64,000 bases of DNA, from assembly GCF_004138485.1 (NCBI RefSeq), contig NZ_ML142848.1, forward strand, positions 248,001 through 312,000, read 5' to 3'. The notes below the pieces were generated by a model. That model ran no database searches. It saw nothing but the letters and a program-made list of their open reading frames with translations, and was not told the origin of the DNA. The stretch's first letter is position 1. Each line of letters opens with the position of its first letter. Origin of the DNA: Peristeroidobacter soli. GTDB taxonomy: Bacteria; Pseudomonadota; Gammaproteobacteria; Steroidobacterales; Steroidobacteraceae. Below, one piece after another: positions 1 through 64,000 of the stretch. The translations under genes and the position numbers were made by a program.

Positions 1-626
1 AATGCCTGCGCCGGCCGGGATTCGCCGAAGCGACGCATCCACTTGGTCAACGGCGCCTGGTCTTTGATATCCAGCGCACGCAGGATGTCGGCGAACACTT
101 CGTCGCGCTCGTCCTGACCCAGCTTGAAACAGCTGCGCACGGCGAGAATTCTGGCCTCGAAACCGATGATGCCGGCCACGAGCTTGTCGTAACGCGCACC
201 CATCTCTTCGCTCGACCAGGCGGCCGGACGATTCGTCTCCATTTGCTCGACCAGCCCCGACAGCAAACGATCCGCATCCGCGCGCGTGTCGCAAAACTTC
301 AGATCGACATCGAACACCGCGCTCGCGTAATTCCACGTCGGACCCCAGGTGCGGTCGCTCACCCACGAGGGCGAGATGTAACCGTGCGGGCCGATCAGCA
401 ATACCGTGGCTCGCGAGGTGGCAGCGAGCGCTGCCACTTGCGGATTGCGTCGGGCGAAATGACCCAATAAGGTTCGCGGCGTGCCATCGGCATCGCACAC
501 GAGTTGCACCGGCAGCGGCGTCGCATGCTGTGCGCCCGGCCCGCCGGAGACGATCCATGCCAGAGGTTGCTCCTGCACCAGGGCACGAAGGTCCTCGGCG
601 CTGCGGGGTTCGAATCGGTTGCTCAT
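1..626 (-). CDS. PaiB-like FMN-binding protein (partial, C-terminus beyond window)
   Basis: The reverse-strand frame opens at ATG 624-626 and reads without a stop to the window edge. It begins MSNRFEPRSAEDLRALVQEQ and carries the PaiB/FMN_bind_2 hallmarks: a split-barrel start with PLAWIVSG, a GHFARRNPQ segment, and GPHGYISPSWVSD followed by PTWNYASAVFD. The family is known from Bacillus PaiB; members bind FMN or heme-like ligands and are called transcriptional regulators, although direct DNA binding is poorly established. It lies 19 bp downstream of the amidase stop on the same strand, so it is probably the last gene of a permease-amidase-PaiB transcription unit. No strong Shine-Dalgarno precedes this ATG, so translation may depend on the upstream gene. 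Family call is firm; function is not. Confidence 0.82.
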   Translation of the reverse strand, partial: MSNRFEPRSAEDLRALVQEQPLAWIVSGGPGAQHATPLPVQLVCDADGTPRTLLGHFARRNPQVAALAATSRATVLLIGPHGYISPSWVSDRTWGPTWNYASAVFDVDLKFCDTRADADRLLSGLVEQMETNRPAAWSSEEMGARYDKLVAGIIGFEARILAVRSCFKLGQDERDEVFADILRALDIKDQAPLTKWMRRFGESRPAQA

Positions 627-645
627 GAAAATCGTCGAGGTGAAC

Positions 646-2076
646 TTATGAATTGAAAGTGGCGACGCTGTGCCTGGGCCAGCGCTGGGCCCAGGGCAAC
701 GCGGCTTCGAGCTCGAACGCCAGCGTGAGCAACACGTCTTCTTGCGCGCGATCCGCGGCAAACATGCTGCCGATGGGCAACCCTTCGCTGCTCTGGAACA
801 GCGGCAACGAAATGGCCGGCGTACCCGCCATGTTTTGCAGCGGCGTGTACGCGATCCAGTCGAACATCGTCGACATCAGCTGTTCCATCGGCACCGCCGG
901 CCCATAGGTGCCGAGCAGCGGCGGCGGTGCGTTCGTCACCGGCGACAGAACAACATCGAAGCGCGAGAAGAACTCATTGAGCTGAATCGGCAGCCGTGCG
1001 ATCTGTTGATACGCGCGCTCCAGTGCCGTCGTCGGCAATCCTTCGGCACGCTTGCCCAGCCCGATGGTCCACGGCTCGATTGCATCCTCCAGCCGGCCGC
1101 CGCCCAACAGCGCGCGAGTCGCATCGACACAGTCCGCGGCCAGGTGCGACCAGATGTTTTCGAACGAATCGAGAAAGGCATGACCGTCGATGGGCCAGGA
1201 AGTCCGTTCGACCTTGTGCCCAAGACTCGCGCACAGATCCGCGGTGGATGCGATTGCCCGAGCGACGTCCGCGTGCGGGACATTCCCTCGCAAGCCATGT
1301 TCGATCACTGCGATACGCAGGCGACGTGACGAAGGACCAGTCACAACAGAGCGTTTTGAATCGTAGTGAGCCGCGGCGAAGCCCCACGCAACGTCACGAA
1401 CACTGCGTGAATGCAGACTGTCCGCGACCAGCAAATCTTCGACGAGGTGACGGGCGCGCACGCGAACCGTGCTGTCGCGTCCGGGTTTCAGTCCGACCAC
1501 GCCACAGCATGACGACGGCAAGCGAATCGAACCGCCGCCGTCACTGCCGTGCGCGAGTGGCACGAGCCCGGCTGCGATAGCAGCGACGGCGCCACCGCTC
1601 GATCCGCCCGGTGAATGCTCGAGCGACCACGGATTGCGCGTCGTCGGTCCCGCGAGCGGCTCGGTCGACGCCAACAATCCAAACTCCGGCATCGAAGACT
1701 TGCCGAGCGCGACCAACCCGGCCTGCTGCATGCGTTGCACGTACGGATAGCCATGTTGAATGGCCTTGCGCGTCCGGCTGCGTGAACAGGACGTCGTCGG
1801 CATGCCGGGATAATCCAGCGAATCTTTCGGCAGCCACGGCACACCGCGCATCGTGCCGCCGCTTTCGCGCAGCGCTCGAGCTTCAGCGCGAGCCAGAGCG
1901 GGATCGTAATGACTCAAGGCACGCACGGTCGGATCGAGCGCGTCGATGCGCAGAATCGCGGCCTCCGTCAGTGCCTCGACCGGCAGCTCGCCAGCGCGGA
2001 CGAGTCGTGCCTGATCGTGCGCATCCAGCTTGCCGAGCGCCAGCGCATCGGACAATGAAACTTCGCGGATCGTCAT
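646..2076 (-). CDS. amidase signature family enzyme
   Basis: A 476-residue amidase of the Ser-cisSer-Lys class. The catalytic lysine lies in WLPKDS (about residue 84), the glycine/serine loop is SPGGSSGG (about 155-162), and the nucleophile serine is in DGGGSIRLPSS (about 183). These enzymes hydrolyse amide bonds of small amides, aryl-acylamides or peptide amides; the substrate cannot be read from sequence. The start is the ATG at 2074-2076, whose A is shared with the TGA stop of the upstream permease (TGATG), so translation is coupled. The frame stays open far upstream, but that part is antisense-like shadow of the permease. Being coupled to an amino-acid permease suggests intracellular hydrolysis of an imported amide. 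It could also be annotated GatA-like, but no gatB/gatC is near. Confidence 0.9.
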   Translation of the reverse strand: MTIREVSLSDALALGKLDAHDQARLVRAGELPVEALTEAAILRIDALDPTVRALSHYDPALARAEARALRESGGTMRGVPWLPKDSLDYPGMPTTSCSRSRTRKAIQHGYPYVQRMQQAGLVALGKSSMPEFGLLASTEPLAGPTTRNPWSLEHSPGGSSGGAVAAIAAGLVPLAHGSDGGGSIRLPSSCCGVVGLKPGRDSTVRVRARHLVEDLLVADSLHSRSVRDVAWGFAAAHYDSKRSVVTGPSSRRLRIAVIEHGLRGNVPHADVARAIASTADLCASLGHKVERTSWPIDGHAFLDSFENIWSHLAADCVDATRALLGGGRLEDAIEPWTIGLGKRAEGLPTTALERAYQQIARLPIQLNEFFSRFDVVLSPVTNAPPPLLGTYGPAVPMEQLMSTMFDWIAYTPLQNMAGTPAISLPLFQSSEGLPIGSMFAADRAQEDVLLTLAFELEAALPWAQRWPRHSVATFNS

Positions 2077-3590
2077 CAGTTCAAACTTCCCGAAAGCTCG
2101 GCGGGCGCCGTCTGCAGGCTCTGAGCCCGTGGCTTGCCATACAGCGTGTAGATCGCGAATCCGATCGCGAGATAAGTCAGCAGCAGGCAAGCAGGCAGCC
2201 ATTCGCCGTGACGGATCTGATTCACCAGATCGAGCAGCACCGGCAAGGTCATCAGGAAGCTGACGATGATGGCGAGCACCGGCACCGTGCCGAACCAGAT
2301 CCCGTTGATCCACACGCCGCCCAGCGGCACGCGGAAGCGCCCTTGTTTTTCCGGCTCGCGACTGCGCAGGTCGATCAGCGCGGCCGCCACCATCGCGAAC
2401 GTGAGCGACACGCCGAGCGAAATCATGTCGGCCAGCACCGAGATCGGCAGCAGCGCCGCGCCGAGCCCGGCGAGACTGGCCAGCATGAGATTGGCCTTCC
2501 ACAGACTGTTGCGCTTCGGATGGACCACCGAGAACAGTCGCGGCAGATAGCCGTCGTTGGACATCGCGTAGCAGACGCGCGAGTGACCGAAGGCATTGGC
2601 GAGAAGCACCGAACCGAGGCCGGCCAGCGCACCGATCTTGATCAGCGTGGCGATCACGGGCCAACCGATGCGATCGACCGCGAGCGCGATGGGATCGGCG
2701 ACGCCGAGCTCGCGGAACGGCACCAACCCAGTCAGCACTGTCGCGACCGCCACGTACAACAACGCGCAGATCGCCAACGAACCGAGAATGCCCACCGGCA
2801 CGTCGCGATGGGGATTGCGCGTCTCGGCGGCGGCCGTCGACACCGTTTCAAAACCGAGGAAGGCGAAGAACAGCAACGAAGCAGCGCGCGCGATGCCTTC
2901 CCAGCCATACGTGAATCCGCCTTCGTTGGCCGGGATGTACGGCTGCCAGTTGGTCGGATCGACCGCGTGCGCACCGGCCAGCACGAAGCCAACCAGCACC
3001 AGCACCTTGATCACCACCAGCACGGAATTGACGAGCGCGGACTTCGAGATGCCGAGCGCGAGAATGATGCCGGCACCGAGACACGCCGCAGCCGCGACCA
3101 GGTTCACGCTGTTGCCAATGCCGAATTGAAAGCCGACGCCGTCCACCAGTTTCGCGGTCACCAGCGAGGTCGACACGCTCGCCGGCACGTGAATACCGAA
3201 ATCGCCGAGCAGGCTCAGGAGATAGCCGCCGAAGCCCAGGCCGAGCATGGACGCGGCGATGTTGTACTCCAGGAAGAGCAGCCAGCCGAGCGCCCATCCC
3301 GGCAGTGCACCGAACGTGCGGCGGGTGTAGGTGTAAGAAGATCCCGACTCCGGCAGCCGCGACGCCAGCTCGGCGTAGCACAGGCCCACCAGCAAGCACG
3401 CGAAGCCGGCGAGCAGGAACGAGATGGTGACGGCCGGCCCGGCGAAGGACGCCGCGGCGGTACCGGTCATGACGAAGACGCCGGCGCCAAGGATGTTGGC
3501 GACCCCCAGCACCAGCAGCCCCGCCCAGCCGAGCGAGGGACGCAGCGAAGCTGCGGATTGCGAGTCGGGAGGATTCCCTGGTTGTGTCAT
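2076..3590 (-). CDS. APC superfamily amino-acid permease
   Basis: A 504-residue membrane protein with about 12 hydrophobic segments. TM1 has the broken-helix glycine motif of APC transporters (ANILGAGVFVMTG), followed by CYAELASRLPESGSSYTYTRRTFG, the conserved TM2-3 region, and GFETVSTAAAETRNPHRDVP in the TM6-7 loop. It resembles the CAT/YfnA group of amino-acid:proton symporters. It sits in the inner membrane; its substrate is unknown. Its stop overlaps the amidase start by one base, so the two are co-translated, and it diverges from an Lrp/AsnC regulator across a 246-bp gap, a classic arrangement for amino-acid-responsive control. ATG at 3588-3590 is the only good start before the first membrane segment. 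Confidence 0.92.
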   Translation of the reverse strand: MTQPGNPPDSQSAASLRPSLGWAGLLVLGVANILGAGVFVMTGTAAASFAGPAVTISFLLAGFACLLVGLCYAELASRLPESGSSYTYTRRTFGALPGWALGWLLFLEYNIAASMLGLGFGGYLLSLLGDFGIHVPASVSTSLVTAKLVDGVGFQFGIGNSVNLVAAAACLGAGIILALGISKSALVNSVLVVIKVLVLVGFVLAGAHAVDPTNWQPYIPANEGGFTYGWEGIARAASLLFFAFLGFETVSTAAAETRNPHRDVPVGILGSLAICALLYVAVATVLTGLVPFRELGVADPIALAVDRIGWPVIATLIKIGALAGLGSVLLANAFGHSRVCYAMSNDGYLPRLFSVVHPKRNSLWKANLMLASLAGLGAALLPISVLADMISLGVSLTFAMVAAALIDLRSREPEKQGRFRVPLGGVWINGIWFGTVPVLAIIVSFLMTLPVLLDLVNQIRHGEWLPACLLLTYLAIGFAIYTLYGKPRAQSLQTAPAELSGSLN

Positions 3591-3691
3591 TACTTCGGCC
3601 AGAACGTTCGGGTGGCGTGACGCGTGCGAGTAAATATGGATATAGTCGGCGTCAACGTCCAGCCATCAGCCACGGCGTGAGGCAGGTGCAC

Positions 3692-3716
3692 AGCCCTTGA
3701 TGTGCAAGGCTTTTTT
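3692..3716 (+). terminator. terminator-like hairpin with T6 tract in the permease/Lrp intergenic region
   Basis: AGCCCTTG (3692-3699), a five-base loop, then CAAGGCT (3705-3711) form a stem with one bulged C, and a run of six T follows (3711-3716) on the plus strand. This has intrinsic-terminator shape. No plus-strand gene lies upstream, so it could be an attenuator in the leader of the Lrp-type gene starting at 3837, the end of a short RNA, or chance. The rest of 3591-3833 holds no gene; it should contain the divergent promoters. Confidence 0.4.
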
Positions 3717-3836
3717 CCTGAGACCACGCAACAATCGGCGCGGCGGGCCGGCAAAAGACGCAGATCCTTACCGGCAGGTCCGGGAGATTGACAGGATCGA
3801 CCGCCCGCGCCGCTCGCCCCGCAGCAGGTACGTGTG

Positions 3837-4355
3837 ATGAGCGCCCCGCATGAAAAGAAAGACACCCCCGCGAACTTCGAAGAGGTGGACCAGATCGACC
3901 TCAAGATCATGGAGGTCCTGCAGAAGGACGCCCGGATCACCAACCAGGCGCTGGCCGATCGGGTCGCGCTGTCGCCGAGCGCCTGCCTGCGACGGGTACG
4001 CGACCTCGAAACCCGCGGGCTGATCAGCGCCTACCGCGCGCAGATCCAGGTCGACAAGATGCGCAGCGTGACCATCGTGATGGCGCACATCACGTTCTCG
4101 CAGCACACGATCAAGAATCTGCACGACTTCGACGCCTGCATCGAAACCCTCCCGGAGATCGTCGAGTCGTATCGGGTCAGCGGCAACGTCGACTACATCC
4201 TGCGCGTGGTCGTGCCCGACATGCATGCGTGGAAACGCATCATGACCGTGCTGGTGAACGGCGGCTTCGGCGTGGAAAAGATCGTCTCGCACTTCCTGAT
4301 GGATCAGATCAAGACGTTCAAGGGCTACAAGCTGATCCAGAAGCCCGGCGACTGA
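3837..4355 (+). CDS. Lrp/AsnC family transcriptional regulator
   Basis: A 172-residue regulator. The N-terminal part carries the winged-HTH signature of the family (DLKIMEVLQKDARITNQALADRV followed by LSPSACLRRVRDLE), then the RAM/AsnC ligand-binding domain with the conserved VSGNVDYILRVVVPD strand-loop that binds effector amino acids at dimer interfaces. ATG 3837 has an AGG eight bases upstream; the GTG immediately before it (3834) is an alternative. It is divergent from the permease-amidase unit and is the likely regulator of that unit. Its stop lies 2 bp from the convergent stop of the CocE-type hydrolase. Confidence 0.92.
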   Translation: MSAPHEKKDTPANFEEVDQIDLKIMEVLQKDARITNQALADRVALSPSACLRRVRDLETRGLISAYRAQIQVDKMRSVTIVMAHITFSQHTIKNLHDFDACIETLPEIVESYRVSGNVDYILRVVVPDMHAWKRIMTVLVNGGFGVEKIVSHFLMDQIKTFKGYKLIQKPGD

Positions 4356-4357
4356 GG

Positions 4358-6208
4358 TCACTGCGTGACGGGCAACACGATGTGACTTGCATCGGGGCCA
4401 GCGACCACCACCTTCTGCGTCGCCTTTACGTAGTCACGCGGCCTGGCGAAGAAAATGTTCGGGACGAACGTCTGCGGATTGCGGTCGTAGAGCGGGAACC
4501 AGCTCGACTGCACCTGAACCATGATGCGATGACCGGGCCGGAACACGTGATTCGCATCGGGTAACGCGAACTCGTACAGCAACGGCACATCGGGCTCGAG
4601 CGGCGCCGCTTGCGACAGCGACTTGCGATAGCGGCCGCGAAAGATCTCCATTGCTATGGGCAACTGATAGCCACTCATCCCCGGATCGTCCGCTCGATCC
4701 GGATACACATCGATGAGCTTCACGACCCAATCGCTGTCCGTGCCGCTGCTCGACGCCATGAGCTTGACCATTGGCTCGCCCGCGATGCTCACTGCTTTAT
4801 CGAGCACTTTCGATGTGAATGTGAGCACGTCAGACCGCGCGGCACTGCTGCGCTGATCGCTCGTCAGCCACGGTTCCCATTGCTCGCCGTCGTCGTCCAC
4901 TCGAATCGGACGCGGCACGAACGTCACCGGATCGGCCGGATCGGAAATGTAGTTCGCCGTTTGCATCGCGCCTGGAGTTGCCGCGAACCCCAACTCGCCC
5001 TTCGGCTTCAGATAGAGCCTGGTGGTGCTCGCTTGCGCCGGCGGCCATTGTTCCAGCCGTCGCCATTCGTTGGTCCCCGACTGAAACGCGGTGACCGGCG
5101 CCACATCCATCGGCGTGCCTTTCAAATGATGCGCGAGAAACGGGGCGAGCACGTGCTGTCGCCACCACTTCGCCGTGTCGTGCCCCCAGCGAATCTTGCC
5201 GACGCTGCTGCCATCGAAGATGGCGTGCGCGTGGTGCCAGGGCCCCAAGGTGAGATAGACCATCCTGCCCGTCTTGTCCTTGGGCTCGATGGCTTGGTAG
5301 ACCGCGGTGGCGCCGTAGATATCTTCCTGATCCCACAGCGAGTGCGAAATCATCACCGGCACCTGCAGCGGCCGGCTCGCAAGGATCCGGTCGACGGCCT
5401 GCGACTGCCAGAACTCATCGTAGGCCGGATGCTCGACGATGTTTCGCCAGTACTGAACCTTATCGGTGCCGCGCTGGCGCGCCAGTTCTCCCACCGATCC
5501 GGCGCGCATGAATGTTTCGTAGCGATCGGTGCTGTCCCACGGGAATTCGAGACTGTTGTCGCGTGACTCGCTGCCGTGAATGGCGGCGATCGCGTACTGG
5601 CGGAAGGCGCCGTTATGAAACCAGTCGTCGCCGCGCCAGCCGTCGACCATCGGGTCCATCGGCACGGCGACTTTCAGGGCGGGATGCGGATTCACCAGCG
5701 CCATCAGCGTCGTGAAGCCGTTATAGGAAATGCCGATGACGCCGACCTTGCCGTCGCTCTCGGCGACGTGCTTCACCAGCCAATCGATGGTGTCGTAAGC
5801 GTCCGTCGATTCGTCCACTGAAGTGCGATTGAACGGCGAGCCGGCGAGCGGCCGGGTCATGACAAAGTCGCCGCCCGAGCCGTGCTTGCCGCGAATGTCC
5901 TGAACGACCCGGATGTAGCCGCCGTCCACGATCACATCGGCGGCATTGTCGAAGCCTTCGAGCAGCACGCGCATGTCGCTGCTCTCTTTCTGCTTCGTCA
6001 TCCACTCCGCGTTGTAGGGCGTGCGCGTGAGCAGGATGGGCGCCTCGTTCGCACCCTTCGGAATCACGATCACCGTGTGCAGCTTCACCCCATCGCGCAT
6101 GGGGATGTCGAAGACGCGGCGTTCGTAGTTGGCCGCGCTGGCGAGCGAGCTGATGAACAGCACTGTAACCAGCGCGCATCGTCCCAATGCAGTCCAAGCA
6201 GAAGTCAT
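4358..6208 (-). CDS. secreted CocE/NonD (S15-type) alpha/beta hydrolase
   Basis: About 616 residues from the ATG at 6206-6208, which has GAGAG upstream and starts a signal peptide (MTSAWTALGRCALVTVLFIS...SA). The upstream in-frame Met at 6235 would place charged residues before the signal and is not preferred. The alpha/beta-hydrolase core has nucleophile Ser in GVIGISYNGF, acid Asp in SHSLWDQED and His in LGPWHHAHAIF, matching the catalytic triad layout of alpha-amino acid ester hydrolases and cocaine esterase. A C-terminal jelly-roll domain ends in FRPGHRIMVQVQSSWFPLYDRNPQT. Expected in the periplasm, cleaving acyl, ester or X-Pro bonds. It is followed downstream of, and co-oriented with, a TonB receptor, suggesting extracellular substrate processing. 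Confidence 0.9.
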   Translation of the reverse strand: MTSAWTALGRCALVTVLFISSLASAANYERRVFDIPMRDGVKLHTVIVIPKGANEAPILLTRTPYNAEWMTKQKESSDMRVLLEGFDNAADVIVDGGYIRVVQDIRGKHGSGGDFVMTRPLAGSPFNRTSVDESTDAYDTIDWLVKHVAESDGKVGVIGISYNGFTTLMALVNPHPALKVAVPMDPMVDGWRGDDWFHNGAFRQYAIAAIHGSESRDNSLEFPWDSTDRYETFMRAGSVGELARQRGTDKVQYWRNIVEHPAYDEFWQSQAVDRILASRPLQVPVMISHSLWDQEDIYGATAVYQAIEPKDKTGRMVYLTLGPWHHAHAIFDGSSVGKIRWGHDTAKWWRQHVLAPFLAHHLKGTPMDVAPVTAFQSGTNEWRRLEQWPPAQASTTRLYLKPKGELGFAATPGAMQTANYISDPADPVTFVPRPIRVDDDGEQWEPWLTSDQRSSAARSDVLTFTSKVLDKAVSIAGEPMVKLMASSSGTDSDWVVKLIDVYPDRADDPGMSGYQLPIAMEIFRGRYRKSLSQAAPLEPDVPLLYEFALPDANHVFRPGHRIMVQVQSSWFPLYDRNPQTFVPNIFFARPRDYVKATQKVVVAGPDASHIVLPVTQ

Positions 6209-6270
6209 ATGACTCTCTCGCCGCCGGCCAACCACAGGCCGGCGGCGATGATGCCAACGATGCGGACGAC

Positions 6271-8421
6271 TTAGAAGCGCCAGTCCACGCTCAGCGAGTA
6301 GTTACGTGGCGCACCGTAGTAGCCCACGTTGTACAGGCTGGTGATGTACTTCTCGTCGCCGATGTTGTTGACGTTGCCGCGGACCGTGATGTTCGGCTGG
6401 ATATCCCAGGCCGCGAACGCGTTCACCAGCGCATAGCTGTCCTGGTAAACCGGGTGGAAGGTGTAATCCTCCTCACCCTTGATACCGCTCTGCCACTTGC
6501 CGCTGATGCCGAAGGATAGCGCCGTGAAACTCGGCACTCGCGCGCTGATCGTCGCATTGGCAGTCCGGCGCGGCACCCACGAATAGGTGTCGTCGCCGTC
6601 TTCGCCATCCATCCGCAGATAGGTGTAGCCGAGCAACACATCGACATTCTCGCCGAGCTTGCCGGTGGCCTCGAACTCGAGGCCCTCGGATTCGACGTCG
6701 ACCCCTCGGTAGTAACCATAGGCGTAACCGGGCATGAAGATGGTGTCGACATACGTCGCGAGGCCATCCTGCTTCGCCTTGAACACGGCGAAGGTCGTCA
6801 ACAGGCGCTGGTCCAGCCACTCGACCTTGACGCCGGTCTCGTAGTTCGTGCCCTTGGTCGGTGCCAGATAACCGCGGTTGATGTCGACCTGCTCCTGCGG
6901 CTGGAAGATGTACGAATAGTTGACGTAGCCGAGGACCCGGTCGGTGAAGTCGAACGTCAAGCCGGCATACGGAGCGAACTTGCGGTCGGTCTTGTCGGTG
7001 ACCTGGCCGGTGTTGTCGACGGCATCGAGCGAGTATTCGGCCCAGTTGAAGCCGATGATGGCCTTCAATCGGTCGGTCAATGCCACCCGGCTCGCGCCGA
7101 ACACGCGCTTCATCTCCTGGTCCATGGTCGTGTAAACCGCCTTCGCGCCCCACACCGGTTCGGGAATCGCGTCGCCGGCAAACGGGAAGGCGGGCAACGC
7201 CTGGAACTGCACGCCGGTCGTGTCCGTCGGGTTGTAGTAGTCCACGCCATCGCTCTTCGCCCAGCTCACGCCGAGCATCGCTTCACTCTCGCGGCCGAAC
7301 AGCTCGAACCTGCCGTTGAGCTTCACGTCGACCAGATGCGCCTCGGTCTGGTACGGGCTGCGGTAGGCCCAGCCATACAACCCTTCGTGAGTCACCGGAT
7401 CCATGCCGGCGAGCGAATACGCCATGAAGATCTTGGAGTCGTGCTCGTACAGGCGATAGTTGTACGACGTCTCCACTTTCCAGTCGTCGCCGAGCCGGTG
7501 GGTGTACTCGACGAAAGCGGCTTTCGTGGTGGAGTTCCAGTGCACCCAATCCTGAGTGGCCGAGGCGCTGCGATCCCAGTTGAGCCGATTGCCGTCGACA
7601 TCCGTGAAGGTCAGCGCGCCCCACATGCCGTGGTCGGTCTTGGCCTCCTGCCAGGAATAGCCGAACGCCAGCGAGCCGTTCTCGCCGATCTGGCCGTCGA
7701 TCACGCCGTAAACATATTTCGTACCGGACTCGAAGTCGCGCAGGTACGAATCGCTCTCCTCGTTCGCGACCACCAGGCGGCCGGCCCAGGTGCCCGCTTC
7801 GTTGAATGGCGTCGAGTAATCGGCCTCGACGCGGCGGCGATCCCAGGAGCCGATGGTCACGCCGATCTTGCCCTGCGCTTCGTTGGTCGGACGCTTGCGG
7901 ACATAGTTGATGGTGCCGGAGGCGTTGCCGACGCCGGTCAGCAGACCGTTCGCGCCACGGATCACTTCCAGCTTTTCGAAGCCGAACGTGTCGATTCTGT
8001 TGGTGACCAGGCCCCAGCCGTTGGGCAGGCCGACGCCGTCGATCTGGGTGTTCTTGATCTCGAAGCCGCGCGCCAGGAACTGAGTGAGATTGGTCGAGGT
8101 CTGCTCGACCTGGATGCCGGTGGCCATGCGCAGCGAATCGTTCAGATTGTCCGAGCCGAACTGCTCCATCTGCTCCGCGTTGATCACGCTGATCGACTGC
8201 GGGGTTTCCTTGATCGCCATGTCCAGATTGGTGGCACCGCTGCTGACGCGCCGGGCGCGCTGGGCCACGACGAACACTTCCTCCAGCGACTCGGCTTTCA
8301 TGTTCGAAGTGCCCGCGTCGGCGGTCGTCTGACCGTGCGCGGTGCCGGCAAACGCACCCGCTGCAAGAATCGCCGTGGACAGAACGCACTGGCGCCGGGG
8401 CGCCGCGGATCGAAGCTTCAT
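6271..8421 (-). CDS. TonB-dependent siderophore-type outer-membrane receptor
   Basis: About 716 residues. The ATG at 8419-8421 opens a signal peptide (MKLRSAAPRRQCVLSTAILAA...AHG); the in-frame residues upstream do not look like protein. A TonB-box-like SLEEVFVVAQ follows, then the plug with KETPQSISVINAEQM and RIDTFGFEKLEVIRGANGLLTG, typical of the FpvA/FhuA-like siderophore group, and a 22-strand barrel ending in the terminal aromatic FSVDWRF-like strand (last residue Phe). It imports a ligand across the outer membrane using TonB energy. The ligand is not identifiable. It is 62 bp upstream of the CocE-type hydrolase and downstream of the serine hydrolase, in the same direction. The 247-bp gap 8422-8668 has no gene and probably holds its promoter. 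Confidence 0.92.
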   Translation of the reverse strand: MKLRSAAPRRQCVLSTAILAAGAFAGTAHGQTTADAGTSNMKAESLEEVFVVAQRARRVSSGATNLDMAIKETPQSISVINAEQMEQFGSDNLNDSLRMATGIQVEQTSTNLTQFLARGFEIKNTQIDGVGLPNGWGLVTNRIDTFGFEKLEVIRGANGLLTGVGNASGTINYVRKRPTNEAQGKIGVTIGSWDRRRVEADYSTPFNEAGTWAGRLVVANEESDSYLRDFESGTKYVYGVIDGQIGENGSLAFGYSWQEAKTDHGMWGALTFTDVDGNRLNWDRSASATQDWVHWNSTTKAAFVEYTHRLGDDWKVETSYNYRLYEHDSKIFMAYSLAGMDPVTHEGLYGWAYRSPYQTEAHLVDVKLNGRFELFGRESEAMLGVSWAKSDGVDYYNPTDTTGVQFQALPAFPFAGDAIPEPVWGAKAVYTTMDQEMKRVFGASRVALTDRLKAIIGFNWAEYSLDAVDNTGQVTDKTDRKFAPYAGLTFDFTDRVLGYVNYSYIFQPQEQVDINRGYLAPTKGTNYETGVKVEWLDQRLLTTFAVFKAKQDGLATYVDTIFMPGYAYGYYRGVDVESEGLEFEATGKLGENVDVLLGYTYLRMDGEDGDDTYSWVPRRTANATISARVPSFTALSFGISGKWQSGIKGEEDYTFHPVYQDSYALVNAFAAWDIQPNITVRGNVNNIGDEKYITSLYNVGYYGAPRNYSLSVDWRF

Positions 8422-8668
8422 TGGTACAAGGTCTCCCAGCCGATTTTCTCTATTAGGACTTTGTGATCCCCGGGGACCAATATGGGATCGTCGCGCGCTG
8501 CCGTCCATCCACTGGACGACAGGCGCCGAATCGCGGCTGAGCCTTGAAATTAAAAGATTTTTCTCACTCCGAGCGCAAGAATCCGCGCGTCATGCGGCAC
8601 AAATGCGCAGATCCGCGCGGGCATGTCGCGAAGAAAGATAGGATCGGCGACCTCGAAACAGCGTCGAA

Positions 8669-10408
8669 TCAATCAGCGCCGTTCTGCTTCGCATCGTCCT
8701 CGACCCGGGTGAACTCGATATCCCGCACCCAACCAAACTGAGCGCTCGCCTTGAATCCACGGATGCCCTGCTGCCGGTCGCGGACAAACCGGGCGATGAA
8801 ACGATGCTCGAGCGAGACGAACTCATCCTCCAGCATGGGTTCGAGCGAGATCGCCGGCGTTTGAATCGATGGCCGGTCGCGTCCGCCGCGCATCGTCAGC
8901 CGCCCCTCCGCCACCGACACCTCGTACAACGTATCGAGCTCGGCGCTGTAGTAACGCCCCACATAGCCTTGCAGACGCGCCGCGCTTGGCTGCGCGACCT
9001 CGATCCGCTCGAACCTGCTGGTGCCGCTCGACAGACTGGGATGCAACTGCCGGAAACCTGGTGAAACAGCGCTGCCGTCCGGGGGCGCCGCGAATTCGAA
9101 CTCACCTTTGACGCCGCTCGCCTCGAACCGATTCGCCGCAACCCGCCGCAATGTATGCTCGATGACGTCACCGACCATGTGCAGAGCACCGTCGCGCACG
9201 CTGACGATTCGCGGCAAGGCAAGCTGAGGATCGCGGTAGAACCCGACAAAACGCGCCAGGTCACTCATGCTCGATCGCTGCGTCGTCACGGAGTTGGAGC
9301 TATCCACAGTCGCTGGGATGCCGAGCAACGCGTCGGCAACCGCCATGACCAGCGAGTCCGCATACGCACCGTTGTTACACAGGCCGACGACGACCAGCGC
9401 GCGCTTCGGAAAGATCATGGCGTAGGTCTTGTAACCCAATCCCGAGCCGCCGTGGCTGAGCGTCTCGTTTCCTTTGTAGGGCGCAGTCTCCAGCCCGAAC
9501 GCGTAATCGGTGCGCGAGCCGTCGGCGAGCAGCGCCGTTTCGCGTAACCTGCTTTGCAGTGCCTTGCCCCCCGGCAACAGACTCTGCGCGGCGATCAGAT
9601 TGGCGGCCCAACGCTGGTAATCGTCCACGGTGGTCATCAATCCACCCGGACCGGGAGTGATCAGATTTTCCTGCGCGGTGGGTTGCCACCCCGCGGCCGT
9701 CTTCGAATACGGTTGAGCTCGCAGCACATCGGGCGGCGCGCCGTGTGCAAAGTAGGTGTGTGTCATTCCGAGCGGCTTGAAGATGTTGTCGGCCGCGAAT
9801 GCCTGCAATGAACGTCCCGTGGCGCGCTCGACAATCTCCGCGAGCAGCAGATACCCTGAATTGTTGTAACTGAACTCGGTGCGCGGTACGAAGTTGAGGC
9901 GCTGCTGACGGGCGATGAGCTTCAGGATGGCCGGCTTGTCCCGATACAGATCGGGCTTGAACGTCAGTTTGACCAGATGATTGAAATCGCGCAGGCCGCT
10001 GACATGATGGATCAGATCGCGCACCGCCACTTTGTGACCATAGTCGGGCAGCTCCGTCAGGATTTTTCGAATGTCATCATCGAGACTGAAATATCCCTGC
10101 TCGGCGGCAATCGCGGCGGCGGCGGCGGTGAATTGCTTGGAGATCGACGCCGCGCCGAACACGGACTGCGGCGTGAGCGCCTTGCGATCCGTGAGGTCCG
10201 CCAGGCCAAAGGCCGTATGTAACAAAGCCCGCCCCGAGCGATAGGCGCCGATCGCGCATCCCGGCTCATCCGGCCGGGATGCCTGAGCGACGATCTGCGC
10301 GGCGCGGGCGACCCGAGCCGGGTCGTCCACTGCCGCGGCGTCGACCAACCCCGGCAGCAAACCGGCACACAACATCGCGACCCAACCGACGGCGCGGGAT
10401 CTGTTCAT
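8669..10408 (-). CDS. periplasmic beta-lactamase-fold serine hydrolase
   Basis: About 579 residues of the class C beta-lactamase/penicillin-binding fold. Catalytic motifs are ASISKQF (SxxK), FSYNNSG (YxN) and LSHGGSG (HGG in place of KTG). A lipocalin-like or DUF3471-type C-terminal part follows (LARFVGFYRDPQLALPRIVSV and GYVGRYYSAELDTLYEVSV). The start is set at ATG 10406-10408 because AGG lies eight bases upstream; the ATG six bases earlier would sit only two bases from that AGG. The N-terminus is a signal peptide (MNRSRAVGWVAMLCAGLLPGLVDAAA). It starts 25 bp after the stop of the STN-type TonB receptor, so it is in that operon. Such enzymes act as esterases, D-aminopeptidases or peptidases; the substrate is unknown. 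Confidence 0.88.
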   Translation of the reverse strand: MNRSRAVGWVAMLCAGLLPGLVDAAAVDDPARVARAAQIVAQASRPDEPGCAIGAYRSGRALLHTAFGLADLTDRKALTPQSVFGAASISKQFTAAAAAIAAEQGYFSLDDDIRKILTELPDYGHKVAVRDLIHHVSGLRDFNHLVKLTFKPDLYRDKPAILKLIARQQRLNFVPRTEFSYNNSGYLLLAEIVERATGRSLQAFAADNIFKPLGMTHTYFAHGAPPDVLRAQPYSKTAAGWQPTAQENLITPGPGGLMTTVDDYQRWAANLIAAQSLLPGGKALQSRLRETALLADGSRTDYAFGLETAPYKGNETLSHGGSGLGYKTYAMIFPKRALVVVGLCNNGAYADSLVMAVADALLGIPATVDSSNSVTTQRSSMSDLARFVGFYRDPQLALPRIVSVRDGALHMVGDVIEHTLRRVAANRFEASGVKGEFEFAAPPDGSAVSPGFRQLHPSLSSGTSRFERIEVAQPSAARLQGYVGRYYSAELDTLYEVSVAEGRLTMRGGRDRPSIQTPAISLEPMLEDEFVSLEHRFIARFVRDRQQGIRGFKASAQFGWVRDIEFTRVEDDAKQNGAD

Positions 10409-10433
10409 CGCCATGACCTGTCGTCGCCCGGTT

Positions 10434-12989
10434 TTAGAACTTGTATCCGAGCTGCATGCCGATGGTGCGCGGCCGTGGAATGTAACCAAAGCCGGCGAGC
10501 GTGTTGGTCAAGCCGCGCCACGCGAACTCATCCACGTTCGTCAGGTTGTTTACGAACAGCTCGGCATCGACCCCGAGGAGATGCGCGCCGGTACGCAGAT
10601 TGATCCGCGTATAGCCGCCCGATTTGGTGAGCGGGCTCTGCTGAAGATTGCCGTAGAACGTGCCGGTGTACGCACCGTCCAGGCGGGTGTAGGCATCGAC
10701 GCTGGCCAGTGAGAAGTCGTACTGCAGGGCCAGATTGGCGACCACCTTCGGCGATCCCGGCAACCGATCGCCATCGAACGCATTCAGCGCCGGTGCATCC
10801 GCCGTCAACTCGGCATCGGTGTATGAAGCGCCGAAGTCCACTCGCAAGCCGTGCGTGAGTTGCAGGCTGCCCTGCAGCTCCGCTCCCGTCGACATCGCCT
10901 CGCCGGCATTCGCCACATAGAAATAGGCGGCCGAGCCGCACGTCACGCGCGTGTTGGTAGGCAGCCCCTCCCACTTGATCCGATAGGCGCTGCCGTTGAG
11001 CACCAGTCGACCGTCGAGCAACGTGAATTTGCCGCCCAGCTCGTAGTTGTCCAGCGTGTCGGAATCGATTTCACGCGTCGACGCCATGGTGATATCGGTG
11101 CCATCGACCAGACCGTCGCGGTTGGTGTCGCAGACCGCGTCGATGAGTCCGGCGCTCGGCCGGCCGAGCCGGAAGCCCTGCGACCAGCTGGCATACAGCA
11201 TCGCGGTATCCGTGGGCTTGTAGCTCAGGTTGGCCTTGAAGTTCTCACCGGACTTGTCGATGTCGTTGTCGGAAACGTTGATCGCGCCCAACGCCGTACC
11301 GACGAACCAGCCCTGGGTTTCCAACCGGTTGTCGCGCTCATACCGATAGTGGCGCCCGCCCACGGTGAGCTCCAGTTGCTGCGTCAGCTGATAGGAGATC
11401 TCCGCGAACAGCGCATCTTGTTTCAGATCGCGGCGGTTGTCGTAGATGCCGAGGATGTCATCGACACCGTTGCCGCGGGGATTACGTGCCGGATCGATCA
11501 GCGTGCCATAGGTTTCCACCGAACTGGCATCGGATTTCTCATGGAACACGCCCGCCAGGAACTGCAGCGGACCGTCGAGCTTCGATGCCATGCGCAGCTC
11601 GGCGGACAACGCGCTGTAGGGGCTGCGCGTCATGGTGTCGTAGTAGGAGTTGAACGACGCACCGTTGCTGAACTCGGTCGCCGAATCGGTCCAGGACACC
11701 GACGCCACCAGATCGGCCCAGCTCACATCGTAATCGAGCACCAGGTTGGTGATGTCGACCCGGTTGTAATAGACATGATCGACCGCGCCGCGAATCGCAT
11801 GCTGGGGACTGATACGAAAGCGGATGTAGCCGTAGCCATCGTCCAGGCCCTGCGATGAGCTGAAGCCTTGCTGCTCGGACGTCTGTCTCACATGCGACAG
11901 CGTCACCAGCAGATTATCGAGCGCCTGCCAGCCGATCGCCATGCGCCCGCCCACCTGTTCGTCGCTGCCGCGATCGCTTGCGTTCGTGGCCAGCGCCAGG
12001 GCTTGCGGCCCCAACAGCGTGGCGTAGGCCTGCATCTGCGGATCGGATCCGGACACGTTGTTGTAGTAGCCGCTGTTCTCATATTTGTAGCCGACCACGC
12101 GAACCGCCAGCCGGTCGTCGACCAGCGGCACGTTCAGAATCCCCTGAAACATCGTGTTGTCGCCGCCGTTGCCGCTGGTATTCGAATAGCTCGCGGCCAC
12201 TTTGCCTTCGAAGCGGGTCAGCACCGGCGCCACCGGGATGGTGCGCACCGCGCCGCCGAGCGATGAGTCGCCGAAAGATGTGCCCTGGGGACCGCGCAAC
12301 ACCTCGACCCGCTCGATGTCCACCAGCTTGAGATCGACGCCGCTGCCGCCGAGCAGACCGGCGGAATTGGTGATCGGCGTCTCGCCGAAATAAGTCGCGA
12401 CCGTGGTGCCGGCCCCGAAGTTCTGAGTATCCGGAGAAGTTTCGATGCCGCGAATGACGATCGCGTTGCTGGAAGCGCGGGTTTCGATGTAGCTGACGCC
12501 GGGTACCGCGGCGAGATAGTCGGCCATGCCCTTCAGGCCGCGGCGCTCGATCTCCTGGTTACCGATCGCGGTGATACTGATCGGCACGCCCTGGATACTC
12601 TCGGCGCGCTTGGTTGCGGTGACAATGATCTCGGCCACCACCGCCGAATCCTCGACGGCGGACGCCTTTTCAGGAGCCGGCGGAATCCGCCGCACGGCAA
12701 TGGTGTTCTCGTTGAGATACTCGAACTCCAGCCCGCTGTTGGCCAGCAGCTTCTCCAGCGCAATCCGCGGCTTGTACTCGCCCACCAGGCGCTCCGAAGT
12801 GACGCCTTCGGCATCCGGGGTCTGCAGGATCACTTGCACACCGGCCTGACGCGCAAACTCATTGAGCGCCTCGCCGATGGGCTGCGCCTGGATGTCGAGC
12901 TTGACGGGCACCTCCTGCGCCCCCTGAGCGTGCGCCACGCCGAGCGCCGCGAGAATTGCCGTCAATAACAGTGCACGATGCGTCCGCAT
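10434..12989 (-). CDS. TonB-dependent receptor with N-terminal STN signalling domain
   Basis: About 851 residues from ATG 12987-12989, which has GGGGAG nine bases upstream; the long open frame beyond it is a shadow of the sigma-factor gene. Signal peptide MRTHRALLLTAILAALGVAHA, then an STN/secretin-TonB domain (VKLDIQAQPIGEALNEFARQAGVQVI ... GLEFEYLNENTIAVRRI, about 25-110), the TonB box/plug (EIIVTATKRAESIQGVPISITAIG), and a barrel ending in MQLGYKF. STN receptors pass a ligand signal to a FecR-type protein in the inner membrane. Here the ECF sigma and FecR genes are directly divergent, so this is a complete cell-surface signalling set. The plug and barrel style (GVPISITAIGNQEIERRG) resembles receptors for carbohydrates or other carbon compounds as much as siderophores. 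Confidence 0.93.
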   Translation of the reverse strand: MRTHRALLLTAILAALGVAHAQGAQEVPVKLDIQAQPIGEALNEFARQAGVQVILQTPDAEGVTSERLVGEYKPRIALEKLLANSGLEFEYLNENTIAVRRIPPAPEKASAVEDSAVVAEIIVTATKRAESIQGVPISITAIGNQEIERRGLKGMADYLAAVPGVSYIETRASSNAIVIRGIETSPDTQNFGAGTTVATYFGETPITNSAGLLGGSGVDLKLVDIERVEVLRGPQGTSFGDSSLGGAVRTIPVAPVLTRFEGKVAASYSNTSGNGGDNTMFQGILNVPLVDDRLAVRVVGYKYENSGYYNNVSGSDPQMQAYATLLGPQALALATNASDRGSDEQVGGRMAIGWQALDNLLVTLSHVRQTSEQQGFSSSQGLDDGYGYIRFRISPQHAIRGAVDHVYYNRVDITNLVLDYDVSWADLVASVSWTDSATEFSNGASFNSYYDTMTRSPYSALSAELRMASKLDGPLQFLAGVFHEKSDASSVETYGTLIDPARNPRGNGVDDILGIYDNRRDLKQDALFAEISYQLTQQLELTVGGRHYRYERDNRLETQGWFVGTALGAINVSDNDIDKSGENFKANLSYKPTDTAMLYASWSQGFRLGRPSAGLIDAVCDTNRDGLVDGTDITMASTREIDSDTLDNYELGGKFTLLDGRLVLNGSAYRIKWEGLPTNTRVTCGSAAYFYVANAGEAMSTGAELQGSLQLTHGLRVDFGASYTDAELTADAPALNAFDGDRLPGSPKVVANLALQYDFSLASVDAYTRLDGAYTGTFYGNLQQSPLTKSGGYTRINLRTGAHLLGVDAELFVNNLTNVDEFAWRGLTNTLAGFGYIPRPRTIGMQLGYKF

Positions 12990-13083
12990 GATGATTCGCT
13001 CCCCGACTTTCATGTTGGTGGACCCGCGCCCGATGCCGGGCATCGCGCGGCCCTTACTGATGAAGATCGGCCTCGACAGAATC

Positions 13084-13101
13084 TGTTTACCGAGGTAAAC
13101 A
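13084..13101. promoter_or_regulatory. perfect 8-bp inverted repeat (candidate operator) between STN receptor and ECF sigma gene
   Basis: TGTTTACC - GA - GGTAAACA forms a perfect 8-bp inverted repeat with a 2-bp spacer, 29 bp upstream of the sigma-factor ATG and 94 bp from the divergent receptor ATG. Its AT-rich arms stand out in GC-rich surroundings. The shape suits a dimeric repressor or activator site; the binding protein is unknown. A second, shorter repeat, CGATGC-CGG-GCATCG, lies nearby at about 13033-13047. Confidence 0.5.
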
Positions 13102-13130
13102 AAAATCGCCCCGAACCGATCATTACTCCC

Positions 13131-13706
13131 ATGAGTCGAGAGAATCACGACCTGTCCGACGCCGGCGCGGAGCCGCCTGCCCCACGCGACGGGCCGAACG
13201 CAAGCGGACCCGCGTTCGAGGAATTGCGTGGCGGGTTGCGCAGTTACCTGAGGCGTCGCCTGCGGCGCGCCGAGGACGTGGAGGATCTCGCCCAAGAGGT
13301 TTACTTGAGGCTGCTGCGCTTCACCGATAGCAAGCAGGTGAAGTCGCCTGCAGCCTATGCATTCAGGGTGGCCCTGCACGTCCTGTACGAATTCAATCTG
13401 CGCCAGCACCGCAGCCCGATCACGTACAACTCCGACTCGGCCGCGGCCGCCGCCGAACATCTTCCCGACAGCGCGGCGCCGCCCGAAGAGATCCACGATC
13501 AGTTGCTGCTGCGGGCGACGCTCAAGGAACGCATCGATCGGCTGCCGCCGATGCAGCGACTGGTGCTGTTGCTGACCACCCGCGAAGAGCTGTCCTACGA
13601 CGAAATCGCGGTCAAACTCGGCATTTCCGCGAGCACTGCCCGCGTCCACCTGTTTCGAGCCATGGCCACCCTCAGGGATGAAGCCTCCAAGCAAGGACCC
13701 CCATGA
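13131..13706 (+). CDS. ECF sigma factor, FecI type
   Basis: A 191-residue RNA polymerase sigma factor. Region 2 includes LRSYLRRRLRRAEDVEDLAQEVYLRLL (the DAEDLAQE-like core-binding helix), and region 4 has RLPPMQRLVLLLTTREELSYDEIAVKLGISASTARVHLFRAMATLRD, an HTH for -35 recognition. ATG 13131 is the start closest to the region 2 homology; the open frame upstream to 12978 is noncoding shadow. Its stop overlaps the FecR ATG by 4 bp (ATGA). It is divergent from the STN receptor and, by analogy with FecI, should direct transcription of the receptor and serine hydrolase operon when the receptor is occupied. Confidence 0.93.
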   Translation: MSRENHDLSDAGAEPPAPRDGPNASGPAFEELRGGLRSYLRRRLRRAEDVEDLAQEVYLRLLRFTDSKQVKSPAAYAFRVALHVLYEFNLRQHRSPITYNSDSAAAAAEHLPDSAAPPEEIHDQLLLRATLKERIDRLPPMQRLVLLLTTREELSYDEIAVKLGISASTARVHLFRAMATLRDEASKQGPP

Positions 13707-14767
13707 AAACCCACGATCATGACCGGGAGCGCAGGCTCATCAGCCAACAGGCGCAGCAATGGATCTGCGATCTGCGCGACGCCCGGCAGGACCAGGAAGC
13801 CGAGTTCACGCGCTGGCTGAAACGCTCGCCGCAGCATGTGGCTGAATTTCTGTTGGCGACGTCCCGCTGGGATGAGATGCGCGACATCGGGCGGCTGGAT
13901 GCCACCGATCTGGAGGCGCTCGCCGCCGAGGCGCTTACGAGCGAGAACCGGGACAATGTCGTTCGCCTCAATCCCGGGGCGCCCGCCGAGATCGAACCGC
14001 CGGCCCTCGAACCCACCGCGACGGCCCATCGACGCCTGGGGCGCGCAGCGGCCTGGACGATCGCCGCGAGCTCGATACTGGCGATCACGATGATCGCGTG
14101 GGCAGGCTGGCGCATCCATGCCGGGCCGACTTACGCGACCGCGGTCGGTGAGCAGCGGACCTTGCAGTTGCCGGATGGATCGCTATTGCAATTGAACACG
14201 CACTCACGCGTGCAGGTGCATTTCTCCTCGACGTCGCGCGACGTGCGGCTGCTGGAAGGCGAAGCGTTCTTTAGCGTGCAGCACGACCCGACCCGACCGT
14301 TCCGCGTCGAATCCGCCGGGACCGTGGTTCAGGCCGTAGGCACGCAATTCAATGTGTATCGCGACGGCAGCGAGACCAAGGTGGCGGTCATCGAAGGGCG
14401 CGTTCGCATCGTCGATCACACCGCCGAGCGCGAACAGGAACCCCAGCAACTGCTGAGTGCCGGCGAGCAAGTCAGCATCGCACCGGACCGTTCCGTGATC
14501 AAAGACCCCAGCGACGACGTCGCCAGCGCGGTTGCCTGGCGACAGCGCAAGCTGGTATTCAATGGCAAGCGGCTGGAGGAGATCGCGGCGGAATTCAATC
14601 GCTACAACCAGCGACGGATCGTCGTCACCGACGACGCGGCCGGCAACAAACTGCTGTCCGGGACCTTCAACGCCGACGATCCGGATTCGCTGATGTTGTT
14701 TCTCGGCCGCCTGGACGATCTCAGGGTGCAAACGACCGCCGACCAGTTCCTGATCGGCGGCCGCTGA
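13703..14767 (+). CDS. FecR-type anti-sigma/sigma regulator
   Basis: 354 residues. The cytoplasmic N-terminal part has the DUF4880-like segment (LISQQAQQWICDLRDA...FTRWLKRSPQHVAEFLLATSRWDEM), followed by one membrane helix (about residues 113-135, AAAWTIAASSILAITMIAWAGW), the periplasmic FecR domain (GEQRTLQLPDGSLLQLNTHS ... FRVESAGTVVQAVGTQFNVYRDG), and a C-terminal STN-like DUF4974 part (KRLEEIAAEFNRYNQRRIVV). It transmits the receptor signal to the sigma factor in the inner membrane. It is translationally coupled to the sigma gene. Its TGA lies 2 bp from the stop of a convergent hydrolase remnant. Confidence 0.93.
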   Translation: MKTHDHDRERRLISQQAQQWICDLRDARQDQEAEFTRWLKRSPQHVAEFLLATSRWDEMRDIGRLDATDLEALAAEALTSENRDNVVRLNPGAPAEIEPPALEPTATAHRRLGRAAAWTIAASSILAITMIAWAGWRIHAGPTYATAVGEQRTLQLPDGSLLQLNTHSRVQVHFSSTSRDVRLLEGEAFFSVQHDPTRPFRVESAGTVVQAVGTQFNVYRDGSETKVAVIEGRVRIVDHTAEREQEPQQLLSAGEQVSIAPDRSVIKDPSDDVASAVAWRQRKLVFNGKRLEEIAAEFNRYNQRRIVVTDDAAGNKLLSGTFNADDPDSLMLFLGRLDDLRVQTTADQFLIGGR

Positions 14768-14769
14768 TC

Positions 14770-14943
14770 TCAATACAGATCGAACCAGGCCTTCACCCCC
14801 GACGCGCCGATCGAGTCGATGGTGAACTCGTGGCCCGCCGCGTGCTGAAGCTCCTGGGTCGCGACGCCCGCCGATAGCAGCGCCTGGTAGTACTGATCGA
14901 CAGTCGACACCGGCACGAACGGATCGAGCTGCCCCCGCGCTGA
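14770..14943 (-). pseudogene. C-terminal remnant of an alpha/beta hydrolase
   Basis: Reading on the minus strand, the last roughly 55 residues before the TGA at 14770-14772 look like the end of a carboxylesterase or peptidase-type alpha/beta hydrolase: GQLDPFVPVSTVDQYYQALL contains the acid-loop DPFVPV pattern, and HAAGHEFTIDSIGASGVKAWF holds the catalytic-His region. No nucleophile elbow or core domain precedes it; upstream the frame runs into noncoding sequence and then the cusA 3' end. The gene has lost its 5' part. Its neighbour on the other side, fecR, is intact, so the truncation marks the left edge of the metal-resistance block. Confidence 0.65.
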
Positions 14944-14980
14944 CCGGTCACCGTGCCTTCGAAATCCAATACCGGTCACC
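14943..14980. repeat. 10-bp direct repeat at the edge of the metal-resistance block
   Basis: ACCGGTCACC occurs at 14943-14952 and again at 14971-14980, exactly where the hydrolase remnant ends and cusA begins; the second copy overlaps the cusA stop codon. It may be a recombination scar. The core ACCGGT is palindromic. It is too short to call an att site. Confidence 0.4.
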
Positions 14981-17900
14981 TGACAGCAAGCGACAGTTCC
15001 CGTTGTCGCAAGATCCGATACACCGCCGGAATCACCAGCAGCGACAGCAGCGGCGCCGTGATCATTCCACCCACCATTGGTGCGGCGATCCGCTGCATCA
15101 CCTCCGAACCCGTGCCATGGCTCCACATGATGGGCAACAGGCCGGCGATGATGACGCTCACGGTCATGACCTTGGGCCGCACGCGTAGCACCGCGCCCTC
15201 GCGGATCGCTTCGTCGAGCAAGGCCAATGTCGGTGGCCGTCCCGATGCAAGCCGTTCCTCCCAGGCCTGCTTGAGATAGATGAGCATGACGACACCGAAC
15301 TCCGCGGCGACGCCCGCGAGCGCGATGAACCCCACGGCGGTCGCAATCGACACCTGATGCCCCAGCAGATAGACGTACCAGAATCCGCCGATCAGTGCGA
15401 ACGGCAAAGTTCCCATGATGAGCAATGCCTCATCGACCCGACGGAACGTGAGATAGAGCAATACAAAGATCACGACCAGGGTGAACGGCACCACGATCCG
15501 AAGTTTGGCCTGCGCACGCTCCATATATTCGAACTGCCCGGACCAGGCAATCGAGTAGCCGGCTGGCAGACCGACCTCACGCGCGACCGCTTTCTTCATG
15601 TCCTCGACGGCTGACGCAAGATCCCGCCCACGCAGGTCGACATAAACCCATCCCGACAACCGCGCGTTCTCGCTTCGAAGCATCGGCGGGCCATTGGTGA
15701 TTTTCAGCTCGGCCACGGTGCCGAGAGTGATTTGAGCCCCGCTGGCGGTCACGATGGGCAATTGCCGCAGATCGGATAGCGAGTCGCGCAACTCACGCGG
15801 ATAACGCACGCTGATGGGAAAGCGCTGCCGGCCTTCCACCGTCTCCGCAATCGTCTCACCGCCAATCGCCGCAGTAATGATGCTCTGGACCCCATCGATG
15901 TTCAGACCATAACGTCCCGCCGCATCACGATCGATGTGCACTTCAACATAGCGACCGCCGGTGAGCCGTTCGGCCAACGCGGACGTAACGCCAGGCACCT
16001 GCTTCACTGTCTGCTCGATCTGCTGAGCGACGCGATCGATGACGGCCGGATCGGCGCCGGCAATCTTGATGCCCACGGGACTCTTGATGCCCGTGGCCAG
16101 CATGTCGATACGATTCCTGATGGGCGGCACCCAGGTATTCGCGAGCCCCGGGATCTCGAGGGTTCGATCCAACTCCTCGATGAGCGCTTCAGTCGTCAGT
16201 CCCTCACGCCACTGATCGCGCGGCTTGAATTGAACCGTGGTCTCGACCATTTCGATCGGTGCCGGATCGGTCGCGGTCTCCGCCCGCCCCATCTTGCCGA
16301 ACACCCGCTGCACTTCGGGAACGGTCATCAACAGCCGATCCATCTGCTGCAACAACTGCGAAGCCTTGCCCACCGACAGCCCGGGCAACGCCGAGGGCAT
16401 GTACAACAGATCCCCCTCATCGAGCGGCGGCATGAACTCACTACCCACTCGCATGATCGGGAATGCGGTGAATGCCAGCAGAATCATGCCGACCACGATG
16501 GTGAACACCGGTCGCTCGAGCACCCGATCGAGCAGCGGTCGGTAGCCACGCACCAGCCATCGACTCAGCGGATTCCTGTCTTCCGCTGGAATGCGCCCGC
16601 GAATGAAGTAGCCCATGAGCACCGGAACGAGCGTGACAGCAAGCCCGGCTGCTGCCGCCATCGCGTAGGTCTTGGTGTAGGCGAGCGGCGCGAACAGGCG
16701 TCCTTCCTGCGCCTCGAGCGTGAAGATCGGAATAAACGATAGCGTGATGATCAGCAGACTGAAGAACAGCGCCGGACCGACTTGCACGCTCGCATCGCCA
16801 ACGAGCTTCCAATGCTCCGCGGATGACAGCTCGCGCTCCGGGTTGGCTTCGCGCCAACGCTCCAGATGCTTGTGCACGTTCTCGATCATGACGATCGCGG
16901 CGTCGACCATCGCGCCGATGGCGATTGCAATGCCGCCGAGCGACATGATGTTCGCATTGATCCCCTGGTAGTACATGATCACGAAGGCGATGAGCACGCC
17001 CAACGGCAGCGAGACGATGGCCACCAGCGCTGAGCGCAGATGAAACAGAAACACCAGGCACACCAGCGCAACGACCACGAATTCCTCGGCCAGTTTGCTG
17101 GTGAGATTGCGCATCGAACGCTCGATCAACCCCGAGCGGTCGTAGGTCTCTACCACCTCCACGCCTTCCGGCAGTCCGGGTTTGAGCTGTTCGAGCTTGC
17201 GCTTGACGGCCTGGATGGTTTCGAGCGCATTCTTCCCCGAACGCATCACGATGATGCCGCCGGTCACTTCTCCTTCGCCATCGAGCTCGGCTATGCCTCG
17301 CCGCAGATCCGGTCCCAGCTGTATGTGAGCCACGTCGCCCAACTTCACCGGCACACCCGATGCGTCGGCCCGCAGTGGAATCTTTCGAAAATCATCCAGG
17401 CTTCGCAGATACCCAGTGGCACGCACCATGTACTCCGCCTCGGCAAGCTCGAGCACTGAGCCACCCGCTTCCTGATTCGCGCCACGGATCGCTTCGATGA
17501 CCTCTCGATGTGAGATTCCGTAAGCGCGCAGCCGATCCGGCTGTAGCACGACCTGATACTGGCGCACGGCACCGCCGAGCGTGGCCACTTCCGCGACGTT
17601 CGGCACGCTCTTGAGTTCGTACTTGAGAAACCAGTCTTGAATGGCGCGCAGCTGCGACAGGTCGTGCCGGCCGGTGCGATCCACGAGCGCATATTCATAG
17701 ATCCAGCCCACCCCGGTCGCATCCGGCCCGATGGAGGGCTGCACGTTGGCAGGCAACCGCCCCTGCACCTGATTCAGATATTCGAGCACACGCGAGCGCG
17801 CCCAATACAAATCGGTGCCGTCCTCGAACAGGATATAAACGAAGGAGTCGCCGAAAAACGAGTAGCCCCGAACCGCTTTCGCACCGGGCACGGACAGCAT

Positions 17901-18116
17901 CGTCGTGGTCAACGGATAGGTGACCTGATCCTCGACGATGCGGGGCGCCTGCCCCGGATAGGAAGTGCGAATGATCACTTGCACATCGGACAGGTCCGGC
18001 AAGGCATCCAGGGGCGTGCGTGAGACGGCCCATGTTCCCCATGCGGCAAACACAATCGTCGCGAGCAGGACCAGGAAACGATTCTGCAGCGACCAGCGAA
18101 TGAGCGCTGCAATCAT
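14976..18116 (-). CDS. cusA: CusA-type Cu(I)/Ag(I) RND efflux pump
   Basis: 1046 residues of the heavy-metal RND family, 12 membrane helices with two large periplasmic loops. The CusA signature in TM4 is [17 protein letters not shown]. Methionines in [20 protein letters not shown] and [19 protein letters not shown] match the three-methionine binding relay of E. coli CusA (known family feature), which argues for copper/silver rather than Zn/Co/Cd. It takes metal from the periplasm or cytoplasm and passes it out through the CusBC channel, driven by protons. Its start overlaps the cusB stop by 4 bp, so cusCBA is one translationally coupled operon. It is the last gene of the operon and abuts the block edge. 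Confidence 0.95.
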
Positions 18117-19345
18117 TGCCGCGGCTCCTTCGCATCGCCCGACAGCCGCGACACCGTCGATCTGAGGCTCGCCTCCGAATCGATCAGGAACTGACCTGAC
18201 AGCACGATCGACTGCCCTTCCGTCAGCCCGGAGAGAATCGCCGTCTTACCATTCGCTTCCGCTCCGACGCTGACGTTCACAACGTCGAAGCCACCTGCTT
18301 CGCGCGCCACGACGACCACCGTGCGCTCCCCCGTCATGATCACCGCTTCGCTTGGAACCAAGAGCTGTTCCCGACCTGCGTTACCCGCGAACTCGAGCGA
18401 AACGAACATGCCGGGCGCGAGTTTGAACGCCGGGTTCTCGATCTCGATGCGGACCGGCAGCGTGCGTGTCTGTGGCTCGATCTCTGGCAACAGCGCCACC
18501 ACGTGGCCTTTGAAGCTCACGCCTGGCCACGCCGTGGCGTGAGCAGTCGCGCTCGACCCAATCGGGATCGATGCAACCTGCGCCTCGGGCACCTGGGCGT
18601 TGGCCCACACCGTCGTCAGTCCATTGATTCGGAACAGTGCCGCGCCCGCTGGAAACGCAGCACCCTCACGCACAGCAAGCTCCGCCACGACGCCATCGAC
18701 GGGCGCCACCACTGTCGTCGTCGCATTCGTGTGACGGTTCTTCTCCAGATCGAGAATCGTGGACTCGGGCACACCGAGCACTGCGAGTCGTCGCCTGGCA
18801 GCTTCACGAATTCCCTGCCCGCGCTCCGACTGAGCATCGAGCAGCGTGAGATATTCCTCCTGCGCGGCGAGCCATGCCGGCGACTGAATATCGACAAGCG
18901 GTTGACCGCGACGCACGCGCTCCAGTACGGACTTCACATGGAGTCGAATGACATAGCCTTCGACGCGAGACTGCACGACTTCGAGCAGGCGCTCATCAAA
19001 GGCAACGTTGCCCACCGTGCTCAATCGCGACTGCAGAGCCCCTTTCTCCACCGTTCCCAGCCGAATGCCTAGATTCTGTGAGACAGCCGGACTCACCGTC
19101 ACTTGCGTACCGCTCACTTCGTCGTCCACGTATACGGGCACCAGATCCATGTCCATGAACGGCGACTTGCCTGGCTTGTCGAAGCGCGATCCCGGCGACA
19201 TGGGGTCGTGCCAATAAAGTACTTTGCGTTCGGCCTGCTCCACGGCGATCTCGCTCGACGGACGCCGTGAAATCGCGACGCCGACAGCCACTCCGATCAG
19301 CAACGCAACCATCGCAGCTGCAATCAATTTATAGTCGCGGCTCAT
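18113..19345 (-). CDS. cusB: CusB-type periplasmic adaptor (membrane fusion protein)
   Basis: About 410 residues. ATG 19343-19345 overlaps the cusC stop (ATGA) and has GGAG nine bases upstream. One N-terminal membrane helix ([19 protein letters not shown]) is followed by the heavy-metal-binding segment YWHDPMSP...[13 protein letters not shown], whose methionines correspond to the metal-binding N-terminus of E. coli CusB. Then come the barrel-sandwich and coiled-coil parts ([44 protein letters not shown] broken into its halves) and a beta-barrel ([24 protein letters not shown]). It bridges CusA and CusC and hands metal to CusA. Confidence 0.94.
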
Positions 19346-20616
19346 GGCTGAGCGCTCCCCGCGACAGTGCGCGTCGGATAGTTGAGATACGCCAGATAGG
19401 CCCACGCAGCGCCGAGATCCGCCAGCACCTTTGCGTGCTCGCGCTCGAGCGCGAACTCATCGATCCGCGCGTCGAGCACTTCAGCGATGGCTGTCTGGCC
19501 CGACTGGAATCCTGCGAGCGTTGCCCGCGATCGCTCGCGCGCTATCGGCAATCGGTCCCGCTCCAGTAGTTGAATGCGTGCGCGTGCGCTCTCCCAAACC
19601 TCCAGCTGTTGGGCCACCTCCGCCGTGTGCATGCGAAGTTGCGCCTCCCGTTCGCTTCGCAACTGCTCCAGCTCGGCATGGCGCGCGGCGATGACAGGGT
19701 CCTGTCGAGTACCGCCAAAGATCGGCAGCCCAACGCGCACCTGAAACGACACCATGTCGCCGTACACATCGCCGCGCTTGCCGTAGGAGAGCTCCGTTGT
19801 GATATCCGGCCGCTTCTGCGCACGGGCGAGATTGAGACGCGCATCGGCGGCTGACAGCTCAGCGTCCAATGTTTCCAATGCGACGTGTTGATGAATCGAG
19901 GCGAGCAGGACCTCACGCGGCGCTGGGAGCTGATCGACAGGACCCGGCGCGGACAGCTCACGACCTGCATCGTCACCCAGCCATCGAGCCAGCTCGATCC
20001 TTGCAATCTTTTCGATGCGACGCGCTTCGAGCAGTCGATCTTCGAATTCGCCAACAGCCGACGCCGCCGCGAGTGCATCCGCCGCCGTGCCCCGGCCGCT
20101 CGCCAGAGCAGTCCGTGCGACTTCGGCTTGCAACATGACCTCCGGACGACTCTCCTCCAGACTCAAGGCCACCTTCTGTGCCGCATACACGTCGAACCAG
20201 GCGCGGCTCACCTGCACGGCGATTTCCTGCTGTTCCTGCAGGGACCTTGCCCGAGCGGTTTTTATCTGAGCCTCGGCCTGCTCGCGTTCCGAAGCACGCT
20301 TGCGTGAATTCGGGAACGTTTGCATGACGCCGATCTCGCGCATCGTCATCTCCTCGCGATCGAAGCTCCAGGCATTGCGGCCTTCCATGGGCACGTTCAC
20401 TGCCCCCACCAGCAGTTCCGGATCCGGCAACCGGCCCGCAGCGACAGCTGCGTGCTGAGCGGCTTCAACCATTGCCGCTCGCGCCTGCAATTCCGGCGCA
20501 CGGTGCAGGGCCAGCTCGATGGACTGTTCGAACGACAAAGGATCGGAATACGCCGCAGTCGCGGGCATGAGAACGAGCGCTGTCGCGAGCAACGCGCTCA
20601 GGGACCTGACGAACAT
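19342..20616 (-). CDS. cusC: TolC-family outer-membrane channel of the Cus system
   Basis: About 424 residues from ATG 20614-20616, with GAGGA close upstream; it opens a signal peptide (MFVRSLSALLATALVLMPATAAYSD). The rest is an OEP/TolC repeat protein, with two coiled-coil repeats, MREIGVMQTFPNSRKRASEREQAEAQ-type and FQVRVGLPIFGGTRQDP-type strand segments, and a C-terminal SGQTAIAEVLDARIDEFALEREHAKVLADLG helix. No lipobox is seen, unlike E. coli CusC. It forms the exit duct of the CusCBA pump and is translationally coupled to cusB. A 122-bp gap without a gene separates it from the small upstream gene. Confidence 0.9.
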   Translation of the reverse strand: MFVRSLSALLATALVLMPATAAYSDPLSFEQSIELALHRAPELQARAAMVEAAQHAAVAAGRLPDPELLVGAVNVPMEGRNAWSFDREEMTMREIGVMQTFPNSRKRASEREQAEAQIKTARARSLQEQQEIAVQVSRAWFDVYAAQKVALSLEESRPEVMLQAEVARTALASGRGTAADALAAASAVGEFEDRLLEARRIEKIARIELARWLGDDAGRELSAPGPVDQLPAPREVLLASIHQHVALETLDAELSAADARLNLARAQKRPDITTELSYGKRGDVYGDMVSFQVRVGLPIFGGTRQDPVIAARHAELEQLRSEREAQLRMHTAEVAQQLEVWESARARIQLLERDRLPIARERSRATLAGFQSGQTAIAEVLDARIDEFALEREHAKVLADLGAAWAYLAYLNYPTRTVAGSAQP

Positions 20617-20738
20617 ACATTCCTCGTGAGCGCGCACCGACGCGCGCTCGTGAAGCAAATGGAATTGGAATGCGGCAGCCTCGCAGTCGACCGTTACGTC
20701 AACGCGGATGAGCCGCGGGCTTCACATGCCGAGGATAT

Positions 20739-21119
20739 TTAGAGGCGTAGACGCCCGGTGCGCAGGTAGGTGTCCTGCTGAGGAATGATGAGCGGAGGAT
20801 CGATCGGTGCTCTGGACAAGAGCACCGGCGGCGCGCGCGGCATGACGAAGCCCGGCTGCGCACTGCCCTCGGCAGGCAATGATGTTTGCTCGTCGTGGTG
20901 TTGCTGTGTCGAAACTGAGGATGAGTTCGACGTCGCCGCCGGCGCACAACAGACCAGAGCCGCCGGGTCCTGCGCCGGATGGCTCCGCTCAGTTTCGCAA
21001 GGCACGCCTTCCGGACAACAGTCGCGCTGCTCAGGCATGACGCTGCAAGCCAGCGACGGGGTGACCCAGCCACACAGGCTCAGCAACAGAATGCAAAGGA
21101 ACCGCAGGGAGCGACTCAT
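20739..21119 (-). CDS. small exported Cys/Met/His-containing protein heading the cus operon
   Basis: 126 residues: signal peptide (MSRSLRFLCILLLSLCGWVTPSLA) and then a Cys-rich mature part (ACSVMPEQRDCCPEGVPCE and LVCCAPAA), a QQHHDEQ segment, and the tail QQDTYLRTGRLRL. No family is recognised with certainty. Its place as first gene before cusCBA, and its soft-metal ligands, suggest a periplasmic copper/silver ligand or sensor helper. No Shine-Dalgarno is visible; instead a -10-like TAGACT ends six bases before the ATG, which suggests a leaderless mRNA. Confidence 0.7.
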   Translation of the reverse strand: MSRSLRFLCILLLSLCGWVTPSLACSVMPEQRDCCPEGVPCETERSHPAQDPAALVCCAPAATSNSSSVSTQQHHDEQTSLPAEGSAQPGFVMPRAPPVLLSRAPIDPPLIIPQQDTYLRTGRLRL

Positions 21120-21125
21120 GGGCGC

Positions 21126-21131
21126 AGTCTA
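21126..21131 (-). promoter_or_regulatory. -10-like TAGACT six bases before the cus-leader gene start
   Basis: On the minus strand TAGACT is followed by exactly six bases and then ATG. A TTGTAG lies 18 bp upstream as a possible -35. A start point would fall on the start codon itself. Confidence 0.45.
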
Positions 21132-21234
21132 CCGCCCGGAAGAATGGGCCTACAAGGCGACTGGCTCTGAGGACGTCCGTAACAACGCGTAGCGCCCCTG
21201 AAGCCACGGCAGGGTGTGAACCAGTCGGATCCCT

Positions 21235-21257
21235 GGCGGTCCATGCAAGGGACCGCC
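21235..21257. promoter_or_regulatory. inverted repeat in the divergent cus/czc intergenic region
   Basis: GGCGGTCC (21235-21242), seven bases, then GGACCGCC (21250-21257): a perfect 8-bp inverted repeat in the 218-bp gap between the divergent small genes of the cus and first czc units. It could be an operator shared by both units or an RNA hairpin. No gene is seen in 21120-21337. Confidence 0.4.
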
Positions 21258-21325
21258 GACGCCACCGTCCAAGATGAACGTCACAAAGCCGCCATCAAGT
21301 TCGTGAGAAACTGCCCGCCCTGAGG

Positions 21326-21331
21326 CATACT
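21326..21331 (+). promoter_or_regulatory. -10-like CATACT six bases before the czc-leader gene start
   Basis: CATACT is followed by exactly six bases and then the ATG at 21338. No good -35 is seen at the usual distance, so an activator may be needed. Confidence 0.4.
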
Positions 21332-21337
21332 AACTGC

Positions 21338-21721
21338 ATGTTACGTCACTCCCCCATCGCCAGGCTCCTGTGGCTGCTCGCCATAGCGCTGCTATTGGTG
21401 CGGGTTGGAGAGGCGCATCTGCATCTGTGCCTGGATGGCCAGCAGCAACAATCGGTGGCCGTGCACGTCGAGGACGCGCCGACGCACAGCGGTACCGAAG
21501 CGTCCACCGATGATCACAACGACGTGGATGTCGATCTCTCGGTCGCTCCCTGGGTCAAGAAGATCGGCGTCGACGAACTGCCAGTCATCGTGTTTGCAAG
21601 CATCCTGCTCGCGATGCTGCTGCCGATCACACAGAGCACGCGCCGTCCGGCCCGGCGGGTCATTCCCCCTCTCGCCTCTGTCTTCGATCTCCGTCCGCCG
21701 CTGCGCGGACCGCCTCGCTAA
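21338..21721 (+). CDS. small exported His/Asp-rich protein heading the first czc operon (CzcI-like position)
   Basis: 127 residues. An N-terminal hydrophobic signal (LLWLLAIALLLVRVGEA) is followed by HLHLCLDG, a His/Asp-rich stretch (DDHNDVDVDLS), a second hydrophobic helix (LPVIVFASILLAMLLPI) and the tail VFDLRPPLRGPPR. The tail RPPLRGPP is shared with the protein at 34269-34676, which heads the other czc operon. In Cupriavidus a small His-rich periplasmic protein, CzcI, holds the same position; homology to CzcI is not established. Function is probably metal binding or regulation of the pump in the periplasm. No Shine-Dalgarno; likely leaderless. Confidence 0.7.
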   Translation: MLRHSPIARLLWLLAIALLLVRVGEAHLHLCLDGQQQQSVAVHVEDAPTHSGTEASTDDHNDVDVDLSVAPWVKKIGVDELPVIVFASILLAMLLPITQSTRRPARRVIPPLASVFDLRPPLRGPPR

Positions 21722-21791
21722 ACCTCCGTTCTTCAGTCATTCCCTGTGACGTCACGCGTGTGAACCCGCGCGTGCTGTAGGAGGTTTTTTC

Positions 21792-23063
21792 ATGCGATCG
21801 GCATTTGCACGCGCCTGGGCGTCGTGCGCTCTATTGTTTTTGTCTGTTGTTTGTTCCGCTGAATCGGCCAATCCGGAGGGCGAGCTGACGCTGGCGCGTG
21901 CCATCGACGCCGCCCTGCGCAGCAATCCCGACCTGCTGGCGAGCGCGTATGAATTGAGCGCCGCTCAAGCACGAATCGTGCAGGCGGAGTTGCGACCGAA
22001 TCCGGAATTGGGCGTGGAGCTGGAGAATTTTGCGGGCACCGGTGCGGCTCGGGGAGTCGACTCGCTCGAGACGACGCTCAGCCTCAGCCAGGTCGTCGAA
22101 CTGGGCGGCAAGCGAGGCTTGCGTCGCGCGGCCGCGGAGGCCGATCTGGATTTCACCGGTATCGAACAACGCGCTCGCGAGTTGGATGTCCTGTCGGAAG
22201 TCACGGGGCGATTTATCGATGTCGTCGCCGCGCAGGAAAGGGTTCGCTTCGCCATACAGGCAGCGGCGCTCTCCCAGAAAACGCTCGATGCCATCGGCGC
22301 TCGCGTCGAGGCGGGACGTTCCCCGGAAGCAGAGCGCAGCCGAGCACGGATCGCGCTGACTCGGGCACTCATCGAACAGCGACAGGCGGAAAGCGAGCTG
22401 CGCGCAGCTCGTTACGCTCTCTCCGCCGCGTGGGGCAGCCCCGAGCCCGCATTCACTACGGCCAGAGCAGAGCTATTCGATCTGCGTGCAGTGGAATCCT
22501 TCCAGGCGCTGATGGACCGCCTGGAACAGTCACCCGATTTCACTCGGTTCGCGTCGGAAGCACGCCTGCGCGAAGCGGAGTTGCGACTTGCCCGCGTCCA
22601 GGCTCGGCCGAACCTCACTTTCAGCGTCGGCGTGCGGCGTTTCGAAGAGACCCATGACGCTGCGCTCGTCGCCGGCTTCTCGATGCCGCTACCGGTCTAC
22701 GACCGGAATCAAGGCTCGATTCGGGAAGCGCAAGTCCGGCTCACCCAAACAGACGCGCTTCGCAACGCCGCTCGCATCAAGGCGCGCGCCAGCCTGCTTG
22801 CTCTGTATCAGGAAATGAATACGGATCGCGCTCGCGTCGACACGTTGCGAAACGAGGCCCTGCCTCAAGCGCAACTCGCGCTCGAGCAGACACGCAGCGG
22901 TTACGACCGTGGGCGCTTTTCCTTCCTGGAGCTCATCACGGTCCAGGAGGAACTGCTCGGGTTGCAAGCTGCGGCCATCGATGCCGCCGCCGCCTACCAC
23001 CGCGTGCTGGCTGAGATCGAACGTCTCACCGGCGCCGCCCTCACCCGCCCGATTTCACCTTGA
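21792..23063 (+). CDS. czcC: CzcC-type TolC-family outer-membrane channel
   Basis: 423 residues. ATG 21792 has a near-perfect AGGAGG seven bases upstream. Signal peptide MRSAFARAWASCALLFLSVVCSAES, then the CzcC/OEP fold: LTLARAIDAALRSNPDLLASAYELSAAQARIVQAELRPNP, LENFAGTGAARGVDSLETTLSLSQ, and TRSGYDRGRFSFLELITVQEELL near the end, all usual for CzcC (sequence quoted in pieces). It provides the outer-membrane duct of the divalent-cation RND pump encoded by the next two genes, with a 9-bp gap to the adaptor. Confidence 0.92.
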   Translation: MRSAFARAWASCALLFLSVVCSAESANPEGELTLARAIDAALRSNPDLLASAYELSAAQARIVQAELRPNPELGVELENFAGTGAARGVDSLETTLSLSQVVELGGKRGLRRAAAEADLDFTGIEQRARELDVLSEVTGRFIDVVAAQERVRFAIQAAALSQKTLDAIGARVEAGRSPEAERSRARIALTRALIEQRQAESELRAARYALSAAWGSPEPAFTTARAELFDLRAVESFQALMDRLEQSPDFTRFASEARLREAELRLARVQARPNLTFSVGVRRFEETHDAALVAGFSMPLPVYDRNQGSIREAQVRLTQTDALRNAARIKARASLLALYQEMNTDRARVDTLRNEALPQAQLALEQTRSGYDRGRFSFLELITVQEELLGLQAAAIDAAAAYHRVLAEIERLTGAALTRPISP

Positions 23064-23072
23064 GTTGCCCCC

Positions 23073-27183
<4,111 letters not shown>

Positions 27184-27194
27184 TGAAGCGCCAG

Positions 27195-28553
27195 CTACGC
27201 CGGCCAGCGAATATGCAGCTCGTCGATGACGAAGGCATGCGAGTGCTGGTGCCCGCCGTCGCGCAGGTGAGGATGGTCCGGCGGCAGGTCGTCATGACGA
27301 TGTGCGAGGATTTCCTTGTCACGACGCGGCCAGGCGATCGAGGCAACGAGCACGCCCGCCGCGGCGAGGCCCGTCATCGCCAGCAGCGCCGACGCCGTTC
27401 CCGCCCGTGCGCCCAGCCAGCCCACCAGCGGATAGGCAATCAACCAGCACGCGTGTGACAAAGAGAACTGCGCAGCGAACAGCGCCGGGCGATCTGCTTC
27501 ATGCGAAGACCGACGCAGGAGCCGACCGCCTGGTGTGACCAGAGCCGCGTACGCCGCACCGAGCGCAAGCCAGGCGACTAACAGCATGGGCCAGCGCGAA
27601 GATGAAGACAGCGACGACCACAGCGCCCCTTGCAGCGCCAGCACGAGCGTCAGAGCGACGCCGCCGGTCATCATCACGATACGATCCGACCAGCGCCGCA
27701 GAATGCGGGGTAAACAGAACGCCATCGTCATGGACCCAGCGCCAAACGCCGCGAGCGCCAGCGCGACCGCTCGGTCCGAATGTCCCAGCTCACTACGCAC
27801 GATCACCGCGGTATTCACGATGACCATCGCGCTTCCGGCAGCTGCCGCGAGGTTGAGCGCCATCAGTCCACGCAATCGTGGCGTCAGCAGATAAATTCGA
27901 ATGCCACGCGTGAGCTTCTCTCGAACGGTTGTCTGCAACGTCGGCAAGACAGCCCGTGGCAGCACCACCGAGACAACCAGCAACGCAGAGCCCAGAAAGC
28001 CGAGCGCCGTGCCGACGAACAACGCGTTGTAGCTGACGACAAGCAACAGCACCGCCGCCAGCGCCGGGCTGAGCAGCGTCTCCAGATCATAGGCAAGCCG
28101 CGAGAGCGACAACGCCTTGGTGTAATCCTTCTCCTGCGGCAACACCTCCGGAATGGTGGCCTGGAAGGTCGGCGTGAACGCCGCCGAACAACTCTGCAAG
28201 ACGAAGATCAGCACGTAGATCTGCCAGATCTGGGTAACGAATGGCAGCACGGCAACGACAGCCAGTCGCGCCAGATCGAGCGTCACCAGCAACGTCCGAC
28301 GCGGCAGACGATTCGCGTAGGCGCCCGCGATGGGCGCGATCCCCACGTAAGCAATCATCTTGATCGCCAGCGCGACACCGAGCACGGCGCCGGCACTTTT
28401 CCCAGCGAGGTCGTATGCCAGCAAGCCCAACGCAACGGTGGCCAGCCCCGTCCCGACCAGCGCGACGATCTGCGCCAGGAACAGGTGGCGATACGTGCGG
28501 TCGGCAAGCACCGCGAACAGGGAATCTCCGCTCTTCATAGCCATGCGCGCCAT
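27195..28553 (-). CDS. MFS efflux transporter with His-rich C-terminal tail (NreB-like)
   Basis: About 452 residues with 12 membrane helices (MFS_1/MFS_3 type; DRTYRHLFLAQIVALVGTGLATVALGL start and GRLLRRSSHEADRPALFAAQFSLSHACWL near TM10-11). The cytoplasmic tail is unusually rich in metal ligands: AHRHDDLPPDHPHLRDGGHQHSH. NreB nickel exporters are MFS proteins with His-rich tails, so nickel or cobalt export is plausible, but this is inference from the tail and operon. It is the last gene of the second czc operon, 2 bp after czcA. ATG 28551-28553 is the first start; the ATG at 28542-28544 has a better-placed GAGA and may be the true one. Confidence 0.88.
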   Translation of the reverse strand: MARMAMKSGDSLFAVLADRTYRHLFLAQIVALVGTGLATVALGLLAYDLAGKSAGAVLGVALAIKMIAYVGIAPIAGAYANRLPRRTLLVTLDLARLAVVAVLPFVTQIWQIYVLIFVLQSCSAAFTPTFQATIPEVLPQEKDYTKALSLSRLAYDLETLLSPALAAVLLLVVSYNALFVGTALGFLGSALLVVSVVLPRAVLPTLQTTVREKLTRGIRIYLLTPRLRGLMALNLAAAAGSAMVIVNTAVIVRSELGHSDRAVALALAAFGAGSMTMAFCLPRILRRWSDRIVMMTGGVALTLVLALQGALWSSLSSSSRWPMLLVAWLALGAAYAALVTPGGRLLRRSSHEADRPALFAAQFSLSHACWLIAYPLVGWLGARAGTASALLAMTGLAAAGVLVASIAWPRRDKEILAHRHDDLPPDHPHLRDGGHQHSHAFVIDELHIRWPA

Positions 28554-28555
28554 TC

Positions 28556-31500
28556 TCAGCGCAAAGCCCGCTCCGATCGATAAGCAAGGTTACGGGGGGA
28601 CTGATGCACCAGACTATAGAGCGCAGGCAGCACGATCAACGTCAGCAAAGTGGACGACACGATGCCGCCGATGACCACCGTCGCCAGCGGCCGCTGCACC
28701 TCGCTGCCGATGCCGGTGTTGAAAGCCATCGGCACGAATCCCAGAGCGGCCACCAGCGCCGTCATCAGCACCGGTCGCAGCCGGGTCGAAGCACCCTGAC
28801 GAATCGCCGCCTCGAGCGATACCGCCCGGCTGCGCAACTCGCCGATGAATGTCACCATCACCAGTCCGTTGAGCACGGCGATGCCGGACAGCGCGATGAA
28901 ACCCACGGCCGCTGAAATGGAGAACGGAATGTCGCGCATCCAGAGCGACAGTACGCCGCCCGTCAATGCCAGCGGCACCCCGGAGAAAATGACGGCGGCA
29001 TCCCTCATCGAGCCCAAGGCGAAATACAACAGACCGCCGATGACGAGCAGCGTCAGTGGCACCACCACCCCGAGCCGCTTCGAGGCAGACTCGAGTTGCT
29101 CGAACGTGCCGCCGTATTCAATCCAGTAACCCGCCGGCAATGCGACTCGCTCCGACACAGCTGCACGCACGTCACCCACGAACGAACCGAGATCGCGACC
29201 GCGTACGTTTGCTGTCACGACCACGCGACGTTTGCCGCTCTCCCGATTGATCTGGTTGACGCCCGCTTCCAACTGCAGCTGCGCGATCTCGCCCAACGGC
29301 ACATAGCCGCCCGCTCGCACTGGCACCGGCAGCAGTTGCAACGAATCCATATTGGTTCGTAACTTCTCGGGCAGACGCACGACGATGTCGGAACGGCGGT
29401 CGCCCTCGTAGAACGCGCCGCCCACCGAACCGCCGACGGCAGTGGCGACCAGATCCTGAACCTCGGCTACGTTGATTCCCAAACGTGCCATGGCTTCGCG
29501 CTTCGGCAGCACGGTCATCACCGGCAAGCCAGTGGCCTGTTCGACGGCAACGTCGGCTGCGCCGCTGACGCTCTCGACGGCATCGCCAATCTCACCGCCC
29601 AGTTGCACCAGCGTATCGAAATCGTCGCCAAACACCTTGACCGCGAGCTCGGCACGCACCCCCGCGATCAGTTCGTTGAAGCGCATCTGAATCGGCTGCA
29701 GGAACTCATATCGATTGCCCGGGATCGGCGCGACATGCCCGGCGAGCTCGGCGACGAACCGGGCTGTGGGCTTGTCGGGATCGGGCCATTGATCGCGAGG
29801 CTTCAGGATGATGAAGTTGTCGGCCACGCTCGGCGGCGCCGCTTCGGTGGCGACTTCAGCCGTGCCGATCTTCGCAAACACCCGCTCCACCTCGGGCAAT
29901 TCCTGCACGCGCGCCTCCAGCAATTTTTGCTGCTGGATCGCCTGAGTCAGCGACGTTCCCGGAATGCGCAGGGCATGCATGGCGACGTCGCCTTCGTCCA
30001 GATTCGGAATGAATTCCGTGCCGAGCCGTGTGACCAGCCATCCGCAGAACAAGGTCAGCACCACCGCCGCACTCACCACAGGCCAGCGCAATCGAAGCGC
30101 CAGGCCGATCAGCGGCTCGTAGGCCGAGTTCGCCGCACGCACGATGACGTTGTGCTTCTCCGGCATGGGCTTGCGAAACAGCAACGCGACGCCCGCCGGC
30201 ACGAAAGTCAGCGACAGCATCATGGCGCTGATCAATGCGATGATCACAGTGATCGCCATTGGATGAAACATCTTGCCCTCGACGCCTGTGAGCGCCAGGA
30301 TCGGCAGATACACGGCCGCGATGATGAAGACGCCGAACATCGCCGGTCGCAGCACTTCACGGGTCGCCTCGAACACGATGCTCAGGCGCTCGGACAGCGC
30401 CAGCTCGTGATCCTCGCGAGTCACCGCCAGCGACAGACGCCGCAGACAGTTCTCCACGATGATCACCGCGCCATCGACGATGAGCCCGAAATCGAGCGCG
30501 CCCAGGCTCATGAGGTTGGCGGTGACCCCGCTTTGGACCATGCCCGTGATGGTCATCAGCATGGCCAGTGGAATGACCGCCGCCGTCAGCAGCGCGGCTC
30601 GAACGTTTCCGAGCAGCAGGAACAGAACGACAATGACCAGCAACGCACCTTCGACCAGATTCTTCTCGACGGTGGCGAGCGTCTTTTCGACCAGTCGTGT
30701 TCGATCGTAGACCGCCGTCACCGTGATGCCCTCGGGCAGACTGGCCTTGATCCGATCGAGCCGGTCGGCAACGCGACGCGCGACCTCGCGACTGTTCTCG
30801 CCTATCAGCATGAAGACGGTGCTCATCACGACCTCGCGGCCGTTCTGAGTCGCCGCGCCGGTGCGCAGTTCCTGGCCGATATCCACCGTCGCGACATCTC
30901 GCACGCGAAGCGGCACGCCATCGAGTTCCTTGACCACGATACTCCCGAGGTCCTCGATGGACAGGGCCTGCCCCGGCACTCGCATGAGCCACTGGGCGCC
31001 GTTGTGCTCGATGTAACCCGCGCCACGATTGCCGTTGTTTGTTTCCACGGCTCGCAGCAGATCGGCCTGAGTCAGGCCGTGAGCCAACAGTCGCGCCGGA
31101 TCCGGCGCAATCAGAATCTCCTTGCGATAGCCACCGATCGGATTGACCTCGATCACCCCGGGGACACGCAACAGCTGCGGACGAATGATCCAATCGTGCA
31201 CGGTACGCAGGTCGGTCGGCGTCACCTCGCTGCCGTCGGCATTTCTGGCGCCCGGTTCGGCATCGACCGTGAACATGAAGATCTCGCCGAGGCCCGTGGC
31301 AATCGGCCCCATTACCGGCTCACGTCCTTCCGGCAGGTTGCCGCGCACCGCCAGCATTCGCTCGGCCACCAACTGACGCGCGAAGTAGATATCGGTGCCG
31401 TCTTCGAACACGACAGTGACTTGCGATAGTCCGTAACGCGACAGCGAGCGCGTGTAGGACAGGCGGGGCAGCCCGGCCATCGCGGTCTCGAGCGGCGTGG

Positions 31501-31696
31501 TGATCCTCTGCTCCGCTTCGAGCGGCGTATAGCCCGGCGCCTCGACGTTGACGATCACCTGAACATTGGTGATGTCCGGCACGGCGTCGATGGGCAATCG
31601 CAGGAAACTGAAGACACCGAGCGCTGCGACCAGCAGTGTCGCCAGTATGACCAGTCCGCGGCGGCGGATGGATAGATTCAGGATGCGTTCGATCAC
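28556..31696 (-). CDS. czcA: CzcA-type divalent-cation RND efflux pump (second copy)
   Basis: 1046 residues, clearly paralogous to the pump at 24037-27183: same start style (MIERILNLSIRRRGLVILAT), same [18 protein letters not shown] motif in TM4, same [21 protein letters not shown] and [21 protein letters not shown] blocks, but many substitutions throughout, so it is an old duplication or a separate acquisition. Zn/Co/Cd/Ni type by motif. It lies in the operon small gene-czcC-czcB-czcA-MFS, transcribed toward the first czc operon. Confidence 0.94.
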   Translation of the reverse strand: MIERILNLSIRRRGLVILATLLVAALGVFSFLRLPIDAVPDITNVQVIVNVEAPGYTPLEAEQRITTPLETAMAGLPRLSYTRSLSRYGLSQVTVVFEDGTDIYFARQLVAERMLAVRGNLPEGREPVMGPIATGLGEIFMFTVDAEPGARNADGSEVTPTDLRTVHDWIIRPQLLRVPGVIEVNPIGGYRKEILIAPDPARLLAHGLTQADLLRAVETNNGNRGAGYIEHNGAQWLMRVPGQALSIEDLGSIVVKELDGVPLRVRDVATVDIGQELRTGAATQNGREVVMSTVFMLIGENSREVARRVADRLDRIKASLPEGITVTAVYDRTRLVEKTLATVEKNLVEGALLVIVVLFLLLGNVRAALLTAAVIPLAMLMTITGMVQSGVTANLMSLGALDFGLIVDGAVIIVENCLRRLSLAVTREDHELALSERLSIVFEATREVLRPAMFGVFIIAAVYLPILALTGVEGKMFHPMAITVIIALISAMMLSLTFVPAGVALLFRKPMPEKHNVIVRAANSAYEPLIGLALRLRWPVVSAAVVLTLFCGWLVTRLGTEFIPNLDEGDVAMHALRIPGTSLTQAIQQQKLLEARVQELPEVERVFAKIGTAEVATEAAPPSVADNFIILKPRDQWPDPDKPTARFVAELAGHVAPIPGNRYEFLQPIQMRFNELIAGVRAELAVKVFGDDFDTLVQLGGEIGDAVESVSGAADVAVEQATGLPVMTVLPKREAMARLGINVAEVQDLVATAVGGSVGGAFYEGDRRSDIVVRLPEKLRTNMDSLQLLPVPVRAGGYVPLGEIAQLQLEAGVNQINRESGKRRVVVTANVRGRDLGSFVGDVRAAVSERVALPAGYWIEYGGTFEQLESASKRLGVVVPLTLLVIGGLLYFALGSMRDAAVIFSGVPLALTGGVLSLWMRDIPFSISAAVGFIALSGIAVLNGLVMVTFIGELRSRAVSLEAAIRQGASTRLRPVLMTALVAALGFVPMAFNTGIGSEVQRPLATVVIGGIVSSTLLTLIVLPALYSLVHQSPRNLAYRSERALR

Positions 31697-31705
31697 GATG
31701 ATTCC

Positions 31706-32950
31706 TCAGTGGTCGTGCGAGGCACCGGACTTGCCGACGTCAGCCGCGATCAGATAACTGTTCTCGGTCACGTACTGCGCGCCAGGCTCCAGACCGCCGA
31801 GCACCTCGACCCACTCGCCATAGCGCTTGCCCAGCTCGAGCATACGAACCTCGTACGTATTCTCGACGCGTTCGAACACGACGGTGAAATCGCGGAACGG
31901 CTGCAGCCCCGAGGTCTTCACCGCGAGCGGAACGTCGTGGTTGGCGACTGCCACCTGTGCGGTCACAAAGCTGCCGACCAGCAATTCCCCTCGCGAGTTA
32001 TCCAGCGTGACGCGCGCGGTGACCATTTGATTGGCGCCGGCTTGCACGTCGATGCGATCGACGCGACCGGTCAAGGTCACGTCGGAATCGTTGGCCTTGA
32101 CCGTCACCGTCGCCCCCGGCCGAACCCGCGCACGGTCCCGCTGAAAGACACCGAGCTCGGCCCACACCACACTGGGATCGACGATGGCAAACAGCACGCG
32201 CTCGGCGGTTTGCTCTCCTTCATTGGCACTGCGCTCGGTGATGACACCGGCGATCGGTGCCGTGACCGTGTAGGTCTGCAGGCTTTCGTTACTTTCGATC
32301 ACCGCCAGCGCGTCGCCGACGCGCACCGGATCGCCCAGACGCTTGCTTACCGAACGAATGATTCCAGGAAAGCGCGCGCTGACATCGCGACGATGCGACT
32401 GCGCCGCCACGATGCGCCCGTACAGCGACACCGATTCCACCAATGTCGCCGGCCCGGCAGGCTCCACTTTGATTCCCGCCGCATCGGCGATTTCACTGGC
32501 GATGGTGGTGCGCCCCTCGAAGCTGTCGAAGGACCACTGATGAGCTTGCCCGCTATAGGACGCCGTGACATTGACGCTGAAGGAATGCGGTTCATGGACC
32601 ACTCCGCTGCCGCGCAGATAGCCGGCGTGCGGTGTGAAGGTGAACCGGTCGATCTTGTTACCGAGCCGATGCAGCTCGACTCTCACGTCGACGCTATCGA
32701 GCGGCACGGCTTTGCCGTCGAGCGTCGGCCACGCGTGATATTCCGGCGGAACGCCCGACTCGAAAATGGCCAGCTCGATCGCGAACGGCCCATCCTTCAG
32801 CAGGCGGCCGTTGTTGGGCCCTTTGACGACCTGTTCGGCAGCATGCGCCTCATGCTCGCTATTCGCCGCAGGCGGTTGCTCGCGTGCTCCGCAGCCCGCG
32901 AGCAGCAGTGCGGCGATCACTAGAAATGGTTTGTTCATGGCTTTACTCAT
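31706..32950 (-). CDS. czcB: CzcB-type adaptor lipoprotein (second copy)
   Basis: 414 residues from ATG 32948-32950, which overlaps the upstream czcC stop (ATGA); the ATG at 32936-32938 is an alternative. Lipoprotein signal KPFLVIAALLLAGCG. A His-containing N-terminal domain follows (SEHEAHAAEQVVKGPNNGRLLKDGPFA, with PPEYHAW), an extra beta domain of about 120 residues absent from the shorter paralogue at 23073-24026, and then the adaptor core (VSARFPGIIRSVSKRLGDPVRVGDALAVIESNESLQTY in pieces). The protein ends SGASHDH. It bridges the pump and the channel. Confidence 0.92.
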   Translation of the reverse strand: MSKAMNKPFLVIAALLLAGCGAREQPPAANSEHEAHAAEQVVKGPNNGRLLKDGPFAIELAIFESGVPPEYHAWPTLDGKAVPLDSVDVRVELHRLGNKIDRFTFTPHAGYLRGSGVVHEPHSFSVNVTASYSGQAHQWSFDSFEGRTTIASEIADAAGIKVEPAGPATLVESVSLYGRIVAAQSHRRDVSARFPGIIRSVSKRLGDPVRVGDALAVIESNESLQTYTVTAPIAGVITERSANEGEQTAERVLFAIVDPSVVWAELGVFQRDRARVRPGATVTVKANDSDVTLTGRVDRIDVQAGANQMVTARVTLDNSRGELLVGSFVTAQVAVANHDVPLAVKTSGLQPFRDFTVVFERVENTYEVRMLELGKRYGEWVEVLGGLEPGAQYVTENSYLIAADVGKSGASHDH

Positions 32951-34215
32951 GGCTGAAAGCGACCGCTCAGGGCGGCAGCGGTCAATCGTTCTATTTCGAT
33001 GCGAAAGCGGTGCACGTTCGCGGCCGCTTCCAACAGCGCGCGACGTTGCTCGAGCAGCTCGCGTTGCGCCGCCACCCATTCGATATATCCATACCGCCCG
33101 CGCTCATACGCATAGCGCGACTGCTCTACCGCCGTTTCCATGCGCGGCAGAACGTCGTTGCGCAGGACCTCCGTCTCTGAGTGTGCGTGGCGAAGTTCCT
33201 GATAGAGCGCAAACAACTCAGCATCCAATTGCACGCGCAGCGCCTCTTGCCTGGCATCGACTCGAGCCGCTTGAGCGCGCGCCGTCGCGATCGCACCCTC
33301 CGTTTGAGCGCGCGCCGGCAGCGGCACAGTGAGGCCGACGACGAGCGCGTGATCGCTTTGGTCTTCAAAGCGGCGGATGCCGGCCGTAACTTGCCAAGGC
33401 GGTCGTCGCGTGGTTTCCGCCAGCCGCAACTCCGCTTCACGCAGCCGGCGTTCGGACAGAAGCATTTCAAATTGTGGATTGCGTTCGAGGCGCTCGACGA
33501 AAGTCTCGTACGCTTCGAGCCGCGGCAGATTCAGTAGCGCCCCTTCGACGGAGCCAAACTCGAACTGCCGCGCTCCCCACAGTGCGGCCAGGCGGCGCTT
33601 CGCCGTGGCGAGTTGATGCTCGACATGCTCGTGTTCGAGGCGGAGCTTCGCAATCTGAGCGTAGGCGCGTGCCTCTTCGGCCTCTGGCGACTTGGCCGCC
33701 TTCACTCGGACTTGCACGGCCGACAATGTTTCTTGTGCCAGCTGCACCGAGCGATTCACCTCCGCCAGCTCTTCCTGACTGGCGAGAATCGCGAGATATC
33801 GACGTGCTGCTTCGGCCGCGACGTCGAGGCGACGCACCGTCGTCTCCACATCGAGCAACTGACCGCCGGCCAGCGCCGCATCCACCCGGCGCTGGCGTGC
33901 TCCATGCTCTATCAGGAAGCCCAGACTGAGCGTGGTTTCAGCGGAATCGAAACCGCGGCGCGCTCCCGTGCCCAGCGCGTTCTCGACCAACAGACTCACT
34001 TCGGGACTGGGACGTGCGCCCGCCTGCCGGACGCGCCCCAGCTGCGCCTCCAGCTCGTACCCAAACGCCTTCAAATCCGGATTGTTTTGCAGGCTGCGAA
34101 TGATCGCGTCCTGCAGGCCGAGCGCCGACTGCGAAAACGCCGTGAGCGGCACGCCGCAGGAAAGCGACGCACACACGCAGGCCGCCAGCGCCTTGCGGGC
34201 AAATGAAGAAAACAT
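32947..34215 (-). CDS. czcC: CzcC-type TolC-family outer-membrane channel (second copy)
   Basis: About 422 residues. ATG 34213-34215 is chosen because GGAG lies six bases upstream; the ATG at 34225-34227 has no ribosome site. Signal peptide (MFSSFARKALAACVCASLSCGVPLTAFS), then OEP repeats with LENALGTGARRGFDSAETTLSLGFLIEHGARQRR and a C-terminal YAYERGRYGYIEWVAAQRELLEQRRALLEA, as in the first CzcC (LENFAGTGAARGVDSLETTLSLSQ). It couples to the adaptor gene by a 4-bp overlap. Confidence 0.92.
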   Translation of the reverse strand: MFSSFARKALAACVCASLSCGVPLTAFSQSALGLQDAIIRSLQNNPDLKAFGYELEAQLGRVRQAGARPSPEVSLLVENALGTGARRGFDSAETTLSLGFLIEHGARQRRVDAALAGGQLLDVETTVRRLDVAAEAARRYLAILASQEELAEVNRSVQLAQETLSAVQVRVKAAKSPEAEEARAYAQIAKLRLEHEHVEHQLATAKRRLAALWGARQFEFGSVEGALLNLPRLEAYETFVERLERNPQFEMLLSERRLREAELRLAETTRRPPWQVTAGIRRFEDQSDHALVVGLTVPLPARAQTEGAIATARAQAARVDARQEALRVQLDAELFALYQELRHAHSETEVLRNDVLPRMETAVEQSRYAYERGRYGYIEWVAAQRELLEQRRALLEAAANVHRFRIEIERLTAAALSGRFQP

Positions 34216-34268
34216 TGCAAACTCCATCCGTGCGCACGCGGCGCACTGCTAGAAACGCGGTGTCGTTA

Positions 34269-34676
34269 TCAGCGGATGGAGAAAACGGGAGGACCGCGCA
34301 GCGGCGGTCGCCAATGGCCACGCCGGGAGGCGCGCTCGGGATCGGAGGAAGGGGGTGAGAAGACAGCAACGCGCGGTCGTGCCACCAGGAAGGCGATCGC
34401 AACCAAGCAAGCCAACGGGATCCAGTTCGACCAGGACATGGACTGGAATGTGTTCTGCGCGCTCAGCGAACCTTGCAGGTCGACGATTTGCTCGGCGGCA
34501 CCAGGCGCGCTGTCAGAGTGCGGATGAGAATGGGGCTCGAGGTCGTGGCTATGGCCGGAATGCACAGCCGTGCTCAACGAAGCCGCGGAACTGATGTGCG
34601 CATGACTGGTATCGAACGGCATCAGCAGGACGCTGAGGTTCAATAGCAGACACAGAATGACGAGGGAACGGCGCAC
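34269..34676 (-). CDS. small exported His-rich protein heading the second czc operon
   Basis: 135 residues from GTG 34674-34676; no ATG is available before the signal. Signal MRRSLVILCLLLNLSVLLMPFDTSHA, then a dense histidine stretch (HSGHSHDLEPHSHPHSD), a second hydrophobic helix (WIPLACLVAIAFLVA), and the tail GHWRPPLRGPPVFSIR. The shared topology and RPPLRGPP tail link it to the protein at 21338-21721. Likely periplasmic or membrane-bound Zn/Ni/Co ligand that helps the pump or its control. A TAGACT ends six bases before the GTG, so the mRNA is probably leaderless. Confidence 0.68.
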   Translation of the reverse strand: MRRSLVILCLLLNLSVLLMPFDTSHAHISSAASLSTAVHSGHSHDLEPHSHPHSDSAPGAAEQIVDLQGSLSAQNTFQSMSWSNWIPLACLVAIAFLVARPRVAVFSPPSSDPERASRRGHWRPPLRGPPVFSIR

Positions 34677-34682
34677 GCCGGG

Positions 34683-34688
34683 AGTCTA
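34683..34688 (-). promoter_or_regulatory. -10-like TAGACT six bases before the second czc-leader gene start
   Basis: On the minus strand TAGACT, six bases, then GTG. TTCCAC 17 bp upstream is a weak -35. Same hexamer and spacing as at 21126-21131. Confidence 0.45.
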
Positions 34689-34741
34689 ACCCGGGCGCCA
34701 GACGCGTGGAAGGCCAGAACTTTTCGCCGTATGCTCCGCCG

Positions 34742-35413
34742 ATGCGTCTGCTGCTCGTCGAAGACGAAGAGAAAACCCGGACCTACCTGTGCAAGGGACT
34801 CAAGGAGGCCGGGTTCGTCGTGGACTCCGCCGACGACGGCGTGGGCGGCGCGCACCTGATGGAGACGCAGGAGTATGACCTGCTGATTCTGGATGTGATG
34901 CTGCCAGGCAGAGATGGCTGGTCGCTGGTCAGCCAGCTGCGGGCGTCTGGAAAACGCACGCCGGTGCTGTTTCTAACGGCTCGCGATCAGACCGAGGACC
35001 TGGTCAAGGGGCTGGAGCTGGGCGCGGACGACTATGTCGTCAAACCGTTCGTCTATGCGGAGCTGCTGGCCCGCGTGCGCGCCCTCACCCGCCGGGCTCA
35101 AAGCAGAGAGCCGGATACGCTGCGGGTCGCGGATCTCGAGCTGGACTTTCACAAACACAGAGCGACCCGCGCCGGCCGCCTGCTCGACCTCACACCGAAG
35201 GAATTTCTGCTGCTCGCACTGTTGATGCGCCGTCAGGGCGAGGTGCTCAGCCGGACACTGATTGCCTCACAAGTCTGGGACATCAACTTCGATAGCGACC
35301 TGAACCTGGTGGACGTCTCCGTCGGCCGGCTGCGGCGCAAAGTCGATGGCGACTCGCAGCTCAAGCTCATCCACACTGTGCGCGGTGTCGGCTTCGTCCT
35401 CGAAGCGCGTTGA
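34742..35413 (+). CDS. OmpR-family response regulator (CusR/CzcR/ColR type)
   Basis: 223 residues. Receiver domain MRLLLVEDEEKTRTYLCKGL with the acidic pair ED, phospho-Asp in LLILDVMLPGRDGW and Lys in DDYVVKPF; then the winged-helix DNA-binding domain (LDLTPKEFLLLALLMRRQGEVLSRTLI, VDVSVGRLRRKVD). Closest in style to IrlR/CusR/CzcR regulators of metal resistance. The ATG 34742 starts the receiver fold; the GTG/ATG frame upstream is not needed. A TATGCT lies six bases before the ATG. It is divergent from the second czc operon (65 bp apart) and faces eptA stop to start. The matching kinase is 2.4 kb away at 37861. Confidence 0.93.
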   Translation: MRLLLVEDEEKTRTYLCKGLKEAGFVVDSADDGVGGAHLMETQEYDLLILDVMLPGRDGWSLVSQLRASGKRTPVLFLTARDQTEDLVKGLELGADDYVVKPFVYAELLARVRALTRRAQSREPDTLRVADLELDFHKHRATRAGRLLDLTPKEFLLLALLMRRQGEVLSRTLIASQVWDINFDSDLNLVDVSVGRLRRKVDGDSQLKLIHTVRGVGFVLEAR

Positions 35414-36949
35414 CTACTGCTTCTTGATGAAGCTCTCCGCCCGGTCGAATCTGCTCGACTCGATCGAGAACAGATCCAGGATCGTATCGAACACCGCGGG
35501 CTGACCGTACTCGTCGCGCTCGACGACGGAGATCGGCACCGACGATTTGACGATCAACGGAATCTGCGCCTGCTCGTCGGGCAACTTCATGCCGGGCGGC
35601 ATGCCATGAAACATCACGCCGTTCTCCAGCAACGATTCGCCGTGATCGGACAGATAGATGAGCAGATAGGGCACGCGCGACTGCTCCAGCGTCTGAATCA
35701 CCTGCCCCAGCACGTGGTCGACGTAAAGAATGGTGTTGTCGTATGAGTTGTAGATCTGCTCGGTGGTGCACTTGCCCGCGACGTCGGCGTCCTCGCACAT
35801 GGGCTTGAACTGCTGGAACTCCGGTGGATGCCGGTCGCTGTAGACCGGCCCATGACTACCGCCGCCCAGATGCAGGACGATGAATCGGTAGCCGGACTGG
35901 TAATTGGCGACATTGCTCTGGAGCAGCGGAATCACATCTTCGTCGTAACATTTGCCGCCGTGACCGCAATTTGTCACCTTGGTTTCTCCGACCGATGCGC
36001 AATTGTCGTAGAGCGTGTAGTTCACGTAGCACACGGTCGGGATGCCGGCTTTGGCGACCACCGTCGTAAGCTTGATGTCGTCCTTGGTCAGGATCTTCGG
36101 CAGCGCATAGAGCGTTGAAGCTCGCGTCGCGATGCCGTCGAGCAGATGCAACCCCGGCGTCTTCTCCAGCACGGGCGTGGTGTTCTTGCGCGTGTAGCCG
36201 TAAACACTGAAGTTCTTTTTCCGCGAAGACTCGCCGACCGCCAGCACCACCACGAGGTCATCGGGCGCCGTCACGCGCGCATCGATCTGCACCTCTTTTT
36301 CGCTGCGCTTGAAATGAGGTTTGATCGCCTTGGACGTCGCGTTGATGGAACTGGAAATGACGTTGACCGGCACCAGCGAGTAAACGATGTATTTATTCGA
36401 GACATTGCCGGCCCGAAGAATGGCGTTGTACTCGACGTACAGGCAGGCCAGGGCCAGCAGGAACGTCACGCCGAACAGTTTCAGCGAACCCAGCAGGTAG
36501 CGACCCGAGGCCTGAAACTCCACGTCCACCCACAGGATGATGGCTATCGGCACCACCATCAGGAACAGGACGTACGGGATCATCTGCGCCGACAGGAGTT
36601 GGCGCACTTCCGTGGCATCGGTGTGCACGGTGTTCTGGACCATGGAGCTGTCGATGGCGACACCGTACTTCGCGATGAAGTAAGTGACCGCGGCGCTCAG
36701 GACGGTCAGCACGATCGCGAACGGCTTGAGCGTCCAGCGATGGGCCAGCAGCGTGAAGAACGCGATGAACAGACACAGCCCGGCGACCAGATAGGCGCTC
36801 AGTGCCGAGTAGTCGATGCCGTCGCCCTGACGGAACCAGCGCGACAGGCTGTCGATGTTGATCGCGTTACAGACCGCATACAGCAGCAGGGAAAACGCCA
36901 CCAGGAACCGGGTATGCGACGTTCGCAGTCGCGCTCTGGAATTTAACAA
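35414..36949 (-). CDS. eptA: EptA-type lipid A phosphoethanolamine transferase
   Basis: 511 residues: about five N-terminal membrane helices (to about residue 190), then a periplasmic sulfatase-fold catalytic domain. Active-site blocks are VLAVGESSRKKNFSVYGYTR (Ser where EptA usually has Thr), LHLGGGSHGPVYSDRHP, and YLSDHGESLLENGVMFHGMP for zinc ligands; paired cysteines (TLYDNC, TNCGHGGKC) fit the family's disulfides. It transfers phosphoethanolamine from phosphatidylethanolamine to lipid A and gives cationic peptide and sometimes metal tolerance. TTG 36947-36949 is the only start that fits between an upstream TAG and TM1. It lies on the opposite strand between the regulator and kinase genes. 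Confidence 0.9.
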   Translation of the reverse strand: MLNSRARLRTSHTRFLVAFSLLLYAVCNAINIDSLSRWFRQGDGIDYSALSAYLVAGLCLFIAFFTLLAHRWTLKPFAIVLTVLSAAVTYFIAKYGVAIDSSMVQNTVHTDATEVRQLLSAQMIPYVLFLMVVPIAIILWVDVEFQASGRYLLGSLKLFGVTFLLALACLYVEYNAILRAGNVSNKYIVYSLVPVNVISSSINATSKAIKPHFKRSEKEVQIDARVTAPDDLVVVLAVGESSRKKNFSVYGYTRKNTTPVLEKTPGLHLLDGIATRASTLYALPKILTKDDIKLTTVVAKAGIPTVCYVNYTLYDNCASVGETKVTNCGHGGKCYDEDVIPLLQSNVANYQSGYRFIVLHLGGGSHGPVYSDRHPPEFQQFKPMCEDADVAGKCTTEQIYNSYDNTILYVDHVLGQVIQTLEQSRVPYLLIYLSDHGESLLENGVMFHGMPPGMKLPDEQAQIPLIVKSSVPISVVERDEYGQPAVFDTILDLFSIESSRFDRAESFIKKQ

Positions 36950-37129
36950 AGTCGGCTCGCTCGGCTACCGCTGCAAACGGGTGGGCGATTGTAGCGGCAA
37001 CTTTTCGTTGGCGTGCAATCGGTGATGCACCGCGATTGGTTTTTCTCCAGCTCGCGTCTTACAGCCAATGTCGCTGCCGGCCCAGCGTTGGTCGGGCGGT
37101 TCGTCGTGCTTGCGGGGGCGCTTTTCTCG

Positions 37130-37843
37130 ATGCAGTACCTCAAGTTGAATCGTAGCCGGATCATTCTGGCCTGCTTCGCGGCATCGGCCTCGCTGCTGAT
37201 GGTGTTTCCGCAGATCGATCTCTCCATCTCGCGACTGTTTTTCGACCGGGGTTTCCCGTTCGCCGACCATTGGTGGAACCAGCTCATGCACGCGAGCATG
37301 GGCTACGTCCTCTGTCTCTCCTTGACTACAGTGGTCACAGTGTATGTTTGCAACAAGTTGTGGAAGCGCAACGTGTGGCAGCTGGACGGGAAAAAGATCG
37401 CGTACCTGTTCCTGGTCCTGCTGCTCGGTGCCGGGCTGATCGTCAACCTGGTGCTCAAGGACAATTTCGGCCGGGCGCGACCCAGAAATGTCGTGGAGTT
37501 CGGCGGCACCAGGCTCTACACAGCGCCTTTCATCGTCAGCGACGAGTGCGGCAAGAACTGTTCGTTCTCATCGGGCGAGGCCGCCGGCGGATTTTTCTTT
37601 CTGGCGCTGGCCCGGGCGCTGAGCCGACGACGCGCTGTGCTGGCCGCGGCATTCGGCTTTGGCGCGATGGCATCGTTGTGCCGTATCGCCAGCGGCGCGC
37701 ACTTCTTCTCCGATACGGTCGCCTCCTTCTTTGTGATGCTGATCGTCGCGGACGTTCTGTACTACTACCTGCTGTCGCCGGAACGGGAACGGGTGGCGCC
37801 GAGACCGCTCGCCTTGCCCAGACCGCAGGTCGAAATCCCATGA
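37130..37843 (+). CDS. PAP2-family membrane phosphatase (possible lipid A phosphatase)
   Basis: About 237 residues from ATG 37130, which gives the usual N-terminus (MQYLKLNRSRIILACFAASASLL as a membrane helix, then QIDLSISRLFFD). The frame is open to GTG 37013, so a longer start is possible. PAP2 motif 1 is KDNFGRARPR, motif 2 is CSFSSGEAAGG (Glu at the usual PSGH His position), and motif 3 is CRIASGAHFFSDTV. Such enzymes dephosphorylate lipid A or undecaprenyl pyrophosphate at the periplasmic face. Being next to eptA and 17 bp ahead of the kinase suggests a role in lipid A remodelling. Confidence 0.85.
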   Translation: MQYLKLNRSRIILACFAASASLLMVFPQIDLSISRLFFDRGFPFADHWWNQLMHASMGYVLCLSLTTVVTVYVCNKLWKRNVWQLDGKKIAYLFLVLLLGAGLIVNLVLKDNFGRARPRNVVEFGGTRLYTAPFIVSDECGKNCSFSSGEAAGGFFFLALARALSRRRAVLAAAFGFGAMASLCRIASGAHFFSDTVASFFVMLIVADVLYYYLLSPERERVAPRPLALPRPQVEIP

Positions 37844-37860
37844 GGTACACTCACATGTAA

Positions 37861-39288
37861 ATGCCCGATGCCCCTGCCAAGAATGCTGAGGGATCCAGCA
37901 CGTGGTCGATTGCCGCGCGCATCACGGCGCTCATCACGGTGTCCGGCTTCGGCCTGCTGCTGGCTGGTGGCTTGTTTCTCTATTGGACCTTGGCGCGGAG
38001 CCTCGACGACGAGACCGCGCGCTTTCTGGCCGACAAAGTCTTCGTGCTCAGAGCGATCATTCACGATCGACCGCACGACATGGCCGCATTCGACGAGGAA
38101 ACCCGACTGGAGGGAGCCGCCCGGCGTTTCAGTCGTTACTACGTGCGCGTGCTGGACGAACAGCGACAGTTGATCGTCGAAACGCCCGACATGAGCAAGC
38201 TCATCGCGCCGGCCGCATTCGCCGCCGAAGTGGCGGTCCCCGAGGAGATGCGCGAGATCGAGGTGGGCACTCAGTCGCTCGCCCTGATGACCACGAGCGC
38301 GCCGACCACCGATGGCAGATCCTGGCAGGTGCAAATCGCGCTCGACGTCTCCAATAAAGAAGCGTTGCTCGAGCGTTATCGACGCAATCTGCTCCTCGTA
38401 CTCCTGACGGGCCTGGCGACGTCCGCGCTCGGCGGCTACGCGATTGCGCGTCGGGGGCTTGCGCCGCTCGATTCAATCACCCGCGCCGCTCGTGCCATCA
38501 GTGCCACGAACCTGGACCATCGCGTCAGCAGTCAGGCCTGGCCGAAAGAGTTGACCGCCCTCGCCGGCGCCTTCGACCAGATGCTGGAGCGTCTCGAAGA
38601 CTCGTTCCGGCGTCTGTCGCAATTCTCGGCGGATATCGCGCACGAGCTGCGCACGCCGGTGACGAATTTCCTGACCGAGTCGCAGGTGACGCTGTCGCAG
38701 CCGCGCTCGCTGGAAGAATATCGGCAGGTGCTCGAATCCGGCATCGAGGAATTCGCCAGCCTGGCGCGCATGATCGACTCCCTGCTGTTCCTGGCACGCG
38801 CCGATCAGGTCGACGGACGGCTGGAGCGGGTCGAGCTCGACGCCGCCAGGGAAGTCGGCAACGTCATCGAGTTTCATCGCGCCAACGCCGAAGAAAATGG
38901 CGTGACCCTCGCCTGCGAAGGCAATGCCCCGCTCTATGCCAACTCTCTGCTGTTCCAGCGGGCGATCAGCAATCTGCTGAGCAATGCCGTCCGTCACACG
39001 CCCGCAGCCGGACGAGTCACGGTCGGAATCGCAACCGCCGATGGCGGCTCGACCAGCATCTGTGTCCGCGACACGGGCTCCGGCATCGCTGCCGAACACC
39101 TGCCCCATCTGTTCGATCGCTTCTATCGCGCCGACGCCTCTCGCAGCCAGCGAACGGGCGGATTCGGATTGGGCCTCGCGCTGGTCCAATCCATCATGAC
39201 GTTGCACGGTGGCGCGGCTCGTCTGGTGAGTGAAATCGGCAAAGGCACGGCCATCACCCTCACCTTTCCCGGCAAACCCGATCTCTGA
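37861..39288 (+). CDS. sensor histidine kinase (metal/envelope-stress type)
   Basis: 475 residues. TM1 at about 17-42 (ITALITVSGFGLLLAGGLFLYW), a periplasmic sensor of about 130 residues, TM2 at about 175-197, a HAMP linker (RRGLAPLDSITRAARAISATNLDHRV), the dimerisation box FSADIAHELRTPVTNF with the phospho-His, and an ATPase with N, G1 and G2 boxes (NLLSNAVRHT, VRDTGSGI, GFGLGLAL). The layout matches CusS/IrlS/CzcS kinases. It lies 17 bp after the PAP2 gene on the same strand and probably phosphorylates the regulator at 34742. Confidence 0.93.
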   Translation: MPDAPAKNAEGSSTWSIAARITALITVSGFGLLLAGGLFLYWTLARSLDDETARFLADKVFVLRAIIHDRPHDMAAFDEETRLEGAARRFSRYYVRVLDEQRQLIVETPDMSKLIAPAAFAAEVAVPEEMREIEVGTQSLALMTTSAPTTDGRSWQVQIALDVSNKEALLERYRRNLLLVLLTGLATSALGGYAIARRGLAPLDSITRAARAISATNLDHRVSSQAWPKELTALAGAFDQMLERLEDSFRRLSQFSADIAHELRTPVTNFLTESQVTLSQPRSLEEYRQVLESGIEEFASLARMIDSLLFLARADQVDGRLERVELDAAREVGNVIEFHRANAEENGVTLACEGNAPLYANSLLFQRAISNLLSNAVRHTPAAGRVTVGIATADGGSTSICVRDTGSGIAAEHLPHLFDRFYRADASRSQRTGGFGLGLALVQSIMTLHGGAARLVSEIGKGTAITLTFPGKPDL

Positions 39289-39292
39289 CAAC

Positions 39293-39310
39293 TTCGTCAA
39301 AGTTTCGTCA
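39293..39310 (+). promoter_or_regulatory. direct repeat TTCGTCA (11-bp period) upstream of the fourth efflux operon
   Basis: TTCGTCA at 39293-39299 and 39304-39310, one helical turn apart, just upstream of where a -35 would lie for the -10-like CACTAT (39334-39339). Tandem half-sites with about one-turn spacing are typical of OmpR-family regulators. The kinase stop is at 39288, so the repeat is in the true intergenic gap. Confidence 0.5.
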
Positions 39311-39333
39311 GAGTTGTGTTACTGCCGCGCTGG

Positions 39334-39339
39334 CACTAT
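39334..39339 (+). promoter_or_regulatory. -10-like CACTAT six bases before the fourth-operon start
   Basis: CACTAT, six bases, then ATG 39346: the same spacing as at the three small-protein genes. Confidence 0.35.
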
Positions 39340-39345
39340 GGGGCG

Positions 39346-40719
39346 ATGTACCCGATGCCGCTCCGTCGCGCCTCGATCCTCGCGGCAAGCCTGTTGACGC
39401 TCACAGCCTGTACCCACTTCGAACCTCGACCGCTGCAACCGGAGACCATCGCTGAGAAGTACCACACGCTCAGCTTGAATGACGATGACCTGCGGGCGTT
39501 TCTGCAGACCGCCGCCCCGCAGCTCGCCGAACCCTGGCCGCGACCGTCGTGGGATCTGTCGGCTCTGACGCTCGCTGCATTCCACTTCAATAGCGATCTT
39601 CAGCTGGCACGCGCCGAGTGGCAAACAGCCGAAGCGACAGTGGCTTCTGCAGCGATGCGGACCAACCCCTCGCTCACCGTGACGCCCACTTACAACGTCG
39701 ATGCGCAGAGTGGCACGTCGCCCTGGCTACCCGGCGTATCCCTGGATATTCCGATCGAGACGGCCGGCAAGCGTCGTCTTCGAATCAGTAAAGCCCGGCA
39801 TCTTGCGGAAGCGGCACGGCTGAATTTCATCGGTGCCGCCTGGCAGGTTCGGAGTGAATTGCGATCGGCATTGATCGAGCTGACCGCCGCGCAACGCCGC
39901 TTCGCGTTGTTACAAGAGCAACTGAGCGTGCAGCAACGTATCACAGACCTCCTGCAGCAGCGGTTCGAGCTCGGTGCGGCATCGGCCGCCGACCTCTCGC
40001 CTGCCCGACTCGCCACAACCCGTCTGCAGCTCGACCTCGCCGAAGCAGAGCGGCAACAGAAGGATGCTCAAAGCAATCTCGCGCGTGCGCTTGGTGTGCC
40101 GTTACATGCGCTTACCGGCGTGCCGTTGAACTTCGCTCTCGATCCGGCCCCCGCTCTCGATGTGGCACAGTCACGTCGGCTCGCGCTTCAACATCGAGCC
40201 GATATTGCCGCCGGGCTCGCCGAGTACGCGGCGAGCGAGGCCGATCTGCAGACGGAGATCGCCAAACAATATCCCGATATCCATCTGGGACCGGCGTACG
40301 AGTGGGATCAAGGGGAGAGCAAATGGAGCCTGGGGCTCGGCTTGGAGCTGCCCTTGAATCGTAATCGAGGCGGCATCGCCCAGGCGGAAGCGCGACGCGA
40401 CGAAAGCGCGGCTCGCTTTCGTGCGCTCGAAACAGGCGTCATTGCGCAGATCGATCAGGTCAATGCCACTCACCGTCTCACGAGAGATCAACTGGCGCGA
40501 GCACGCACGCTTCACGAGGCACTCGCAAACGATATCGCTCGCCAGGACCTGCGCCTGCGCGCCGGCGATATCGATCAACTGGAATATCAAACGTCGAAGC
40601 TCGAAGCCGCGGTCAGCGCCGTGGCGGTTCTCGACATCGAAACTCGAGCGGCACAGGCCGCCGGCGAGCTGGAAGATGCGCTTCAACAGCCGCTCGCCGC
40701 AATCGATGCACTCCAATGA
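39346..40719 (+). CDS. TolC-family outer-membrane lipoprotein of the fourth efflux system
   Basis: About 457 residues. ATG 39346 (or ATG 39355) opens a lipoprotein signal ILAASLLTLTACTHFEP with lipobox LTAC. The mature protein has two OEP repeats rich in Ala/Arg coiled coil, including TNPSLTVTPTYNVDAQSG and LSLDIPIETAGKRRLRISKAR-like strand blocks, and GLGLELPLNRNRGGIAQAEARRDE. It resembles the CzcC/CusC group broadly but is distinct from the three others here. Its end overlaps the adaptor start by 4 bp. It is 57 bp after the kinase stop. Confidence 0.88.
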   Translation: MYPMPLRRASILAASLLTLTACTHFEPRPLQPETIAEKYHTLSLNDDDLRAFLQTAAPQLAEPWPRPSWDLSALTLAAFHFNSDLQLARAEWQTAEATVASAAMRTNPSLTVTPTYNVDAQSGTSPWLPGVSLDIPIETAGKRRLRISKARHLAEAARLNFIGAAWQVRSELRSALIELTAAQRRFALLQEQLSVQQRITDLLQQRFELGAASAADLSPARLATTRLQLDLAEAERQQKDAQSNLARALGVPLHALTGVPLNFALDPAPALDVAQSRRLALQHRADIAAGLAEYAASEADLQTEIAKQYPDIHLGPAYEWDQGESKWSLGLGLELPLNRNRGGIAQAEARRDESAARFRALETGVIAQIDQVNATHRLTRDQLARARTLHEALANDIARQDLRLRAGDIDQLEYQTSKLEAAVSAVAVLDIETRAAQAAGELEDALQQPLAAIDALQ

Positions 40720-41699
40720 AAAACACCTGGGCGGCTTTGGCAGGCGGGATACTCATCGGCGCTCTGGCGGTGTGGGGGCTCGCTCACTTCAACGCGGAAG
40801 AACTGCAGCAGCCGGATGACGATGAAGCAACCGGGAACAACTCCACTCCCGGCGTCGTGCAGCTGGATCGGGAACGGCAGACCCAGGCCGGAATCGTCCT
40901 GGCCGACCTCGAACCTCGCGAGGTCGCGCAGGAGGTGAAAGGCTACGGGCGCGTCGTCGACACTCAGCCGCTGCTCGATATGCTCGCCGAACTGCGCTCC
41001 GCCCAGGCCTCGCTCGAAGCGTCGACCAAAGAATACGAACGCGTACAGGCGCTGCACGCGAACGATCAAAACGCGTCGGCACGCACGGTGGAGACTGCGT
41101 CGGTCACGGTGAAGCGCGATCAGATTCAAGTAGAGACGATTCGCAGCAGGCTCGGCAGTGCCTGGGGTGCAGCGTTCATCAAAAGCGATGCGGCTCGGCT
41201 GGTGCAATCGCTATCGAGCCTGGACGCGGTGTTGATCCAGGTGGACCTCGCGGCCGGCGAGTCGCTGCAGTCGTCGCCCGCCGCTGCACGCATCGAGTCT
41301 CCTTTCGATTCCACACGCTCCGCGGAGGCGCGATTTCTAGGTCGGGCGACGATGGCATCCGCACAGACGCCCGGCCAGGGTTTCCTGTTTCTGCTCCAGC
41401 CCAACTCGTTCGAGCTGCGGCCCGGGATGGGCATCGTTGCCTTTCTCACACTCGAAGGACCGCGACTGCGCGGCGTGCTAGTACCGCGCTCCGCCATCGT
41501 TCGTCACCAGGGACAGCCCTGGGTGTACGTGCAAACGGCCGATCGCACTTTCGAACGCAAACCCGTCCTGCTGGAACATGCCTTCGATGACGGCTGGTTC
41601 CTCGAGGCCAGTGTCGCGCCTTCAGGTCGCGTCGCCGTCAACGGCGCGCAGACTCTGCTCTCCGAAGAGCTTCGATCTCAGATTCATCTGGCGGACTGA
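40716..41699 (+). CDS. adaptor-like periplasmic protein of the fourth efflux system
   Basis: 327 residues. One N-terminal membrane helix (TWAALAGGILIGALAVWGLAHF), an acidic linker (PDDDEATGNN), GYGRVVDTQPLLDMLAELRSAQASLEASTKEYERVQAL opening a coiled-coil hairpin, and then beta-rich parts (GQGFLFLLQPNSFELRPGMGIVAFL, VLVPRSAIVRHQGQPWVYVQ) that match the barrel and membrane-proximal domains of membrane fusion proteins. The lipoyl halves usual on each side of the hairpin are not recognisable. Role inferred from position between a TolC-type and an RND gene and from the C-terminal domains. Confidence 0.82.
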   Translation: MKNTWAALAGGILIGALAVWGLAHFNAEELQQPDDDEATGNNSTPGVVQLDRERQTQAGIVLADLEPREVAQEVKGYGRVVDTQPLLDMLAELRSAQASLEASTKEYERVQALHANDQNASARTVETASVTVKRDQIQVETIRSRLGSAWGAAFIKSDAARLVQSLSSLDAVLIQVDLAAGESLQSSPAAARIESPFDSTRSAEARFLGRATMASAQTPGQGFLFLLQPNSFELRPGMGIVAFLTLEGPRLRGVLVPRSAIVRHQGQPWVYVQTADRTFERKPVLLEHAFDDGWFLEASVAPSGRVAVNGAQTLLSEELRSQIHLAD

Positions 41700-41701
41700 G
41701 C

Positions 41702-44700
41702 ATGCTCCGTCGCATCGTCGCGCTGTGTGTCCGCTGCCGCGTTCTGGTCGTGGCCACTGCCCTGCTGCTGGCGGCCTACGGCCTGTTCATCGCTCAGCGC
41801 GCGAAGCTCGACGTCTTTCCGGAGTTCGCGCCACCGCAAATCGTCGTGCAAACGGAAGCACCGGGCTTGTCCGCCGAAGCGGTCGAGACGCTGGTGACGC
41901 GCCCGATCGAGTACAGCCTGAATGGCACGCCCGCGCTGGAGAACATCTACTCGCAATCCATCCAGGGACTCTCGGTCGTCACGCTGGTTTTCGAAGACGA
42001 CGCCGACATCTATCGAGTGCGCCAGCTGACCGCCGAACGTCTCGCGCAGCTCGGCAGCACCCTTCCCACCGGCGTTCACACGCCTGCCATGGGCGCGCTC
42101 GCATCGTCCACCAGCATGGTGCTGTCGATCGGCCTCACCTCCGAACATCACTCGCCGATGGAACTGCGCACGATGGCCGACTGGACCGTGCGACAGCGAT
42201 TGCTCGGCGTTCCTGGCGTCGCACGCGTGGAGACATTCGGCGGCGAGATCCGGCAATTGCAGATCCAGCTCCTGCCGGATCGCATGATGCTGTATGGATT
42301 GTCGATCGATGAGGTCGTCGCGGCCGCGAGCAGATCCACTGGCGTCCGAGGCGCTGGGTTCATCGAGACCGACAATCAACGCATCACGCTACGCACTGAA
42401 GGACAGTCCCTCTCCGCGGCCGCCCTGGCCGAAGCCGTGGTTGCACAACATGGCACCACGAGCGTGCGACTGCGCGACGTCGCGAACGTCGTCGATGGGC
42501 CTGAGCCGAAGATCGGCGATGCGCTGGTCATGGGCCAGCCCGGCGTCATCATGAACATCCATGGCCAGTACGGCGCGAACACGCGGGATGTGACGATTGC
42601 GGTCGAAGCGGCGCTTGCCCAGCTGCGGCCGATTCTGAACGCCGAACGAGTCACGCTGCATCCGGCGCTGTTCCGCCCCGCCAATTTCATCGAGACTTCG
42701 ATTCGCAACATCACCACCGCGCTGTTGATCGGCGGCGCGCTGGTGATCGTGGTGCTGCTGTTCTTCCTGGCCAATCTTCGCAGCGCCTTCATCGCGATTG
42801 CCACGATCCCCCTGTCCCTGCTGATGGCACTGGTGGCCTACGAGCATTTCGGCGCATCGATCAACACCATCACGATCGGTGGCTTTGCCATCGCCATCGG
42901 CGAAGTCGTCGACGATGCCATCATCGGGCTGGAAAACGTATGGCGACGCCTGCGCGAGAACCGGGCGAGCGCCGAGCCGAAGCCATTCGATACTGTGGTC
43001 ATCGATGCGACGCTCGAAGTACGCAGCCCCATCGTGTATGCGACCTTCATCGTCGTCGCCGTGTTCTGGCCCGTGCTCATGATGTCGGGCATCAACGGCA
43101 GACTGTTCGCGCCGCTGGCCGTGTCGTTCGTCCTGGCCGCCATCGCTTCGCTCATCGTCGCGATCACGTTGACGCCGGCGCTGTGCAGCCTGCTGCTCGC
43201 GAATACGGATGCGCGGGAGCCCGGCTATATCGAACGATTGAAACACTGGCACCGACGCGTTCTGGAGCGGATCGACCGGCGCCCCCGACTCATCATCGGC
43301 GGCACTGCCGTCGTATGCCTCGCTGCCTTGTGCGCACTGCCCTTCATGGGCGGAGAGTTCCTGCCGGAGTTCAAGGAAGGTCATTACGTTCTGCGAGTGA
43401 TGACCGCTCCAGGAACTTCGGTCGACGCGGGGCTCCACTTGGGTGGGCGGATCACGCAGGAGCTGTTGCAGAACCCGCACATACAATCGGTATCCCAACA
43501 GCTCGGGCGCGCCGAACAGGGTGAAGACACGGCGGGCCCTGAGTTCAGCGAATTTCACATCGAGCTGAAGCGGCTCTCCGGCGAGGACGAGGAACAGGTC
43601 CAGGAGGAGATCCGGGCGGCGCTGAAAACGTTTCCCGGCATCAGCTTTGCCGTCACGCCGTTCCTGGAAGAACGCATCGAAGAGATTCTCACCGGCGGCC
43701 GCGGCGAGCTGGTGATCAATATCTTCGGCGAAGACCTCGACGTTCTGGACCGCGTCGCTCAGCAAATCAGGAATGTCGTGGCTACGGTGCCGGGCGCGGC
43801 CGACGTACTGTCGCAAACCCAAGCCGGCGCGCCCGAACTCGAAGTCATCTTGCGCCCGGATCGTCTGCGCCAATACGGATTCGCACCGTTGGAGGTGCTC
43901 GAAGCCATCCAATTCGCTTACCAAGGCGTCGTGGTGGCGCAGACCAACGATAACAACCGGGTGTTCGAGGTAGCGGTCATCCTCGAACCTGGCAGTCGCC
44001 GGGATCCGGAGGCGATTGGCGGAATGTCGATACGGAACGCCGCTGGCACGACGCTGCCTCTGCGGGAGCTGGCGAACATCGAAAACACGTCAGGCCGCTA
44101 CGTGATCATGCACGAGGGCACGCAACGGCGTCAGCAGGTCACTTCAGACGTCGTTGGCCGCGACTCGAGCTCGTTCGCGCAGGCCGTTCAGGAGAAGCTC
44201 CGTTCCGACATCGCGTTGCCACCGGATGTTTCGGTGGTCGTCGGCGGCGCGGAGCAAGCCCGGGTGACGGCGCAGAACGAATTGCTGTTGCATTCCGCGT
44301 TCGTGGTGATCGTGATCGTCATGCTTCTGTCGATGGTGTTCGCCAACCGGCGCAACCTGCTGCTCGTGATGGCCAACATTCCGTTTGCATTGGCCGGCGG
44401 CGTGCTCATCCTGCTGCTCACCGGCGGCGCGCTGTCGATCGGCGCCATGGTCGGCTTCATCTCGCTGTTCGGCATCAGCATGCGCAATTCCATCCTCATG
44501 ATCTCCCACTACGAGGAACTGGTGACTCGTGAAGGCAGACCCTGGGGCCTGGCGACCGCCCTGCAGGGCGCGAGCGAACGCCTCGTGCCCATCGTCATGA
44601 CCGCATTGGTCGTCGCCCTCGGCCTGCTGCCCATCGCGGTCGGCAGCGAAGAGGCCGGCAAGGAAATCGAAGGCCCGATGGCCATCGTCATCCTGGGCGG

Positions 44701-44806
44701 TCTGGTGACCAGCATGCTGTTGAACCTGCTGGTCCTGCCGGCGCTGGCCGTCCGGTTCGGACGGTTCGAGCTTCAGAAGGCTTCGTCGAACGCAACCTCG
44801 CCCTGA
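41702..44806 (+). CDS. heavy-metal-type RND efflux pump, divergent clade
   Basis: 1034 residues with RND topology (two sets of six helices and two periplasmic loops). It belongs to the heavy-metal branch by overall order (RAKLDVFPEFAPPQIVVQTEAPGLS near TM1; FLPEFKEGHYVLRVMTAPGTS in the second loop) but the TM4 relay is IAIGEVVDDAIIGLENVWRRLRE, unlike the CusA or CzcA versions here, and it lacks the CusA methionine trio. Metal is therefore unclear. It follows the adaptor gene by 2 bp. Its last 34 bp overlap the 3' end of convergent nrdB. Confidence 0.92.
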   Translation: MLRRIVALCVRCRVLVVATALLLAAYGLFIAQRAKLDVFPEFAPPQIVVQTEAPGLSAEAVETLVTRPIEYSLNGTPALENIYSQSIQGLSVVTLVFEDDADIYRVRQLTAERLAQLGSTLPTGVHTPAMGALASSTSMVLSIGLTSEHHSPMELRTMADWTVRQRLLGVPGVARVETFGGEIRQLQIQLLPDRMMLYGLSIDEVVAAASRSTGVRGAGFIETDNQRITLRTEGQSLSAAALAEAVVAQHGTTSVRLRDVANVVDGPEPKIGDALVMGQPGVIMNIHGQYGANTRDVTIAVEAALAQLRPILNAERVTLHPALFRPANFIETSIRNITTALLIGGALVIVVLLFFLANLRSAFIAIATIPLSLLMALVAYEHFGASINTITIGGFAIAIGEVVDDAIIGLENVWRRLRENRASAEPKPFDTVVIDATLEVRSPIVYATFIVVAVFWPVLMMSGINGRLFAPLAVSFVLAAIASLIVAITLTPALCSLLLANTDAREPGYIERLKHWHRRVLERIDRRPRLIIGGTAVVCLAALCALPFMGGEFLPEFKEGHYVLRVMTAPGTSVDAGLHLGGRITQELLQNPHIQSVSQQLGRAEQGEDTAGPEFSEFHIELKRLSGEDEEQVQEEIRAALKTFPGISFAVTPFLEERIEEILTGGRGELVINIFGEDLDVLDRVAQQIRNVVATVPGAADVLSQTQAGAPELEVILRPDRLRQYGFAPLEVLEAIQFAYQGVVVAQTNDNNRVFEVAVILEPGSRRDPEAIGGMSIRNAAGTTLPLRELANIENTSGRYVIMHEGTQRRQQVTSDVVGRDSSSFAQAVQEKLRSDIALPPDVSVVVGGAEQARVTAQNELLLHSAFVVIVIVMLLSMVFANRRNLLLVMANIPFALAGGVLILLLTGGALSIGAMVGFISLFGISMRNSILMISHYEELVTREGRPWGLATALQGASERLVPIVMTALVVALGLLPIAVGSEEAGKEIEGPMAIVILGGLVTSMLLNLLVLPALAVRFGRFELQKASSNATSP

Positions 44807-45795
44807 ACGCCCACTTGATACGCCGACACGCGGCGTTCGAAGAAGTTGGTCAGCTCCTGCACATCCTGCAGTTCCATGAACGCGAAGGGATTGCGCACGT
44901 TGTAACGCGTCGGCAGATGCAGCACCCGCAAGCGCTGATCGGCAACGTATTCGAGGTACTGCCGCATCTCGCGACGAGTCAGACCGACGACTCCGCCCGA
45001 CAGCACATCCTCAGCGAACGCAGCCTCGCACTCGACCGCTTCCTCGATCATGGCCTGCACCTGCCGCGCCCAGGAAGCGTCGAAAAGATGTGGCTCTTCC
45101 CGGCGCACGGTGTTGATGACTTCGAATGCGAACGCCATGTGCGCACTCTCGTCACGGAACACCCAGTTCGTGCCGGCGGCCAAGCCGGGCAGCAGTCCGC
45201 GGGAGCGCAGAAAATAGACGTAGGCGAACGCACCGAAGAAGAACAAGCCCTCGATGCAGCTGGCAAAGCACGTCAGATTCAGCAGGAAACGACGCTTGTC
45301 GTCATCGCTCGCGATCCGCTGCAGGCCGAACACCTCATCGGTCCACTTCTGACAGAACTCGGCCTTGCGCCGGATCGACGGAATGTTCTCGATGGCGGCG
45401 AACGCCTGCGCGCGCCGTTGCTGATCCGGAACGTAGTTGTCGAGCAGCGTGAGATAGAACTGGATGTGCAGCGCCTCCTCGAACAGCTGGCGCGACAGAT
45501 ACATGCGCGCCTCGGGCGAATTGATGTGCCGGTACAGGCTGATGACCAGGTTGTTGGAGACGATCGAATCGCCGGTGGCGAAGAACGCCACCAGCCGCTC
45601 GATCAGATGCCGGTCGGCCGGCGTCATTCGCTGCGACAGATGACTCAGATCGATCTGGAAGTCGATCTCCTCGACCGTCCAGGTGTTCTTGATCGCAGCC
45701 CGGTACATTTCGTAGAAGCGCGGATGGCGCATCGGACGCAAGGTCAGATCGAAGCCCGAATCCAGCAACGAAGCCCGGCGTGAAGTCGAAGTCAT
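44773..45795 (-). CDS. nrdB: class Ia ribonucleotide reductase small (radical) subunit
   Basis: 340 residues from ATG 45793-45795, 8 bp after nrdA. Diiron ligands and radical Tyr are recognisable: EEALHIQFY holds Glu, His and the Tyr four residues after His; CIEGLFFFGAF holds the next Glu; FRDESAHMAFAFEV holds Glu and His. So it should carry a normal tyrosyl radical. With NrdA it reduces ribonucleotides to deoxyribonucleotides aerobically. The C-terminus (VQGEVAFDEAF) would carry the NrdA-docking tail. Its 3' end overlaps the convergent RND gene by 34 bp, which is odd and suggests that the neighbour was placed there later. Confidence 0.94.
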   Translation of the reverse strand: MTSTSRRASLLDSGFDLTLRPMRHPRFYEMYRAAIKNTWTVEEIDFQIDLSHLSQRMTPADRHLIERLVAFFATGDSIVSNNLVISLYRHINSPEARMYLSRQLFEEALHIQFYLTLLDNYVPDQQRRAQAFAAIENIPSIRRKAEFCQKWTDEVFGLQRIASDDDKRRFLLNLTCFASCIEGLFFFGAFAYVYFLRSRGLLPGLAAGTNWVFRDESAHMAFAFEVINTVRREEPHLFDASWARQVQAMIEEAVECEAAFAEDVLSGGVVGLTRREMRQYLEYVADQRLRVLHLPTRYNVRNPFAFMELQDVQELTNFFERRVSAYQVGVQGEVAFDEAF

Positions 45796-45803
45796 GACGG
45801 CGC

Positions 45804-48176
45804 TCACTGGCAGGCCTCGCACATTTCAGGATTTTCCAAGGAACACACCACGGCGGCCGTGTCGCTCACCTGCACCGTCGTCTTCGCGATGTTGGTCGCC
45901 GGACGCGAACGCAAGTAGTAGGTCGTCTTGATGCCGCTCTTCCACGCATACATGTACATGCTGGAGAGCTGACCGATCGTGGGATTGGCAATGAACAGGT
46001 TCAACGACTGGCTCTGATCGATGTACGCGCCACGCGCCGCCGCCAGATCGATCAGCCCTCGCATGGGCACCTCCCAAGCCGTGCGATAGATGGCGCGCAG
46101 CGCCTCGGGAATATCCGCAATGCCCTGCACCGAGCCATCGGCGAGCTTGATCTGATTGCGAATCTCGTCGGTCCACAATCCGAGCTGCTTCAACTCCTCC
46201 ACCAGATACCGGTTCACCTGGAGGAAATCGCCAGACAGGGTCTCGCGCTTGAACAGGTTGGAGACCTGCGGCTCGATGCACTCGTAACAACCGGCGATCG
46301 AGGCGATCGTGGCGGTCGGCGCGATGGCGATCAGCAAACTGTTACGCAGGCCGTGCGCTTTGATTTCATCGCGCAACGTATTCCACTGCGCCACATCCGA
46401 CGGCGTGACGCCCCAGCTGTCGAACTGCAACTCACCCTCCGCTGCGCGCGTTTCCTTGAACGTATCGTGCGGTCCCAGCTCTCGGGCCAGCTCCATCGAT
46501 GTCCGCAGGGCGTGGAAGTAGACCGTCTCGGCAATGCGCGTCGACATCTGCTTCGCTTGCGAGCTGTCGAACGCCAGCCGCAGCTGAAAGAACACATCCT
46601 GCAGGCCCATCACGCCGAGGCCGACCGGACGCCAGCGCATGTTCGAGGCGCGCGCCGTGGCGATCGGATAGAAGTTCAGATCGATGACGCGATCCAACTG
46701 CCGCACGGCCGTCTGCACCGTCTGCGCCAGCTTGTCGAAATCGAAGGCGCCGTCGATCACATGACGGCCCAGATTGATGGAGCCGAGATTGCAGACCGCC
46801 GTCTCGCCCTCGCTCGTCACCTCGAGAATCTCGGTGCACAGATTCGACAGGTGAATCGTATTGCCGGCACGCGCGGTTTGATTGCCCGCACGGTTGCACT
46901 TGTCCTTGAAGGTCATCCAGCCGTTGCCGGTCTGCGCCAGCGTGCGCATCATGCGAGCATACAAGTCGCGTGCACGAACGGACTTCCGCGCCAGTCCTTG
47001 CGCCTCGGCCTGGGCATAGGCCGCATCGAACGCCTCGCCCCACAGATCCGGCAACTGCGGCACGTCCTTCGGATCGAACAGCGACCACATTTCATCCGCT
47101 TCCACCCGGCGCATGAACAGATCGCAGATCCAGTTCGCGAGGTTGATGTGATGAGTGCGACGGCCTTCGTCGCCCGTGTTGTCGCGAAGCTCCAGAAACG
47201 CTTCGATATCGGCGTGCCACGGCTCCAGATAAACACAAGCCGCGCCCTTCCGCTTACCACCTTGATTCACGGCCGCGACCGACGAGTCGAGCGTCTTCAA
47301 CCACGGCACGATGCCGTTCGACAGGCCATTGGTGGCGCGAATCAACGACCCTTCGGAGCGCACGCGATGCCAGGCCACGCCGATGCCGCCGGAGAATTTC
47401 GACAGCAGCGCGATGTCCTTGTAACGGTCATAGATGGATTCGAGCGAATCGCCCGGCGAATCGAGCAGGAAGCAGCTGGACAGTTGCTCGTGACGCGTAC
47501 CGGCGTTGAACAGCGTCGGTGAGCTGGGAATGTAGTCGAGCGACGAGAACACCTGATACAGGTCGATCGCCTCGTGCACGCTGGTGCTCAGCGCGCAGGC
47601 GATGCGCATCCAGAACTGCTGTGGCGTCTCCAGCGCGAGCCGGCGCGTCGGATGCTTCAGCAAGTAGCGGTCGTGCAGCGTCTTCAGGCCGAAGTACTCG
47701 AACTCGTGCGTGCGACGCGCATCGATGGCGTCGTTGAGCTTGCGAGCGTTACTCTCGACAAAGCTCATCACGCGCTCGTTGATCAGCCCGACATCGAAGC
47801 CGAGGCGAATCGATTGCGAGAACGAATAAACGCCCTGCCCCTGCACCTCCTTGTCGATGAAGCCCGCGAGCAGGCGGGCCGCGAGGCGCGAATATTCGGG
47901 CTCCTCGAACGTGAACGATGCAGCCGTGCGGATCGACAGCTCATCCAGCTCCCGCGTGGTCGCGCCATCGTACAAGCCGGCGATGGTCTTCAATGCGACG
48001 CGCATCGGATCGACCGCGTCGAGGCCATCGCCACAGCGACCGACCGCTCGCACGATCTTGTTCACATCGACGGCTTCGCGCTCGCCATTGCGCTTGGTGA
48101 CCCGCATCTGGGTGCGAGCCGAGTGTGGCGGCGTCAAATGAAAATCGGTCTGAGGAGAATCGAGCGTCGCCTGCAT
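45804..48176 (-). CDS. nrdA: class Ia ribonucleotide reductase large (catalytic) subunit
   Basis: 790 residues from ATG 48174-48176, with GGGGA eight bases upstream. An N-terminal ATP-cone (MRVTKRNGEREAVDVNKIVRAVGR, about residues 24-110) gives allosteric activity control. Catalytic residues: the redox Cys in QLSSCFLLDSPGDS, the N-x-C-x-E thiyl motif in HLSNLCTEILE, the partner Cys in AVCNLGSINLGRH, and C-terminal thioredoxin-reducible cysteines (PEMCEACQ). It is preceded by a promoter and a cobalamin riboswitch (48405-48605), so expression is likely lowered when B12 is plentiful. It is co-transcribed with nrdB. Confidence 0.95.
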   Translation of the reverse strand: MQATLDSPQTDFHLTPPHSARTQMRVTKRNGEREAVDVNKIVRAVGRCGDGLDAVDPMRVALKTIAGLYDGATTRELDELSIRTAASFTFEEPEYSRLAARLLAGFIDKEVQGQGVYSFSQSIRLGFDVGLINERVMSFVESNARKLNDAIDARRTHEFEYFGLKTLHDRYLLKHPTRRLALETPQQFWMRIACALSTSVHEAIDLYQVFSSLDYIPSSPTLFNAGTRHEQLSSCFLLDSPGDSLESIYDRYKDIALLSKFSGGIGVAWHRVRSEGSLIRATNGLSNGIVPWLKTLDSSVAAVNQGGKRKGAACVYLEPWHADIEAFLELRDNTGDEGRRTHHINLANWICDLFMRRVEADEMWSLFDPKDVPQLPDLWGEAFDAAYAQAEAQGLARKSVRARDLYARMMRTLAQTGNGWMTFKDKCNRAGNQTARAGNTIHLSNLCTEILEVTSEGETAVCNLGSINLGRHVIDGAFDFDKLAQTVQTAVRQLDRVIDLNFYPIATARASNMRWRPVGLGVMGLQDVFFQLRLAFDSSQAKQMSTRIAETVYFHALRTSMELARELGPHDTFKETRAAEGELQFDSWGVTPSDVAQWNTLRDEIKAHGLRNSLLIAIAPTATIASIAGCYECIEPQVSNLFKRETLSGDFLQVNRYLVEELKQLGLWTDEIRNQIKLADGSVQGIADIPEALRAIYRTAWEVPMRGLIDLAAARGAYIDQSQSLNLFIANPTIGQLSSMYMYAWKSGIKTTYYLRSRPATNIAKTTVQVSDTAAVVCSLENPEMCEACQ

Positions 48177-48261
48177 GTTCCTGGTCCCCGAAGCATGGGG
48201 CTCGCGACGCAAAGACAACGCACGGCCCTCGCGCTTTGCAAGCACGAACCGTTACGCGGCC

Positions 48262-48279
48262 TTCGCTCCCGCGAGCGAA
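48262..48279 (-). promoter_or_regulatory. hairpin in the nrdA leader (possible riboswitch expression platform)
   Basis: TTCGCTC - four bases - GAGCGAA forms a perfect 7-bp stem between the riboswitch aptamer and the nrdA start. No T-run follows on the minus strand, so it is not an obvious intrinsic terminator; it could take part in a fold that controls ribosome access. Confidence 0.3.
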
Positions 48280-48404
48280 ATCGGGTGATCGATGAGAGCG
48301 GGGAATAACGGAGCGCGGTCGCTTGCGAAGGCAGCGACGCGAACATCCGCCAGCCCTTTCCCACGAGAGCCCGACAGCCTGTGCGCGCCTGTGACGACGC
48401 GCGA

Positions 48405-48605
48405 TCTTCGGCAGGTCTTCGGGCTCATGGGCTGCGGCGAATGCCGACCTACTTGGCGCTGCTTCCCAGGCAAAAGCCCAGTGCTGTGTGCGCCGTTCGT
48501 TCCCAATTACCGCTGCGGGGCAGCTCCGGAATGCGCGCCAGGAGGGGCGCGGTCACCGGATTCCCTTTTCAGCCCACCCCACTGATCTTGGGGCAGGCAC
48601 CGAGG
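48405..48605 (-). ncRNA. cobalamin (B12) riboswitch upstream of nrdAB
   Basis: Reading the minus strand, the conserved blocks of the B12 aptamer occur in order: CGGTGCCTGCCCC at the 5' side (about 48590-48602), AAAAGGGAATCCGGTG (about 48555-48570), GCTGCCCCGCAGCGGTAA (about 48508-48525), CACTGGGC...CCTGGGAAG (about 48465-48485), and the B12 box AGCCCGAAGACCTGCC (48410-48425, consensus AGYCAGGAGACCTGCC). It begins right after a predicted start point and lies 230 bp ahead of nrdA with no gene between. Known function: adenosylcobalamin binding turns off the downstream gene. Confidence 0.9.
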
Positions 48606-48613
48606 ATGGGCAC

Positions 48614-48642
48614 AAGATATTGTGGTTTGCGCAAGGCGTCAA
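48614..48642 (-). promoter_or_regulatory. sigma-70 promoter for the riboswitch-nrdAB transcript
   Basis: TTGACG (48637-48642) and TATCTT (48614-48619) on the minus strand with exactly 17 bp between them. The -35 begins four bases after the oprC stop, and the predicted start point is just 5' of the riboswitch. Confidence 0.75.
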
Positions 48643-48645
48643 CGC

Positions 48646-50724
48646 TCATTTCAGATTCCAGACCAGTTTCAGCCAGCCGGTGCGGCCCGGCTCGTTGATC
48701 CGCACGGGATCCGCCGGATAGCCGAAGTCGGCGCTGCCGGCGAGGTTCAAATGCTCCGCGTAGGCCCGGTCGAGCAGATTGTCGATGCCGACCGAGAGAC
48801 TCATCTGCGTGGACAAGCGATAGGCACCATTCAGCGACAACACCGCGAAGCCGCCCGTCTCGCTCAGGTCGCGCCCCACCACGTTGCCCTGGCCGGGAGC
48901 CACGCGACCCTGACCATCGACGATTCGTAACAGCGCGCCGGCCGACCAGCGCGTGTTGTCGTAAGCCAGCGTGAAGCGCGCATCGAGCGGCGGAATCTGT
49001 GGCAATGCCGCTCCGGTATCGCGGTTCTCCGCCCAGGCATAAGCAACGGTGGCGCCGAGTTTCCATCGCGACAGCAGCCGGAACTCCACACCCGCTTCGC
49101 CGCCACGCACGTTGGCGTCTACCTGATCGACGCTCGACATCAAGCCCATCATCCCGCCGCTGCTGTAAGTGAACAGGATGAAGTCATCGATCCGTCCGGC
49201 GTACGCCGAGACCCATGCATCTATGTGGGGAGTCCGATACTGCAAACCGACGTCCAGCTGCGTGGTCTGCTCGGGATCGAGCGCGGAGAACGCATTCACC
49301 GAGCCCATCGGCCCCATGTCCGCCGAAAACAATTCCCAGTAGTCCGGCATTCGTTCGGCCCGGCCAACGCCCGCGAACCAGCTGATGGGCGCGTTACTCA
49401 CGTCATGTTCGTATCGAGCGAAACCATTGGCGAGCGTCTCTTTGCGAGTGTCGCCGGCGGTGGGATTTGGCATCGGCATCATGCCGCCGCTCATCTGTCG
49501 CTTGTCCGTGACTTCCGCGCGATCGGCACGCGCACCGAACACGGCGCGGCCGCTATCGTGCATTCGCCACGCGAGCTCGACGAACGCCCCCGTGTTGGAA
49601 AGATCCGCGTCGGTCTGCCAGGGCTGCAGTTCATAGGCTCCCCGCCCCATCGCGCTACGATCTCGGTGGCGGCTGTCTTGAGTATCGGCGCCCGCCGTGA
49701 CTTCCACGCTCGCGAGCCGCCACATCGCCGCAACCCTGCCGCCGGTGGTGCGCCGATCGACATTCGCCGCCATGGGCATCGGCATCGAGCTCATGGGATT
49801 CGGCTCGCGCAAGGTGTAGTTGTCCATGACGTGGTCGGCGTAGTTGTAGAAAACATTCGCCTTCACTTCCTTCAAGACCCCGGTGAGACCGGTCTTCTCG
49901 ATTCGCAGGCCATAGCTGGTGCGCTCGAACTGAGCGCCGTCCATGCCACGCCCCGCGTAACGTGCTTCGCCATCGCCAGCGCCGGCGGACAGCTCGAGCA
50001 GCGTGCCCTCTGACGGCGTCCAACCGAGCGCGGCGTCCGCGTTCCATTTCTGCCAGCTCGAGGGCACGCGATTGCCGTCGCCATCTTCATAGTCATCCGC
50101 TTCGGAACGATTGGCGCTCAAGCGCGCGTAGCCCTGGCTCGCACCGCCAACCGCGTCCAGCACCTGATCGTTGCGACCGTGCGATCCAGCCAAGGCATTG
50201 GCATTCACCCGCACTCCAGGCTGGTCGAATCGATTGGCGTTGGCATCGCGTTCGAAACGAATGGTGCCGGCGGACGCCCCCGGCCCCCACAGCACGGTCT
50301 GCGGCCCCTTGATGACGACCAGCCGGTCATAGGTCTCCGGCGACACGTACGAGAGCGGATTGTCCATGCGGGCGGGACAGGCGCCGGGCATCGCGCCGTC
50401 GTTGGTGAGAATATTGAGGCGCGAACCGAACATTCCTCGCAGCACCGGATCGCCGTTGGTACCACCGTTACGCACGGCGCTGAAGCCAGGAATGGTTTTC
50501 AGATAGTCCGCCCCGTCGCTGGCAGGCACCGGCTGGCGCGGCAGCTTGGGGTCGGTGATAAATGTGAGCGGCAACTTTGGCGCCACTCCCGTGACGACAA
50601 CGACGTCCAGCAAGTCATCGCCGGATGCCGCGCGATGCTCTACTTCCGCGGCACTCGCCACACCTGCGACCAAAGGCCCGACGACCACCAACCAACCCGC
50701 CAGCGACGCAGAGATCTCGCGCAC
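48646..50724 (-). CDS. oprC: TonB-dependent copper receptor, OprC type
   Basis: 692 residues. GTG 50722-50724 has GGGAG upstream. Signal peptide MREISASLAGWLVVVGPLVAGVASA, then a plug with the OprC-specific blocks DGADYLKTIPGFSAVRNGGTNGDPVL (in pieces), RGMFGSRLNILTNDGAMPGACPARMDNP and VIKGPQTVLWGPGASAGTIRFERD. CPARM is the Cys-x3-Met copper-binding motif known from Pseudomonas OprC, and Met-rich loops (NPMSSMPMPMAANVD, GGMMPMPNP) fit copper binding. The barrel ends WLKLVWNLK. It imports copper across the outer membrane, opposite in direction to the Cus system in the same window. Confidence 0.93.
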   Translation of the reverse strand: MREISASLAGWLVVVGPLVAGVASAAEVEHRAASGDDLLDVVVVTGVAPKLPLTFITDPKLPRQPVPASDGADYLKTIPGFSAVRNGGTNGDPVLRGMFGSRLNILTNDGAMPGACPARMDNPLSYVSPETYDRLVVIKGPQTVLWGPGASAGTIRFERDANANRFDQPGVRVNANALAGSHGRNDQVLDAVGGASQGYARLSANRSEADDYEDGDGNRVPSSWQKWNADAALGWTPSEGTLLELSAGAGDGEARYAGRGMDGAQFERTSYGLRIEKTGLTGVLKEVKANVFYNYADHVMDNYTLREPNPMSSMPMPMAANVDRRTTGGRVAAMWRLASVEVTAGADTQDSRHRDRSAMGRGAYELQPWQTDADLSNTGAFVELAWRMHDSGRAVFGARADRAEVTDKRQMSGGMMPMPNPTAGDTRKETLANGFARYEHDVSNAPISWFAGVGRAERMPDYWELFSADMGPMGSVNAFSALDPEQTTQLDVGLQYRTPHIDAWVSAYAGRIDDFILFTYSSGGMMGLMSSVDQVDANVRGGEAGVEFRLLSRWKLGATVAYAWAENRDTGAALPQIPPLDARFTLAYDNTRWSAGALLRIVDGQGRVAPGQGNVVGRDLSETGGFAVLSLNGAYRLSTQMSLSVGIDNLLDRAYAEHLNLAGSADFGYPADPVRINEPGRTGWLKLVWNLK

Positions 50725-50738
50725 TCTTCTCTCCCTAA

Positions 50739-50796
50739 CGACAATGTCGTGAATTGTCGCTCCGGCGGTGGCCGGGCGGGTGCGACCGAATGTCGC
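50739..50796. promoter_or_regulatory. RegA-box-like palindromes in the oprC promoter region
   Basis: ACGACAATGTCGT (50738-50750) is a 13-bp palindrome that runs into ATTGTCGC (50753-50760); GCGACCGAATGTCGC (50782-50796) follows. All share GCGAC/GTCGC arms like the site ahead of regB at 52638. They lie between the oprC start and the regA stop. Confidence 0.55.
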
Positions 50797-50807
50797 AGTA
50801 ACGCGCG

Positions 50808-51365
50808 TTATTCGCCGGGCTCATCGGGGAGCTTGCGCTCCGGTCCCGGACGTTTTGCCAGCTTGCGCTGTAACGATCTGCGATGCATCCCGAGCAGCCG
50901 CGCGGCGGCCGATATATTGCCGTCGGTTTCGCTCAGCGCCTGCTGGATATGTTCCCACTCGACGCGCGACAGCGGGACCATGGTGTTCTCCGGCGCCGAG
51001 TCGCTCTCGATCTCATCGTTCAGAGCGCGCACGATGGCATCCGCGGTGACCGGCTTCGTCAAATAGTTGTCCGCGCCGCGTTTGATTGCCTCCACCGCCG
51101 TCGCGATGCTCGCATAGCCGGTGACCAGCAGGATTTTCATGTCCTCGCGCACCGCCTTGAGCGGATCGATCAACGCGAGCCCGGACTCTTTGCCCAAACG
51201 CAGATCGATGAGCGCGAACTCCGGGCGATGCAGTCGTGCCGCCTCGGTGGCAGCCGCGACGGTATGCGCGAGCACGACGGTGAAGCCCCGCTTCTGCAGC
51301 GACCGCTGCAACGTTCGCAGATACAACTCATCGTCGTCCACCAGCAGGCCCGGACCCGCGATCAT
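50808..51365 (-). CDS. regA: RegA/PrrA-type redox response regulator
   Basis: 185 residues. Receiver domain with acidic pocket LLVDDDELYLRTL, phospho-Asp in FALIDLRLGKESG and Lys in NYLTKPVT, then a short linker and a Fis-type HTH (ETDGNISAAARLLGMHRRSLQRKLAKR). Size and the near-invariant HTH are typical of the RegA/PrrA/ActR/RoxR family, which controls respiration, nitrogen and carbon genes by redox state. It overlaps the regB stop by 4 bp. Likely targets here are its own operon and oprC, judged by the palindromes. Confidence 0.9.
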   Translation of the reverse strand: MIAGPGLLVDDDELYLRTLQRSLQKRGFTVVLAHTVAAATEAARLHRPEFALIDLRLGKESGLALIDPLKAVREDMKILLVTGYASIATAVEAIKRGADNYLTKPVTADAIVRALNDEIESDSAPENTMVPLSRVEWEHIQQALSETDGNISAAARLLGMHRRSLQRKLAKRPGPERKLPDEPGE

Positions 51366-52603
51366 GTTTTCACCATCGCCGGCAGATCGAAAGTCACTGA
51401 CACCCCTTGCCCCTCCACGGCCGCCTGCATCGACAGCGAGCCCCCCAACCGCTCCACCGTTGCATGCGAAAGCGCCAGACCGATTCCCATGCCGTCCGGT
51501 TTGTTGGTCCGGAACAGCCGCGAGGGGAGCAACGGCTGGGCCTGACCGAAGCCCATTCCGTAGTCACGTATCGAGACTCGCAGCCGGTGCGAATCGGCAT
51601 CGATGTGCAGATCGACGCGCGCCGCTCCAGCCTGCTCGCCCGCATCGGCGGCATTGTTGAGCAAGGCCAGCAATAAATGTCCCACCGCGGGATCGACGTT
51701 CTGGAGCGTGGCCGCCGAACCCGAACGATGCAGCTCGATGGTCGGCCGCACCAGTTGCCAGCGTTCGATCACCCGTTCCAGATCGACATTCGATGCCCGA
51801 CTGCCGGACTGGCCGGCTTCAGCGGGCTGCGCCAGCTCTCGTACCCGGTCGCGACACACTTCGAGCAACGATTTCATGGTCGCATAATCTTCCCGCCGCG
51901 ACTCCGTCGTCGCATCCGCCGCCAGATCCTCGACCATCAACGTCAGGGTGCCGAGCGGTGTATTGAGCTCATGCGCCACCGACGCGGCGTGCGTGGCGAG
52001 CGCGATGATGCCCTCGTTACGAGTGAACCGCTCCCGCAACCGGGCGACCTCACGCTCGCTGTTTCTCCTCGCGGCGGCCACTCGCGTGAAGAAGATCAGC
52101 ACGACGGCAGCCGAGACCACGAAATTCACCAGCATGCCGACCTTATGGATGCTGAACGCATCGCTGAACAGGCCATGCACATGAGGCAATTCGCGGCCGG
52201 CGAGCGCGGACGCGCAATAGCCTGCGATGGCCGCCGCCGCGATCGCCGCCATCCAACGGCCCGGCAACGCCAGGATCGACAACGCGATCGGCAACAGAAA
52301 CAGCGAGGAGAACGGGTTCTCCACGCCGCCGCTCCAGGCCACCATCCAGGCCAGCACCACGATATCCACGAGCATGTGCCCAAAGACTTCGGGCGCGCTC
52401 ACCTCGAAGGAACGACGCACCCGCCAGGCGGCAAACCCATTGAACGCCGCGAGCGCGCCGATGCCCCACCACAGCGGCGCCTCGGGCAAGTCCACCTGCA
52501 GCGGGCCGGTGACGATCACGACGGTGAGCGCCTGGCCGACGATCGCCAGCCAGCGCAGATTGACGAGCAGCCTTATGAAAGACAGGGCAGCGTAATTGTC
52601 CAC
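51362..52603 (-). CDS. regB: RegB/PrrB-type redox sensor histidine kinase
   Basis: 413 residues from GTG 52601-52603 (VDNYAALSFIRLLVNLRWLAIVGQ); the frame is open upstream but the residues there are not protein-like. About six membrane helices with the quinone-associated motif WSGGVENPFSSLFLLPIALS, then the H-box ATHAASVAHELNTPLGTLTLM and an ATPase (LLALLNNAADAG, YGMGFG, GMGIGLALSH). All are RegB features. It senses the ubiquinone redox state in the inner membrane and phosphorylates RegA. A -10-like TACAGT ends six bases before the GTG. Confidence 0.9.
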   Translation of the reverse strand: MDNYAALSFIRLLVNLRWLAIVGQALTVVIVTGPLQVDLPEAPLWWGIGALAAFNGFAAWRVRRSFEVSAPEVFGHMLVDIVVLAWMVAWSGGVENPFSSLFLLPIALSILALPGRWMAAIAAAAIAGYCASALAGRELPHVHGLFSDAFSIHKVGMLVNFVVSAAVVLIFFTRVAAARRNSEREVARLRERFTRNEGIIALATHAASVAHELNTPLGTLTLMVEDLAADATTESRREDYATMKSLLEVCRDRVRELAQPAEAGQSGSRASNVDLERVIERWQLVRPTIELHRSGSAATLQNVDPAVGHLLLALLNNAADAGEQAGAARVDLHIDADSHRLRVSIRDYGMGFGQAQPLLPSRLFRTNKPDGMGIGLALSHATVERLGGSLSMQAAVEGQGVSVTFDLPAMVKT

Positions 52604-52637
52604 GGGGTGACTGTAGCGGCGATCGGTACGCCAGGGG

Positions 52638-52654
52638 TGCGACAAGTTGTCGCA
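52638..52654. promoter_or_regulatory. 17-bp palindrome upstream of regB (RegA-box-like)
   Basis: TGCGACAAGTTGTCGCA is a perfect palindrome about a single central base, 35 bp upstream of the regB GTG. Its GCGAC-N5-GTCGC arms fit the GNGRC...GNCGC shape described for RegA sites, so autoregulation is likely. It also lies 125 bp upstream of the divergent lipoprotein gene. Confidence 0.6.
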
Positions 52655-52779
52655 GCCTGCCGAGCCGCGCGTCAATGGTCAAATTCACCCGCCCCAAATC
52701 AGCTTTAGCCCCAGGTCCAATAGTGCCGCCGCGCCTGAGGTGGGAATCTTCGCCGATTGCAGGTTGGAAGGAATGGGTC

Positions 52780-53361
52780 ATGTACCAGCCCCTGTCGAAC
52801 CGGATGAGCATCTGCATCGTCGGTGGCGCACTCATTGCGATCGCCGGATGCGAAGCCACCTCGCATCGGGTCGGCCAGACCGCGAGCGTGCAATTCGGGC
52901 TCGTACAAAATGCGCAGCAAGTCACGTTGGACTCGAATGCCGCGCAAGGCGCGCTGATTGGCGGAACCATCGGCATCATGTCCGGCGGACGCGGGCGCGG
53001 TGCCACCACTGGAGCCGTCGTCGGTGCCGCCGGTGCAACTGCCATGCAAGGCAATCGGACCGGCATTCAGTACACGGTGCAGATGGCGGACGGCAGCTCC
53101 ACTCGCATCATCAGCGATCAGCGCGAGATCAAGGTCAACGATTGTGTCGCCATCGAACGCGTCGGCAGTCGAGCAAACATTCGTCGCGCGTCGTCCGACT
53201 ACTGCGATCCCACCAACGCGCAGGCGGTCAGCCAGGTGAGCGATGCCGTCAAGTCGGAAGCAGTCCATTGCGATTCCGCCAAAGAAGAGCTCGCGAAGGC
53301 GACGGATCAGAAGGCCATGGATCTGGCCGTTCGCAAAATCGAGCTGCTGTGCGACGACTGA
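52780..53361 (+). CDS. lipoprotein with glycine-zipper 2TM domain
   Basis: 193 residues from ATG 52780, with AAGGA eight bases upstream; upstream in-frame residues precede the signal and are not needed. Lipoprotein signal MSICIVGGALIAIAGC with lipobox IAGC. A glycine zipper follows (GALIGGTIGIMSGGRGRGATTGAVVGAAGATAM in pieces), as in SlyB/Rick_17kDa proteins, and then a beta-rich domain (IQYTVQMADGSSTRIISD) and an acidic C-terminal helix. Probably an outer-membrane lipoprotein for envelope integrity. Divergent from regB. Confidence 0.85.
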   Translation: MYQPLSNRMSICIVGGALIAIAGCEATSHRVGQTASVQFGLVQNAQQVTLDSNAAQGALIGGTIGIMSGGRGRGATTGAVVGAAGATAMQGNRTGIQYTVQMADGSSTRIISDQREIKVNDCVAIERVGSRANIRRASSDYCDPTNAQAVSQVSDAVKSEAVHCDSAKEELAKATDQKAMDLAVRKIELLCDD

Positions 53362-53439
53362 TGGATAAAGCGCGCCGCGGTCCTGGCCACCGCTGTCGGC
53401 GGCCAGGAAATCAAATGAACCACCCCGTCCGCTGCCGGC

Positions 53440-53727
53440 TCAGTCGCTCACTCCGAACACCTGCACTTCCCGCCCCGAACCGCCGGTCACACAGTAGCTC
53501 GTTACTGTGTCATCGATCCCGAGGAAGTACATCCTCTGGCCGCTGGTCTTCGCAGCCAGTGCCGTCGCGAGGAAATATTTGCTGCTCTCGCCCGCATTCG
53601 CCGGATACCAGATGTTCTTCGATGCATCCGCAAACTCCACCATGATACGGGGAAAACTGTTGCACATGGCGGTGCGCACCTGAACCGGCACCGCCCAGCC
53701 TTCGAACGTGGCGGAGCAGAACCCTGA
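53440..53727 (-). pseudogene. remnant of an exported protein gene lacking its signal peptide
   Basis: The frame from 53727 down to the TGA at 53440 reads GFCSATFEGWAVPVQVRTAM...NSFPRIMVEFADASKNIWYPANAGESS...LATALAAKTSGQRMYFLGIDD...SYCVTGGSGREVQVFGVSD. It looks like a mature small secreted protein with paired cysteines, but an in-frame TGA at 53728-53730 replaces the signal region and a glycosyltransferase remnant begins on the other strand at the same place. A GTG inside could start a shorter product, but no ribosome site is seen. Function not recognised. Confidence 0.5.
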
Positions 53728-54101
53728 TCATTCCGACCGGGGTCGACGCGGACAAATCTCGACGCACGTCGCGTCACGGCGAGCTGGTCTATCGGCGCTT
53801 CAACATTCCCAGGCGCCGGCGAGTGATCGTCTACATGGGACTTTTACATGAGCGCAAGGGCGTTCATGTCTTGATGGGCGCTGCGTGCATCTGGTGCAGC
53901 AACTGAAGCGTGACGACATTCACGTTCTGTTCCTCGGCAACGTCGGTGAAGAAGTGGAACTGGTCCGCCCGCATTGGAACGACGCGTCCTCGCACATCAC
54001 CTTCGGCGGCTATCAAACCGATGTGCCGGCGCTATTGTCGTTGCTATACGCAGCAGCATCAGTTGAACAATCTGGTGCGCTACCTGAGCGAGCGGCTTTA
54101 A
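53721..54101 (+). pseudogene. frameshifted remnant of a GT4-type glycosyltransferase
   Basis: Three reading frames in turn match the C-terminal half of a group 1 glycosyltransferase: TLIIPTGVDADK...VIVYMGLLHERKGVHVLM (to about 53880), then LVQQLKRDDIHVLFLGNVGEEVELV...HITFGGYQTDVPALLSL (about 53888-54045), then LNNLVRYLSERL and a TAA at 54099-54101. At least two indels break it, and the N-terminal acceptor domain is gone. The conserved Glu-rich nucleotide-sugar segment between the second and third parts is deleted. It overlaps the kdpE stop by three bases. Confidence 0.75.
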
Positions 54102-54802
54102 GCCGGCGCGTCGCTCGGTCGCAGCCGATAGCCCAGCCCGGTTTCGGTGATGATGAACACCGGCTGTGCCGGATTCGGTTCCAGCTTCTGACGCAGATGT
54201 TTCAAGCACGCGCGCAAACTCTGCGTATCGTGCGCTCGATCCGGGCCCCACGCTTCGCGAATCAGCTGATTGGCGGTCACGATCATCCCGGCCTGACGCG
54301 CGAGCGACTCGAGCACTCGATATTCCAGCGGAGTGAAACGGATTTCCTTGTTGGCGGCGCGTGCCTCCCGGCGGGTCAGGTCGATCGTGACATCACCGAG
54401 CCGGACGATGGCCGTGCGATCCGAGCCTCGCGAAGTCCGGCGTAGAGCGGCGCGCACTCGCGCGATCAACTCGGGCGCACTGAACGGTTTGGTGACGTAG
54501 TCATCGGCGCCAGCCTCGAGTGCCGCCACCTTCTGTGTTTCCATGGTCCGCGCCGACAACACGATGATGGGCACGCTGGACCACGCGCGAACGCCCTGGA
54601 TCACAGACATGCCGTCGGCATCGGGCAGCCCCAGATCGACGAGCAGCAGATCGGGTCGATGAGTCCGCGCTTCGATCAACGCTCGCGCCGCTGTCTCGGC
54701 CTCGACCAGACGATACGGCTCGGACTGCAACAGTGCGCGCAGCACGGAGCGAATGGTCGGGTCGTCTTCCACGACCAGAATGCGGTGCATGGCCTGGGTC
54801 AC
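54098..54802 (-). CDS. kdpE: KdpE-type response regulator
   Basis: 234 residues if translation starts at GTG 54800-54802, which overlaps the kinase TGA (GTGA) and has an AGG six bases upstream; ATG 54788-54790 is the alternative but sits too near its only AGG. Receiver (RILVVEDDPTIRSVLRALL, phospho-Asp in LLLVDLGLPDADG, DDYVTKPF) and OmpR-type winged helix (IRFTPLEYRVLESLARQAGMIV, QSLRACLKHLRQKLE). KdpE activates the high-affinity K+ pump operon kdpFABC in response to low K+; no kdp pump gene is in this window. Its stop abuts a glycosyltransferase remnant. Confidence 0.88.
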   Translation of the reverse strand: MTQAMHRILVVEDDPTIRSVLRALLQSEPYRLVEAETAARALIEARTHRPDLLLVDLGLPDADGMSVIQGVRAWSSVPIIVLSARTMETQKVAALEAGADDYVTKPFSAPELIARVRAALRRTSRGSDRTAIVRLGDVTIDLTRREARAANKEIRFTPLEYRVLESLARQAGMIVTANQLIREAWGPDRAHDTQSLRACLKHLRQKLEPNPAQPVFIITETGLGYRLRPSDAPA

Positions 54803-56730
54803 GGCGAGCCTGCAGTGGTTGGAAGATCGAACTCGACCCGCGCCCCGCCGCCTGGCCGGTCGGTCGCGCGAATCGTGCCGCCATGCGCATGGACGATGGC
54901 GCGACAAATCGCCAATCCCAGGCCGGCGCCGGCGACCGCGCCTTCATCCTGTCCGCGACTGAATTTGTCGAACAGGCGCTCGCGATCGACGGCTGGAAAA
55001 CCAGGCCCTTCATCGTCGATTTCCACCAGCACCCGCTCTGCCTCGAGCCGCGCCCTGATATGAACGACCGCCTCCGCAGGCGTGTACTTGGCCGCGTTGT
55101 CGAAGATGTTGGCGAGCGCTTGCACGATCAAAGTGCCATCCACGTGTAACACAGGCAGGTCATTGGGCAGATCGATGCGGACCGGATGGCTGCGCAGGCG
55201 CTCTTCGACCCGGCCCAGCGCCGAGCCGATCAAATCATCGAGCGCGTGCAGGTCGCGCCTGAGCGTGATCTGGCCCGATTCGAAGCGCATCAGATCCAGC
55301 ACGTTGGAAACGATCTCCGACATTTCCACGGCCTTCGCTTCGATCGAGCGGGCCAGCTGGGTGCGGATGCCGTCGTCGAGCTCTCGTCCCCGCTCGGCCA
55401 GCGTGCTGCTGGCGCCGGCAATCGCCGCCAGCGGCGTGCGCAAATCGTGCGATATCGAAGCCAATAACGTATTGCGCAGGCTTTCGGTTTCCGCGGCGAC
55501 CCGCCCTGCTTCGGCGGCAGCCGACAAGCCGGCACGTTCGACGGCGAGACTCAACTGCTCAGCGAACGCTTCCAGCAGACGGGTCTGCTCCGGTGCCAGC
55601 AATCGCCGCTTGGTCTGTGGCAACACCGCCAGCACACCGAAGCGTTGCTGCTCGTGGGTGAGCAGAAGATACATTGCCGGCGACTCCGGCCTGTGATCGG
55701 AACCGAGACCGCCGCGCGGCCCATGATCGAATACCCACTGCGCCACGGACAGGTCGGCGTTTCGGAACGACCCCTCGATCGGCGCCTCGTCGGGACGTTG
55801 CAACTTGCCGGTGGCATCGGGCAGCAGCACGGCAGCGTTGCAATCGAAAACTTCCACGATGTGTCGAACCGCGATGCGCGACATGTTCGCGACACCGCGC
55901 GTGGCACTGAGATCGCGGCTCATCGCATATAGCAATGCCGTGCGCCGCTCTCGATCTCCGGTGGCCCGGATCTGCCGGCGCACACTACCCATCAGATTCG
56001 CCATGGTGACCGCGACGATCAACATCACAGTGAACGTGACCAGATACTGCAGATCGGACATCGTCAGCATGAAGCGCGGCGGCACGAAAAACACGGCGAG
56101 CAGGATGACGTTGGCCAGACAGGCCAGCGCCGCGGGCCCGCGGCCGAACTTGATACCGACGAACGCCGAGCTGGCCAGGTAAGTCATCACGATGTTAGGC
56201 AGCGCGAAAAATGGATCCATCGCGTACGTGATGGCGGTGGTGAGCGCGCTGATCGCGAGCGCCCATGCATAACGCCGCCATTGGATGGATGCCAGCAGGC
56301 CGGTCTCGGAGGCGTCCACGGCTCGTGCGTCGACGCGCTCGCCATGGCCAGCATCGACGCTGATGACGTCGAAGCCCTCAGCCTTGCGGACCAGACGCCA
56401 CGTCGTCGATGGCCGCAACCAGGCAAGCAGCCCGCGTCGCTTCGGCGCGCCAATCACGAGATGGGTCGCTTCGGAGATCCGTGCATAGTCCAGCAACGCT
56501 TCCGAGGCGGACGGCCCATCCAACGTCACTGTCTGCGCACCGAACGACGCCGCGAGGCGCTGCAATTCGGCCCAGCCATTGCGTGAAGAGGGCGTTTCGA
56601 CGAAGACCAGCGTCCACGGCGCCGCCAGCAAATCGGCCACGCGCTTCCCCGCCAGCATCACTTGTTCGGCTTGTGGATCCGCTCCCACGGCCACCAGCAC
56701 TCGTTGTTTACGACTCGGCGGAGGCGCCAT
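54799..56730 (-). CDS. kdpD: KdpD-like sensor kinase without the N-terminal KdpD domain
   Basis: 643 residues, against about 890 for normal KdpD. It starts at the Usp-like domain (QRVLVAVGADPQAEQVMLAGKRVADLL), then four membrane helices of the DUF4118 type (WALAISALTTAITYAM to LIVAVTMANLMG), a GAF-like domain (RIAVRHIVEVFDCNAAVLLPD), the H-box LLASISHDLRTPLAAIAGASSTL, and an ATPase (NIFDNAAKYTP, DDEGPGF, GAGLGLAICRAIV). The missing part is the Walker-containing KdpD/PF02702 domain that takes part in K+ and nucleotide sensing. The ATG 56728-56730 is real-looking, so this may be a working shortened kinase or the product of a deletion. Confidence 0.87.
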   Translation of the reverse strand: MAPPPSRKQRVLVAVGADPQAEQVMLAGKRVADLLAAPWTLVFVETPSSRNGWAELQRLAASFGAQTVTLDGPSASEALLDYARISEATHLVIGAPKRRGLLAWLRPSTTWRLVRKAEGFDVISVDAGHGERVDARAVDASETGLLASIQWRRYAWALAISALTTAITYAMDPFFALPNIVMTYLASSAFVGIKFGRGPAALACLANVILLAVFFVPPRFMLTMSDLQYLVTFTVMLIVAVTMANLMGSVRRQIRATGDRERRTALLYAMSRDLSATRGVANMSRIAVRHIVEVFDCNAAVLLPDATGKLQRPDEAPIEGSFRNADLSVAQWVFDHGPRGGLGSDHRPESPAMYLLLTHEQQRFGVLAVLPQTKRRLLAPEQTRLLEAFAEQLSLAVERAGLSAAAEAGRVAAETESLRNTLLASISHDLRTPLAAIAGASSTLAERGRELDDGIRTQLARSIEAKAVEMSEIVSNVLDLMRFESGQITLRRDLHALDDLIGSALGRVEERLRSHPVRIDLPNDLPVLHVDGTLIVQALANIFDNAAKYTPAEAVVHIRARLEAERVLVEIDDEGPGFPAVDRERLFDKFSRGQDEGAVAGAGLGLAICRAIVHAHGGTIRATDRPGGGARVEFDLPTTAGSP

Positions 56731-56772
56731 GAATCCAGGGGTGTTTGGTTGGTTGCCAGCTGCGATGGCCTA

Positions 56773-57927
56773 CTATGGCGCAGGCGCCGGGACGAGTACA
56801 CCAGTCAAAGTACGAGGCCCCTGCTTGGGCAGCTCAATGGTCCGCGCCAGTTTCATGGCCGGCCGCTCGATCAGGACATTCATGATCCACGCGGCGACGA
56901 TGCTCGTCAGCATGCCGCAGAGGAATGCGATGTAGGCCCAGACAGTGGAATAGTGGACGCCAATCAGTTCCCGGACCAGGACGGTGGTGCGCCAACCGAT
57001 GCCGAGGTGCAATAGATACAAGCTGTAAGAGATGCGCCCCAGGAACTGCATGACCGGTCCGGCGAGGGACTTGCGCCAGGGCTCGAATCGAAAGCTCGCC
57101 ACGATCGCGAGACCGGTGGCGGCGGTCACCAGCGGAGCCGCGACTCGATAAGTGCCGTCGCCGAACACCACCGCGGCAACCACGCACACGACCATCGAGA
57201 CGATGAGCACATCCCGGTCGCAGTGACCGCGATAGTAAAGGTAGACGACCACGCCCAGCGCGAATTGGAACCAGCGGTCCAGAAACAGCCCCGGCCGCAA
57301 CGGCGGCAGCAGACCGACGAACAGGCAGATCGACCAGAGAAAGGTCAGCGACAGCGCGACGCTGGCGATGGTACGAAGGGTGACGACACTGACGCCGGCA
57401 TTGCGCATTTTTTCCAGCAGCACCAGCGACAGTACCAATACCATGTAGAACTGCACTTCGTAGCACAGCGTCCAGAACACCGGCAGGATGTGCTCATAGC
57501 CCAGGAAGGTCTGCACATAGAACGCATTCGTGAGGATCTGCGCGGTCGAGGGCAACTCCCGGGAGTACTGCACCAGCAAATGGCCGCTGAGCCACAGCAG
57601 CCCCACTTCCAGCAGGATCACCGACCAGTACGGCAGGTCGAGGCGTACGAACCGGCGGGCGGCGAACCGGCCGAAATACTTGAACGAGTACTCGCCGGCG
57701 GTCAGGCTGTGGGCGATCACGAAACCGCTGAGCACGAAGAAGATCTGTACGCCGTAGCGGCCGAAAGAGGCCAGCTCCGCGATCCCGGGCCCGAGAATGC
57801 CCGGATGCCGGTCGGAAGCCGCGTCGGCAAGGTGAGCGATCGCCACCAGCAGCGCGGCCACGCCTCGCAGCCCGTCGATGAACTCGAACCGAGCTGAACT
57901 CGACGCTGTCTCGCCGGTGGCCGCCAT
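56773..57927 (-). CDS. acyltransferase 3 (OafA/NodX-type) membrane protein
   Basis: 384 residues from ATG 57925-57927, which shares its A with the TAA of the small upstream gene (TAATG). Typical start RFEFIDGLRGVAALLVAIAHL with the catalytic-type His, about ten membrane helices, RYGVQIFFVLSGFVIA, the RFVRLDLPYWSVIL block and LGRISYSLYLLHLGIG. These integral membrane enzymes O-acetylate or otherwise acylate surface polysaccharides. The long open frame to 58119 is not protein-like. The 3' end is 42 bp from the kdpD start. Confidence 0.9.
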   Translation of the reverse strand: MAATGETASSSARFEFIDGLRGVAALLVAIAHLADAASDRHPGILGPGIAELASFGRYGVQIFFVLSGFVIAHSLTAGEYSFKYFGRFAARRFVRLDLPYWSVILLEVGLLWLSGHLLVQYSRELPSTAQILTNAFYVQTFLGYEHILPVFWTLCYEVQFYMVLVLSLVLLEKMRNAGVSVVTLRTIASVALSLTFLWSICLFVGLLPPLRPGLFLDRWFQFALGVVVYLYYRGHCDRDVLIVSMVVCVVAAVVFGDGTYRVAAPLVTAATGLAIVASFRFEPWRKSLAGPVMQFLGRISYSLYLLHLGIGWRTTVLVRELIGVHYSTVWAYIAFLCGMLTSIVAAWIMNVLIERPAMKLARTIELPKQGPRTLTGVLVPAPAP

Positions 57928-58049
57928 TATTTCTCGGGCAAGTAGGAAGGATGCGGTGGTGGACGACGCGGCGGGTCCTTGATGAGCCATGCAATCGAGA
58001 TCAAGCCAGCCAACGCCACGACGGTCAGCACAACGATATGCTTCATCAT
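57927..58049 (-). CDS. 40-residue single-membrane-helix protein
   Basis: A short frame from ATG 58047-58049 (or 58044-58046) reads MMKHIVVLTVVALAGLISIA, continues WLIKDPPRR, a PPPHPSYLPEK tail, and TAA. One membrane helix and a basic, Pro-rich tail. Its stop overlaps the acyltransferase ATG by one base (TAATG), which supports real translation. No homologue is recognised; it could be a small partner of the acyltransferase. Confidence 0.55.
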   Translation of the reverse strand: MMKHIVVLTVVALAGLISIAWLIKDPPRRPPPHPSYLPEK

Positions 58050-58083
58050 TATTAGGTGGCGTCCCCGCGAGCCATCTCGATCG

Positions 58084-58102
58084 CGCGACAACCCCTGTCG
58101 CG
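58084..58102. promoter_or_regulatory. inverted repeat upstream of the small membrane protein and acyltransferase
   Basis: CGCGACA - five bases - TGTCGCG. The arms match the GCGAC/GTCGC half-sites of the RegA-like palindromes at 50782 and 52638, with a spacing two bases longer. The rest of 58050-58317 shows no gene. Confidence 0.35.
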
Positions 58103-58317
58103 TCTCCCGGAAGCGACAATAGGGTCAGCGTTGTGATCGCGGCGTGACTTTTTCAGGCCGCCCTGGCAATTCGGGATAGACCGCACACGAGTGTCGGCGA
58201 ACTTGCCAATTGCGCGACTCGATATGAGAACGAATTCACAGGCCGCTCATTCGTGGTCGGCAGGAACGACCGCGGGCCTGGACGGCTTGCGCCGGTCAGT
58301 GTCGTGCCGGCATGGCA

Positions 58318-58869
58318 TCAGAAACGCACGCCCAGTCCGATATCGACCAGCAGGAAGGTCTGCTTCGGTTGATAAGGCGCGTAGTGAAGATCCGCTTCCG
58401 CCCAGGCTTCGACGAAGCGACCGAGCGGCCAGGAGCGCAGGGCCGACAGGTGCGGTCCCCATCGATGCACGAATTCGCTGCCGCCCAGATCCTGATCGGG
58501 GTAGCCTACGTGATAGGCCTCCTCGTAACGTGCCGCGCCAATGGCCACGTCGACGGGCCAGTCGGTCGCCGCTCGCGTCACCACGAAATCGAAACCCTCG
58601 TAGTCGAGATCGTTGTCGCCGGTATTGCTCTGAATCCCCTGCGTCCGCTCGAACGAGCCCTTCAGATAACGCACGCGGAATCTATCGCCCGGCAGCGCCA
58701 CCGACAGCGCGCCCATCTTGTGACCGTTGACGTACACGGCGCCCTCGCCCGTCAGCATCGTCCCGACCCCACCACCGCCCCACACGGACACATGATCCGC
58801 GTGCGCTGTCATACCGATTCCCATCGCAACCAGGAACACCAGCGGAGGAACGGGACGTGCGAAGCCCAT
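58318..58869 (-). CDS. small outer-membrane beta-barrel protein, function unknown
   Basis: 183 residues: signal peptide MGFARPVPPLVFLVAMGIGMTAHA, then alternating amphipathic strands (DHVSVWGGGGVGTMLTGEGA, RFRVRYLKGSFERTQ, YEGFDFVVTRAA, VEAWAEADLHYAP) and a terminal strand ending in GLGVRF with C-terminal Phe, the signature for BAM-assembled barrels. Size suggests 8 strands. It is reminiscent in size of PagL or OmpW-like proteins, but no PagL catalytic His-x-Ser-Asn motif is seen. No clear operon partner. Confidence 0.75.
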   Translation of the reverse strand: MGFARPVPPLVFLVAMGIGMTAHADHVSVWGGGGVGTMLTGEGAVYVNGHKMGALSVALPGDRFRVRYLKGSFERTQGIQSNTGDNDLDYEGFDFVVTRAATDWPVDVAIGAARYEEAYHVGYPDQDLGGSEFVHRWGPHLSALRSWPLGRFVEAWAEADLHYAPYQPKQTFLLVDIGLGVRF

Positions 58870-58928
58870 GGCACCTCTCCTCAGTGACGCCTGTTCGGTT
58901 GGACGTCACCCGCACGTTGAATCAGTCG

Positions 58929-59248
58929 CTACCGGCGCGCGTTCGGATCCGGATTCCACCGAGGGGCGCGCTTCTCTGTGAAAGCTTTCGGGCCTTCCTC
59001 GAAATCCGGGTGCGCCCATTGTGACTTGAGCAGTTCCCAACCCATCACGGCCGCGGCCGGATCGGCGAGCTCGGTGGCACCCCAGATCGCACGCTTGGTC
59101 AGCGCCATGGCCTGCGGCGAGTTACTGCACATCGCTCGAGCAAGCTCCCGTGCCCGGGTCAGCGCCGCGTTCGGATCGGGCCGCCGCCATTCAGCGTCAG
59201 CAAAGCAACGCCGTCGGTCAGCTCGAAACCCAGCGCTGATTCATCCAT
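58929..59248 (-). pseudogene. enoyl-CoA hydratase/isomerase with large internal deletion
   Basis: ATG 59246-59248 starts MDESALGFELTDGVALLTLN, the normal N-terminus of a crotonase, then the frame shifts at about 59175 and the sequence continues as ALTRARELARAMCSNSPQAMALTKRAIWGATE...HPDFEEGPKAFTEKRAPRWNPDPNARR to the stop at 58929, the normal C-terminus of the same family. About 180 residues with the oxyanion-hole glycine motifs and active-site acids are missing. The start overlaps the AraC stop. The product cannot be active. Confidence 0.8.
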
Positions 59249-60284
59249 GAGGTTGTGACTTCAGTTGCGACCGCAGTTTGCTCGGCGTCGCGGAGAACCA
59301 GCGATAACAGCTGCGTGAGAAAATCGACGGATCCGAGTAACCAAGCTTCTCGGCCACATGCTTGAAGAGCATGTCATCCCGCTGCAGGTAACGAAGCGCC
59401 ACATCGCGACGAACCCTGTCCTTGATGTCTTCGAAGGACGTGCCTGCCGCGCGCAGCCGCCGTTGCAGCGTACGAGGATGCACGCACAGTTCGGCCGCAA
59501 TCCGCTCGCACGTGCAGTTCTTGCTGTCCAGACCCTGAAGCACTCGATGTCGAACCTGAGATAACAGCGGCGCCTGCGTTTTCGGATAGCGTGTCTCGAT
59601 GAACGAAGTCGCCATCTCGTACACGCGATCATCGGGATCGACGACCGGTCGCAACAAGTCCTGCTCGGTGAGCACCAATCCATCGACCCGCTGACCGAAC
59701 AGCACCTGACAGCCGAAGCGCGACTGATAATTGAGGCGCGTCGACTGCTGAGTGTGACGGAACATGACCTTGCGAACGCGTGCCACGCCCGCGGTGATCT
59801 CGCGAATATTCAAGCAAGCCAGCATGAAGGCGTGCTCGATCGCTTGCGATCTCTCTTCGGGTTCCTGAAGCAGAATCTCCAGTCGCAGCAACAACAGGTG
59901 CCGCTCCCGATCCGGCTCGAAGCGAACCCGCGTCGCGAGCGAGTACGCGTGGATGTGCCTGGCGCAATAGCCGATCGCCTGCCCCAGCGTCTTGGAGTTC
60001 TTCATCACCACGCCGATCGGGCCGATGGCTTTGTTGCCTCCTTGCAGCGCGGCCAGTTGCAAGCCGAAGTCCGGGCATGACAGTGAGTCGGCTGCGGACT
60101 GCATCACTCGCAACAGTGATCGATATTCGATGACTGCATCTCGCGTAGCGAGCGCGTCGACGTCGATCTGTGCCTCGCGAAGTAGCGCGTCGGGGTCGCC
60201 GCCGAGCTCGCGAACCAGCTCGGGAAAGCCGCGAAGCGCACTGGCGGCGACGATGGCCGGTGCGCCCTGCAACTCGGGCATCAT
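59241..60284 (-). CDS. AraC-family transcriptional regulator (Arabinose_bd N-domain)
   Basis: 347 residues from ATG 60282-60284, which overlaps the aldehyde dehydrogenase stop (ATGA). N-terminal ligand domain of the PF12625 type (VAASALRGFPELVRELGGDPDALLREA; LGQAIGYCARHIHAYS) and C-terminal AraC double HTH (CTCERIAAELCVHPRTLQRRLRAAGTSFEDI; HVAEKLGYSDPSIFSRSCYRWFSATPSKLR). Members regulate catabolic genes for ornithine, fatty acids or aromatic compounds. It probably controls the thiolase-NMO-ALDH operon of which it is part. Confidence 0.92.
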   Translation of the reverse strand: MMPELQGAPAIVAASALRGFPELVRELGGDPDALLREAQIDVDALATRDAVIEYRSLLRVMQSAADSLSCPDFGLQLAALQGGNKAIGPIGVVMKNSKTLGQAIGYCARHIHAYSLATRVRFEPDRERHLLLLRLEILLQEPEERSQAIEHAFMLACLNIREITAGVARVRKVMFRHTQQSTRLNYQSRFGCQVLFGQRVDGLVLTEQDLLRPVVDPDDRVYEMATSFIETRYPKTQAPLLSQVRHRVLQGLDSKNCTCERIAAELCVHPRTLQRRLRAAGTSFEDIKDRVRRDVALRYLQRDDMLFKHVAEKLGYSDPSIFSRSCYRWFSATPSKLRSQLKSQPHG

Positions 60285-61726
60285 GACGCCGCACTCGCGG
60301 GCTGATAGCCAACGTACGCCGTCTCTTCCAGAAACGCTTCGAAGCCGAACGCGCCCCACTCGCGGCCGTTGCCCGACATCTTGCAGCCGCCGAAGGGTGA
60401 GTGAGGATCGAGCAAATCCAAGTCGCCGTTGAGACAGACCTGGCCGGCACGGATTCTCGAACCGACTTCTCGCGCCTTCTCGATCGTGCCTGCGTGCACA
60501 TAGGCTGCGAGCCCGTAAGGAGTGTCGTTGGCGATGCGCACCGCTTCGTCGACGCTGTCGTATGGCTCGATCGCCAGCACCGGCCCGAAGATTTCTTCGC
60601 GCGCGATGGTCATGTCATTGGTGACATCGGAGAAAATCGTCGGCTTCACGTAGTAGCCCTGCGCGAGACCCGCGGGCTTGCCCACGCCGCCGACCACCAC
60701 GGTCGCACCCTCGTCGATGCCTTTTTGGATCAGCTGCTGCACGCGATTCCATTGCGAAGCATTGACCAGTGGCCCGACGAAGGCGCCGCTATCCGGCGGA
60801 CCGACCTGCAATGTCTCAGCCGTCGCCTTGGCGATGGCAACGACCTGCGCGAGCCTGGAGCGTGGCACGATCATGCGCGAAGGCACCGAGCACGTCTGGC
60901 CGGAATTCAGAAACATATAACGCACTCCCGAAGCCACGGCCTTCTCCAGATCCGCGTCTTCCAGAATCACGTTCGGGCTCTTGCCGCCGAGTTCCTGATG
61001 CACCCGTTTGACCGTAGCGGCCGCGTTGCGAGCCACTTCGACACCTGCGCGAGTCGAACCGGTGATCGAAACCGCGTCGACCTCCGGATGACTGCTGAGC
61101 GCCGCACCGACCGTCGGCCCGTCGCCGAAGATCATGTTGAACACACCCGGCGGCAGCTTCGCCGCCTCCATGATCTCCGCCAGGATCTGTGCCGAGAACG
61201 GCGCGAACTCCGACGGCTTCCACACCATCGTGCACCCGACCGCGAGCGCCGGAATGATCTTGGTGATAGCGAGCGAGATGGGCCAGTTCCAAGGCGTGAT
61301 CAACGCGCAGACACCGATGGGCTTCTTGCTCACCATCGTGATGCCGCTCAAATGATCGAAGGCGTAGGTTTTGAGCAGCTCGATAGCGACGTTGATGTGA
61401 GTGGCCGGCAGCGGCACCTGCGCCTGCTCGGCGAGCCAGTTCGGACAGCCCATCTCGGCTGTGACCGCGGCTTGCAAATCAGCCTTGCGGGCTTCGAACT
61501 GTGCGGCCACTCGTTGCAGCAGCTCGACACGTTGCTCGCGAGTGGTACGCGAGTAGCTATCGAATGCCCGGCGCGCAGCAGTCACCGCGCGATTCACATC
61601 CTCTGCGGCCCCCATCCTGACCTGTCCGACGACTTTCTCCGTCGCGGGATCGATCACCTCGAACTTGCCGGTGCCGACCGGTTCGACCCAGCGGCCGTCG
61701 ATATAAAACTTTACGCAGTCACGCAT
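60281..61726 (-). CDS. NAD(P)-dependent aldehyde dehydrogenase
   Basis: 481 residues. Rossmann and catalytic blocks are intact: PWNWPISLAITKIIPALAVGCT (Asn of the oxyanion hole), SITGSTRAGVEVARNAA, the general-base Glu in HQELGGKSPNVI, the nucleophile Cys in NSGQTCSVPSR, and EEIFGPVLAIEPYD. Length is normal. It oxidises an aldehyde to an acid; the substrate is not clear. It lies 16 bp after the nitronate monooxygenase gene and overlaps the AraC gene. Confidence 0.94.
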   Translation of the reverse strand: MRDCVKFYIDGRWVEPVGTGKFEVIDPATEKVVGQVRMGAAEDVNRAVTAARRAFDSYSRTTREQRVELLQRVAAQFEARKADLQAAVTAEMGCPNWLAEQAQVPLPATHINVAIELLKTYAFDHLSGITMVSKKPIGVCALITPWNWPISLAITKIIPALAVGCTMVWKPSEFAPFSAQILAEIMEAAKLPPGVFNMIFGDGPTVGAALSSHPEVDAVSITGSTRAGVEVARNAAATVKRVHQELGGKSPNVILEDADLEKAVASGVRYMFLNSGQTCSVPSRMIVPRSRLAQVVAIAKATAETLQVGPPDSGAFVGPLVNASQWNRVQQLIQKGIDEGATVVVGGVGKPAGLAQGYYVKPTIFSDVTNDMTIAREEIFGPVLAIEPYDSVDEAVRIANDTPYGLAAYVHAGTIEKAREVGSRIRAGQVCLNGDLDLLDPHSPFGGCKMSGNGREWGAFGFEAFLEETAYVGYQPASAAS

Positions 61727-61742
61727 ACTGACTTACCCCCGC

Positions 61743-63880
<2,138 letters not shown>

Positions 63881-63889
63881 GACAATCCT

Positions 63890-64000
63890 CTACCCGGCGC
63901 GCGACAGCGCGGCCTCACTCAAATACTTGGTCGCGCTCCAGCCGCCATCGACCGCGATCACCTGACCATTGATGAACGCACCATCGGGCGAGCACAGCAG
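63890..64000 (-). CDS. short-chain dehydrogenase/reductase (partial, 3' end only)
   Basis: The minus strand from the window edge reads LLCSPDGAFINGQVIAVDGG, then WSATKYLSEAALSRAG and a TAG at 63890-63892. This is the usual SDR C-terminus (SPxGxFINGQxIxVDGG). The active site is outside the window. It is the upstream gene of the thiolase operon. Confidence 0.85.
   Translation of the reverse strand: MLCSPDGAFINGQVIAVDGGWSATKYLSEAALSRAG

Follow-up and report, generated by a model that had tools for sequence, protein, structure and literature searches.

The nrdAB locus and its leader

The window (the whole 64-kb stretch of Peristeroidobacter soli DNA that was analysed) contains a class I ribonucleotide reductase operon, nrdAB, on the minus strand, together with a long leader between the operon and the gene upstream. 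The features to which the text refers are as follows.

48646-50724, minus strand: TonB-dependent copper receptor gene, upstream of nrdAB
48614..48642, minus strand: sigma-70-type promoter TTGACG-17-TATCTT, directly past the upstream TonB receptor gene's stop codon
48610..48625, minus strand: NrdR-box-like palindrome CCACAATATCTTGTGC, overlapping the -10 box
48393..48619, minus strand: cobalamin riboswitch aptamer (RF00174, model positions 1-189 of 189, 106.2 bits, E 1.4e-25)
48599..48606, minus strand: P1 5' strand (UCCUCGGU), from the RF00174 alignment
48513..48523, minus strand: L5 hairpin CUGCCCCGCAG, conserved, from the aptamer alignment; its loop is expected to pair with L13
48410..48425, minus strand: B12 box AGCCCGAAGACCTGCC
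48405..48412, minus strand: P1 3' strand (GCCGAAGA), from the RF00174 alignment
48352..48371, minus strand: P13/L13-type hairpin P13a, whose loop (GUGGG) is complementary to CCCGC of L5, one of the pairs being G-U
48261..48280, minus strand: second L13-like hairpin P13b, loop with GCGGG
48134..48346, minus strand: possible upstream ORF of 70 codons that begins past P13a and runs out of frame across the nrdA start
45804..48176, minus strand: nrdA, encoding the ATP-cone-bearing large subunit of a class I ribonucleotide reductase (790 aa, ATG at 48176)
44773..45822, minus strand: nrdB, radical-generating subunit (PF00268, 262.9 bits)
41702-44806, plus strand: CusA/CzcA-type metal efflux pump gene, on the other flank of nrdAB

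NrdA, for which we chose ATG 48176 as the start codon, matches TIGR02506 (730.9 bits, cut-off 341.05), the ATP-cone, PF00317 and PF02867, and is not of the NrdE type (TIGR04170 NrdE, 254.3 bits, under its 750). No NCBIfam NrdB model matched NrdB over its own cut-off; the protein retains the tyrosine of E..H...Y, which we take to be the motif of the radical subunit, with a putative diiron-tyrosyl radical cofactor. The gene past nrdB is convergent, and the operon of the window thus has no nrdS. The operon is flanked by metal-related genes on both sides, one for a CusA/CzcA-type efflux pump and one for a TonB-dependent copper receptor.

In the whole 64-kb window, RF00174 (Cobalamin) was the single Rfam match at the gathering threshold (cmscan), with the B12 box, the GGGAA..GGTG core and the L5 hairpin in the expected order. 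The original prediction had placed the aptamer blocks and the B12 box on the nrdAB strand; the minus-strand match, which spans the full model at 106.2 bits (gathering score 31.5 bits), bears this out, and the predicted coordinates were accurate, extending from the -35 box as far as the P1 3' strand, which ends at 48405. The promoter TTGACG-17-TATCTT, likewise part of that prediction, is the only sigma-70-like site within the 701 bases of 48100-48800 (shuffles: mean 0.0, sd 0.2), and its pattern is common to the leaders of relatives: in a set of 79 leaders (75 distinct, 52 after dereplication), 47 of the 52 dereplicated sequences have TTGACN-N16-18-TAYNNT in the matching 190-nt stretch, where 0.02 occurrences are expected over all of them. 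Transcription that started 6-7 bases past the -10 box would give an RNA beginning at about P1 (48606). The leader (48607-48150) folds at -218.4 kcal/mol compared with -200.45 kcal/mol for shuffles (z -3.0; 2 of 100 shuffles were equally good), and its predicted ligand-free fold has the B12 box base-paired to the P13a region.

The palindrome on the promoter matches 13 of the 16 positions of the NrdR consensus that we assumed for scoring; sites with a score of 13 arise at 0.1 per 64 kb (ten simulated sequences). Boxes scoring at least 12 were identified in 39 of the 52 leaders, with a mean best score of 12.5 vs 8.7 in shuffles. NrdR boxes usually occur in pairs 31-32 bp apart. Two boxes scoring at least 11 and lying 30-33 bp apart are found in 27 of the 52 leaders and in none of the shuffles; the window has one clear box and no good second one. 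An NrdR gene is present in the genome, and the protein probably controls nrdAB transcription by binding the palindrome at the -10 box. In Pseudomonas aeruginosa, one NrdR box overlaps the -10 box and NrdR controls all classes of ribonucleotide reductase, according to excerpts of PMC4409342.

Expression platform

A P13a-type hairpin was identified in 74 of the 79 leaders (70 of the 75 distinct), approximately 53-58 nt past the start of the B12 box in the examples printed. The P13a loops are mostly GCGG, GGGG or CGUGGGA, able to pair with L5 (CCCCGC), and the stems covary (GCUUCC/GGAAGC, GUCUUC/GAAGAC, CCUUUC/GAAAGG, GGUUCU/GGAACU). Taken singly, P13a hairpins beat 95% of shuffles in just 9 of 52 leaders, such hairpins being common in GC-rich sequence; L13-like hairpins number 1.39 per leader vs 0.70 in shuffles. 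Across the 79 leaders there are 37 more hairpins that have a G(C/U)GGG loop and begin 120-159 nt past the box; in the P. soli genome, the leaders of the metE remnant and of a TonB receptor likewise contain both hairpins. P13a and P13b could compete for the single L5, such that one aptamer would give a two-step output layered on NrdR, a proposal that we consider doubtful; if true, early control near P13a would be followed by control at P13b, nearer the nrdA ribosome site.

Several other platforms were considered and rejected. Masking of the nrdA start by P13a as a general mechanism fits only one locus (L109), with P13a approximately 175 nt upstream. A start codon after P13a recurs in relatives, but the peptides, their lengths and their frames are not conserved, which argues against a leader peptide. 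Pairing of the B12-box side with P13a as an anti-aptamer is strong in the window leader, where it is part of the minimum-energy fold (-23.6 kcal/mol); however, across the 79 leaders each leader's own pairs (-16.7) are hardly better than swapped ones (-16.2). For a Rho-type C-rich tract, the leaders were not clearly above shuffles (C-G bubble 10.9 vs 10.0, sd 3.9; 78 leaders), and the search for an intrinsic terminator gave one weak site, where 0.4 is expected.

NrdJ, cobalamin genes and other riboswitches in the genome

The 9.37-Mb genome (17 contigs; listed completeness 100%, contamination 4.03%) encodes two large reductase subunits, the NrdA of the window and a class II NrdJ. An nrdJ elsewhere in the genome had been predicted from the window: its 744-aa ORF matches TIGR02504 (NrdJ_Z) at 560.1 bits (cut-off 399.95) and the NrdA model TIGR02506 at 233.2 bits, below the cut-off of 341.05, which assigns it to class II. 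A 238-aa ORF with a TSCPD domain lies directly after nrdJ, and the two together presumably resemble the split NrdJab of P. aeruginosa. Upstream of nrdJ there is an NrdR-like box (15/16; L095:7743-7758). NrdD was not found in the genome.

CbiC/CobH is needed in both routes of corrin synthesis. It was not found in the P. soli genome and was detected in just 7 of 200 genomes of the window's family (Steroidobacteraceae); thus, B12 is probably imported rather than made. Besides that of nrdAB, the genome has six further cobalamin riboswitches, with the following genes downstream.

CbtA-CobW
CobD-like gene, scoring 284.5 bits for a cut-off of 290.55
transporter genes and a BtuB-like receptor, the latter at 315.4 bits where the cut-off is 599.7
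large frame, putatively CobN-like
siderophore-type TonB receptor, preceded by an nrdA-like leader: L091:10001-10220 (contig position G000 C3:671523-671742), minus strand
ORF matching MetE in part only (residues ~91-195 of MetE): L090:369-1241 (G000 C1), minus strand, with the riboswitch at 1278-1509

The leader in L091, very like that of nrdA, has the promoter, P13a and P13b, and its palindrome at the -10 box (CGCAATATCTTGCG) is changed in sequence yet symmetric. The MetE catalytic domain was not found in the genome. Near the riboswitches in L090, L092 and L093, all of this genome (G000), there are CobW, CbtA, the CobD-like gene and large candidate CobN-like frames; these cobalamin genes occur in a genome in which CbiC was not found.

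Distribution in the window's family

A search of 200 genomes of the family with the NrdA model gave a match in 190, above the cut-off in 23 by tally (21 among the matches listed). The matches of the remaining genomes appear to score like class II, and class I seems to be absent in most genomes of the family. We examined 20 family nrdA loci besides the window, and a riboswitch lies upstream on the same strand in 15 of them. Four of the five loci without one (L110, L111, L113, L115) have too little upstream sequence; the fifth, L114, has a short leader with a promoter and an NrdR-like box, without the aptamer, and no class II gene was found in its genome (G019, 74% complete). Among the 16 riboswitch-bearing family genomes, that of the window included, 12 have a second match that is class II-like, mostly by score. 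Four incomplete genomes (G006, G125, G069 and G090; 62-85% complete) have a riboswitch before nrdA and no class II gene that we could find, and count against the idea of an isozyme switch. In G014 (83% complete), where the leader is cut off, no class II gene was found. In another family genome (L112, G166 C60), the riboswitch lies approximately 50 nt from a matched nrdA frame that is without roughly its first 200 residues, which may reflect a short nrdA or an assembly fault.

Distribution in named relatives

The named relatives are the best 80 of 592 confirmed NrdA loci, five of which are on the same contigs as family loci. Scanning of 74 loci with cmscan gave 58 positive and 16 negative, one of the latter (L014) being cut by a contig end; the other six have a 15/16 B12 box and were counted as riboswitch-bearing. 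A riboswitch is therefore present in 64 of these best 80 of 592 loci, with 15 lacking it and one cut off. A second large subunit (PF02867) is present in the genomes of 78 of the 80 relatives, and these subunits were sorted by best tblastn match. Both riboswitch and class II enzyme occur in 63 of these best 80 of 592, and neither in 14; two are discordant and one was not judged. Class II is thus present in 63 of the 64 riboswitch-bearing relatives in this set. The discordant loci are L012 (G069/G202), with a riboswitch and no class II found, and L057 (titled Stenotrophomonas sp. ISL-67), with a class II NrdJ and no riboswitch. The 14 with neither comprise 13 Stenotrophomonas-titled genomes with a class I second enzyme and L078, in which no second enzyme was found; the second enzyme of L116 was identified as PRK09209 (class I). 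L049, titled Stenotrophomonas koreensis, has both riboswitch and class II.

A Fisher test of riboswitch vs class II in the relatives gives 1.8e-13, with rows that are not independent. On a quick NrdA tree (SH-aLRT support only), there are two riboswitch losses, both in lineages with class II absent or not found (L057 excepted), and class II presence needs four changes; a third riboswitch loss is found in the window's family. As there are only two independent pairs, no test can be significant, and a sign test cannot reach 0.05. Riboswitch presence tracks class II presence, via few independent events, and the pairing of riboswitch and nrdAB recurs in the window's family, Rhodanobacteraceae and Lysobacteraceae.

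Three loci or groups of loci have further features. L072 (titled as an Acidobacteriota MAG) has a riboswitch and an nrdA 73% identical to that of the window, but a different class II enzyme, of the PRK06556 type; transfer or mis-binning may explain this. One Lysobacter locus contains a second cobalamin riboswitch (L039:8109-8324, 68.1 bits). The class II NrdJ of L118:808-4167 (Rehaibacterium) and of L204 has an intein-like insertion in the catalytic domain.

Fossil-like leaders

The leaders of five riboswitch-less relatives (L066, L068, L057, L081 and L078) and of L114 were inspected by eye. By this inspection, L066, L068 and L057 keep the promoter, the P13a hairpin, an NrdR-like box and a start that resembles P1/P2, with the aptamer core missing; L066 and L068 additionally keep a B12-box-like stretch. 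In L081, the promoter and box alone are clear, L078 has a different upstream region, and L114 has a similar remnant, with promoter, NrdR-like box and pieces of the leader and without the aptamer core. A permissive cmscan of five Stenotrophomonas-titled loci for a decayed aptamer gave no Cobalamin match up to E 10. Judged by eye, the leader looks fossil-like in two of the three loss lineages. The class II gene of L057 is on the same contig as its nrdA; because L057 retains class II, either the aptamer disappeared ahead of the enzyme or the enzyme was reacquired. Given more independent losses, fossil-like leaders without class II would constitute a natural deletion experiment for the isozyme-switch idea.

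Proposed regulation and alternatives

We consider it very probable that the leader is a B12 OFF switch on nrdAB, with NrdJ taking over when nrdAB is off and NrdR acting on top. The nrdAB mRNA would have the cobamide-sensing riboswitch (RF00174) as its 5' leader. With abundant adenosylcobalamin, the aptamer would fold, the L5 loop would pair with the L13 loop of P13a, and nrdAB would be shut down, leaving ribonucleotides to be reduced by the adenosylcobalamin-dependent class II NrdJ; when the vitamin, probably imported, is short, the leader would open and the B12-independent class I enzyme would be made. The platform step would be a translation block, with or without Rho termination, and the NrdR repressor on the -10 palindrome would set transcription in addition. 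The original prediction had arrived at the same switch, and the RF00174 match, the presence of nrdJ and the tracking of class II in relatives support it; the regulatory effect is what we infer from them. The NrdR-type palindrome on the promoter, the failure to find CbiC and the frequent occurrence of the arrangement in related families go beyond that prediction.

Oxygen could instead be the main cue, with NrdJ serving at low oxygen and nrdAB under aerobic conditions, NrdR as the switch and the riboswitch for fine-tuning. NrdR-like boxes on nrdAB and upstream of nrdJ (15/16) are consistent with this, as is the control of all classes by NrdR in P. aeruginosa, with a box over the -10 (excerpts of PMC4409342). 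However, class I seems to be absent from most family genomes (matches in 190 of 200, 23 above the NrdA cut-off), and the aptamer has long been conserved intact; we therefore regard oxygen as an unlikely principal signal. The intact aptamer might also be a mobile B12-response module that landed before nrdAB and has no link to NrdJ. Such modules do move, given the closely similar leader before a TonB-dependent receptor in the same genome, and the four incomplete family genomes with a riboswitch and no class II gene found would fit; yet the riboswitch-nrdAB pairing recurs in three families and tracks class II in 80 relatives (best 80 of 592), which makes a landing without a link to NrdJ very improbable. 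Least probable of all is an ON switch, with B12 activating nrdAB, or a response to a cobamide other than B12. Neither sign nor ligand is readable from sequence, and cobalamin riboswitches respond to several corrinoids (excerpts of PMC9600662), but the nrd precedents are OFF switches (in the excerpts of PMC4991794, PMC3848588 and PMC545781) and aptamer loss where NrdJ is missing fits an OFF switch. For the B12 OFF switch, we infer both B12 as the ligand of the window RNA and repression as the sign of the response.

Through such a switch, the synthesis of DNA precursors would be coupled to the availability of B12, in a family of Gammaproteobacteria where class II-like enzymes seem to predominate and class I to be exceptional. 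The points of interest are the paired losses, the fossil-like leaders and the second hairpin.

Comparison with known systems

The excerpts of PMC8123684, PMC2667541, PMC545781, PMC6208644 and PMC4465626 describe no nrdAB riboswitch in Xanthomonadales or Steroidobacter, and those of PMC2864759 describe no riboswitch on nrd genes. PMC3766115 includes an isozyme class among cobalamin regulons, and its main text does not contain 'nrd'. In delta-proteobacteria, B12 elements are found on nrdDG beside NrdJ (excerpts of PMC545781); the logic is the same, with a B12-independent reductase under a B12 element, although the reductase is the class III NrdDG rather than the class I NrdAB. P. aeruginosa resembles P. 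soli in having class Ia and split class II enzymes and NrdR boxes, one of them over the -10, whereas its B12 response is described as riboswitch-independent and it makes B12 (excerpts of PMC4409342 and PMC5962746).

In Streptomyces coelicolor, a cobalamin riboswitch, reportedly described by Borovok et al. in 2006, precedes the class Ia nrdABS operon and NrdJ is encoded elsewhere (excerpts of PMC4991794). That species belongs to another phylum, and the P. soli system differs in that there is no nrdS, CbiC was not found and there are two L13-like hairpins. NrdR sites are present on both operons of S. coelicolor.

A closely similar layout is that of Propionibacterium acnes nrdAB, where a single nrd-box overlaps the promoter, the leader holds a cobalamin riboswitch and most transcription is reported to stop before the first gene (excerpts of PMC3848588). 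P. acnes is an Actinobacterium that expresses cobalamin synthesis genes and has a riboswitch also on nrdDG, according to the same excerpts, whereas NrdD and CbiC were not found in the genome of the window. Given this precedent (PMC3848588, in excerpt), the combination of NrdR box and riboswitch is not new, and we make no claim to priority for a regulatory logic that is known from Streptomyces and P. acnes. The window and P. acnes share the same double layout, and the pairing of an NrdR box with a cobalamin riboswitch on one nrdAB promoter is now seen in two distant groups, that of P. acnes and that of the window.
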